Origin: an uncultured Chlorobiaceae bacterium | GTDB taxonomy: Bacteria > Bacteroidota > Chlorobiia > Chlorobiales > Chlorobiaceae | Length of the DNA: 38,166 nt | NCBI GenBank assembly: GCA_903940125.1 | Contig: CAJAJL010000040.1 | Span: forward strand, 1 to 38,166 | Reading direction: 5' to 3' | Part shown: positions 1 to 38,166 of the stretch, one piece after another | Position numbering within the stretch: the first letter of the stretch is position 1 | How the letters are laid out: each line of letters opens with the position of its first letter | Made by a program: the position numbers and the translations under genes | Notes under the pieces: model-generated | Databases searched by the model: none | What the model saw: the letters and a program-made list of their open reading frames with translations, nothing else | What the model was told of the DNA's origin: nothing

Positions 1-527
1 ACTAAAGGCATGACCGCTTCCTTTATCCCTCGAAGGTTAAGCAACAGCAGAACCAGAACCCCGAAAACGGCAAACCAGAGTTTATAACCGATATAGCCTA
101 TGGGCAAAAAGCTGAAGATTGCGTCAGCACCGCTCGCTATCGATATGGTAATGGTCAGGATGTAGTCAATGAGGAGTGCGCTGCCTGAAATAACGCCCAT
201 CTGAGGGGAAAGCAGTTTGCTGGCAACCAGATACCCTCCTCCTCCATGAGGGAAAAGCTCAATAATGTGCGAATAACTGGAAGCAATAATAAGGATGGTG
301 ATTCCCGTGCCGATAGCGACAAAAATACCGAGTGTAGGATGACCCTGGAGTGCTTTAAAGGCTTCCGGGGGACCGTAACAGGAGGAGGAAAGACCATCTG
401 AACCAAGCCCGACCCATGCAAGAAAAGCTGAAAGCGCAAGCTGATGAAAAATCTTATGATCAGTAAAATCCCTTGCTCCGCCAATAAAAAATGTTTTTAA
501 CCTTCGGAATGCTGTATTAACTGCCAT
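1..527 (-). CDS. APC-family permease, N-terminal part (runs off the left edge)
   Basis: An open frame on the minus strand starts at the ATG at 527 and is still open at base 1 (about 175 residues). The product starts MAVNTAFRRLKTFFIGG and has a hydrophilic N-terminus followed by at least three hydrophobic segments, as in the first membrane helices of amino-acid/polyamine/organocation (APC) transporters. The glycine-rich stretch FPHGGGGYLVASKLL and the following SGSALLIDYILT are typical of APC permeases related to YhdG/KUP-like proteins. It would be an inner-membrane secondary transporter; the substrate cannot be told from this part. It lies 170 bases downstream of the response regulator on the same strand. 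The family is fairly sure, the substrate unknown. Confidence 0.75.
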   Translation of the reverse strand, partial: MAVNTAFRRLKTFFIGGARDFTDHKIFHQLALSAFLAWVGLGSDGLSSSCYGPPEAFKALQGHPTLGIFVAIGTGITILIIASSYSHIIELFPHGGGGYLVASKLLSPQMGVISGSALLIDYILTITISIASGADAIFSFLPIGYIGYKLWFAVFGVLVLLLLNLRGIKEAVMPL

Positions 528-697
528 AATTGATCTGAAAGATAGTTGCCGGGTAGGGTGTCATATTCTGCGCGACACATCCTGTTGTCCGCTTGCCTTG
601 ATTTCAGCAAACATAACGAAAGAGTGAGAAAGTGCATCTTGCGGAACACAAGGCTTATATAAATGGCGCCTTGAATTTTGCAAGGTGAGGGAAGTGG

Positions 698-2035
698 CTA
701 TATTTTGTACTGCTTCCTTTTTCTCCATAGGGTAGCCTGATCAATACCGAGGAGATCAGCTGCTTCCTGCAGTGATTTTGCTGAAGCAAGAATGCGGCGT
801 ATATGGGTTTCTTCGATCACGTCCAGTGGCAAGGGATCTCCAAGACGAATCGGTTGTGATTTAATAAAAATATTTGCAGGCAGGTGTTCCTCACTTACCA
901 GCCCGGTTTTACAGAGAATCACAGCTCTTTCAATCACATTTCGCAATTCCCTTATGTTGCCCGGCCACAAATAGCTCCTGAGTGCAAGCATGGCATTATC
1001 AGCAAAACCATCGAGGCTTTTGTGGTTTTGTGCGGCAAAAAATTTCAGCATGGTGCCGGCAAGTTGCTGAACATCGTCTGATCTACCTCCGAGAGGCGGC
1101 AACTCGATCTGTATCCCATTCAGCCTGTAAAAAAGATCTTCACGAAAACGACCTTCTTTTACAGCGGCTTCAAGCTCAGAATTAGTGGCTGCAATAATCC
1201 TGACATCAGCTTTTCGTGTTTCCTGTTCACCTATCCGTTCATACTCCCGATCCTGAATAAAACGGAGAAGTTTTGGCTGAATAGCGAGAGGCAGTGTCCC
1301 TATTTCATCAAGAAACAACGAGCCTCCTTCGCAAAGAGACACTCTGCCTGGATTATCCCTTGCAGCTCCAGGAAATGAACCCTTGGCATAGCCGAAAAGC
1401 TCTCTTTCAAGCAGATCATCACGCAGAGAGGGACATGAAATCACAGTAAACGGTTTTTCTGACCTGCTGCTCCAGTTATGAATAGAGCGGGCAAAAAGGT
1501 TTTTTCCGGTTCCACTGGGACCCCGCAATAGAATAACAGCATCGGAATCAGCAACCTGACGGGCCAATGCTATGGCACGCTGCATTGACGGGTAACGGGA
1601 TGTAAGATTTTCTTCAGGGTTACTTCGGTTAATGGCCTCCTGCAACGAGACAATACGTTGTTCCATCCTGCACACTGCAGCCAGACGTTCAGTGACAAGT
1701 TCCAGTTGATCTGGTGTGAAGGGTTTCGGGATATAGTCTACTGCACCTCGTTTCATAGCATCGACAGCTGTGTCAATGGATGCGTAAGCGGTTATAACAA
1801 CAACTTTTGTCCATGGATTGGCAGCCAGAAAAGACTCCACCAGATCCAGTCCATTTTCATGTCCTAAGCGCACATCGACAAACGCAAGATCAAAAACCTG
1901 CAATTCCGACTCAGCCAATGCGTCGCGGGAGCAGCTTACAGCTTTGACTTGATGCCCGCGCGATTCCATGAAAACCGTGAGGGTTTTCCGGATATTCGGT
2001 TCATCATCAACAATCAGGATATTGAGGTGGAACAT
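698..2035 (-). CDS. sigma-54-dependent response regulator, NtrC/AlgB type
   Basis: A 445-residue three-domain regulator. Residues 1-120 form a receiver domain with the acidic pair at 10-11, phospho-acceptor Asp54 (FVDVRLG) and Lys104 (PKPF). Residues about 145-380 are the AAA+ sigma-54 interaction domain, with Walker A GPSGTGKN at 172-179 and Walker B LFLDEIG around 240-246. The C-terminal 45 residues form a Fis-type helix-turn-helix (LQEAADLLGIDQATLWRKRK). KLLRFIQDREYERIG and the central domain in general resemble AlgB. The usual GAFTGA loop that touches sigma-54 reads GSFPGA (219-224), which is unusual. No cognate histidine kinase is in the window; the gene directly upstream is an unrelated reductase. 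It probably activates sigma-54 promoters, but the loop change makes this less certain. Confidence 0.93.
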   Translation of the reverse strand: MFHLNILIVDDEPNIRKTLTVFMESRGHQVKAVSCSRDALAESELQVFDLAFVDVRLGHENGLDLVESFLAANPWTKVVVITAYASIDTAVDAMKRGAVDYIPKPFTPDQLELVTERLAAVCRMEQRIVSLQEAINRSNPEENLTSRYPSMQRAIALARQVADSDAVILLRGPSGTGKNLFARSIHNWSSRSEKPFTVISCPSLRDDLLERELFGYAKGSFPGAARDNPGRVSLCEGGSLFLDEIGTLPLAIQPKLLRFIQDREYERIGEQETRKADVRIIAATNSELEAAVKEGRFREDLFYRLNGIQIELPPLGGRSDDVQQLAGTMLKFFAAQNHKSLDGFADNAMLALRSYLWPGNIRELRNVIERAVILCKTGLVSEEHLPANIFIKSQPIRLGDPLPLDVIEETHIRRILASAKSLQEAADLLGIDQATLWRKRKQYKI

Positions 2036-2097
2036 TGCTTTGGAAGATGTGATGAACGGTGCTTAAATACCTTCATCAAATATACACAAGTTGCCGC

Positions 2098-3174
<1,077 letters not shown>

Positions 3175-3325
3175 TTAAGCAATTTCTGGCTTTCGGCAAT
3201 TCCGCCTGCAGTTATGACGCCGTTCGAAAAGGATATGGTTTCCCGTTTTTTAAATTAGTGTAATGAAGCTATGACTCAGGCTTGTGAACAAAGTCAGGCC
3301 TGATTACTGTAACTGAACGTTCATC

Positions 3326-4105
3326 ATGGAAACGATCACCTTTGTATTAGCAGAGCCTGGAGATGAAAGTGATGTTATCCAGTTGCTCTCTGCATGTCGG
3401 TTGCCAAGTGAAGGGATTACGCCTCATTTTCATCATTTTATTCTGGCCAGGTTACAACATGCCATAATCGGTGTTATCGGACTTGAACTTTATGACAGAG
3501 TTGCTCTTCTCCGATCGATGGCCGTTGCGCCTGATTTTCGCAGATCGGGAATCGGTAAAGCTCTCTATGAAAGGATTCTTGCCCATGCTCATGCTCTGAA
3601 TATCCAGGAGCTCTATTTATTGACGACCACGGCCCGGGATTTCTTTACCAAACGAGGTTTTCTGGTAACGGAAAGGAATCTTGCGCCGGAAGCTTTACGC
3701 TCTTCAGTTGAGTTCAGGAAGCTTTGTCCGGATACAGCCACTTGTATGGTAAAACAAATTGGGGGACAGGCTGCCTATTTTCCGCACGATATGCTTTCCT
3801 TGAAACCTGATGTTCCCGGTAGTAAAATGTGGGGTGTTGCACTTGAGAAAACACTGCTGACCTGTTTCGAACTGGAACCTCATTGCCGCTTCGACGAGCA
3901 TAGCCATGAAAGTGAACAGATCACCATGGTTTTAGAAGGGGAGCTCTATTTCGAGTTTGAGCACAACACCTATTGCATAAAGAAAGACGATGTAATAGCT
4001 ATTCCTTCAAATGTTTCTCATGCGGTATGTACGCATGAGGTATGTGCAAAAGCCATTGATGCATGGTCTCCAGTAATGCCGCAATATAGAAGGCCGAATC
4101 AATAA
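3326..4105 (+). CDS. ArsN2-like GNAT acetyltransferase fused to a cupin domain
   Basis: A 259-residue two-domain protein. Residues 1-145 are a GNAT N-acetyltransferase with the acetyl-CoA loop RRSGIGKALYERIL (72-85) and the sequence LYLLTTTARDFFTKRGF, characteristic of ArsN2 proteins found in arsenic-resistance operons. Residues about 150-255 form a cupin: metal ligands His192, His194 and Glu197 in EHSHESEQ, then VLEGEL and the second motif PSNVSHAV with His232. ArsN2 proteins are normally about 150 residues and lack a cupin, so the fusion is notable. No ars genes are nearby. The role in arsenic or oxyanion detoxification is an inference from the first domain only; a general acetyltransferase is possible. 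No clear Shine-Dalgarno sequence precedes the ATG. Confidence 0.82.
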   Translation: METITFVLAEPGDESDVIQLLSACRLPSEGITPHFHHFILARLQHAIIGVIGLELYDRVALLRSMAVAPDFRRSGIGKALYERILAHAHALNIQELYLLTTTARDFFTKRGFLVTERNLAPEALRSSVEFRKLCPDTATCMVKQIGGQAAYFPHDMLSLKPDVPGSKMWGVALEKTLLTCFELEPHCRFDEHSHESEQITMVLEGELYFEFEHNTYCIKKDDVIAIPSNVSHAVCTHEVCAKAIDAWSPVMPQYRRPNQ

Positions 4106-4188
4106 GAATGCCCGAATGGTCATCCTGATTTTGCAGTTATTTATAAGTCCTATCTATAGGTCGTATAGGTACTATTCTTCTTGTTATG

Positions 4189-5724
4189 CTATTCCGGTTT
4201 CAGGTGCGGAAAAAAAATAACATCTCTAATCGAGTCCTGCCCGGTAATAAGCATCACCAGACGGTCAATCCCTATGCCAAGACCTGCGCATGGCGGCATG
4301 CCGTATTCAATTGCGCGAAGAAAGTCTTCATCAACAATCATAGCCTCTTCGTCGCCACGCTGTCTAAGCTTTGCCTGAGATTCAAGTCTTTCACGCTGGA
4401 TCACCGGATCGTTCAGTTCTGAAAAAGAGTTGCAGACCTCTTTACCGCCGACAATAAGTTCAAATCGTTCAACGATTCCCGGCTGTGAGGCATGTTCCTT
4501 GGCAAGTGGCGACATTTCAGTAGGATAATCGGTGATAAACGTTGGTTGAATAAGCTTTGGCTCAACAAATTCACCAAAAATTTCATCGATAATCTTTCCG
4601 CTGCTGATTTTTGGATCAAGTTCAAGCCCCAGATCTTTAGCCGTGTATCGCAGTTCCTCTTCCGATTTTCCTCGAATATTTTTTCCGGTGTATTCTGTAA
4701 TAGCATCAATAATGCTCAGGCGTCTGAACGGAGGCTTCAGATTGATGTCGTTGCCGAGAAAAACAGTTACATCGCTCTGGTTGACTTCAAGGGCTGTCTG
4801 GTAGAAGAGCTCCTCAACCAGTTTCATCATCCAGTTGTAATCCTTATAGGCAACATAAAGCTCTACCTGAGTGAACTCAGGGTTATGGAAACGGTCTATT
4901 CCCTCATTCCTGAAATCCTTTGCAAATTCAAAGACTCCGTCAAATCCGCCAACAATAAGTCGTTTGAGGTAGAGTTCATTGGCGATCCGCAGATAGAGCT
5001 GCATATCAAGTGCGTTGTGGTGCGTCGTGAAAGGGCGTGCGGCAGCACCTCCGTAGATAGGTTGCAGTATAGGGGTTTCAACTTCAAGCCAGCCTTGTTT
5101 TGCAAAAAATTGCCGCATGAACGATACAATTGCAGATCGCTTGATAAAAGTCTCTTTAACCTCCGGATTGACAATCAGATCGACATATCTCTGGCGGTAT
5201 CGAAGTTCCTTGTCGCTGAAAGCGTCAAAAATAACTTTTTCTCCATCAACCTCTTTTTCTTTGGCGACAGGTATCGGTCTCAAGGATTTTGTGAGCAGTT
5301 CCAGCTTTTCTGCATGGACTGATATTTCACCGGTTCTGGTTTTGAATGTATATCCCTTCACACCGACGATATCACCGATATCAAGTAATTTGAAAGTGTC
5401 GTATGTTGCATCGCCCACATCATCTTTTTTCAGGTAGATCTGTATTCTGCCTTTGGAGTCCTGTAAATGGAAAAAAGATGCTTTTCCCATTTTTCGGATG
5501 GTCATGATTCGTCCGGCAACTGAGACAGGCTCCTGAATATCGTCCTGAAAATGGATGATAATATCATGTGAAGAATGGCTGACATCGAAATGACATGGAT
5601 AAGGATTGACACCGCCATTAATAAGGTGTTGTCTCTCTTCAAGACGACGCTGCATCTGGTCATTCAGGGAAGGCTGAGCCGGCTGTTCAGAGCTGTTCTG
5701 GTTTTTTTCGTTGTCTTTAAGCAT
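4189..5724 (-). CDS. lysS: lysyl-tRNA synthetase, class II
   Basis: A 511-residue class II aminoacyl-tRNA synthetase that charges tRNA-Lys with lysine using ATP. An N-terminal OB-fold anticodon-binding domain ([19 protein letters not shown] region) is followed by the catalytic core with motif 2 [18 protein letters not shown] (starting about residue 271) and motif 3 [12 protein letters not shown] near the C-terminus. Length fits bacterial LysS. The frame extends upstream to a TTG at 5769; the ATG at 5724 was preferred because bacterial LysS proteins begin near there, but neither start has a good ribosome-binding site. It follows crtB on the same strand with a short gap and may be co-transcribed with it. 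Confidence 0.97.
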
Positions 5725-5787
5725 GATGTCGTGTGCTGGTGTATTCTGTGGGTGAAAAAATGAAATCAACCTGAAATATCCTGTCCA

Positions 5788-6720
5788 TCAGGAAACAATA
5801 CGGGTTTTATACCAGACGTATGGAATGGTGCTGACTTTCTGATAAAAAGAGCGATAGGCCCTTTTTGAAAAAGCATCATAATTGTTTTTCTCTATGGCGC
5901 TTAAGATATTCCCATAATTAACGCTGCTTATGCAGACAGCAAATCGGGCTTGTTTTTCAAGCATTGGAATTCCTTTTTCGGAAGAGCTGTAGTATCCCCT
6001 TGCTCTCTCGATCTGAAACTTCATCAGATTGATAAAGTTATTATTTATTCTCTTCTGCATGAACTCTTCTCTGGAATAGTTGAAACGGCGAAGATCCTCA
6101 AGTGGAAGATAGATCCTTCCACGGTCGACATCTTCACCTATATCGCGCAAAATATTGGTCAACTGCATTGCTATTCCAAGCTCAATGGCATGCTCCAGTG
6201 CCTGTTTGTCGCTGTATCCGAAAATTTCAGAAGTCATCAGCCCGACAACCGCAGCAACCTTGTAACAATAAACGTAAAGTTCCTCAAAAGTCTCGAAGGG
6301 TTTGAACTCAATGTCCATAGCTACTCCATCCATAAGGTCAAGCGGGAGCTCTATCGGAATTGAATAGCTTTTCAGGGTATCCTGCCAGGCCATCATAATC
6401 GGGTCATTATCGACGTTTCCCGCATAACACGCTTTCAGCCGGGACTTCCAGCTCTCAAGCATTTTGGTGATCTCATCGCTGGTAATCAGGCCATTGTTAA
6501 ATTTGACCTCTGCCATATCGACAACATCATCAACCGTTCTGAGCAGGGCGTAAATGGCAAAAATCGGTTTCTGCTGCTTTTTCGGCAGAAACATGCTTGC
6601 CAGGTAAAATGTTTTTGCGTGATGCCGGGAGATTTTTCTGCAGTAACTATATGCATCTTCTAACGTTATCAGCTTCTGTGATTCCTTTCCGGCATTTTTT
6701 TCATTATCGCTGTAATTCAT
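5788..6720 (-). CDS. crtB: phytoene synthase
   Basis: A 310-residue squalene/phytoene synthase family enzyme. It condenses two geranylgeranyl diphosphates to phytoene, the first committed step of carotenoid synthesis, which feeds the chlorosome and reaction-centre carotenoids in green sulfur bacteria. Both aspartate-rich motifs are intact: DDVVD at 64-68 and RDIGEDVDRGRIYLP at 192-206. Full length for the family, starting at the ATG at 6720. A good minus-strand promoter lies about 100 bases upstream (6817-6845). The gene directly downstream is lysS, so carotenoid synthesis and translation genes may share a transcript. Squalene synthase is a less likely alternative given the CrtB-like second motif. 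Confidence 0.93.
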   Translation of the reverse strand: MNYSDNEKNAGKESQKLITLEDAYSYCRKISRHHAKTFYLASMFLPKKQQKPIFAIYALLRTVDDVVDMAEVKFNNGLITSDEITKMLESWKSRLKACYAGNVDNDPIMMAWQDTLKSYSIPIELPLDLMDGVAMDIEFKPFETFEELYVYCYKVAAVVGLMTSEIFGYSDKQALEHAIELGIAMQLTNILRDIGEDVDRGRIYLPLEDLRRFNYSREEFMQKRINNNFINLMKFQIERARGYYSSSEKGIPMLEKQARFAVCISSVNYGNILSAIEKNNYDAFSKRAYRSFYQKVSTIPYVWYKTRIVS

Positions 6721-6816
6721 ATGACATACGCGCTTATATTAGCCTGTTATGGTCACCACAGCTCAGTTATCCTGTTAAGGTATGCCGTGAAAGTAAAATA
6801 TGTAACTTATTAGAGC

Positions 6817-6845
6817 TTAATAACGTTAACAAAGAGAGTTGTCAA
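6817..6845 (-). promoter_or_regulatory. predicted sigma-70 promoter of crtB
   Basis: On the minus strand a perfect -35 box TTGACA (6840-6845) is followed after exactly 17 bases by TATTAA (6817-6822, 4 of 6 matches to consensus). It points towards crtB, leaving a leader of about 90 bases. The -35 box overlaps that of the oppositely directed hflX promoter. Confidence 0.55.
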
Positions 6846-6867
6846 GATAAAACAATGGTTGTAATAT
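6839..6867 (+). promoter_or_regulatory. predicted sigma-70 promoter of hflX
   Basis: TTGTCA at 6839-6844 (5 of 6), a 17-base spacer and TAATAT at 6862-6867 (4 of 6). It points towards hflX with a leader of roughly 55 bases, and shares its -35 bases with the crtB promoter on the other strand. Confidence 0.45.
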
Positions 6868-6929
6868 AGCAACATACCATGTTACAGATCATTATTCTTC
6901 AAATACTTACCTAATCAATTATTGCTCTG

Positions 6930-8234
6930 TTGAATATTGTTGCATCTGAAAATAATAGGGAAAAGGCCATTCTTGTCGGTCTCTGTTCCCCTCCCGAAAT
7001 ACCCCGCTCCCTTGTTGAGGAATATCTTGATGAGCTTGCTTTTCTCGCCGATACTGCAGGGGCGGATATTGTTGATACCTTCATTCAGGATAAAAAACTG
7101 CGTGATCCAGCTTACTGTATAGGAAAAGGCAAGGTTGAAGAGCTTGTTTTGTTTGTCAGGGAGCAAGGAATTGATCTTGTGATTTTTGATGATGATCTTT
7201 CGCCTGCTCAGGCAAGAAATCTCGAGAAGACCCTCGAATGCAAGGTAATCGATCGCACTGCCTTGATCTTGCAGATTTTTGCCATACGGGCACAATCTGC
7301 TCAGGCAAAAATGCAGGTTGAGCTTGCCCAGCTTGAGTACATGCTGCCTCGTCTTTCGGGACAGTGGACTCATTTGTCAAAACAGAAGGGAGGCATTGGC
7401 AACAAAGGTCCCGGTGAAACTCAGATTGAGACCGACCGCAGGCTGGTACGCAACAGGATATCCCTGCTGAAAAAGAAGCTGAAAGAGGTTTCCTTGCAGC
7501 ATGATACTCAAACTCAGGGTCGGCAGCAGGTTCCCAGAGTCTCTCTTGTCGGTTATACCAATGCCGGTAAGTCTACCCTCATGAACACCCTCTGTCCGGA
7601 GGCTCAGGCTTTTGCCGAAAACAGACTTTTTGCTACGCTCGATACGAAAACGCGTCGTCTGGAACTGAGCATCAACAAACTTGTTCTTTTATCTGATACG
7701 GTCGGTTTTATCCGCAAACTGCCACACACTCTTGTAGAAAGCTTTAAATCAACTCTTGATGAGGTATTGCAGGCCGATTTTCTGCTCCATATCATCGACA
7801 TAAGTCACCCTGGTTTTGAGGATCAGATGCAGGTCGTACGCGAAACGCTCAAGGATATCGGTGTAATGCATGACAATATCATCGATGTTTTCAACAAGAT
7901 TGATGCACTTGAAGATCCTTCTCAGCTGAGAGAGTTGAGTGAGAAATATCCCGAGGCGGTCTTTATATCCGCTGTCCGTGGACTTAATATCACACTCCTT
8001 AAAGAGATAATCGGCCGGCATGTTGCCCGCGATTACCAGGAACGCCACATAAGCACGCATGTTTCCAATTATAAACTCATCAGCTATCTCTACGAACACA
8101 CTGAAGTGATTGATGAACGCTGTGTCAATGAAGAAGTTGAACTGACGTTCAGAGTGCACAAACATCAGCTCAAACATATTGACGCTCTCATTGCATCCTC
8201 ACAAAAGCTACAACATGACGCTGCAGATCTATAA
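6930..8234 (+). CDS. hflX: GTPase HflX
   Basis: A 434-residue ribosome-associated GTPase that splits stalled ribosomes, especially under stress. The N-terminal HflX domain carries the family signature GGIGNKGPGETQIETDRR (about 154-171), followed by the G domain: G1 GYTNAGKS (208-215), G3 DTVGF (256-260) and G4 NKID (322-325). No ATG fits; an in-frame stop at 6912-6914 limits the start to a rare codon, and TTG at 6930 gives the best fit (ATT codons at 6918 and 6921 are alternatives). The 3' end overlaps ybeY by 20 bases, indicating translational coupling of two ribosome-quality genes. Confidence 0.96.
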   Translation: MNIVASENNREKAILVGLCSPPEIPRSLVEEYLDELAFLADTAGADIVDTFIQDKKLRDPAYCIGKGKVEELVLFVREQGIDLVIFDDDLSPAQARNLEKTLECKVIDRTALILQIFAIRAQSAQAKMQVELAQLEYMLPRLSGQWTHLSKQKGGIGNKGPGETQIETDRRLVRNRISLLKKKLKEVSLQHDTQTQGRQQVPRVSLVGYTNAGKSTLMNTLCPEAQAFAENRLFATLDTKTRRLELSINKLVLLSDTVGFIRKLPHTLVESFKSTLDEVLQADFLLHIIDISHPGFEDQMQVVRETLKDIGVMHDNIIDVFNKIDALEDPSQLRELSEKYPEAVFISAVRGLNITLLKEIIGRHVARDYQERHISTHVSNYKLISYLYEHTEVIDERCVNEEVELTFRVHKHQLKHIDALIASSQKLQHDAADL

Positions 8235-8637
8235 CACTACAAAAAGGGAGCTTCCGGAACAATTGCTCGAAAAAGCCGTTCTGTTTGTGCTTAGGAGTGA
8301 AGGTTGTACTGTTGAGTCCATTGTCGGTGTCTATTGCGGCAACAAAATGATGCAACGTATAAATCGTGAGTTTTTGCAGCATGATTATCCTACCGATACC
8401 ATTACGTTCCGTTATAACAAGGGAAGTGAAGTCGATGGTGAGTTTTATATCTCACTTGATGTTGTCAGGGAAAATGCTGCCAGATTCACGACTGATTTTC
8501 ATCAGGAACTTTTGCGGGTTACATTTCATTCAGCACTTCATCTTATCGGTTATGACGATCAGTCTCCTGACGATCGTGAGCTGATGCAGGCAAAAGAATC
8601 GTTCTATCTCAGCGAGTTCAGTGCTGAAACCTCATAA
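8215..8637 (+). CDS. ybeY: endoribonuclease YbeY (rRNA maturation factor)
   Basis: A 140-residue UPF0054 zinc-dependent RNase involved in 16S rRNA 3' end processing and ribosome quality control. The metal site motif reads HSALHLIGYDD, where most YbeY proteins have H-x3-H-x5-H; here the third position is Asp. The ATG at 8215 lies inside the end of hflX; the frame continues upstream to 8179, but the family N-terminus (MTLQIYNTT) fits the later start. It is coupled to hflX upstream and followed at once by a membrane protein gene. Confidence 0.92.
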   Translation: MTLQIYNTTKRELPEQLLEKAVLFVLRSEGCTVESIVGVYCGNKMMQRINREFLQHDYPTDTITFRYNKGSEVDGEFYISLDVVRENAARFTTDFHQELLRVTFHSALHLIGYDDQSPDDRELMQAKESFYLSEFSAETS

Positions 8638-8650
8638 ATTTTTTGAAGCC

Positions 8651-9193
8651 ATGATGAGCAGCCATGATGTTCAGGAAGCTCCACGGCGAAAGCCGTTATT
8701 CTGGAAGCGCTTTCTTTTGATCATTAATTTTCTTGTTATAGCATCGCTTGTTGGAGGGATTTTCTGGACCCGCTACCAGGGAGAGCAGAAACAACAACAG
8801 CTTACAGAGCGTGCGGAGATTCGTTATATTGATATTCAGCGTCAGGAATTGAAGCTTTTTGCCCTGCCTCTTGCCTGGTCAGTGCGCAAAGAGCTGATGC
8901 GGTTCAATTATGACCAGATTGATGAGTATTTTAATGTTCTTATCAAAAGAAAAGGGTTCGCCGTGGTCATGCTTGTTGACCCATCAGGTACGATCAAGGT
9001 TTCAACTGATCGCAAGCTGCAGGGCTCTCCCTTTTCACGCTCTTATCCGGAAATGAACCTTGGTTCATCGGAACTGGTTTTCTATCCGCTGCAACAGGGC
9101 AGAAGCATGTTTCTGGTTCCCGTTATGGGACTGAATGAAAAGATTGGAACCATTGCTTTTGTCTATAGTTATCAGGATATTATCCTGCCTTGA
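8651..9193 (+). CDS. single-pass membrane protein with sensor-like extracytoplasmic domain
   Basis: About 180 residues, family not recognised. A basic N-terminus (RRKPLFWKR) precedes one transmembrane helix (FLLIINFLVIASLVGGIFW), then an extracytoplasmic domain of about 130 residues. The segment GFAVVMLVDPSGTIKVSTDRKL, cited here by its core VVMLVDPSGTIKVSTD, resembles the strand arrangement of Cache/PAS-like sensor domains, but no kinase or methyl-accepting region follows. The ATG at 8651 (or the adjacent one at 8654) was chosen; a GTG at 8621 would overlap ybeY. Likely in the hflX-ybeY transcript. It may be a stand-alone sensor subunit or an envelope protein; function unknown. Confidence 0.7.
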   Translation: MMSSHDVQEAPRRKPLFWKRFLLIINFLVIASLVGGIFWTRYQGEQKQQQLTERAEIRYIDIQRQELKLFALPLAWSVRKELMRFNYDQIDEYFNVLIKRKGFAVVMLVDPSGTIKVSTDRKLQGSPFSRSYPEMNLGSSELVFYPLQQGRSMFLVPVMGLNEKIGTIAFVYSYQDIILP

Positions 9194-9260
9194 AATTTTT
9201 TCAGTATTGTTTTGAGGAAAGAACAGAGGGCTTCCCGTTAACCATAAAACAGTTACCATT

Positions 9261-10088
9261 ATGCGAAAAGTCGTTTCTCCGCTTCTGCTCATTCTTATTT
9301 GTCTGCTCTCACTCAGCGCGTGCAGCAGCAAAAAGACTGAAACCGTTTCGTCTCCGGCTTCTGGCAGCATCGTGGGTTCAATCCTGCCGGTTCTCCAGCC
9401 TTTTGAAGGTGTTCTTACCATGCAGACCACTATCCCCGAAGCCGGATCCTCTGAAACAAAACTTTTTATTGCCAAGCAGGGAGTTCGTACCGAAAGTTCT
9501 TCACACATGAAAAACATGCCTTCGGACATACAGATGGTTACAGTTTCTCCTTCTGAAACTCCGAATCTTATATACCTTATCAATCCAGCACACAAATCCT
9601 ATTCGGTTATCGATACCAATGAAATGAGAAAGGAGATGGCCGGAGTTGAAAAGTCTGATGGTTATAACAATGCGAAAATTGAAAATCTCGGTAAGGAAAC
9701 CGTGAATGGCTACAACTGTTCTCATGTTCGAATTACTCACGGAGAGTCAGTGATGGAGATGTGGGTTTCAAAAGAGATTCTTGATTATTTTACCTATGCC
9801 CGGATGCAGAGTGCGAATGACAAAAACATGCCTGAATTAGCCAAGAGAATGAAGGCTGAAGGTCTTGATGGTTTTCCTGTAAAAATATGGCATAAGCAGG
9901 CCAACATTATTACTGAACTGACCAAGGTAGAGAAACATGGGCTTGAAGCATCTCTATTCAAGGTTCCCGAAGGTTATACTAAAACTGAATTTCCTGCAAT
10001 ACATCTTGGCTCGTCTGCAAATAAAAAGAAGGAACTCGAGGCTATGGTGAAGAAAATGCAGGAGGAAATGAAAAACCAGAAAAGGTAA
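9261..10088 (+). CDS. lipoprotein, DUF4412-like
   Basis: A 275-residue protein with a lipoprotein signal peptide: basic MRKVV, a hydrophobic core and the lipobox LSAC with the acylated Cys at about residue 21. The mature part (KLFIAKQGVRTESS, YLINPAHKSYSVIDT, TVNGYNCSHVRIT, MWVSKEI) matches the pattern of DUF4412-type proteins, which bind the cell envelope by a LolA/LolB-like beta fold. The last 30 residues are a highly charged Lys/Glu/Met helix. Presumed periplasm-facing lipoprotein; the substrate is unknown. It follows the membrane protein gene on the same strand. Confidence 0.75.
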   Translation: MRKVVSPLLLILICLLSLSACSSKKTETVSSPASGSIVGSILPVLQPFEGVLTMQTTIPEAGSSETKLFIAKQGVRTESSSHMKNMPSDIQMVTVSPSETPNLIYLINPAHKSYSVIDTNEMRKEMAGVEKSDGYNNAKIENLGKETVNGYNCSHVRITHGESVMEMWVSKEILDYFTYARMQSANDKNMPELAKRMKAEGLDGFPVKIWHKQANIITELTKVEKHGLEASLFKVPEGYTKTEFPAIHLGSSANKKKELEAMVKKMQEEMKNQKR

Positions 10089-10140
10089 GATTCTGCATGT
10101 GACAGGATTGTCGTAAATGTTGCAAAACTAAATTAAGCGA

Positions 10141-10365
10141 ATGGACGAAAAAAAATATCAGGATGAGCAGAAAGTTGTGGTTACAGATATCCGTATGCCT
10201 TTCTGGTCGATGGTTCTGTTCATGGTAAAGTGGGTTTTTGCAAGCATTCCTGCGCTTATCATTTTTTCAATGATTATAAGCCTTATAATGGCAGTTATAA
10301 CGACCATTTTTGGTGCGATGTGGGGGTTCCATGGCATGTTTAATCAGGGTGGACCCTCATTTTAG
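10141..10365 (+). CDS. small membrane protein
   Basis: A 74-residue protein with a charged N-terminus (MDEKKYQDEQK) and one long or two short hydrophobic helices between residues 24 and 63 (MVLFMVKWVFASIPALIIF and MIISLIMAVITTIFGAMW). No family recognised. The reading frame, codon use and position between two same-strand genes suggest it is real. Confidence 0.6.
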   Translation: MDEKKYQDEQKVVVTDIRMPFWSMVLFMVKWVFASIPALIIFSMIISLIMAVITTIFGAMWGFHGMFNQGGPSF

Positions 10366-10416
10366 ACCGGAAGGTAATGGTACAGGATTGTTATAAAACA
10401 GTATGAGTAAAAAGCT

Positions 10417-10602
10417 ATGAATATTCTTGAAACCATCTCAGTGCAATGTCCGTCATGCGGTGAAGCAATGGAACTGCAGGTTGATTGTTCAGAAGGAAGT
10501 CAGGAAGTGACGGAAGAATGTCCGGTTTGTGACAAGCCTGTTACCATCGCAATAACTATCTCGGACAATGGTGTTTCATCGGTTGAAGTCTTAGCCGATT
10601 AG
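10417..10602 (+). CDS. CPXCG-motif zinc-ribbon protein
   Basis: A 61-residue acidic protein with two metal-binding knuckles, CPSCG (residues 11-15) and CPVC (about 35-38), forming a four-cysteine zinc ribbon. It matches the small CPXCG cysteine-rich protein family of unknown function common in proteobacteria and Chlorobi. It is the last gene of the plus-strand group before the convergent minus-strand operon. Confidence 0.85.
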   Translation: MNILETISVQCPSCGEAMELQVDCSEGSQEVTEECPVCDKPVTIAITISDNGVSSVEVLAD

Positions 10603-10631
10603 TTTTTCTGGCATTGCTTAATTAAAGCCAT

Positions 10632-11402
10632 CTAAAATTTTGTAGTCATACCGGCGAGAAAAGTGGCTTGAGGAGCAGTATTGTTAAGCCCTCCTTTAAA
10701 ACCGATATCAAGATCCAGATGTTCATTGACACTGTAGATCACTCCTCCGATGATATAAACCGGATGGGTAGTCGATGCCTTTACCGTGTTGGTATCGACG
10801 CCGATATCAGCCACAGTCCGTAGGTTTTTCATCATGTTGACCTCTGTGCCAAGTGATGCATGCCAGAGACCTTTCCTCAAGGCTTCGGTATTTTCTTCCA
10901 GGCTGTATGCTGTGTTGGTATAGCCGATATTACAGTGAAAAGCGCTATGTTGCCACTCTTCAGTTGCAATAAGCATCACCCCTTCAGATATCTCACCAGT
11001 ACCTAAACCTCTTTTTGCATTGCCTGTCGGTAGAGTTACCCCTGGTTTCAGGGCAAGACTCAGCCCATTCTCTTTGGAATTATCTAAAAATCGCCATTTG
11101 ATGTCGACTGACATATCGCCGATTCCTTGTTGAATTGCAATAGGTCGACCCTCCTCCGTAAAGGGGCTCCAATCGTAGGGAAGTTCTACTATCACATCAA
11201 CATTATCAGCAATTCCGAGGGATAACGTTGTGGAAAGTTCCTGACCAGTGTCTGTTGTTGTGACTCCGGCAGCGTAGTCAAGTTCTATCTGATATTTTCC
11301 TTTCCCCTGGGTTCCTGTGTCGTCAGTAATTAATGGGGCGGCTGCATAAACAGGAACTGAAAAAAACAGGGCTAAGAGTGTAAGACTGTATTTATTAAAC
11401 AT
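10632..11402 (-). CDS. MetA-pathway-like outer-membrane protein
   Basis: A 256-residue protein with a Sec signal peptide (LLALFFSVPVYAAAP, cleavage after VYA). The mature sequence begins PLITDDTGTQGKGKYQIEL, the start typical of the outer-membrane beta-barrel family described as putative MetA-pathway of phenol degradation (PF13557). Alternating beta-strand patterns run to the C-terminal aromatic FLAGMTTKF. It lies 27 bases after the second DUF3570 gene and is probably the last gene of that operon. The PF13557 label is historical; a passive transport or structural role in the outer membrane is more likely than phenol degradation. Confidence 0.78.
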   Translation of the reverse strand: MFNKYSLTLLALFFSVPVYAAAPLITDDTGTQGKGKYQIELDYAAGVTTTDTGQELSTTLSLGIADNVDVIVELPYDWSPFTEEGRPIAIQQGIGDMSVDIKWRFLDNSKENGLSLALKPGVTLPTGNAKRGLGTGEISEGVMLIATEEWQHSAFHCNIGYTNTAYSLEENTEALRKGLWHASLGTEVNMMKNLRTVADIGVDTNTVKASTTHPVYIIGGVIYSVNEHLDLDIGFKGGLNNTAPQATFLAGMTTKF

Positions 11403-11429
11403 TTGATTGTACGAGCCGTTGTCAAGCTT

Positions 11430-12635
11430 TTAAAATTTTCTCGATACACCAACCTGAACGCTTCTTGCGCCAAAAGGAGCCAACCCGGAATCACCGTTGC
11501 CATGTAAACTCCAATTACCTCGCTGTTCATACTCCTCGTATTTAACATCGACCAGCCAATCCGGATTCAATTGTTTACTGACCTTCAATCCCAGGGTGAT
11601 GGCACCAAAAGCCGATAAGCGTTGATCTTCAGAGTAATACACAGCACCTGCAGGTGGCAGGGTTGGTTTTGTGGGATCAGCTTTTTCCGCAGCACCTACA
11701 GCGATATAAAAGTCTGCCTCACTTTGACTGTAAAGTCGTAGTAATGGGGTCACTGTCCATCCATTGCGCAGAGGCTGAACATATTCACCCTCCAGTGTAT
11801 GTGCCCGGATACCAAAAGTATCCGAATAATAGCGGTACGAAAGCTTTGCCGTACCGTCAGTGAAATCAAAATGATGGTTCCATCTGGTTAAAATCGTAGT
11901 ATTGTTTCTCTGTGTTGGCCTGTTATCATTGACCTTATAAGGATCAGAAAAATCACCGTTCCCGTTAGAGTACCCAAAGTTGAGCTGAACAATATCACTC
12001 TTTGATATAATCCTGGTAATACCAAAGATACCGGAATAGACCTTTTTTTTATATTCGCCATATGGAGGAATAACCGGATTGATATTATCATTATTCATGC
12101 TGCCACCAAGAGTAAATGTGGTGTTTTTATCTTCCGTTGAAACGCTTCCCTGAACTGAATAGCCTCGGGAAAGGTAATCAGTCTCTTTGGAATAACTTGT
12201 TCCTATGCTCAGGGTTCCTCTCGAAAAATATCGTGTAAGCTCCACATCAATTGCACGACGTAAATCGGTCATCCTGGTCAAACCGGAAGAGTGATACATG
12301 GGAGATGCTCCGGAAACTGAGTCAGAGGTGTAGGTCGTTCCAATAGACCATTCCCCGGCAACCGGAACAAGGGCCGTCATCGAGTAAGCATTTACACCCA
12401 TACGACTTGATGAACCGGCTGACGATGCCCCGCTTATAACAGTTACTCCATCACCTATCTGACTGTCTTGATAATGCAGATATTTAAAACTGACGACACC
12501 ATGATCAGGTGATACTTCAGCACTTGCAAACTGGAGTGATGGCAATGCCATTGCAGCCGTTACAAGAGCAGTACCAAGAACGCTTGACCTGCTTGTCGAA
12601 ATCGAAGGTGTCGTTTCTCGAAAAAAGATCTTCAT
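11430..12635 (-). CDS. DUF3570 outer-membrane beta-barrel, copy 2
   Basis: A 401-residue protein with an N-terminal signal (ALVTAAMALPSLQFASAE) and the DUF3570 hallmarks: VVSFKYLHYQDSQIGDG, the segment GTTYTSDSVSGASPMYHSSG, and a C-terminal SVQVGVSRKF with terminal Phe as in barrel proteins. Strand-rich throughout, hence predicted outer-membrane beta-barrel. It is a close paralogue of the next gene upstream, 17 bases away. The ATG at 12635 is used; an AAAGG ribosome-binding site stands just before it. In other bacteria DUF3570 genes sit with DUF4266 and thioredoxin-like genes and often apbE; no apbE is present here. Confidence 0.85.
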   Translation of the reverse strand: MKIFFRETTPSISTSRSSVLGTALVTAAMALPSLQFASAEVSPDHGVVSFKYLHYQDSQIGDGVTVISGASSAGSSSRMGVNAYSMTALVPVAGEWSIGTTYTSDSVSGASPMYHSSGLTRMTDLRRAIDVELTRYFSRGTLSIGTSYSKETDYLSRGYSVQGSVSTEDKNTTFTLGGSMNNDNINPVIPPYGEYKKKVYSGIFGITRIISKSDIVQLNFGYSNGNGDFSDPYKVNDNRPTQRNNTTILTRWNHHFDFTDGTAKLSYRYYSDTFGIRAHTLEGEYVQPLRNGWTVTPLLRLYSQSEADFYIAVGAAEKADPTKPTLPPAGAVYYSEDQRLSAFGAITLGLKVSKQLNPDWLVDVKYEEYEQRGNWSLHGNGDSGLAPFGARSVQVGVSRKF

Positions 12636-12652
12636 CAACCTTTATTGATATG

Positions 12653-13897
12653 TTAAAACTGTCTCGACACACCAACCTGAATACTGCTTGCTTTAAATGG
12701 AGTTAGTCCTTTATCACCATTGCCGTACAAACTCCACTGAGCACGTTGTTCATACTGTTCATATTTTACATCAACCAGCCAATCTTTATTTATTTGTTTG
12801 CTAACCTTCAATCCATACGTGATAGCTCCGTATGCCGACAAACGCTGGTCTTCGGAATAATAGATGGAATCTGTAGGCGGTGGAGTAGGTTGCGTTGGGT
12901 CTGCTGTTTCAGCACTGCCTGCAGAAACATAAAAATCAGCTTCACTTTGAGTATAGAGCCGGAGCAGCGGTGTAACTGTCCAGCCTTTATATAATGGCTG
13001 AACATACTCAGCATCAAACGTACTTGCCCGTATACCGAACGTGTCGGAGTAATACCGATAAGAGAGATGGACAGTCCCGTCTGTACCATTATCATCAAAA
13101 TGGTGGTTCCATCGAGCTAAAGCCGTTACAGCGCTTCGATCTCCTGGTCTGTTATCATTGACCTTATATGGATCCGAGTAATAACCGTTTCCCTTGGAAT
13201 ACCCGAAATTGATCTGAACAATGTCCTGCGGGGTCAACACCCTTGTAACTCCTATCAATCCGGCTGCAACCTGTTTTTTCTCCTCAACACCGGGCTGTGT
13301 GACTGGATTGATGGAATCATTGTTTACGCTGCCGCCAAGAGTTAACGTTGTGTTTTTGTCTTCTGTCGACAAGCTTCCCTGAACATTGAAACCGCGTGAA
13401 ATATAATCTGTCTCTTTGGAGTAGCTTGCTCCCAAACTTACACTTCCCCTTGAAAAATAACGTGATAGCTGAACATCGACGGCTCTCCGTAAATCTTTCA
13501 TCGTGGTCAAACCAGAAGAGTGATAGGTCGGCGATGCACCAGAAACTGAATCAGAGGTGTACGTTGTTCCTATAGACCATTTCCCGGCAACCGGAACCAG
13601 GGCACTCACCGAGTATGCATTAACACTGATCCTGTCCTGGGATCCAGACGATGTGGTTCCTGATGTGCCGGATGAGGCAATTGAAGATGCACCTGATATT
13701 GTGTTTACCCCACTGGTGCTGCTTCCGGTCTGGCTGACTATTCCCTGACGGTCCTGATAATTAAGATACTTAAAACTGACAATCCCTCTCTCCGGTGGAG
13801 TTTCAGCACTGGCAAACTGCAGTGATGGCAACGCCATAGCTGCAGTTACAAGAGCAGCACCAAGAACCGTTGATTTCGTTGTTGAAACCGATACCAT
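12653..13897 (-). CDS. DUF3570 outer-membrane beta-barrel, copy 1
   Basis: A 414-residue paralogue of the preceding entry. Signal peptide ALVTAAMALPSLQFASAE, then IVSFKYLNYQDRQG, DRISVNAYSVSALVPVAGKW and GTTYTSDSVSGASPTYHSS, closing with SIQVGVSRQF. It differs from copy 2 mainly by an insertion of about 15 residues rich in Ser, Gly and Thr (around residues 55-80). The ATG at 13897 is preceded by an AGGT ribosome-binding site. It follows the DUF4266 lipoprotein gene at 24 bases, the conserved order for this system. Duplication in place is the simplest explanation for the pair. Confidence 0.87.
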   Translation of the reverse strand: MVSVSTTKSTVLGAALVTAAMALPSLQFASAETPPERGIVSFKYLNYQDRQGIVSQTGSSTSGVNTISGASSIASSGTSGTTSSGSQDRISVNAYSVSALVPVAGKWSIGTTYTSDSVSGASPTYHSSGLTTMKDLRRAVDVQLSRYFSRGSVSLGASYSKETDYISRGFNVQGSLSTEDKNTTLTLGGSVNNDSINPVTQPGVEEKKQVAAGLIGVTRVLTPQDIVQINFGYSKGNGYYSDPYKVNDNRPGDRSAVTALARWNHHFDDNGTDGTVHLSYRYYSDTFGIRASTFDAEYVQPLYKGWTVTPLLRLYTQSEADFYVSAGSAETADPTQPTPPPTDSIYYSEDQRLSAYGAITYGLKVSKQINKDWLVDVKYEQYEQRAQWSLYGNGDKGLTPFKASSIQVGVSRQF

Positions 13898-13921
13898 AGT
13901 TAACCTGTTTTGAAGTTGAAT

Positions 13922-14161
13922 TCAATTACATCCGCAACCGCCGCCGCCAACACCAGCACCACCGGATGCTCCCTCTTTGCTGCTGTAGATATGCTCAGTA
14001 TAGGCATTATCAAGTTTGTCGCCCTCAAAGGTCATTTCAGGTCGGGCAAGTGTCTCTTTCTCCCATGGCTGAACGGCAGTTCCTAACGCACAGCCCGATA
14101 GGCCCAACATACATATCAACAGTACTGCATGACATAATTTCTGAATTACATCTTTTTTCAT
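13922..14161 (-). CDS. DUF4266 lipoprotein with C-terminal GCGCN motif
   Basis: A 79-residue small lipoprotein: basic MKKDVIQK, hydrophobic stretch and lipobox LSGC with Cys24. The mature part contains the diagnostic VQPWEKETLARPEM and ends in a glycine-rich tail, SGGAGVGGGGCGCN. This is the DUF4266 family, almost always encoded directly before a DUF3570 barrel. A GGGGG ribosome-binding site precedes the ATG. The conserved Cys-Gly-Cys tail suggests disulfide, metal or cofactor chemistry at the cell surface or in the periplasm; this has not been shown in the sequence. It probably begins the functional operon now that the gene upstream is decayed. Confidence 0.9.
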   Translation of the reverse strand: MKKDVIQKLCHAVLLICMLGLSGCALGTAVQPWEKETLARPEMTFEGDKLDNAYTEHIYSSKEGASGGAGVGGGGCGCN

Positions 14162-14206
14162 GTTTTTACCCCCAAAGCACTCTTAATTTGTTGTTCTATA
14201 CTCCCC

Positions 14207-14341
14207 TTATCGCTCTTTATAAATCATGAATGCAGGGATAATAACCCTGCCATCCCGGCCAATCAGAAAACTGGTCGGTATTCCTTTTACACCGTAAAAA
14301 ATATCCCAATATGCAAAAAGATTCCTTTTACTTGAAGGAAA
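14207..14341 (-). pseudogene. remnant of a thioredoxin/TlpA-like gene
   Basis: A 44-codon open stretch on the minus strand encodes AYWDIFYGVKGIPTSFLIGR followed by DGRVIIPAF and a stop at 14207-14209. The YGVKGIPTSFLI-DGRV pattern is the cis-Pro and beta-hairpin region of TlpA/thioredoxin folds. An in-frame stop (14342-14344) lies just upstream, there is no start codon that would give a full domain, and no CxxC motif is found in the 220 bases before it. It stands 45 bases before the DUF4266 gene, exactly where other genomes carry a thioredoxin-like gene in this operon, so it is read as the decayed first gene. Confidence 0.7.
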
Positions 14342-14526
14342 TTAGTGATTTCTTAAGATTTGTCTTTTTTTTTGGAATGCTGTCGACTTGAGGGAGAAGT
14401 TGGATCCCAGCTACCGTTACTTTGCAACAAATGTTACTGTGGATACTGTTTTTGAAAGCAACAGCTTATCAAGTAACTTTGTGCTTTCTGGTCTACAGAT
14501 TGGTATTTGAAACGATCGGCAATACA

Positions 14527-14563
14527 TTGAACCGGAAAGTGTGCAATGAATATTCCGGTTCAA
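14527..14563 (-). terminator. inverted repeat after tolB
   Basis: A perfect 11-base inverted repeat, TTGAACCGGAA (14527-14537) and TTCCGGTTCAA (14553-14563), with a 15-base loop, begins four bases after the tolB stop codon. No T-run follows on either strand, so it may be a transcript-stabilising hairpin or weak terminator. Confidence 0.5.
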
Positions 14564-14566
14564 TTC

Positions 14567-15883
14567 CTACTTCCTGAACAAAGACCATGAGGGCTGCATC
14601 TCTTCACCTTCACTCTGCAATAAACGCCTCTGATTTTCTCCTGTCGAACTCATGACAAACAATTTTTTCTTACCCTGGCGACTGGACGAAAACACAATCA
14701 TCCCTCCATCGGGTGACCATGATGGATGCTCGTTTTCTCCGGATTTTCTTGTCAACTGCTGAAGCCCTGAACCATCAACATTAATGACAAATAAATCGAT
14801 TTCACCTTTATTTTCCATCGTTGAGTAGGCGATTTTATCTCCCGCAGGTGACCATGATGGTTGAGTATTGTAGCGTCCATTAAAGGTAAGTCGTCGCGCC
14901 TCACCAGACTGAATATTCTGAATAAAAATTTGAGGTTGACCATTTCGCGAAGAAACAAATGCCATTTTACTTCCGTCCGGAGAAAATGTTGGTGAAACAT
15001 CTATACCCCTGCTGTTTGTCAGCTTTCGGGAAAGTGAACCATCGGGTTTAATAAGATATATTTTCTGATCCCCTTCGAAAGAGAGAGTTGTCGCTACCTC
15101 GTTGTTATTTCTCCATCCGGGAGCAATACTTACACCACTTTTACTCGCCACCGATATTTTCTTCTCTGCAAGGTTCTTGATATACAGAGCTGGTCTGCCG
15201 GAAGTAAAGTCAGTATAGGCAAGATACCTGCCATCCGGAGAGAGCGCTGGAGTTAAAGATATGGAGCGGGAATTTGTCAGTTGTTCAACTCCGTGCCCAT
15301 CAAAGTCACATTCATAGATTTCCTTAAATCCAGTTTTATTGGAAACGAAGACAATTTTGCTGCCGAAAACCGATTTTTTGCCAGTAAGAAGCTCAATAAG
15401 ATCTTCACAGAATGCATGACCGATCGAACGAAGCTGATCTTCTTTACCGGTATAGGTTTTTTTTAAAAGCAGCTTTGCGCTTGCAATTTCATAAACCTCA
15501 ACATCAAGATTGATCAAGCCGGATTTTTTTGAAACAGCTCCTCCTGCATACACCTCCCCGCCTACAGAATTTAGAGCACCGAAATTAATAGTCACGTTTT
15601 TCTTGTCACCGAACTCCTTCACGTTGAGAGGAGGAGAGATGAGAGTGAAATTTTTTGTAAAATCAAGACCGTCACGTACAATAGTATCAAGACTTTGAGC
15701 CCAGTCACCCTCTTTTTTCCCCTGCGCATCCGGTTTATTGAGTACTAATGCGAGCTTACCAGATCCTTCCTTGCGGATAGCAATATAATCACCAGGTTCA
15801 GCGGCAGTCAGGCACAATGGGATTGAAAAAACAATACATAAAACAATAAAACTGCAAAATAGGGTACGTTTAAAAAGTAGCAT
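14567..15883 (-). CDS. tolB: Tol-Pal system beta-propeller protein TolB
   Basis: A 438-residue periplasmic protein. After a signal peptide (LFCSFIVLCIVFSIPLCLTAAEP) comes an N-terminal alpha/beta domain to about residue 170 and then a six-bladed propeller of PD40 repeats; repeated motifs such as LSPDGRYLAY, FSPDGSKMAFVSSRNGQPQI, WSPAGDKIAYSTM and WSPDGGMIVFSSSRQGKKKL mark the blades. TolB links Pal to the inner-membrane TolQRA machine and keeps the outer membrane attached during division. No tolQRA or pal is in the window. Stand-alone; it reads away from the exporter operon. Confidence 0.93.
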   Translation of the reverse strand: MLLFKRTLFCSFIVLCIVFSIPLCLTAAEPGDYIAIRKEGSGKLALVLNKPDAQGKKEGDWAQSLDTIVRDGLDFTKNFTLISPPLNVKEFGDKKNVTINFGALNSVGGEVYAGGAVSKKSGLINLDVEVYEIASAKLLLKKTYTGKEDQLRSIGHAFCEDLIELLTGKKSVFGSKIVFVSNKTGFKEIYECDFDGHGVEQLTNSRSISLTPALSPDGRYLAYTDFTSGRPALYIKNLAEKKISVASKSGVSIAPGWRNNNEVATTLSFEGDQKIYLIKPDGSLSRKLTNSRGIDVSPTFSPDGSKMAFVSSRNGQPQIFIQNIQSGEARRLTFNGRYNTQPSWSPAGDKIAYSTMENKGEIDLFVINVDGSGLQQLTRKSGENEHPSWSPDGGMIVFSSSRQGKKKLFVMSSTGENQRRLLQSEGEEMQPSWSLFRK

Positions 15884-16315
15884 AAGTTAAAAGGAAATGT
15901 CTTGAATATGAGTGAAAAATATCTGTACTCTTAGTGCGTTACATAATTCAAAGAAAAACTGAAAATGCACTGCTGGTATAATGCCGGAACAACCTGGTTT
16001 ACATCAAACAGCATTCTGCACCTGAAAATGTACTTTTTTTTACTCATATCGAAAAATTTACTCTCATTGCGGCACTGTATAACAAATATTGATTTTATGT
16101 TTCTGACCGCATTGCAATGTTGCTGATGCATGAAAGATGTCCGATTGAGATGATCCAGAATGGATAGCTTGTAAAAAAGTCAAAAATCTTGTGCAGGGAA
16201 TAATTAAAAAGGTCGTCAAACTCAACTGTAAGAAGACAATTCAGGTGATACAAAGTATACAATTTGCTTGTTTGAAATCCGTGGTAAACTTATACTGAGC
16301 GGCTATGGTTAATTT
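15884..16315 (+). other. 432-base intergenic region between divergent tolB and exporter operon
   Basis: No convincing gene. It is AT-rich and should hold the tolB promoter (minus strand) and the exporter promoter (plus strand, listed separately). A 10-base perfect palindrome CATTGCAATG lies at 16110-16119 and could be an operator, but short palindromes arise by chance. Confidence 0.5.
16268..16296 (+). promoter_or_regulatory. predicted promoter of the exporter operon
   Basis: TTGTTT (16268-16273), a 17-base spacer and TATACT (16291-16296). Transcription would start near 16303, leaving a very short leader before the TTG start at 16316 or a 60-base leader before the alternative GTG at 16364. 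Confidence 0.4.
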
Positions 16316-17500
16316 TTGGATGACCTTATAATATCAGGTAATACTAACGACAGGCGATCAAAGGTGTCAGGAATTCTTAAAATAGCATTGAAGCTTCTTG
16401 TTAATGACAGGAGCAAGTTTATCGCTCTATTAGTCGGTATTACGTTTGCTGTATTTCTCATGATCATGATGATGTCGATGTTCTCGGGAATATTATCCCG
16501 ATCCTCCTCATCGGTCTATAATATCGGAGCAAAAATCTGGGTCATGGATCCAGCTGTGAACAACGCTACCAGTAGTATCCCCATGCCGGATTATGTTCTT
16601 TCTACAGCAAGGAGTATCGATGGTGTAAAATATGCTGTACCTATCTATTTTGGCAATGCTCTGGTCAAACTCAAAAGCGGCGCTTATCAGGCAGTATCTG
16701 TTGTCGGACTCGATGATGCGACCCTCTATGGCAGGCCTGAATTGATCGAAGGAAAAATTGAGGATATATATGCGGAATCCGCCTTTTTTGTGGTCAAGGA
16801 CGCAGAATTCAAAAAGCTTGAAAGTCCAGCAATTGGAACCGAGTTTGAAATAAACGATCATCGGGGACTTGTCGTTGGTTTGGCAAAAGTTGCTTCAGGG
16901 GGACTTTTTGGCATCCCTACGGTCTATACAACCTATAATAGGGCAATTACCTACATTCCTTCGATGCGCTTTACTACTTCATATATTCTGATTGAGCCGA
17001 AGCACGATACAGATATTCCCTTTATTCAGCAGCAAATCAAAAAACTTGGCTATCAGGCACTTACCCGCGATCAGTTTGTTAACAAAATCTCTGATTTTTA
17101 TACCTATCAGACCGGCATGGGGATGAACGTCCTGATGATGACCGCAATCAGTTTTATAGTAGGTCTTTCGATCTCTGGTCAGACCTTTTATACCTTTATA
17201 CTCGAAAACATGGAACGGTTTGGCGCCTTGAAAGCCATTGGAGCCAAAGGGCACGAATTGATTGCAATGATTCTTTTTCAGGCTTCATTTACTGCGTTGA
17301 TAGGCTATGGACTTGGGGTTGGGCTGGCATCAGGTCTTATGATTCTGGCCAAGCTCCGCTTGCCAAGCTATGCTGCTCAGGTTACCTATACCAATCTCAT
17401 CTTTGCATTTGTTATGGTGCTTATTATGGCAGGAGTTTCCAGTTATATCGGAGTGCGGAAAGTACTCCAGATACAACCGTTTGATATTTTCAGAGGCTGA
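16316..17500 (+). CDS. ABC exporter permease, DevC/MacB type
   Basis: A 394-residue inner-membrane permease. One transmembrane helix near residues 38-60 (FIALLVGITFAVFLMIMMM) is followed by a periplasmic domain of about 200 residues and three C-terminal helices (from about 265), the MacB/FtsX architecture. The coupling region ENMERFGALKAIGAKGHEL is typical for DevC-like proteins. The likely start is TTG at 16316; GTG at 16364 (residue 17) is an equally plausible alternative. It is the first gene of a compact four-gene operon with ATPase, adaptor and outer-membrane factor, i.e. a tripartite exporter. Substrate unknown; DevBCA systems export glycolipids in cyanobacteria. Confidence 0.9.
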   Translation: MDDLIISGNTNDRRSKVSGILKIALKLLVNDRSKFIALLVGITFAVFLMIMMMSMFSGILSRSSSSVYNIGAKIWVMDPAVNNATSSIPMPDYVLSTARSIDGVKYAVPIYFGNALVKLKSGAYQAVSVVGLDDATLYGRPELIEGKIEDIYAESAFFVVKDAEFKKLESPAIGTEFEINDHRGLVVGLAKVASGGLFGIPTVYTTYNRAITYIPSMRFTTSYILIEPKHDTDIPFIQQQIKKLGYQALTRDQFVNKISDFYTYQTGMGMNVLMMTAISFIVGLSISGQTFYTFILENMERFGALKAIGAKGHELIAMILFQASFTALIGYGLGVGLASGLMILAKLRLPSYAAQVTYTNLIFAFVMVLIMAGVSSYIGVRKVLQIQPFDIFRG

Positions 17501-17502
17501 CA

Positions 17503-18207
17503 ATGGGAAATGTAGCTATAAAGGCCAATGCGTTGATAAAATGGTTTGGCGAAGGAGAGACTAAAACCATCGCAGTGAAGAGTGCAAGTTTTGAGGCAAA
17601 CTTCGGAGAACTCCTGTATATCGTTGGCCCCTCAGGAAGCGGTAAGACAACGTTGCTCAGCATGATTTCGGGTATTCTCAAACCAAACGAAGGCAGTGTT
17701 CTGGTAGAAGGTAAAGATATATGGCAAATGAAAAGTGATGACATTGCCGATCTCCGATTGCACAAAATAGGCTTTGTGTTTCAGGATTACCACCTTTTTC
17801 CACGCTTGACCACTGTTGAAAATGTGGCGATTCCCTTGATACTGAAAAAAATGGATTGGAATGAAGCCATTAAAGTTGCTTTGGAATACCTTGAAATCGT
17901 TGGTCTCAAGGATAGGGCCCAGTTACAGCCTGTCAAGTTGAGTGGGGGTGAGCAGCAGCGTGTGGCAATTGCAAGGGCAATCGCCGGGCATCCCGATATT
18001 CTGATCTTTGATGAACCGACAGCCTCACTTGATGGCGATACAGGAAGAAAGATCGTGGAATTTATCAAAACAAAAATTCTCAATGCAGAGCGATGCGTCA
18101 TCATTGTTACACATGACAGCCGCATCTACGAATATGCGGACTCAATCATGAAAATGGAAGATGGAAATATAATTGGCTTTGAACGGAACACATTACATGT
18201 CGCATGA
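17503..18207 (+). CDS. ABC exporter ATPase, DevA/LolD/MacB type
   Basis: A 234-residue ATP-binding subunit that powers the exporter from the cytoplasmic side. Walker A GPSGSGKT, Q-loop FVFQDYHLFPRLT, signature LSGGEQQRVAIARA, Walker B ILIFDEPT and the switch histidine VTHD are all intact. It starts two bases after the permease stop and its end overlaps the adaptor gene by four bases (ATGA), so the three are translationally coupled. Confidence 0.96.
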   Translation: MGNVAIKANALIKWFGEGETKTIAVKSASFEANFGELLYIVGPSGSGKTTLLSMISGILKPNEGSVLVEGKDIWQMKSDDIADLRLHKIGFVFQDYHLFPRLTTVENVAIPLILKKMDWNEAIKVALEYLEIVGLKDRAQLQPVKLSGGEQQRVAIARAIAGHPDILIFDEPTASLDGDTGRKIVEFIKTKILNAERCVIIVTHDSRIYEYADSIMKMEDGNIIGFERNTLHVA

Positions 18208-19151
18208 GAAATAAACTTTTAATCGGTTTTGCCGTTATTGGTATCCTGCTTGCCATCGGAAGTGCCTACATTTCAGGTATACCGGCCAAACCGCAGCCTC
18301 CTGCCTTCAAACCAGCATCGAATACTTATGCAAAGGGTATTTATGCCAATGGTATTGTTGAAACTGTCCAGGCTAGTGGGGAAAATATCAACGTTTATCC
18401 TGAGGTTCCAGGTACGGTGGTAAAAATATTGGTCACCGAAGGTCAGTATGTAAAAGCCGGAACACCATTGTTGATGTTGGAAGACTCTGTGCAGCGCTCA
18501 ACGACTGCATCATCCAAAGCCCAGATTGATGTAGCAAAGGCAACGTATAAAAACCTGCAGGATCAGTACAGTAAACTGAAAGTTTCATGGGTACTTGATC
18601 CTCGGTCAGTTAGCAAGGATGTCCTGGATACGGCAGAAAATGCTGTTAGGGGAGCAAAGGCAAATCTGGAACTCACTCAAAAGCAGTATCAGGCTGCAAA
18701 CGCACTCTTGGCGAAGTATGTTATCAAAGCACTCTCGGACGGTACTGTTTTGTCTCTTAATACTGCTGTCGGCAGTTATATTTCAAGTCAGGGTGTTTAC
18801 AGTTCTTATACCGGTGCATTTCGACCAATTTTAGTGATGGGAAATATGAAGGGCGATCTTGCTGTTCGGTGTTACATTGATGAGATCCTGATTAACAGAA
18901 TTCCTGACCCATCTGACATACAGGCGAGAATGACTATTCATGGAACCGATATCAGTGTACCCTTGAAATTTGTGAGAATACAGCCGAATGTTTCTCCTAA
19001 GATCGAACTCTCAAGTCAGAGGACGGAACGGGTTGATGTGCGGGTACTGCCGGTTATTTTCAGTTTTGAAAAACGAAAAGGCGTTTCAATCTATCCGGGT
19101 CAACTTGTTGATGTTTACATTGGTGAAAAAAATAGTGCCCCGAAAAAATAG
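18204..19151 (+). CDS. periplasmic adaptor (HlyD/DevB-like membrane fusion protein)
   Basis: A 315-residue membrane fusion protein anchored by one N-terminal helix (LLIGFAVIGILLAIGSAYI). The lipoyl half-motifs are visible (VYPEVPGTVVKILVTEGQYV, and ALSDGTVLSLNTAVGSYI), flanking a coiled-coil hairpin of about 90 residues (AQIDVAKATYKNLQDQYSKL onwards). It bridges the permease and the TolC-like protein across the periplasm. Its start overlaps the ATPase gene and its 3' end overlaps the outer-membrane factor gene. Confidence 0.92.
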   Translation: MRNKLLIGFAVIGILLAIGSAYISGIPAKPQPPAFKPASNTYAKGIYANGIVETVQASGENINVYPEVPGTVVKILVTEGQYVKAGTPLLMLEDSVQRSTTASSKAQIDVAKATYKNLQDQYSKLKVSWVLDPRSVSKDVLDTAENAVRGAKANLELTQKQYQAANALLAKYVIKALSDGTVLSLNTAVGSYISSQGVYSSYTGAFRPILVMGNMKGDLAVRCYIDEILINRIPDPSDIQARMTIHGTDISVPLKFVRIQPNVSPKIELSSQRTERVDVRVLPVIFSFEKRKGVSIYPGQLVDVYIGEKNSAPKK

Positions 19152-20649
19152 CGAAGCTTATCAGGGTTATCGCAGGAGTAGAGCACTCCTCATTTCATTC
19201 GGGCTATCGCTTTTTCTTTTATCAGGTTGTGCCGCAGGTCCTGACTTTGTCCGTCCTGAAGCGCCGAAGGTAACTCGTTACAACCATGAAGGGGATCCTG
19301 AAGCGACTGCGTCTGTTGAAGGTCTTTCACAGCGGTTTGAAAATGGTGCAGCTCCTGTAGCCAACTGGTGGAAATTATTCAATTCCAGACAGTTGGATGC
19401 CGCAGTTGCCCAGGGTCTTGCTGATAATCCAGGATTACAGGCGGCTCAATCCAGTCTCAGGCAGAGTCAGGAAAACCTGCGTGCCGGCTCAGGAGTTTTT
19501 TATCCGCAACTCAGCGCAACCTTTGCCGAAAATCGCGAAAGAACTTCACCGGCTGCAATTGGCAGCTCAGCATCGGCAAGTATCTTTAATTTGACAACCT
19601 TATCTTCATCGGTAAGCTATGCGCTCGATATCTTTGGCGGTCAGCGTCGGGCCGTTGAAGGGTTAGCCGCGCAGGTTGACCAGCAAAGAGCCTTAACCCT
19701 TGGCACCTATATGATGCTCACGGGAAACATTGTCAACACCTCTATTGCCATAGCTGCATATCATGCACAACTTGAAGAGACAGAGCAGTTGATTGCACTG
19801 GAAAAAGATCAGATCAGTGTTGCTGAAAAACAATTTCAGGCAGGTATTACAACCTATGCAGCTGTATTGACGTTACGCCTCCAGCTGAAAGCACTTGAAG
19901 CCACACTGCCTTCACTGAGGCAGAAGTTGAGTCAGGCGGAACATCTGCTTGCTGCGCTTGAAGGCAAGACTCCGGCTGAATTTCAACCACCGGCAGTTCT
20001 GTTAACAGACATTTCACTGCCGCGTCAGTTACCCTTATCCCTGCCTTCAGAGCTTGTCCGCCAGCGTCCTGATGTTCTTGTTGCTGAAGCTCAGTTACAT
20101 GCAGCAAGTGCCGGTATTGGAGTCACTACTGCCGCGTTGTTTCCGAGCGTTACCTTGAACGCAAATTATGGGCAGACCAGTCAAACGATGAATAATCTTT
20201 TTAACAGTGCCAGTAATGTCTGGGGATTAGGGGCAAATGTTACGGCACCTATATTTAAAGGCGGCATACTGAGAGCACAACGCATGGCCGCAATTGACGT
20301 TTACCAGCAGAGTCTAGCCAGCTACAGGCAAACCGTTCTTGCGGCATTTGCCCAGGTTGCAGATATTGTACGTGCTTTGGAGCACGATGCGGAACTGGTG
20401 CAGACCGAAGCTCAGGCTGTGAAGGATGCCAGGCTTGCAATGGATCTTCTTATGGCAAATTACAAGGCGGGTACAGCTAACTATCTCCAGGTAATGGTCA
20501 CTGATATACAATATCATCAGGCTAAAATAAACTATGTGCAGGCCGAGGCCCAGCAACTGCAGGATACGACAGCACTCTTCGTCGCATTGGGCGGGGGTTG
20601 GTCAAATGACCCTGAAGCAAAAGCAGAGGTATATCTCCATAACAAATGA
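19111..20649 (+). CDS. TolC-like outer-membrane efflux lipoprotein (NodT family)
   Basis: About 513 residues. After a basic N-terminus comes a lipoprotein signal ending in the lipobox LSGC, then AAGPDFVRPEAP, the typical start of NodT/OprM-type outer-membrane factors; two OEP repeats follow (ANWWKLFNSRQLDAAVAQGL, and LPSELVRQRPDVLVAEAQLH), with long helices for the periplasmic tunnel. ATG at 19111 is used; GTG codons at 19123 and 19135 are alternatives, all inside the adaptor gene, so expression is coupled to it. Together the four genes encode a self-contained exporter from cytoplasm or inner membrane to outside. Confidence 0.92.
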   Translation: MFTLVKKIVPRKNSEAYQGYRRSRALLISFGLSLFLLSGCAAGPDFVRPEAPKVTRYNHEGDPEATASVEGLSQRFENGAAPVANWWKLFNSRQLDAAVAQGLADNPGLQAAQSSLRQSQENLRAGSGVFYPQLSATFAENRERTSPAAIGSSASASIFNLTTLSSSVSYALDIFGGQRRAVEGLAAQVDQQRALTLGTYMMLTGNIVNTSIAIAAYHAQLEETEQLIALEKDQISVAEKQFQAGITTYAAVLTLRLQLKALEATLPSLRQKLSQAEHLLAALEGKTPAEFQPPAVLLTDISLPRQLPLSLPSELVRQRPDVLVAEAQLHAASAGIGVTTAALFPSVTLNANYGQTSQTMNNLFNSASNVWGLGANVTAPIFKGGILRAQRMAAIDVYQQSLASYRQTVLAAFAQVADIVRALEHDAELVQTEAQAVKDARLAMDLLMANYKAGTANYLQVMVTDIQYHQAKINYVQAEAQQLQDTTALFVALGGGWSNDPEAKAEVYLHNK

Positions 20650-20706
20650 TTATGTTGCGCTCTTGAATACATCCAGACAGCTAAAAAGAGTTAATGTAAT
20701 TTCCTG

Positions 20707-21930
20707 ATGGAAAATAAAAGTAAAGTAGATCTTTGGCTTCTGGTTCCGATGTTAGGGATTATTGTTATAGGATTGATGGCAGTCTATAGCGCTACCCACG
20801 GAACAGGTGATGCAACATTGTTTTACCGTCAGTTTTCCTGGGGTGTGATTGGGCTGGTTGTCATGTCTTTTGTTTACTCTCATGATGTTAGAGTTATTCG
20901 GGATAATGCCTATATATTCTATGCGGTAGGGATTTTGCTGCTGGTAGCGGTACTGTTATTCGGTAAAAAAGTCGGTGGTCATGCAAGCTGGATAAAAATT
21001 GGTTTTTTCAGTTTTCAGCCCTCCGAAATCGCCAAGATGTCTACTATACTTGCTCTTGCCAGATTTCTTTCTGATGACGAAACCGATATCCGTTCATTAC
21101 CGCATTTCTTTATAGCTATAGGAATTGCTTTTTTCCCCGCACTCCTGATCATACTTCAACTTGATATGGGGACGACGATTACCTGCATGTCGTTTATTGC
21201 TCCCATGCTCATTATTTCAGGATTTGATATCTATATCCTTATGCTGGTTGCATTCCCTCTCATTCTTATGATAACCGGGTTTTTCAATACTTTTTTTATT
21301 ATTGCCTCGGCCGTCGTTTTGTTCATCATACTGATTGTTCATCGTAAAAAATTTCAAATCCATCAGTTATTGGTTATTGGCTCAGGTCTTGCTACCAGCC
21401 TTTTTACTCACCGGTTTGCCGCCAGCATACTCAAACCGCATCAGATCGACAGAATTCAGACATTTCTTGATCCCATGAACGATCCTCAGGGAGCAGGGTA
21501 TAATGTTCTTCAGGCAAAAATAGCAATAAGTTCAGGGGGATTATTGGGAAAAGGGTTTCTTCAAGGTACACAGACGCAACTGCGCTTTATTCCTGCACAA
21601 TGGACCGATTTTATTTTTTGTGTTATTGGCGAAGAGCTGGGTTTTATTGGAGCGGCGCTTCTGCTTTCACTCTACCTTATGTTGATTCTCAGGTTAATCT
21701 GGGCAATATTCTCAATAAAAAACAGGTTTGTTGAACTGACACTTGCCGGATATGTGTCGTTGTTATTTATACATATTGTTATTAACACAGGGATGACAAT
21801 TGGTCTTATTCCAGTTATTGGTGTTCCTCTTCCATTTGTCTCGTATGGAGGCTCCTCTTTGATTGGAAATATGATCATGGTGGGACTGGCAATAAACTTT
21901 TCCCGTAACAAGAGAAGTTTGGGGTATTAG
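20707..21930 (+). CDS. rodA: rod shape-determining protein RodA (SEDS glycosyltransferase)
   Basis: A 407-residue polytopic membrane protein of the SEDS family, which polymerises glycan strands of peptidoglycan from lipid II together with a class B PBP. The family landmarks are present: [21 protein letters not shown] (quoted in part: [13 protein letters not shown]), [28 protein letters not shown] and the C-terminal [17 protein letters not shown]. RodA rather than FtsW is favoured by [19 protein letters not shown]. No mre genes or pbp2 lie in the window. It is convergent with the RNase P RNA gene. Confidence 0.92.
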
Positions 21931-21946
21931 TGAGAGATAAAAAAAA

Positions 21947-22353
21947 GCTGAAACCGAAGCTGTAAGCCGAATTCTGTGGATTACCCGGAAAAACCTGGTA
22001 AAACTGCAGCCATTTATCTAATGCGGCTTACCCGAAAACTCTCCTTGCGGATTTGAGCGGGCCACTCTCATTCCCCGGAGGGAAAAGTTTTCCTATTTAG
22101 CCTTGCTTCGGGGAGGTTTGCCAAGCACATTACATTGCTGTAATGTCTGGTGGTCTCTTACACCGCCATTTCACCCTTACTCCGGTTGCCCGGAGCGGTT
22201 TGTTTTCTGTTGCACTCTCTGTGATAACCGGTTTGCACCGCCATCCCCGGGCTTGAGTCCCAGGACTCTCGACCGGCACCCTGCCCTGTGAAGTTCGGAC
22301 TTTCCTCTGCGTAGCCTGAAGCTACACGGCGACTGCACACTTCTGGTTTCAGC
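21947..22353 (-). ncRNA. rnpB: RNase P RNA, bacterial class A
   Basis: About 407 bases on the minus strand. The conserved core elements are present in order: AGAGGAAAGTCCGAAC near the 5' end, CAGGGCAGGGTGCCGG, GCAACAGAAAACAAACCGC, GGTAAGGGTGAAA (here AGTAAGGGTGAAATGGCGG), and ACAGAATTCGGCTTACAG near the 3' end. The ends pair to form helix P1: GCTGAAACC at the 5' end with GGTTTCAGC at the 3' end. A run of T residues (plus-strand A at 21939-21946) directly follows and acts as the terminator. It processes the 5' leader of tRNAs together with RnpA. Confidence 0.97.
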
Positions 22354-22385
22354 TTGACAAAGAACAATAGTAAGCTTAAAAAAAG

Positions 22386-23186
22386 TCAGCAGTCAGCTTC
22401 TTCAAAAAGCCGTTCATGAACGACGATTCGACCGCATGACTCACAAAGATAGAACCCGCCTTGCACAATCATGGTATGACGGTTGGTCGGAACCCTCGTA
22501 TTACAACCGGAACAGGCATTGCGGTTAAGACTGACAACCGCATTCTGCAATGTTCCGCTTCGAAGGTGATCATACTTGTCGAGCAATCTTTTTGCTTCAG
22601 AAACAAGAAGCTTTCTTTGCTCCTTGATTTTTGCTTTCAGGGAATCAACATCTTCCGCTGTTTCAATCACAATGCTGTCCAGCTCCTCTTTTTTATGAGC
22701 AAGTTGTTTGCTCAAGTCTTCAAGCTGCTGAAGCAGGACATCATCAGGCATCATCTCTTCAGTTATTTCGTCATAGCGGTTTTCGGTAATCAACTGACGA
22801 CCTTTTTTCTGAATTTCAAGTGCGCGCTGTTCAGCATGAACAATATCCTGAAGCTGAATTTCTGCCTGGGCAATTTCCTTTTCTTCATATTCAATCTGCT
22901 TGGAGAGAGCGTCATATTCCTTGTTGTTGCGGGCAAGTGTCTGCTTTTCCTTGAAGTTCAGGATTTTATTCTTACACTCGTGGATAGTTCCGTGCAGACG
23001 CTGACGCAGCTTCAAGTGATCTTCAGCTATTTTTTTCCGTGATTCGATCTGGCGGTTGGTAAATGTAAGGTCTTCATCCAGAGCAATAATCTCTTCCGGC
23101 AGTCCTTTCTGTAAGCTGACTATGCTTTCTATCTGATTATCAAGGTGCTGGAGCTTGACAAGAAGGTTTATTTTGGTATGATCCAC
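22386..23186 (-). CDS. coiled-coil C4 zinc-ribbon protein (zf-RING_7/DUF164, CdsZ-like)
   Basis: A 266-residue protein: residues 1-185 are a long helical hairpin rich in Glu, Lys and Gln (LQHLDNQIESIVSLQKGLPE onwards), and the C-terminus is a zinc ribbon with CSGCNTRVPTNR and LCESCGRIV. This is the COG1579 family of Chlorobi, Bacteroidetes, Chlamydiae and others, thought to bind nucleic acids. The rnpB gene lies 32 bases downstream on the same strand. The terminator at 23217-23245 separates the gene from tRNA-Leu upstream. Confidence 0.9.
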   Translation of the reverse strand: MDHTKINLLVKLQHLDNQIESIVSLQKGLPEEIIALDEDLTFTNRQIESRKKIAEDHLKLRQRLHGTIHECKNKILNFKEKQTLARNNKEYDALSKQIEYEEKEIAQAEIQLQDIVHAEQRALEIQKKGRQLITENRYDEITEEMMPDDVLLQQLEDLSKQLAHKKEELDSIVIETAEDVDSLKAKIKEQRKLLVSEAKRLLDKYDHLRSGTLQNAVVSLNRNACSGCNTRVPTNRHTMIVQGGFYLCESCGRIVVHERLFEEADC

Positions 23187-23216
23187 TACTGCTGATGTTT
23201 TGGATTATTAAAGCAT

Positions 23217-23245
23217 AAAAAAAGCACCTTCCCAGGAAAAGGTGC
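23217..23245 (-). terminator. rho-independent terminator after tRNA-Leu
   Basis: Read on the minus strand: stem GCACCTT pairing with AAGGTGC (23239-23245 with 23224-23230), an eight-base loop, then seven T residues (23217-23223). It ends the rpmG-tRNA-Leu transcript before the zinc-ribbon gene. Confidence 0.85.
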
Positions 23246-23344
23246 CTACCTGTGTGTTGTATGGAAAAAAGTCTGACTGAACTGAATCGACTCTTGAGAT
23301 ATAGCTGAGTTCATTCACGTGCATATCGCAGGGAAGATTATTTG

Positions 23345-23426
23345 TGCCCGAAAGGAGACTCGAACTCCTACACCTTGCGGCGCGCGTCCCTGAAACGCGT
23401 GCGTCTACCAATTCCGCCATTCGGGC
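23345..23426 (-). tRNA. tRNA-Leu (anticodon CAG)
   Basis: An 82-base cloverleaf. Acceptor stem GCCCGAA pairs with TTCGGGC, D-arm GCGGAATTGGTAGACGC, anticodon stem CGCGT/ACGCG with loop TTCAGGG (anticodon CAG, reading CUG), a long class II variable arm, T-arm AGGAG-TTCGAGT-CTCCT and discriminator A. The 3' CCA is not encoded (CAAA follows). Confidence 0.96.
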
Positions 23427-23489
23427 ATTGCGTTATGCTCAGACCTGAAGAATAAGACGCTGTTATTTGCTTTAAGAGCAAAGATCAGC

Positions 23490-23672
23490 TTACTTAATCT
23501 CCTTATGCAAGGTGTGACGCTGCATATTTGGATTGTACTTCTTTAAGATAAGACGTTCTGTGGTATTTTTCTTGTTTTTTGTGGTCGTATATCTTGAAAC
23601 CGTCTGCCCTTCTTTTTTAGCTTCAGTGCATTCAAGTGTGATAACGATTCTGTTTTCTTTTCCTTTTGCCAT
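23490..23672 (-). CDS. rpmG: 50S ribosomal protein L33
   Basis: A 60-residue basic ribosomal protein with the L33 pattern: [20 protein letters not shown], then [20 protein letters not shown] and the conserved [15 protein letters not shown]. It lacks the four-cysteine zinc site (single Cys in LEC), so it is the zinc-independent form. It is transcribed towards tRNA-Leu, 63 bases away, probably as one unit. Confidence 0.97.
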
Positions 23673-23710
23673 GGTAACACCAATCGGGTATGAGTTGTAT
23701 AAGAGTTGAG

Positions 23711-23739
23711 AATATACGCCCTGTCAGGTGAATTTGCAA
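23711..23739 (-). promoter_or_regulatory. predicted promoter of rpmG and tRNA-Leu
   Basis: On the minus strand TTGCAA (23734-23739), a 17-base spacer and TATATT (23711-23716) point to rpmG with a leader of about 30 bases. Confidence 0.6.
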
Positions 23740-23823
23740 GTTATGGGTTTTTTCTTTCCATGATAACTGGAGAAAAGCTATTTTTCACTTCTTTTTTATA
23801 ACATTATTAATGGTAACGGAACC

Positions 23824-25077
23824 GTGCTTGACAGTAACTTATTTCATTATAACGGTACAACGCTCAGCTGTGATGAAGCCAGTCTTGCAGAGCTTGCCCG
23901 CACTTTCGGAACTCCTCTTTTTGTGACCTCCGCAAAGAGCCTCATTGATAGCTATAGGGTTTTCGAGCTCGCTTTTGATGCTTTACCTCATTTTACCTGC
24001 TACTCAGTAAAGGCTAATTTTAACCTGAGTATTATTAAGACCTTCGCTGAACTCGGTTGCGGCTGTGATGTCAACTCTGGTGGCGAGCTCTTTCGTGCAC
24101 TGCAGGCCGGTGTCTCGCCGAATCGGATTATTTTTGCCGGCGTAGGAAAAAAACCGGAAGAGATCGCCTATGCACTTGAAAGCGGAGTGCTCATGCTCAA
24201 AGCCGAATCACTTTCAGAACTTAAAGCAATTAACCAAATTGCCGGAGAGCATGGTAAAACTGCTTCCGTTGCCATAAGAATCAATCCGAACGTAACAGCC
24301 GAAACTCATCCTTATATTACTACAGGCGACAGTAAAGAGAAGTTCGGTATCGATGAAGCGGAGTTACCCGAGGTATTTGCTTTGATTCGTCAATTGCAGA
24401 ACATCAGGCTTATCGGACTCGATATGCATATTGGTTCACAGATTTTCGATCCAGAGTACTACGTAGCTGCAACCGAAAAGTTGCTCACTATTTTGAATGC
24501 ATCCAAAGCTTTGGGTTTTGTTATTGAATTTCTTGATATAGGCGGAGGGTTTCCGGTAACGTACGATCCGCTTAAACCAGCAACACCGATCCGGCATTTT
24601 GCTGAAAAGCTTATTCCGATGCTTCTGCCGACCGGTGTCAAAGTGATTTTTGAGCCCGGACGTTTTCTCGTTGCCAATGCGTCAGTGCTCTTGACCAAAA
24701 TTCTCTATAAAAAGCGCAATCACACTGGAAAAGAGTTTTTTGTAGTCGATGCCGGCATGACTGAACTGATTCGTCCTGCACTCTACCAGTCGCATCACGA
24801 AATTCAGTCAGTAACCCGTCATGAGAACACCATTATCGCTGATGTTGTGGGTCCGGTTTGCGAATCAAGTGATTTTTTTGCCCGGCACAGGGCTGTTCCA
24901 GATGCTCAAGAAGGGGAACTGCTTGCGGTTATGTCATCTGGAGCTTATGCTGCTGTGATGAGCAGCAATTACAATGGCCGTCTGCGTCCAGCGGAAGTTC
25001 TGGTGAATGGAAGCGAGGTTAAACTGGTTCGTAAACGTGAAACCTATGAACAGCTTGTTCAGAACGAGCTTGTATGA
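23824..25077 (+). CDS. lysA: diaminopimelate decarboxylase
   Basis: A 417-residue PLP enzyme that decarboxylates meso-diaminopimelate to L-lysine, the last step of lysine synthesis. Key elements: PLP-lysine Lys63 in CYSVKANFN, the HIGSQIFD segment, the phosphate-binding GGGFP, EPGRFLVANA and the C-terminal GAYAAVMSSNYNGR. Starts at GTG 23824. It lies divergent from rpmG and convergent with metF. Complete. Confidence 0.96.
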   Translation: MLDSNLFHYNGTTLSCDEASLAELARTFGTPLFVTSAKSLIDSYRVFELAFDALPHFTCYSVKANFNLSIIKTFAELGCGCDVNSGGELFRALQAGVSPNRIIFAGVGKKPEEIAYALESGVLMLKAESLSELKAINQIAGEHGKTASVAIRINPNVTAETHPYITTGDSKEKFGIDEAELPEVFALIRQLQNIRLIGLDMHIGSQIFDPEYYVAATEKLLTILNASKALGFVIEFLDIGGGFPVTYDPLKPATPIRHFAEKLIPMLLPTGVKVIFEPGRFLVANASVLLTKILYKKRNHTGKEFFVVDAGMTELIRPALYQSHHEIQSVTRHENTIIADVVGPVCESSDFFARHRAVPDAQEGELLAVMSSGAYAAVMSSNYNGRLRPAEVLVNGSEVKLVRKRETYEQLVQNELV

Positions 25078-25117
25078 CAGCTCGGATGACAGCGAGTAAT
25101 CCTTAGCCACTCAGAGA

Positions 25118-25987
25118 TTACTGGTGGATGTTGTTAAAAATTCGAAGGGTAGCATCGGCCATATTCAGGGTGTAGAAATGAATACCCTTGATATTATGGT
25201 CGATAAGCTCCTGAACCTGATGCGTTGCCCACTCGATACCGATTGATGCAACCTCTCTATCATTTCCGGCTTTTATTACCTTGGACATGAGCGAAGCAGG
25301 AACTCTTGCTCCAAGCGCCAGCTCCGACATTCTGATCATGACTTTAGCAGTTGTGATGGGCATGATTCCCGGAATAATAGGTACGGTAATACCGGCGATG
25401 GTGCAGCGCTCGACAAAATCGAAATAATCACGGTTATCAAAAAAAAGCTGGGTCACAATATAGTCAGCGCCGGCATCAATTTTTTCTTTCAGATACTCAA
25501 TTTCTTTCAGTCTGTTTGGAGTTTCAGGGTGTCCTTCAGGAAACCCCGCAACCCCGACACCAATTCCAGGATAGTTTGTTTTTATAAAACGGACAAGATC
25601 TATGGCATGTGGGAAATCCTTGATAGCTTCGTCAATAGAAGCAGATCCTGCTGGTTTGTCACCTCTTAGAGCAAGAACGTTGTTGATGCCGTTGTTCTGA
25701 TAGTTTGCCAGAATTGATCCAGTCTCATCTTTGTCTGAACAAATGCATGTCAGATGAGAAACAACAGTCAGTCCTGTTTCTTTCTGAATTTTTGTAACCA
25801 GATTATGTGTTCTTGAACGAGTCGAACCACCGGCACCATAGGTAACACTGACGTAGGAAGGGTTCAACGGCGAGAGTGCAGCAATGGTTTCAAACAGCGT
25901 TTCCCAATCTTCATCTTTTTTCGGGGGGAAAAACTCAAAGCTGAATACAGGTTTAACGGCAGCGTTCAGTATCTCTTTGACAAGCAT
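25118..25987 (-). CDS. metF: 5,10-methylenetetrahydrofolate reductase
   Basis: A 289-residue FAD-dependent TIM-barrel enzyme that reduces methylene-THF to methyl-THF for methionine synthesis. FSFEFFPPK at residues 16-24 is the start of the barrel; SVTYGAGGSTR, LALRGDKP, VGVAGFPEGHPE and IVTQLFFDNRDYFDF are all family signatures. A 238-base AT-rich gap separates its start from the toxin-antitoxin cluster. A 7-base stem (AGTAATC 25095-25101 / GATTACT 25116-25122) straddles its stop and may slow transcription from either side. Confidence 0.96.
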   Translation of the reverse strand: MLVKEILNAAVKPVFSFEFFPPKKDEDWETLFETIAALSPLNPSYVSVTYGAGGSTRSRTHNLVTKIQKETGLTVVSHLTCICSDKDETGSILANYQNNGINNVLALRGDKPAGSASIDEAIKDFPHAIDLVRFIKTNYPGIGVGVAGFPEGHPETPNRLKEIEYLKEKIDAGADYIVTQLFFDNRDYFDFVERCTIAGITVPIIPGIMPITTAKVMIRMSELALGARVPASLMSKVIKAGNDREVASIGIEWATHQVQELIDHNIKGIHFYTLNMADATLRIFNNIHQ

Positions 25988-26226
25988 GCAGATAAAAAGG
26001 ATAAAAAGGATTAAAGGCGCAATTCAAAAAAAGAAGAATATACAATTCCTTATGATATTGTTTCACAGACTGCTAAAATATCCTTTTTTTGAACTGGAGC
26101 CATCCAGATAAAAAATTTGGTTCTCTTTAGTTGCAAAGATACTTATCAATTACAATTTTTTTTATATTCTTTGTCTGAAATATAAGTAATTCTTTGTTTT
26201 TGTTAATGCTGTGACTTAACTTATAA

Positions 26227-26763
26227 GTGAAACTTGGTTTTCAGATAAAGTATTACGATCATGGGCCAGGAGGGTCGCTTTATACGATCCGTTTTGAAGG
26301 TGAAGATGAGACTGAGCTGGATAAGTTTCTTTCCAACAGGGAAATAACAAGATCTTATGACTTTGAATGTCTGGTTTCAAGAGTTGGAGATATGGTTGAT
26401 AATCTTGGTTTCAAAGAGGAGTTTTTTAAACCAGAAGGATCCATCCTGGATTCATTGACTGCTTTTCATTATAATAATGGACCTCTCAGGCTGTTTTGTT
26501 TGCGCTGGTCAAGTGTTTTGTTGATAGCGGGTTGTGGCGGTATTAAGGCGACTCGTACATATCAGGAGGATTCAACCCTTAATGATATTGCTGAGAACCT
26601 TCAAATAATAGATGGATTAATTGCATCTCGTCAACAATCCGGAGAAATCGTTATTGATTCGACTACAGGTTTTATAAGTGGGAATCTAAACTTTACCTCA
26701 AACAGATACGATTATGACATCACTGCTGAAACAAACCTTAGCAAAAATATCCCCCTATACTAA
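26227..26763 (+). CDS. RelE/HigB-like toxin candidate
   Basis: A 178-residue protein starting at GTG 26227. The segment LRLFCLRWSSVLLIAGCGGIKATRTYQED (core LRLFCLRW at 87-94 and GGIKATRTYQED at 104-115) resembles the end of the RelE/HigB fold, where a basic Lys/Arg-Thr strand lines the mRNA cleft. The N-terminus (FQIKYYDHGPGG) and the C-terminal tail after residue 125 are longer than in usual RelE proteins of 90-120 residues. It overlaps the XRE antitoxin gene by 50 bases. Toxin-first order matches HigBA. The role, probably ribosome-dependent mRNA cleavage, is inferred from fold resemblance and context. Confidence 0.6.
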   Translation: MKLGFQIKYYDHGPGGSLYTIRFEGEDETELDKFLSNREITRSYDFECLVSRVGDMVDNLGFKEEFFKPEGSILDSLTAFHYNNGPLRLFCLRWSSVLLIAGCGGIKATRTYQEDSTLNDIAENLQIIDGLIASRQQSGEIVIDSTTGFISGNLNFTSNRYDYDITAETNLSKNIPLY

Positions 26764-27130
26764 ACACTTTGTAAAACGTCAGGGTGAATTTGCTTTAAAA
26801 GTAAATGAGTTACTGGATGAGACCGGAATGACACAGAGAGAGCTTGCCGAAAAGTTGGGCAAAAAAGAATCGTATGTAAGTAGAGTTTTATCTGGTTGGG
26901 CAAACCCCACATTTAAAACTATGACGGCACTTGAAGTAGCTTTAGGTATTGAGTTTATTGATTTTCATCTGAAATTAAAAATCCAGAAGTTTGTTGGTAT
27001 TCAGTATCAGAAAAATCCTTGGGAGAACGTATCCCAAAATCCATGCGATATCAAAATGCCGGATGTTGTTTTGAGTTCTGAAAAAAATGCAATTGAATGG
27101 AAGGTAGATGAATGCAGTAAGGCCGCTTGA
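26714..27130 (+). CDS. XRE-family antitoxin candidate with C-terminal extension
   Basis: A 138-residue protein. The helix-turn-helix lies at residues 25-80: VNELLDETGMTQRELAEKLG, then ESYVSRVLSGWANPTFKTM. It should bind the operon promoter and neutralise the toxin encoded upstream. After the HTH there is a 55-residue extension (KLKIQKFVGIQYQKNPWENV and beyond) with scattered aromatic and hydrophobic residues; in toxin-antitoxin-chaperone systems such a tail (ChAD) is recognised by the SecB-like chaperone. The ATG at 26714 lies inside the toxin gene and the stop is next to the third gene, so all three are tightly coupled. Confidence 0.75.
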   Translation: MTSLLKQTLAKISPYTKHFVKRQGEFALKVNELLDETGMTQRELAEKLGKKESYVSRVLSGWANPTFKTMTALEVALGIEFIDFHLKLKIQKFVGIQYQKNPWENVSQNPCDIKMPDVVLSSEKNAIEWKVDECSKAA

Positions 27131-27135
27131 TAGCT

Positions 27136-27567
27136 ATGAGTGATAGAGATGTAATAGGTATAAGAATTAAAGGCTTCAAGTTCCTTGCTTTTGCTTTTAA
27201 ACAACAGGAAAATATAGATGCTAAAGAATCTTTTAATTTTGAAATAGCAACGAATATTGAAATCAATCAATCACAGCTTAATGTTAAGGTTTTTGTCAGA
27301 GTGATCAGGGTAAGCGTAAATAAGGAAGTAGCTAAAGCTGAAACCGCGACTTTATTCACTGTTGACGGATTTGAGCATTTTTTGTCAGGAGATGGGAATG
27401 TGAAATATCCGGACGGTTTTCTTGTTACACCCGTTTCATTGGCAATTTCAACAACTCGTGGTGCGATTTTAGCAAAAGGAGCAGGGTCGTTCCTGGAAAA
27501 TATTCCTTTACCAATTGTTGTCCCGAAGACATTTGTCCCGTCGTCTGATGATCGGGTAGAAAACTGA
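27136..27567 (+). CDS. SecB-like chaperone candidate of a toxin-antitoxin-chaperone system
   Basis: A 143-residue protein of predicted all-beta plus helix make-up. The segment YPDGFLVTPVSLAISTTRGA (91-110) followed by ILAKGAGSF and IPLPIVVP resembles the pattern of SecB-like proteins, in which a conserved TTRG strand-turn precedes a C-terminal helix and an LP-I-P segment. Long beta strands (NVKVFVRVIRVSVNKE, AETATLFTVDGFEHFL) fit the SecB fold. It starts right after the antitoxin stop (ATG 27136; a TTG at 27127 is an alternative). In TAC systems this chaperone protects the antitoxin from degradation. Assignment is by pattern and position, not by search. Confidence 0.5.
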   Translation: MSDRDVIGIRIKGFKFLAFAFKQQENIDAKESFNFEIATNIEINQSQLNVKVFVRVIRVSVNKEVAKAETATLFTVDGFEHFLSGDGNVKYPDGFLVTPVSLAISTTRGAILAKGAGSFLENIPLPIVVPKTFVPSSDDRVEN

Positions 27568-27610
27568 GATCATTAGTGAGCTGATCTACAATACAGTTCA
27601 CAATCATAAT

Positions 27611-27638
27611 AAGCCCTGTTTTTGGGCTTTTGCTTTTC
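27611..27638 (+). terminator. rho-independent terminator after the toxin-antitoxin cluster
   Basis: AAGCCC (27611-27616) and GGGCTT (27624-27629) form a stem with a seven-base loop, followed by TTGCTTTT. It closes the three-gene transcript 43 bases after its last stop codon. Confidence 0.75.
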
Positions 27639-27741
27639 CCCTTTTTTGTCCTCCCGTTTGAAATGCCTATATTGCGTAATATCAGAGTAGTGTAAGGGCG
27701 TATTTCCTCAAAAAGAATTTTTTCAATCTGTACCATTCTCC

Positions 27742-29937
27742 ATGGCACCCTACCCGGCTGTGCGGCTGCTCATTTTAGCCATACTGGGAATTCTCGCAGG
27801 GGTAAATCTCCCGTTTTCGCTTGAAGGGTGGATGCTTTGTACTGTACTTTCCCTTTCCATTCTACTTATCGCTCTTCTCTATGAAAAATTCAAACATCAT
27901 GGCCCGATTCCGACATTCTTTCCTACGCTTAGCTACTCGCTTTTTGTACTCTTCTGTTTTGCAGCCTACGGCACTTTCCGGTTGAACTATCTCCCGTTTA
28001 ATGGTCTTTTGCTCTACAGCGGCAAAACTGTTTTGCTTTACGGGTGTGTTGATGGACGCCCTGATTTATCTGAGAAAGGAGCAAGCTGGCTTATGGATGT
28101 CGAAGAGCTCTTTGACAACGGCAGGAAGGTGAAGCTCCACGACCGAGCAAAGGTTTTTCTACGAAGCTCGGGTTTGCCTGCCCTTGATCTTCATACCGGT
28201 GATATGGTACGGGTAAAGGGCAAGCTTGATCTTATACCGGAAGCCGCAAACAGGGGAGAGTACAATCCCCGTGTTGCTGCCCGTCTGAAACAGGTTGCAG
28301 TTCAGCTCTACTGCGCCGGACCATGGCAGGTACAGCATGAAGGGGAGTCAAAGCTGAACGCTTTTGAGCATTACATTGTGCTTCCGGTCTACAACTATAT
28401 GATGAAGAGCCTTGATAAACTCATTCCTGTCGGTCAGGAGCAGAAGCTTGCAGAAGGTGTGCTGATCGGCGAAAAAGAGTCCATGTCGGAGGAGGTATTC
28501 GAATCATTCAAACTGACCGGCACTGCGCATATTCTTGCGGTTTCCGGCCTTAATGTCGGGCTTCTTGCTCTCGCCATTAATATATGCCTGCAGCGCTTTA
28601 AGGTTACCTTAACAGGTCGTTGGGCAGCCTTCGCGCTCTTTGCCTTTATTCTGATTGTTTATTGTTATGTGACCGGTAACTCTCCCTCTGTCCAGCGTGC
28701 AGCCTTCATGTCCCTTGTACTTATCGGTGGTGAGACTTTTGGTCGGAAAACCTATCCTGTCAACTCACTAGCCTTTGCAGATTTTCTTATTCTCCTGTTT
28801 AATCCCCTCGACCTTTTGAATCCAGGGTTTTTAATGACCAACGGTGCTGTTCTGGCAATTCTTTTGATCTATCCACGCTTCATCAGCCCGAAGCGAAAGG
28901 GGAGTGGGTTTGTTCGGAGCATTGGTCATCTTCTGTTCAGTAGCCTTATGGTGACACTTGCCGCTATCATCGGTGTCTCGCCGGTCATTGCCTTATATTT
29001 CGGAACATTTTCGCTTATAAGCTTTCTTGCCAATATCCCCGTTGTGCTTTTTTCCAATTTGCTGATGTACGATCTTGTCCCTATGCTGCTTCTCAACCTT
29101 GTTTCAGCCTACGCAGCCTCTTTTTTTGCCTCAAGCTCATTTTTCTTTGCGGAGCTCACCCTCAAGTCAGCACGTTTTTTCAGTACTCTTCCTTTTGCTT
29201 CCATCAGCTTCAAGCCTGATACAACTGAAGTCTGGCTTTATTACACACTTCTTGGTGCCATCCTCGTGTTCAGTTATCGAAAAGCCTGGGGAAAGCTTGC
29301 TGTTTCACTTCTTCTCGGCCTGAATGTACTTTTCTGGTACTCCTTTAACATCTTTTCTCAACCTGTTGCACCCGATATGGTGACGGTCAATCTCGGAAAA
29401 AACCTTGCTTCTCTCTTTTCCTCAGGCAGCGAAACAGTGCTGATTGATGCGGGCAGGGGGGAACCGCACGATCAGAAGCGAATCGCACAGCAGATCGACG
29501 AATACGGTATGGCCGCACCTAAAGCGGTCGTGCAGTTTTATACTCCGGACTCTCTCATCAAAAAAGTACCCGCACGCATTCACATGCAGCACGACAGCAC
29601 AAAACTTTCTCTCTCATCCATGCTCATTATCCGCCCGCAGGAGAAAGTACTCAAGCTCTGGAGTCGGAAACACTCGCTGCTCATGGTGTCAGGCATAAGC
29701 CGCCTGAAAGAGGCGGAGATCTATAAAGCCGATATCGCCCTCCTCTGGATCTATCGTTTTGCAGACAAACAGCAGCAGCAGCTCCAGTCATGGTTCAACT
29801 ATGCTCATCCTAAACGCTGCATCCTCATCCCAGGCTCTTTTCTATCGCACTCCGATCTCACCACAATGCAACGCTTTGCCACCATACATCCAGGGCTCGA
29901 AATTCGAAGCAAAACCCGTCAGATAGTTGTGCCATAG
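27742..29937 (+). CDS. comEC: ComEC/Rec2-family DNA uptake channel
   Basis: A 731-residue inner-membrane protein. Two or three N-terminal helices precede the soluble ComEC domain (about 85-190, VLLYGCVDGRPDLSEKG). The competence core follows at about 215-500: GVLIGEKESMSEEVFESFKL, TGTAHILAVSGLNVGLLA, NSPSVQRAAFM are the family hallmarks. The C-terminal 200 residues align in position with the metallo-beta-lactamase-like domain (VLIDAGRGEPH) but lack the HxHxDH metal ligands, so this part is probably inactive as a nuclease. It should move single-stranded DNA into the cytoplasm. No other com genes are near. Confidence 0.92.
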   Translation: MAPYPAVRLLILAILGILAGVNLPFSLEGWMLCTVLSLSILLIALLYEKFKHHGPIPTFFPTLSYSLFVLFCFAAYGTFRLNYLPFNGLLLYSGKTVLLYGCVDGRPDLSEKGASWLMDVEELFDNGRKVKLHDRAKVFLRSSGLPALDLHTGDMVRVKGKLDLIPEAANRGEYNPRVAARLKQVAVQLYCAGPWQVQHEGESKLNAFEHYIVLPVYNYMMKSLDKLIPVGQEQKLAEGVLIGEKESMSEEVFESFKLTGTAHILAVSGLNVGLLALAINICLQRFKVTLTGRWAAFALFAFILIVYCYVTGNSPSVQRAAFMSLVLIGGETFGRKTYPVNSLAFADFLILLFNPLDLLNPGFLMTNGAVLAILLIYPRFISPKRKGSGFVRSIGHLLFSSLMVTLAAIIGVSPVIALYFGTFSLISFLANIPVVLFSNLLMYDLVPMLLLNLVSAYAASFFASSSFFFAELTLKSARFFSTLPFASISFKPDTTEVWLYYTLLGAILVFSYRKAWGKLAVSLLLGLNVLFWYSFNIFSQPVAPDMVTVNLGKNLASLFSSGSETVLIDAGRGEPHDQKRIAQQIDEYGMAAPKAVVQFYTPDSLIKKVPARIHMQHDSTKLSLSSMLIIRPQEKVLKLWSRKHSLLMVSGISRLKEAEIYKADIALLWIYRFADKQQQQLQSWFNYAHPKRCILIPGSFLSHSDLTTMQRFATIHPGLEIRSKTRQIVVP

Positions 29938-30095
29938 CATCCAAAACTAAAATCCAATTTTTATCAAGCGAAATTTATACGTATATTATGACAATTGATT
30001 TGATACCAGGAGGTAGACTTGGTCTCACAAGCAACATGAACGCCGCCATTATATCACAACCAAACCGCATATTATAGATACCAACGTGTTCAAGA

Positions 30096-30491
30096 ATGAT
30101 TAGTATTGGAGATTTAAAAAAAATCGCAAAAGCAAGGCTTATTGATGCAGAAGCACTTGCCTCCTGCCACCGTTATGAAGGTGCGGTATATCTTTGTGGT
30201 TACGTTGTAGAACTTGGACTGAAGAACCGTATTTGCAAAACACTCAAATGGGAAGGCTTTCCTGGTTCCACCAAAGAATTTAAAGGATATCAAAGTTTTA
30301 AAACACACAATCTTGATATATTGCTTCACCTCTCGGGGGTTGAAGATATAATTAAAACAGGGTTACTTACTGAATGGTCTGTTGTGGCTGTATGGGATCC
30401 AGAGTCACGTTACAATCCAGTGGGTAATGTGTCTTTCGCTGATGTTCAGCTAATGATTTCTTCCTCCAAATCGTTATTGTCCAGGTTATGA
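30096..30491 (+). CDS. HEPN domain protein (toxin-like or partner)
   Basis: A 131-residue helical protein. The HEPN signature RYEGAVYLCGYVVELGLKNR (26-45) is followed by ICKTLKWEG, KTHNLDILLHLSG (69-81) and VVAVWDPESRYNP. It lacks an evident RX4-6H catalytic motif, so RNase activity is doubtful. The last codon overlaps the next gene in an ATGA, so the two form a unit that resembles toxin-antitoxin or defence pairs. The whole four-gene cluster runs to 31620 on one strand. Function unknown beyond the HEPN fold. Confidence 0.75.
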   Translation: MISIGDLKKIAKARLIDAEALASCHRYEGAVYLCGYVVELGLKNRICKTLKWEGFPGSTKEFKGYQSFKTHNLDILLHLSGVEDIIKTGLLTEWSVVAVWDPESRYNPVGNVSFADVQLMISSSKSLLSRL

Positions 30492-30880
30492 AGCGAATAG
30501 TAGAAAAGTTGCAAAAAGCAGAAGCTGTTATGGCTGGAGAAAAAGGCGCATTTGACTTGTTCGCCTTATTTCTCAGAGAGAATTCCCCGAACAAGTGGGA
30601 TCTTCTGATAGCTGCTGACTGGATAGATCAAGATAAGGCAGGGGCTATAAAGTATGTAGCGGGGAAGGTTCAGAGTCTCCTGTCAAAGGATGAATTACTC
30701 TGTTTATCCAGGATTGTCACTATAGAAGAGAGCAATTCGGCTCTAATTGATTTTCATGGGACGTATAATGTCGAGCACGGTTCAACAGAAATTCAGAACA
30801 GCAATTTATTTGGCCAGCAAATCAATCATGCCTACCTGATCACATCAAAGCGTCGAAATTCAATTCAAACAGTGAGTTAA
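30488..30880 (+). CDS. unrecognised partner of the HEPN protein
   Basis: A 130-residue protein translationally coupled to the HEPN gene (ATGA overlap). The N-terminal half is helical (MKRIVEKLQKAEAVMAGEKG, FALFLREN), with SPNKWDLLIAADWIDQDKAG and LSKDELLCLSRIVTIEES in the middle. There is no nucleotidyltransferase GSX10DXD motif and no helix-turn-helix. Its position would suit an antitoxin or a second subunit of an HEPN complex. No family name can be given. Confidence 0.6.
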   Translation: MKRIVEKLQKAEAVMAGEKGAFDLFALFLRENSPNKWDLLIAADWIDQDKAGAIKYVAGKVQSLLSKDELLCLSRIVTIEESNSALIDFHGTYNVEHGSTEIQNSNLFGQQINHAYLITSKRRNSIQTVS

Positions 30881-30896
30881 AAGACGATAAACATAA

Positions 30897-31328
30897 ATGG
30901 CCTTGATATTTTTTGATCTGACAAGCCTCCAAAGAGCAATAGCATCTCTGGAGAAGTCAATTTTCAGCTATCGGTCGCTTTCCGAAAACAGCACTCTGAC
31001 TAATGACGATATCGATACCGTCAAAGCCGGAGTAATACAGAACTTTGAAGTTGCCTATGAACAGTGCTGGAAATTTATGAAGCGCTGGATTGAGCAGAAT
31101 GTCAGTCCTGATATTGTGGATGGCGTGACCAGGAGAGAGCTTTTTAGGGTCAGTGCTGAAAACCGTCTCATTGATGATGTTTCAGTGTGGATGGAGTTTC
31201 ACCAGTCAAGAAACTTGACCGCTCATACCTATGATGCTGAAAATGCAGGTCATGCATTTAGTGCAGCACTGTTTTTTATTGATGCGGCTAAGGATTTTCT
31301 CAAGCGACTGGAGGCCCATCATGATTGA
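30897..31328 (+). CDS. hepT: HepT-like HEPN RNase toxin
   Basis: A 143-residue all-helical protein of the HI0074/HepT family. The catalytic motif RX4HXY is exact: Arg105, His110 and Tyr112 in SRNLTAHTYDAENA. In HepT this loop is the RNase active site and the tyrosine is the residue to which MntA adds AMP. VAYEQCWKFMKRWI (52-65) is the usual helix 2 signature. It overlaps the mntA gene by eight bases, the standard arrangement. The toxin is therefore predicted to be catalytically intact. Confidence 0.9.
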   Translation: MALIFFDLTSLQRAIASLEKSIFSYRSLSENSTLTNDDIDTVKAGVIQNFEVAYEQCWKFMKRWIEQNVSPDIVDGVTRRELFRVSAENRLIDDVSVWMEFHQSRNLTAHTYDAENAGHAFSAALFFIDAAKDFLKRLEAHHD

Positions 31329-31620
31329 TGTCAGCCCTTATGATCTTGATATAGTTCTTACTATTCTGGCAAAGTATGTCCCGGAATGCGAGGTCAGAAT
31401 TTACGGATCCCGCTACACAGGAACAGCAAAACAGTATTCCGATCTTGACATAGCCCTTGTAGGGCGTGAAAAGCTGGACTGGCGGGTTATGGCTGCTATA
31501 AAAGAGGAATTTCAGGAGTCTGAACTTCCTTTCCGTGTGGATATTCTTGACTGGAACTCTGTGTCAGCTGAGTTTCGAAAGGCAATCGAAGAGAGTGGTT
31601 ATCAGGTTATGGTTCAGTAA
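31321..31620 (+). CDS. mntA: MntA-like nucleotidyltransferase antitoxin
   Basis: A 99-residue minimal nucleotidyltransferase. The motif GSX10DXD is exact: Gly29-Ser30, Asp41 and Asp43 in YGSRYTGTAKQYSDLDIAL, with a third acidic residue Asp74 in FRVDILDW. MntA neutralises HepT by transferring AMP groups to its active-site tyrosine. The frame is open upstream of the ATG at 31321, inside hepT, but the family N-terminus fits this start. It is the last gene of the HEPN cluster. Confidence 0.92.
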   Translation: MIDVSPYDLDIVLTILAKYVPECEVRIYGSRYTGTAKQYSDLDIALVGREKLDWRVMAAIKEEFQESELPFRVDILDWNSVSAEFRKAIEESGYQVMVQ

Positions 31621-31871
31621 CACGCTTGTGACTGATGTCCCTGGAGCCATAATTTCTTCACTGTAAAATTATGTTGAAATAAAAATAACTTATTAATAAC
31701 TTAAAGTACAGGGGAAGTAGTAATGTGTATATTTAACCGCCACGATTGATTCTTTTGCTCTCGCCTAATACATCCCCAATAGTTAAAGCTTAACCTGTTT
31801 GCTCTTTGTAGGTCATGTTTTCAGCTAATGCATTGTCTTTCAAGGGACTATTCACCTCCTCCTTCCTAAAC

Positions 31872-33690
31872 CTTTTTGACACTTACCCAATGAACAGAAT
31901 ATTCAATCTCATCTGGTCAGCAACAAAAGGGAGATGGATTGTTGTCTCCGAAAAGGTCAAGGGCAACGGTAAAGTCCCTTCATCCCCGCTGCGCTCTCTT
32001 GCTGTTCTCATGGCACTCTTTGCAGTTGGAGAACCAGCCTATGCCATTGATCCCGGTTCACTTCCCTCAGGAGGCAAAATAACCTCCGGAAGTGGCTCAA
32101 TTGCCACCAGCGGCACCCAGATGACGGTAAACCAGTCGAGCCAGCAACTGATTGCCAACTGGAACTCCTTCAACATCGGTTCAAATGCCGCTGTCCGCTT
32201 TAACCAGCCGAACACTGCGGCATCAGCGCTTAACCGCATCACAGACCAGAACCCCACGCAAATCATGGGCTCACTCTCGTCGAACGGTCAAGTCTACCTG
32301 CTCAACCCTTCCGGCATTATCTTTGGCAAAACTGCGCAGGTCAATGTCGGTGGCTTGGTCGCAACTTCCCTCAACATGCTCGACAGCGACTTCCTCGCTG
32401 GCACAAACAAGTTCTCAACTTCCGGCACCGCCGGCTCCTTCCTCAATCAGGGCACCATCAAGGCTTCGGATGGCGGAGTTGTCGCTCTCATAGCTCCCAA
32501 AGTCACCAACGAAGGCAGTATAACGACAAACAGCGGCAGCGTTCTCCTCGCAGCAGGCAACCAGGTATCGCTCGATTTCACCGGCGACGGACTCATCAGC
32601 TACACGGTTGATCAAGGTGCAGTAGACGCCCAGGTAGCAAACAAGGGACTCATCAAGGCTGATGGCGGCCTGGTCGTCATGACCTCCAAGGCAGCCGATG
32701 CTCTGAGGACAGCCACAGTAACCAACACTGGTGTCGTCGAGGCCCACACCATACGGAACAAAGCCGGCCACATTCTCCTCCTCTCCGACATGCAGAACGG
32801 CGACACTTCAGTCGCAGGCACCCTCGACGCAAGCGCTCCCAACGGAGGCGACGGCGGATTTATTGAAACTTCCGGTGGACGAGTAAAGATTGCTGACGCA
32901 ACCGTTGTCACCACCCTTTCACCACAAGCCAATAGCGGAACATGGCTGCTCGACCCGACTGACTTTACGATAAGTTCAGGCACTGCAGCGCAAACCATCA
33001 GCGGAATCGGTGCTACAACGCTCTCGACTGCTCTTGGCTCCAATAATGTTACTATAGAAACTTCAAACGCACCAACCGCCACGAATCTTGGCGACATCAA
33101 TGTCAACGCTGCGGTTTCATGGTCAGCCAACACGCTTACCCTGTCAGCACTGAACAATATTTTCATCAACGCAAACCTGAACGGTTCCGGCACTGCGGGC
33201 CTTGGGTTGAACTATGGGCATGGAGCTGTAGCTGCAGGCAACACCAGTAGCTACAATTTGACTAATGGTGCACAGGTTAACCTGCCAGCTGGGCAGCATT
33301 TCAGTACAAAACAGGGAAGTAACGGCACATCAAAAAGCTACACGGTCATCACCACTATTGGAACTGCTGCCGATGCAACAACTGGCAGCAGCCAGACACT
33401 ACAGGGGATGGCAAGGAGCGGCAACCTATCCGGATATTTTGTGCTTGGTAGTAACATTGATGCCACAGCCACAGCAACTTGGAACTCTGATGGCCTGAGT
33501 ACGCCGACCTATGCCGGCTTCACGCCAATCGGTAGCTATTATCAAAATCACTTCACAGGCACATTCGACGGTCTTGGTCACACGATCTCTGGCCTTATGA
33601 TTTATCGACCATTGACTTATTGTGTCGGTTTGTTTGGTTTTATCACAAGTAGCACTGTCATCAGTAATGTTGGTATAGTGGATGTTAGCG
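31872..33690 (+). repeat. tandem duplication, first copy
   Basis: From CTTTTTGACACTTA at 31872 the sequence runs parallel to 35941 onwards with a constant offset of 4069 bases to at least 33517, including a 75-base identical stretch (33443-33517 against 37512-37586). Similarity fades after about 33690. Confidence 0.85.
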
Positions 33691-35927
33691 TGACAGGGTG
33701 GGTTGATGTTGGCGGCTTGGTGGGGCATAATAGTGGCTTCATCACCAAAAGCTACGCCACGGGTAATGTGACAGGCATGGCTTTAGTTGGCGGCTTGGTG
33801 GGGTTTGGGAATGGCGGTTCAATCACCAACAGTTATGCTACTGATAATGTGACAGGGAGCCAAATTAGTGTTGGTGGCTTGGTGGGGGAAAATACCGGCT
33901 CCATCACCAATAGCTATGCATGGGGGAGCGTGATAGGCAATGATGAAGTTGGCGGTCTGGTGGGAAGTGACTACGGTCACATCACCAACAGCTATGCTAC
34001 TGGTAATGTGACAGGGAGTGGAGGTTATGTAGGCGGCCTGGTGGGGTATAACTACAACTACATGGGCTCCATCACTAATAGCTTCTGGGACACCACCACA
34101 TCTGGTCAGACTACTTCTGCTTGGGGCACTGGCGTAACTTCCGCCCAAATTATGCAGTTATCTACTTTCAGCAGTTGGAATGCCGCCACCCCAAATACTA
34201 TTGCAAACATTGGAGGGAGTGGAGCGGTCTGGCGCATCTACGAAGGCCATACAGCACCTTTGCTCACCTGTTTTCTGACGACTTTGACGCTTGCTGATGC
34301 ATCTGATGTAACGACAACCTACAACGGAAGTTCCCAAAGCGCTAATTCCACAACTACAAAATTACCTCTATTATTAGGTCATGCAGTTACTGGAACCAAC
34401 GCTGGTTTTTATAACGGCTATTATTCCATCCAGCAAGGTTATGATATCATAGGTGGAGATCTAAGCATTACACCGAAGGCTCTCACGATGAGCGGCCTTA
34501 CTGTGCCAGCAAGCAAGGTCTATGACGGAACGACTGGTGCCGTGGTGAGCGGTACCGGTACCCTTGCAGTTGGTGAAGCTTTAGGCCAAGGCACTACCAC
34601 CGATGGGAGAGGCTACACCGGTGATAGCGTGAGTCTCAGTGGCACAGCAGTCGGTACCTATAACAGCAAGGATGTCGCTACTGCTTCGACGGTAACCTAC
34701 AGCGGTCTATCACTCACCGGCAGTCAGGCTGGCAACTACACGCTGACTATTCAGAGTCCAGTAAATGCCAAGATTACACAGAAAACAGTGATGCTTAAGG
34801 CAACCAAGACCTATGATGGCACAACAACATTGGGAGCCGGGACGGTGACGATAGGAACAGGCGTGATGGTTAATGGAATAACCGAGTTGCTGGGCTACAG
34901 TGGAGCGACCGCAAGTAGCAAGAATGTTGTTGATAACGCGAGCAACTTTATTAAAACGATAACACTTGCTAATGGCACCGGTGGTCTTGCAGCTAACTAC
35001 GCACTGCCAACCTTGAATCACAACAATGCGTCAGTGACGATAACGCCAAAAGCACTTACCATGAGTGGTCTCTCTGTGGCGGCAAGCAAGGTCTATGATG
35101 GAACAACCAAGGCGGTCGTGACCGGCACCAAAAAACTTGCAACTGCTGAAGCTGTTGGACAGGGCAATGCCACCGACGGTAAAAGTTACACCGGTGACAC
35201 GGTAAGTATCACCGGTACAGCAGTCGGCACTTACAACAGCAAGGATGTCGCCAGTGCTTCGACGGTAACCTATAGCGGACTTTCACTCTCCGGCAGTCAG
35301 GCTGGTAACTACACGCTGACGATACAGAGTCCCGCCATCGCCAAGATCACACCGAAGGCACTCACCATGAGTGGCCTCTCAGTGGCAGCGAGCAAGGTCT
35401 ATGACGGCACGACGAACGCTGTCGTGACCGGCACCCAGAAACTTGCAGCCGGAGAAACTGCCGGTACAGGCACTACCGCCGATGGCAAAAGCTACACCGG
35501 TGACACGGTAAGCCTCATCGGTACCGCAGTCGGTACTTACAACAGCAAGGATGTTGCAACAGCTTCGAAGGTAACCTTCAGTGGCCTCTCTCTCACCGGC
35601 AGTCAGTCAGGCAACTACACTTTGACGATCCAGAGTCCCGCTAACGCCAAAATAACCAAGAAAACGGTCACCCTGTCAGCCACAAAAACCTATGATGGCA
35701 CTACGACGTTGGGAGCCGGTACAGTGACTATTGGAACAGGCGTGACGCTTAATGGAATAACCGAGTTGCTGGGCTATAGTGGAGCAACAGCAAACAGCAA
35801 GAACATTGCAGACAATGCCACCAACTATATCAAAACGATAACGCTTCTTAATGGCACCGGTAGCCTTGCGGCTAACTATGCACTGCCGACCTTGAATCAC
35901 GTCAATGCGCCAGTGACAATCCATTAG
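31890..35927 (+). CDS. two-partner-secretion exoprotein (filamentous haemagglutinin-like), complete copy
   Basis: A 1345-residue secreted protein. An extended signal peptide (ESPR, MNRIFNLIWSATKGRWIVVS) is followed by a Sec core and cleavage near AYA-ID. Residues about 45-180 are the TPS haemagglutination domain (NSFNIGSNAAVRFNQP, LLNPSGIIFGKTAQVNVGG). Beta-helix repeats run to about 600, then five GLUG repeats (GGLVG-N-G-ITNSYATGNVTG) and five YDG/MBG modules to the C-terminus. It should pass the outer membrane through a TpsB partner, which is not in the window. The ATG at 31890 is used rather than the frame's earlier ATG at 31815, because the ESPR begins there. It could be an adhesin or S-layer-like surface protein. 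Confidence 0.92.
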   Translation: MNRIFNLIWSATKGRWIVVSEKVKGNGKVPSSPLRSLAVLMALFAVGEPAYAIDPGSLPSGGKITSGSGSIATSGTQMTVNQSSQQLIANWNSFNIGSNAAVRFNQPNTAASALNRITDQNPTQIMGSLSSNGQVYLLNPSGIIFGKTAQVNVGGLVATSLNMLDSDFLAGTNKFSTSGTAGSFLNQGTIKASDGGVVALIAPKVTNEGSITTNSGSVLLAAGNQVSLDFTGDGLISYTVDQGAVDAQVANKGLIKADGGLVVMTSKAADALRTATVTNTGVVEAHTIRNKAGHILLLSDMQNGDTSVAGTLDASAPNGGDGGFIETSGGRVKIADATVVTTLSPQANSGTWLLDPTDFTISSGTAAQTISGIGATTLSTALGSNNVTIETSNAPTATNLGDINVNAAVSWSANTLTLSALNNIFINANLNGSGTAGLGLNYGHGAVAAGNTSSYNLTNGAQVNLPAGQHFSTKQGSNGTSKSYTVITTIGTAADATTGSSQTLQGMARSGNLSGYFVLGSNIDATATATWNSDGLSTPTYAGFTPIGSYYQNHFTGTFDGLGHTISGLMIYRPLTYCVGLFGFITSSTVISNVGIVDVSVTGWVDVGGLVGHNSGFITKSYATGNVTGMALVGGLVGFGNGGSITNSYATDNVTGSQISVGGLVGENTGSITNSYAWGSVIGNDEVGGLVGSDYGHITNSYATGNVTGSGGYVGGLVGYNYNYMGSITNSFWDTTTSGQTTSAWGTGVTSAQIMQLSTFSSWNAATPNTIANIGGSGAVWRIYEGHTAPLLTCFLTTLTLADASDVTTTYNGSSQSANSTTTKLPLLLGHAVTGTNAGFYNGYYSIQQGYDIIGGDLSITPKALTMSGLTVPASKVYDGTTGAVVSGTGTLAVGEALGQGTTTDGRGYTGDSVSLSGTAVGTYNSKDVATASTVTYSGLSLTGSQAGNYTLTIQSPVNAKITQKTVMLKATKTYDGTTTLGAGTVTIGTGVMVNGITELLGYSGATASSKNVVDNASNFIKTITLANGTGGLAANYALPTLNHNNASVTITPKALTMSGLSVAASKVYDGTTKAVVTGTKKLATAEAVGQGNATDGKSYTGDTVSITGTAVGTYNSKDVASASTVTYSGLSLSGSQAGNYTLTIQSPAIAKITPKALTMSGLSVAASKVYDGTTNAVVTGTQKLAAGETAGTGTTADGKSYTGDTVSLIGTAVGTYNSKDVATASKVTFSGLSLTGSQSGNYTLTIQSPANAKITKKTVTLSATKTYDGTTTLGAGTVTIGTGVTLNGITELLGYSGATANSKNIADNATNYIKTITLLNGTGSLAANYALPTLNHVNAPVTIH
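33700..34090 (+). repeat. GLUG repeat array in the first exoprotein
   Basis: About five repeats with the protein pattern GGLVG-x4-G-ITNSYATGNVTG, each about 25 residues. At the DNA level GGCGGCTTGGTGGGG and CACCAACAGCTATGCTAC recur with changes. A similar array begins in the second exoprotein near 37765. Confidence 0.85.
34470..35921 (+). repeat. five adjoining modules, order A-B-A-A-B
   Basis: Two module types abut without spacer. Type A is 306 bases (102 residues, TPKALTMSGL..SKVYDGTT..GNYTLTIQSP): 34470-34775, 35043-35348, 35349-35654. Type B is 267 bases (89 residues, KTYDGTTTLGAGTVTIGTG..NYALPTLNH): 34776-35042 and 35655-35921. All copies keep the reading frame. The gene ends one codon after the last B module. 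Confidence 0.9.
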
Positions 35928-35940
35928 TTGCTCCCTCAAT

Positions 35941-37756
35941 CTTTTTGACACTTAGCTAATGAACAGAATATTCAACCTCATCTGGTCCGCAACAAAAGGG
36001 AGATGGATTGTCGTCTCCGAAAAGGTCAAGGGCAACGGCAAAGTCCCTTCATCGCCATTGCGCTCTCTTGCCGTTCTCAGTGCACTCTTTGCCGCCGCCC
36101 TACCTGCGTATGCCATTGATCCCGGTTCACTTCCCTCAGGAGGCAAAATAACCTTCGGAAGTGGCTCAATTGCCACCTGCGGTACCCATATGACGGTGAA
36201 CCAGTCGAGCCAGCAGTTGATAGCCAGCTGGAACTCCTTCAACATCGGCCAGAACGCCGCTGTCCGCTTTAACCAGCCAAACACAGCAGCATCAGCGCTT
36301 AACCGCATCTCCGACCAGAACCCAACGCAAATCATGGGTTCACTCTCCTCGAACGGTCAAGTCTACCTGCTCAACCCCTCCGGCATCATCTTCGGCAAAA
36401 CCGCCCGTGTCGATGTCGGCGGCCTTGTTGCCACTTCGCTCAACATGCTCGACAGCGATTATCTTGCCGGCAAAAACAAGTTCACAACAACCGGTACCGC
36501 CGGTTCCATCCTCAACCAGGGAGCCATCAAGGCCTCGGATGGAGGAGTTATCGCTCTCATAGCTCCCAAAGTCACCAATGAAGGCAGTATAACGTCCAAC
36601 AGTGGCAGTGCCCTTCTTGTTGCAGGCAATCAGGTATCGCTTGACTTCACAGGCGACGGACTCATCAGCTACATCGTCGACCAGGGAGCCGTCGATGCTC
36701 AGGTTGCCAACAAGGGACTCATCAAGGCAGACGGTGGAGTGGTGGTTATGACTTCAAAGGCAGCCGATGCTCTGAGGGCAGCAACAGTGACCAACACTGG
36801 TATCATCGAAGCCCGCACCATTCAGAACAAAGCAGGACGCATCCTTCTCCTCTCCGACATGCAGAACGGTGAGACCTCTGTCGCCGGTACCCTTGACGCA
36901 AGCGCTCCCAATGGAGGCAATGGCGGCTTTATTGAGACTTCCGGCAGCCACGTTACAGTTAGTGATGGAACCATGGTTACTACACTTGCCCCACAAGGGA
37001 AAAGCGGAACATGGCTGGTCGACCCGACTGATTTTACGATTAGCTCAGGCTCTGCGGCTCAAACAATCAGCGGAATCGGCGCAACGACGCTTTCTTCTGC
37101 TCTTGATTCAAATAATGTCACCATAACAACTTCAAGCACGCCAACGCCCTCTAATCTTGGCGACATCAAGGTTAATGCTGCGGTTTCATGGTCAGCCAAC
37201 ACGCTTACCCTGTCAGCACTGAACAACATCTATATCAACGCAAATCTGAATGGTTTTGGCACTGCCACTCTTGCGTTGAACTATGGTCAGGGAACTCCAG
37301 CTTCAGGCAACACAAGCTCCTACAGTTTGACCAATGGTGCACAAGTGAACCTGCCTGCCGGTCAGCATTTCAGTACTACGCAGGGAAGTGATGGCACATC
37401 AAAAAGCTACACAGTGATCACCAGCCTTGGAACCGCTGCCGATGCAACAACTGGCAGCAACCAGACACTGCAAGGCATGGCAAGGAGCGGGAACCTATCC
37501 GGATATTTTGCGCTTGGTAGTAACATTGATGCCACAGCCACAGCAACTTGGAACTCTGATGGCCTGAGTACGCCGACCTATGCCGGTTTCACTCCAATTG
37601 GCAACTCTCAAAATAACTTTATCGGCTCTTTCGACGGTTTTGGTCACACCATTACCGGTCTCAATATCAATCGACCATCAACTTCTTTTATCGGTTTGTT
37701 CGGTTATACATATGGCAGTGTCATCAGCAATATTGGTACAATCGGGGGTATTGTGA
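35941..37756 (+). repeat. tandem duplication, second copy
   Basis: Counterpart of 31872-33690 with the 4069-base offset. It includes a leader of 18 bases before the ATG, so the copied unit began slightly upstream of the coding region. Confidence 0.85.
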
Positions 37757-38031
37757 CAGGCCAATTTTGTGTTGGTGGCTTGGTGGGAGTTAATTACGAC
37801 AGCTCCAGTATTACTAACTGCTACGTCACGGGGAGCGTGACAGGGTCTGGTTATAATATTGGCGGCCTAGTTGGACAGAACGATGGTACGATTACTGCCA
37901 GTTACACCACTGGTAGCGTGACTGGCAGTACTAGTGTTGGTGGCTTGGTGGGAATAAGCTTTGACAGCGCCAATATCACTAGCTGCTATGGGACGGGAAA
38001 CGTGAAAGGTATAGGAGGGATTGGCGGCCTA
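35959..38031 (+). pseudogene. second two-partner-secretion exoprotein, broken by an IS630-family element
   Basis: The frame opens 31 bases after the first exoprotein and repeats its plan: ESPR (MNRIFNLIWSATKGRWIVVS), signal sequence with cleavage near AYA-ID, TPS domain and beta-helix, then GLUG repeats (VGGLVGVNYDSSSITNCYVT and on). At 38031, inside a GGLVG motif, homology stops and the frame runs into foreign DNA, ending at a stop at 38059-38061 after a meaningless tail (SCLVSSLQ). About 690 residues remain; the expected GLUG and YDG modules are lost or lie beyond the element, outside the window. With no promoter in the 31-base gap it would depend on transcription from the first gene. Confidence 0.85.
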
Positions 38032-38166
38032 GTGTCCTGTTTGGTTAGTTCCTTACAGTAATAGCAAGACTATCTTTAGCCTTTTGAACAGATACCAAAA
38101 TCGCATTAGCACTTTTCGTCCATCTGAATGGTTTTGCGTGTTTTGTGTTATGGACTTTTATAAACC
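38032..38166 (-). mobile_element. IS630-family insertion sequence, one end (runs off the right edge)
   Basis: Homology to the exoprotein ends at a TA dinucleotide (38030-38031), the usual IS630/Tc1 target. The DNA beyond begins GTGTCCTGTTTGGTTAGTTC and encodes the transposase C-terminus on the minus strand. The other end and inverted repeat are outside the window. Confidence 0.8.
38045..38166 (-). CDS. IS630-family transposase, C-terminal fragment (runs off the right edge)
   Basis: On the minus strand 40 codons stay open from the window edge to the stop at 38045-38047. The peptide HNTKHAKPFRWTKSANAIL matches the conserved end of IS630-family DDE transposases (N-x-x-x-x-PF-W-T-x-x). The catalytic DDE residues lie beyond the window, so integrity cannot be judged. 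Confidence 0.8.
   Translation of the reverse strand, partial: FIKVHNTKHAKPFRWTKSANAILVSVQKAKDSLAITVRN

Follow-up and report, generated by a model that had tools for sequence, protein, structure and literature searches.

In Mycobacterium tuberculosis, the toxin-antitoxin-chaperone (TAC) operon consists of Rv1955 (HigB1), Rv1956 (HigA1) and Rv1957 (SecB-TA), and its products are a toxin of RelE/HigB fold with a long C-terminal helix, an HTH antitoxin with a variable tail and a chaperone of SecB fold; the chaperone-addiction (ChAD) region of HigA1 carries a SecB-binding motif (PMC5105189), and the structure of Rv1957 was solved together with the HigA1 ChAD peptide (PDB 5mtw). In E. coli, CmdTAC (PD-T4-9) is likewise a three-gene TAC with a SecB-like third gene, and the last residues of its antitoxin CmdA are LAA, which is a signal for ClpXP found also in other TAC antitoxins; CmdA is degraded by ClpP (PMC11618068). 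A further E. coli system, HigBAC of strain C496, joins a HigB-type toxin and HigA to the SecB-like HigC and is a sensor of the phage lambda tail protein, as cited in PMC11980606; CmdTAC, MqsRAC and HigBAC are all reported to act against phages (PMC9519451, PMC11980606). TAC chaperones outside the Pfam SecB family (PF02556) have been reported already (PMC4257090). The PADLOC catalogue, in turn, contains PDC-M64, a defence candidate without a described mechanism, which is not mentioned in the literature that we searched.

We analysed a window of 38,166 nucleotides, that is, the whole stretch of DNA (contig C40 of G000), from a Chlorobium-group genome; uncultured Chlorobiaceae and Chlorobium sp. 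are the closest relatives that bear a name. At positions 26227-27567, the ORF calls give three adjoining and co-directed genes on the + strand, overlapping or touching as the initial annotation had described them, with 50 bases shared by genes 1 and 2, and the terminator placed at 27611 was found there as a hairpin with a T-rich tail. The features discussed below are the following:

26227-26763, + strand: toxin gene (gene 1), GTG start, 178 aa, predicted RelE/HigB fold
26704-26763, + strand: lineage-specific extension of the toxin ORF, forming the antitoxin overlap (DNA alignment with L031 and L032)
26714-27130, + strand: antitoxin gene (gene 2), ATG start, 138 aa, HTH_3/XRE
26807-26956, + strand: HTH domain of the antitoxin (Pfam HTH_3, residues 32-81)
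26948-27127, + strand: hypervariable C-terminal antitoxin tail, proposed ChAD region, whose length tracks the chaperone
26963-27022, + strand: tail segment FHLKLKIQKFVGIQYQKNPW, candidate SecB-binding motif read from the sequence (aromatic, basic, without acidic residues)
27122-27127, + strand: antitoxin C-terminal Ala-Ala, candidate ClpXP degron by likeness to CmdA
27136-27567, + strand: SecB-like chaperone gene (gene 3), 143 aa from ATG; ORF open from a TTG at 27127 (146 aa)
27611-27629, + strand: terminator-like hairpin, then a T-rich tail
25988-27741, no strand assigned: insertion interval with the cassette, between divergent metF and comEC, from the metF-comEC spacing in congeners

Gene order is the same as in the M. 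tuberculosis TAC, and both the ORFs and the relatives agree with this earlier comparison to HigBA followed by a SecB-like chaperone. Very probably, the window triad is a HigBA-type TAC operon. The evidence from this analysis lies in the folds, the gene order, conservation, partner swaps, the tail-chaperone correlation and the cassette insertion, while RNase activity, chaperone dependence, ClpXP degradation and a phage trigger are carried over from characterised TACs (PMC5105189, PMC9098466, PMC11618068, PMC9519451, PMC11980606). The mechanism of TACs is already known, and the window sequences are divergent members outside Pfam, catalogued as PDC-M64: aligned residues share only about 13-15% identity with the M. 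tuberculosis TAC, the antitoxin tails are unrelated in sequence to it, the window toxin is longer, and the window toxin and chaperone both fall outside the Pfam families.

Gene 1 has no match in Pfam or NCBIfam, and neither the window toxin nor 17 relatives reach the gathering score of Gp49 or HigB_toxin (PF05973, PF09907). Its AlphaFold2 model (pLDDT 82), nevertheless, has a predicted RelE/HigB-type alpha/beta fold, with a long C-terminal helix as in the M. tuberculosis toxin: HigB and RelE toxins lead the Foldseek search of the PDB, weakly (best E 0.016), and VIA-align gives Z 10.0 to Streptococcus pneumoniae HigB (rmsd 3.5, 112 residues) and Z 9.1 to the TAC toxin HigB1 Rv1955 (rmsd 3.8, 118 residues), with four HigB entries including Rv1955 at Z 10.0-8.8 and RelE/ParE/HigB-type chains making up almost all of the 50 rows listed. 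This fold separates the window toxin from CmdT, an mRNA ADP-ribosyltransferase, and brings it near the HigBAC toxin, which is described as of HigB type and is a canonical HigB by name, while the window toxin is missed by Pfam. The initial annotation had proposed a RelE-like protein with long N- and C-terminal additions; the fold stood, but the additions proved modest, the HigB-like region covering residues about 15-139. R88, C91, G102, G104, G105, K107 and Q113 are invariant (R88 and K107 among 18 aligned relatives), and R88 and K107 align with the R and K of Gp49/HigB, the latter being the Lys of the F-x-K motif, in a profile alignment that is in register though not significant (P 0.07). Given that the published catalytic set of HigB1 includes R77 and K95, equivalent to RelE R61 and R81 (PMC9098466), R88 and K107 may be the counterparts of the basic catalytic residues of RelE/HigB, as we infer from the sequence. 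Toxin relatives were not found in the phage and viral collections searched.

The end of the toxin gene differs in the window from that of its closest relatives. Both of these (L031, L032) have a stop codon at window positions 26704-26706, which is absent here, and the 50-base overlap with the antitoxin and the last 19 toxin residues exist because this stop codon was lost. Residues 160-177 have pLDDT under 50 and are predicted to be disordered, the conserved part of the protein stops at residue 159, and the toxins of relatives are mostly 158-168 aa long compared with 178 aa in the window. The overlap had been taken earlier as a sign of a new subfamily, an argument that we reject, since the stop codon is kept in both nearest relatives; the idea of a new subfamily itself holds for the sequences but not as a novelty of the family, which is already catalogued as PDC-M64, though without a mechanism. 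The lost stop codon and the overlap could also be read as marks of a degenerate copy in a decaying operon, as the comparison with the two close relatives would allow, but none of the three frames is interrupted, the conserved residues remain in place, and the toxins of L039, L040 and L043 (168 aa) likewise read over the antitoxin start, so that we regard decay as most improbable. Chlorobium sp. N1 has, next to an antitoxin and a chaperone that are both intact, a toxin of 134 aa from which an internal segment has been deleted (L047:3180-3584); the same contig also bears a second triad, which is diverged (L120).

Gene 3, whose relatives agree better with a start at the ATG at 27136 than at the TTG at 27127, also lacks a match in Pfam and NCBIfam. 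The Pfam SecB model (PF02556) does not match the window protein or anything else in the whole genome, and among 25 relatives it gives one hit, below threshold; a sub-threshold SecB sequence match (E 1.4) was set aside. By its fold, however, as modelled, gene 3 is SecB-like, outside PF02556: the AlphaFold2 model (pLDDT 81) has four strands followed by helices, the best 18 Foldseek matches are all SecB or Rv1957, headed by Rv1957 of 5mtw (E 4.8e-5), and VIA-align gives Z 10.5, 10.2 and 10.0 to three SecBs and 8.3 to Rv1957, the next unrelated rows having Z 8.2 and 7.4 with rmsd above 5. A thioesterase hot-dog fold was considered and discarded, as it appears lower in the Foldseek list and aligns with a smaller part of the chaperone. 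The SecB-like TTRG / LP-I-P pattern that had been noticed in the sequence is conserved in the relatives, with no variation at S108, R111 and P129 across 25 sequences. Set against SecB-type TAC chaperones, the gene-3 profile did not reach significance (P 0.01), and neither single-protein nor profile sequence searches of the PDB returned a useful match for the toxin or the chaperone; since the profile comparisons are not significant, the homology of toxin and chaperone rests on fold, position and partner swaps.

A solitary SecB-like gene, also outside PF02556, is encoded elsewhere in the same genome (G000:C112:17478-17930; L121:2979-3431, + strand), flanked by murB-like and nitroreductase-like genes, and the gene-3 profile search finds it in about 25 Chlorobium genomes. 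Its family and that of gene 3 are joined by profile comparison (probability 97.8, E 7e-13). It could be the general SecB of the Chlorobium group.

The second gene was described earlier as an XRE regulator with a 55-residue tail after its HTH, and this reading is borne out by a match to HTH_3 (PF01381, E 9e-11) and by about 60 residues beyond the last conserved HTH glycine. The presence of HTH_3 distinguishes it from CmdA, for which two helices and an unstructured tail are described (PMC11618068). Among relatives, the HTH is conserved and the tail is variable in sequence; the segment FHLKLKIQKFVGIQYQKNPW was picked out on the model of the type of SecB-binding motif in the ChAD of HigA1 (PMC5105189). 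The window antitoxin ends in SKAA, hence in AA as CmdA does, and AA ends 11 of 33 distinct chaperone-linked antitoxins, with AG, AS and VG frequent in the remainder and the tails unrelated; ClpX and ClpP are both encoded in the window genome.

The length of this tail varies with the presence of the chaperone. Counting distinct antitoxins, the median length after the last conserved HTH glycine is 56 residues where a SecB-like gene follows (n = 33) and 27 where none does (n = 12), a difference whose Mann-Whitney p of 1.8e-4 is only indicative because the sequences are related and not independent. The 12 chaperone-less antitoxins beside a toxin relative have mostly short or altered tails, although some (L113, L061, L063) retain long ones and fit the TAC reading more poorly. 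The antitoxin of L061, without a chaperone, is 98% identical to that of L006, with one, over residues 1-96, after which its tail has been replaced, and the shortened antitoxin of L075 contains near its end ILAKGAGS, the conserved chaperone motif, suggesting that a deletion joined the HTH to what is left of a chaperone; L061 and L075 both keep an intact toxin frame. This pattern is consistent with chaperone addiction but is no proof of it, because tail and chaperone could both be lost in a single deletion.

Of 394 genomes of the phylum, 31 have a relative of gene 3 (single-protein search) and 55 have one of the toxin (profile search), and most of these relatives keep the toxin-antitoxin-chaperone order with gene ends that overlap or nearly touch. 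The triad is spread over Chlorobiaceae and Bacteroidota and is carried on plasmids in Bacteroides thetaiotaomicron and Hymenobacter swuensis, and the co-occurrence of all three genes in the same order in many genomes goes beyond chance; together with the SecB and RelE/HigB folds, it supports the earlier suggestion of a TAC system of divergent sequence. One triad (L042) lies on a contig whose bin is labelled Candidatus Roizmanbacteria; its sample also yielded several bins of Chlorobiaceae, and the placement is probably a binning error.

More tellingly, the partners swap. In G038, G046 and G171, the gene after a member of the window toxin family and an HTH antitoxin encodes a PF02556 SecB above cut-off. 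Of these SecB-family proteins, that of G038 was compared with PADLOC and matched CmdC (PD-T4-9_C, E 2e-11), so that a CmdC-type chaperone can accompany the window toxin family. In G286 and G026, conversely, the window chaperone family follows a canonical HigB (PF09907, E 1e-20 and 2e-19) and a long-tailed HTH antitoxin. Because of these swaps, true SecB-family chaperones are seen to be partners of the toxin family, and true HigBA modules to be partners of the chaperone family. Behind the toxin-antitoxin-SecB operon of G046 there is also a 530-aa protein without a PADLOC match (L109:2351-3943). It might be argued that the locus is an ordinary two-gene HigBA-type module, with gene 3 being unrelated or a general export or folding chaperone placed downstream by chance, as relatives of the toxin-antitoxin pair without a chaperone gene do exist and many Chlorobium genomes have a solitary relative of gene 3. 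We hold this to be very unlikely, since the solitary gene lies at a locus of its own, gene 3 keeps its place in most relatives, the third place is still SecB-like after partners are exchanged, and antitoxin tail length follows chaperone presence.

The triad is a cassette put in between metF (MTHFR), its divergent upstream neighbour, and comEC, its downstream neighbour: the two are spaced by about 0.1-0.2 kb in 23 of 30 congeneric loci, as against 1,754 bases at the window. In G323, the nearest relative, the triad occupies this site as well, and in other Chlorobiaceae it is flanked by different neighbours. The same interval holds different inserts in four related genomes (L187-L190), namely, in G197, a MazF-like gene together with a large one that is PAS sensor-like, and, in G145, G161 and G217, a gene for a predicted secreted protein; the idea of the gap as a defence hotspot was not supported, other inserts being present there in these four genomes. 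Elsewhere in the window, a second toxin-antitoxin-like pair of the HepT/HI0074 type (30897-31620; nucleotidyltransferase substrate-binding, PF08780, E 2e-37, with an MNT nucleotidyltransferase) lies beside a weak HEPN protein (30096-30491).

All three window genes match PDC-M64 models in PADLOC, the toxin PDLC04756 (E 4e-32), the antitoxin PDLC04760 (E 5e-18) and the chaperone PDLC04763 (E 1e-11), the last being matched by 25 of 25 gene-3 relatives as well. The subunit letters of PDLC04752-PDLC04763 are mixed, with toxins as M64A or M64B, antitoxins as M64B or M64C and chaperones as M64C. Likely, then, TAC identity explains this candidate family. No obvious defence island surrounds the triad in the window. 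As single observations at individual loci, the B. thetaiotaomicron plasmid relative adjoins PD-Lambda-1, the Hymenobacter plasmid relative a type IV restriction enzyme, and the relatives L036 and L034 type I methylase or restriction genes, while the L029 relative, with a diverged first gene, lies between hsdS and hsdR. By analogy with described TACs, we lean towards an anti-phage role for the window operon. A TAC operon that serves stress responses or its own retention as an addiction module, without such a role, is the less probable reading: the window copy sits between the housekeeping genes metF and comEC, and stress is described as inducing the TAC of M. tuberculosis (PMC5105189); on the other hand, PADLOC classes the family as a defence candidate, the individual loci just listed adjoin restriction and PD-Lambda-1 genes, and CmdTAC, MqsRAC and HigBAC are reported as anti-phage systems (PMC9519451, PMC11980606).

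By analogy with characterised TACs, gene 1 would be a RelE/HigB-fold ribonuclease toxin, probably cleaving mRNA on the ribosome, and gene 2 an HTH antitoxin that would bind the toxin and repress the operon. The variable C-terminal tail of the antitoxin would make it fold poorly and would end in a ClpXP-type degron, and it is because of this tail, as proposed from characterised TACs, that the antitoxin would need a chaperone. Gene 3 would supply a dedicated, SecB-like tetrameric chaperone, holding the tail and preserving the antitoxin. Most likely, a newly made phage structural protein would draw the chaperone off by competing for it, whereupon the unprotected antitoxin would be degraded by ClpXP, the toxin freed and translation halted, in an abortive infection whose logic is probably shared with HigBAC.

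With this reading, a catalogued but unexplained defence candidate, PDC-M64, gains a testable mechanism, and TAC systems are extended to green-sulfur bacteria and to Bacteroidota plasmids. The relatives also offer natural experiments on chaperone addiction, in the form of antitoxins that are almost identical but have or lack the tail and the chaperone, and of toxins with swapped chaperone families. Far more tentatively, PDC-M64 might be a large and so far unrecognised group of phage sensors that are gated by a chaperone and built on their own non-PF02556 SecB lineage, one that also supplies the solitary Chlorobium SecB-like gene and may have replaced classical SecB there; if this were true, the cassette would sense phage structural proteins by means of a host-derived chaperone lineage.
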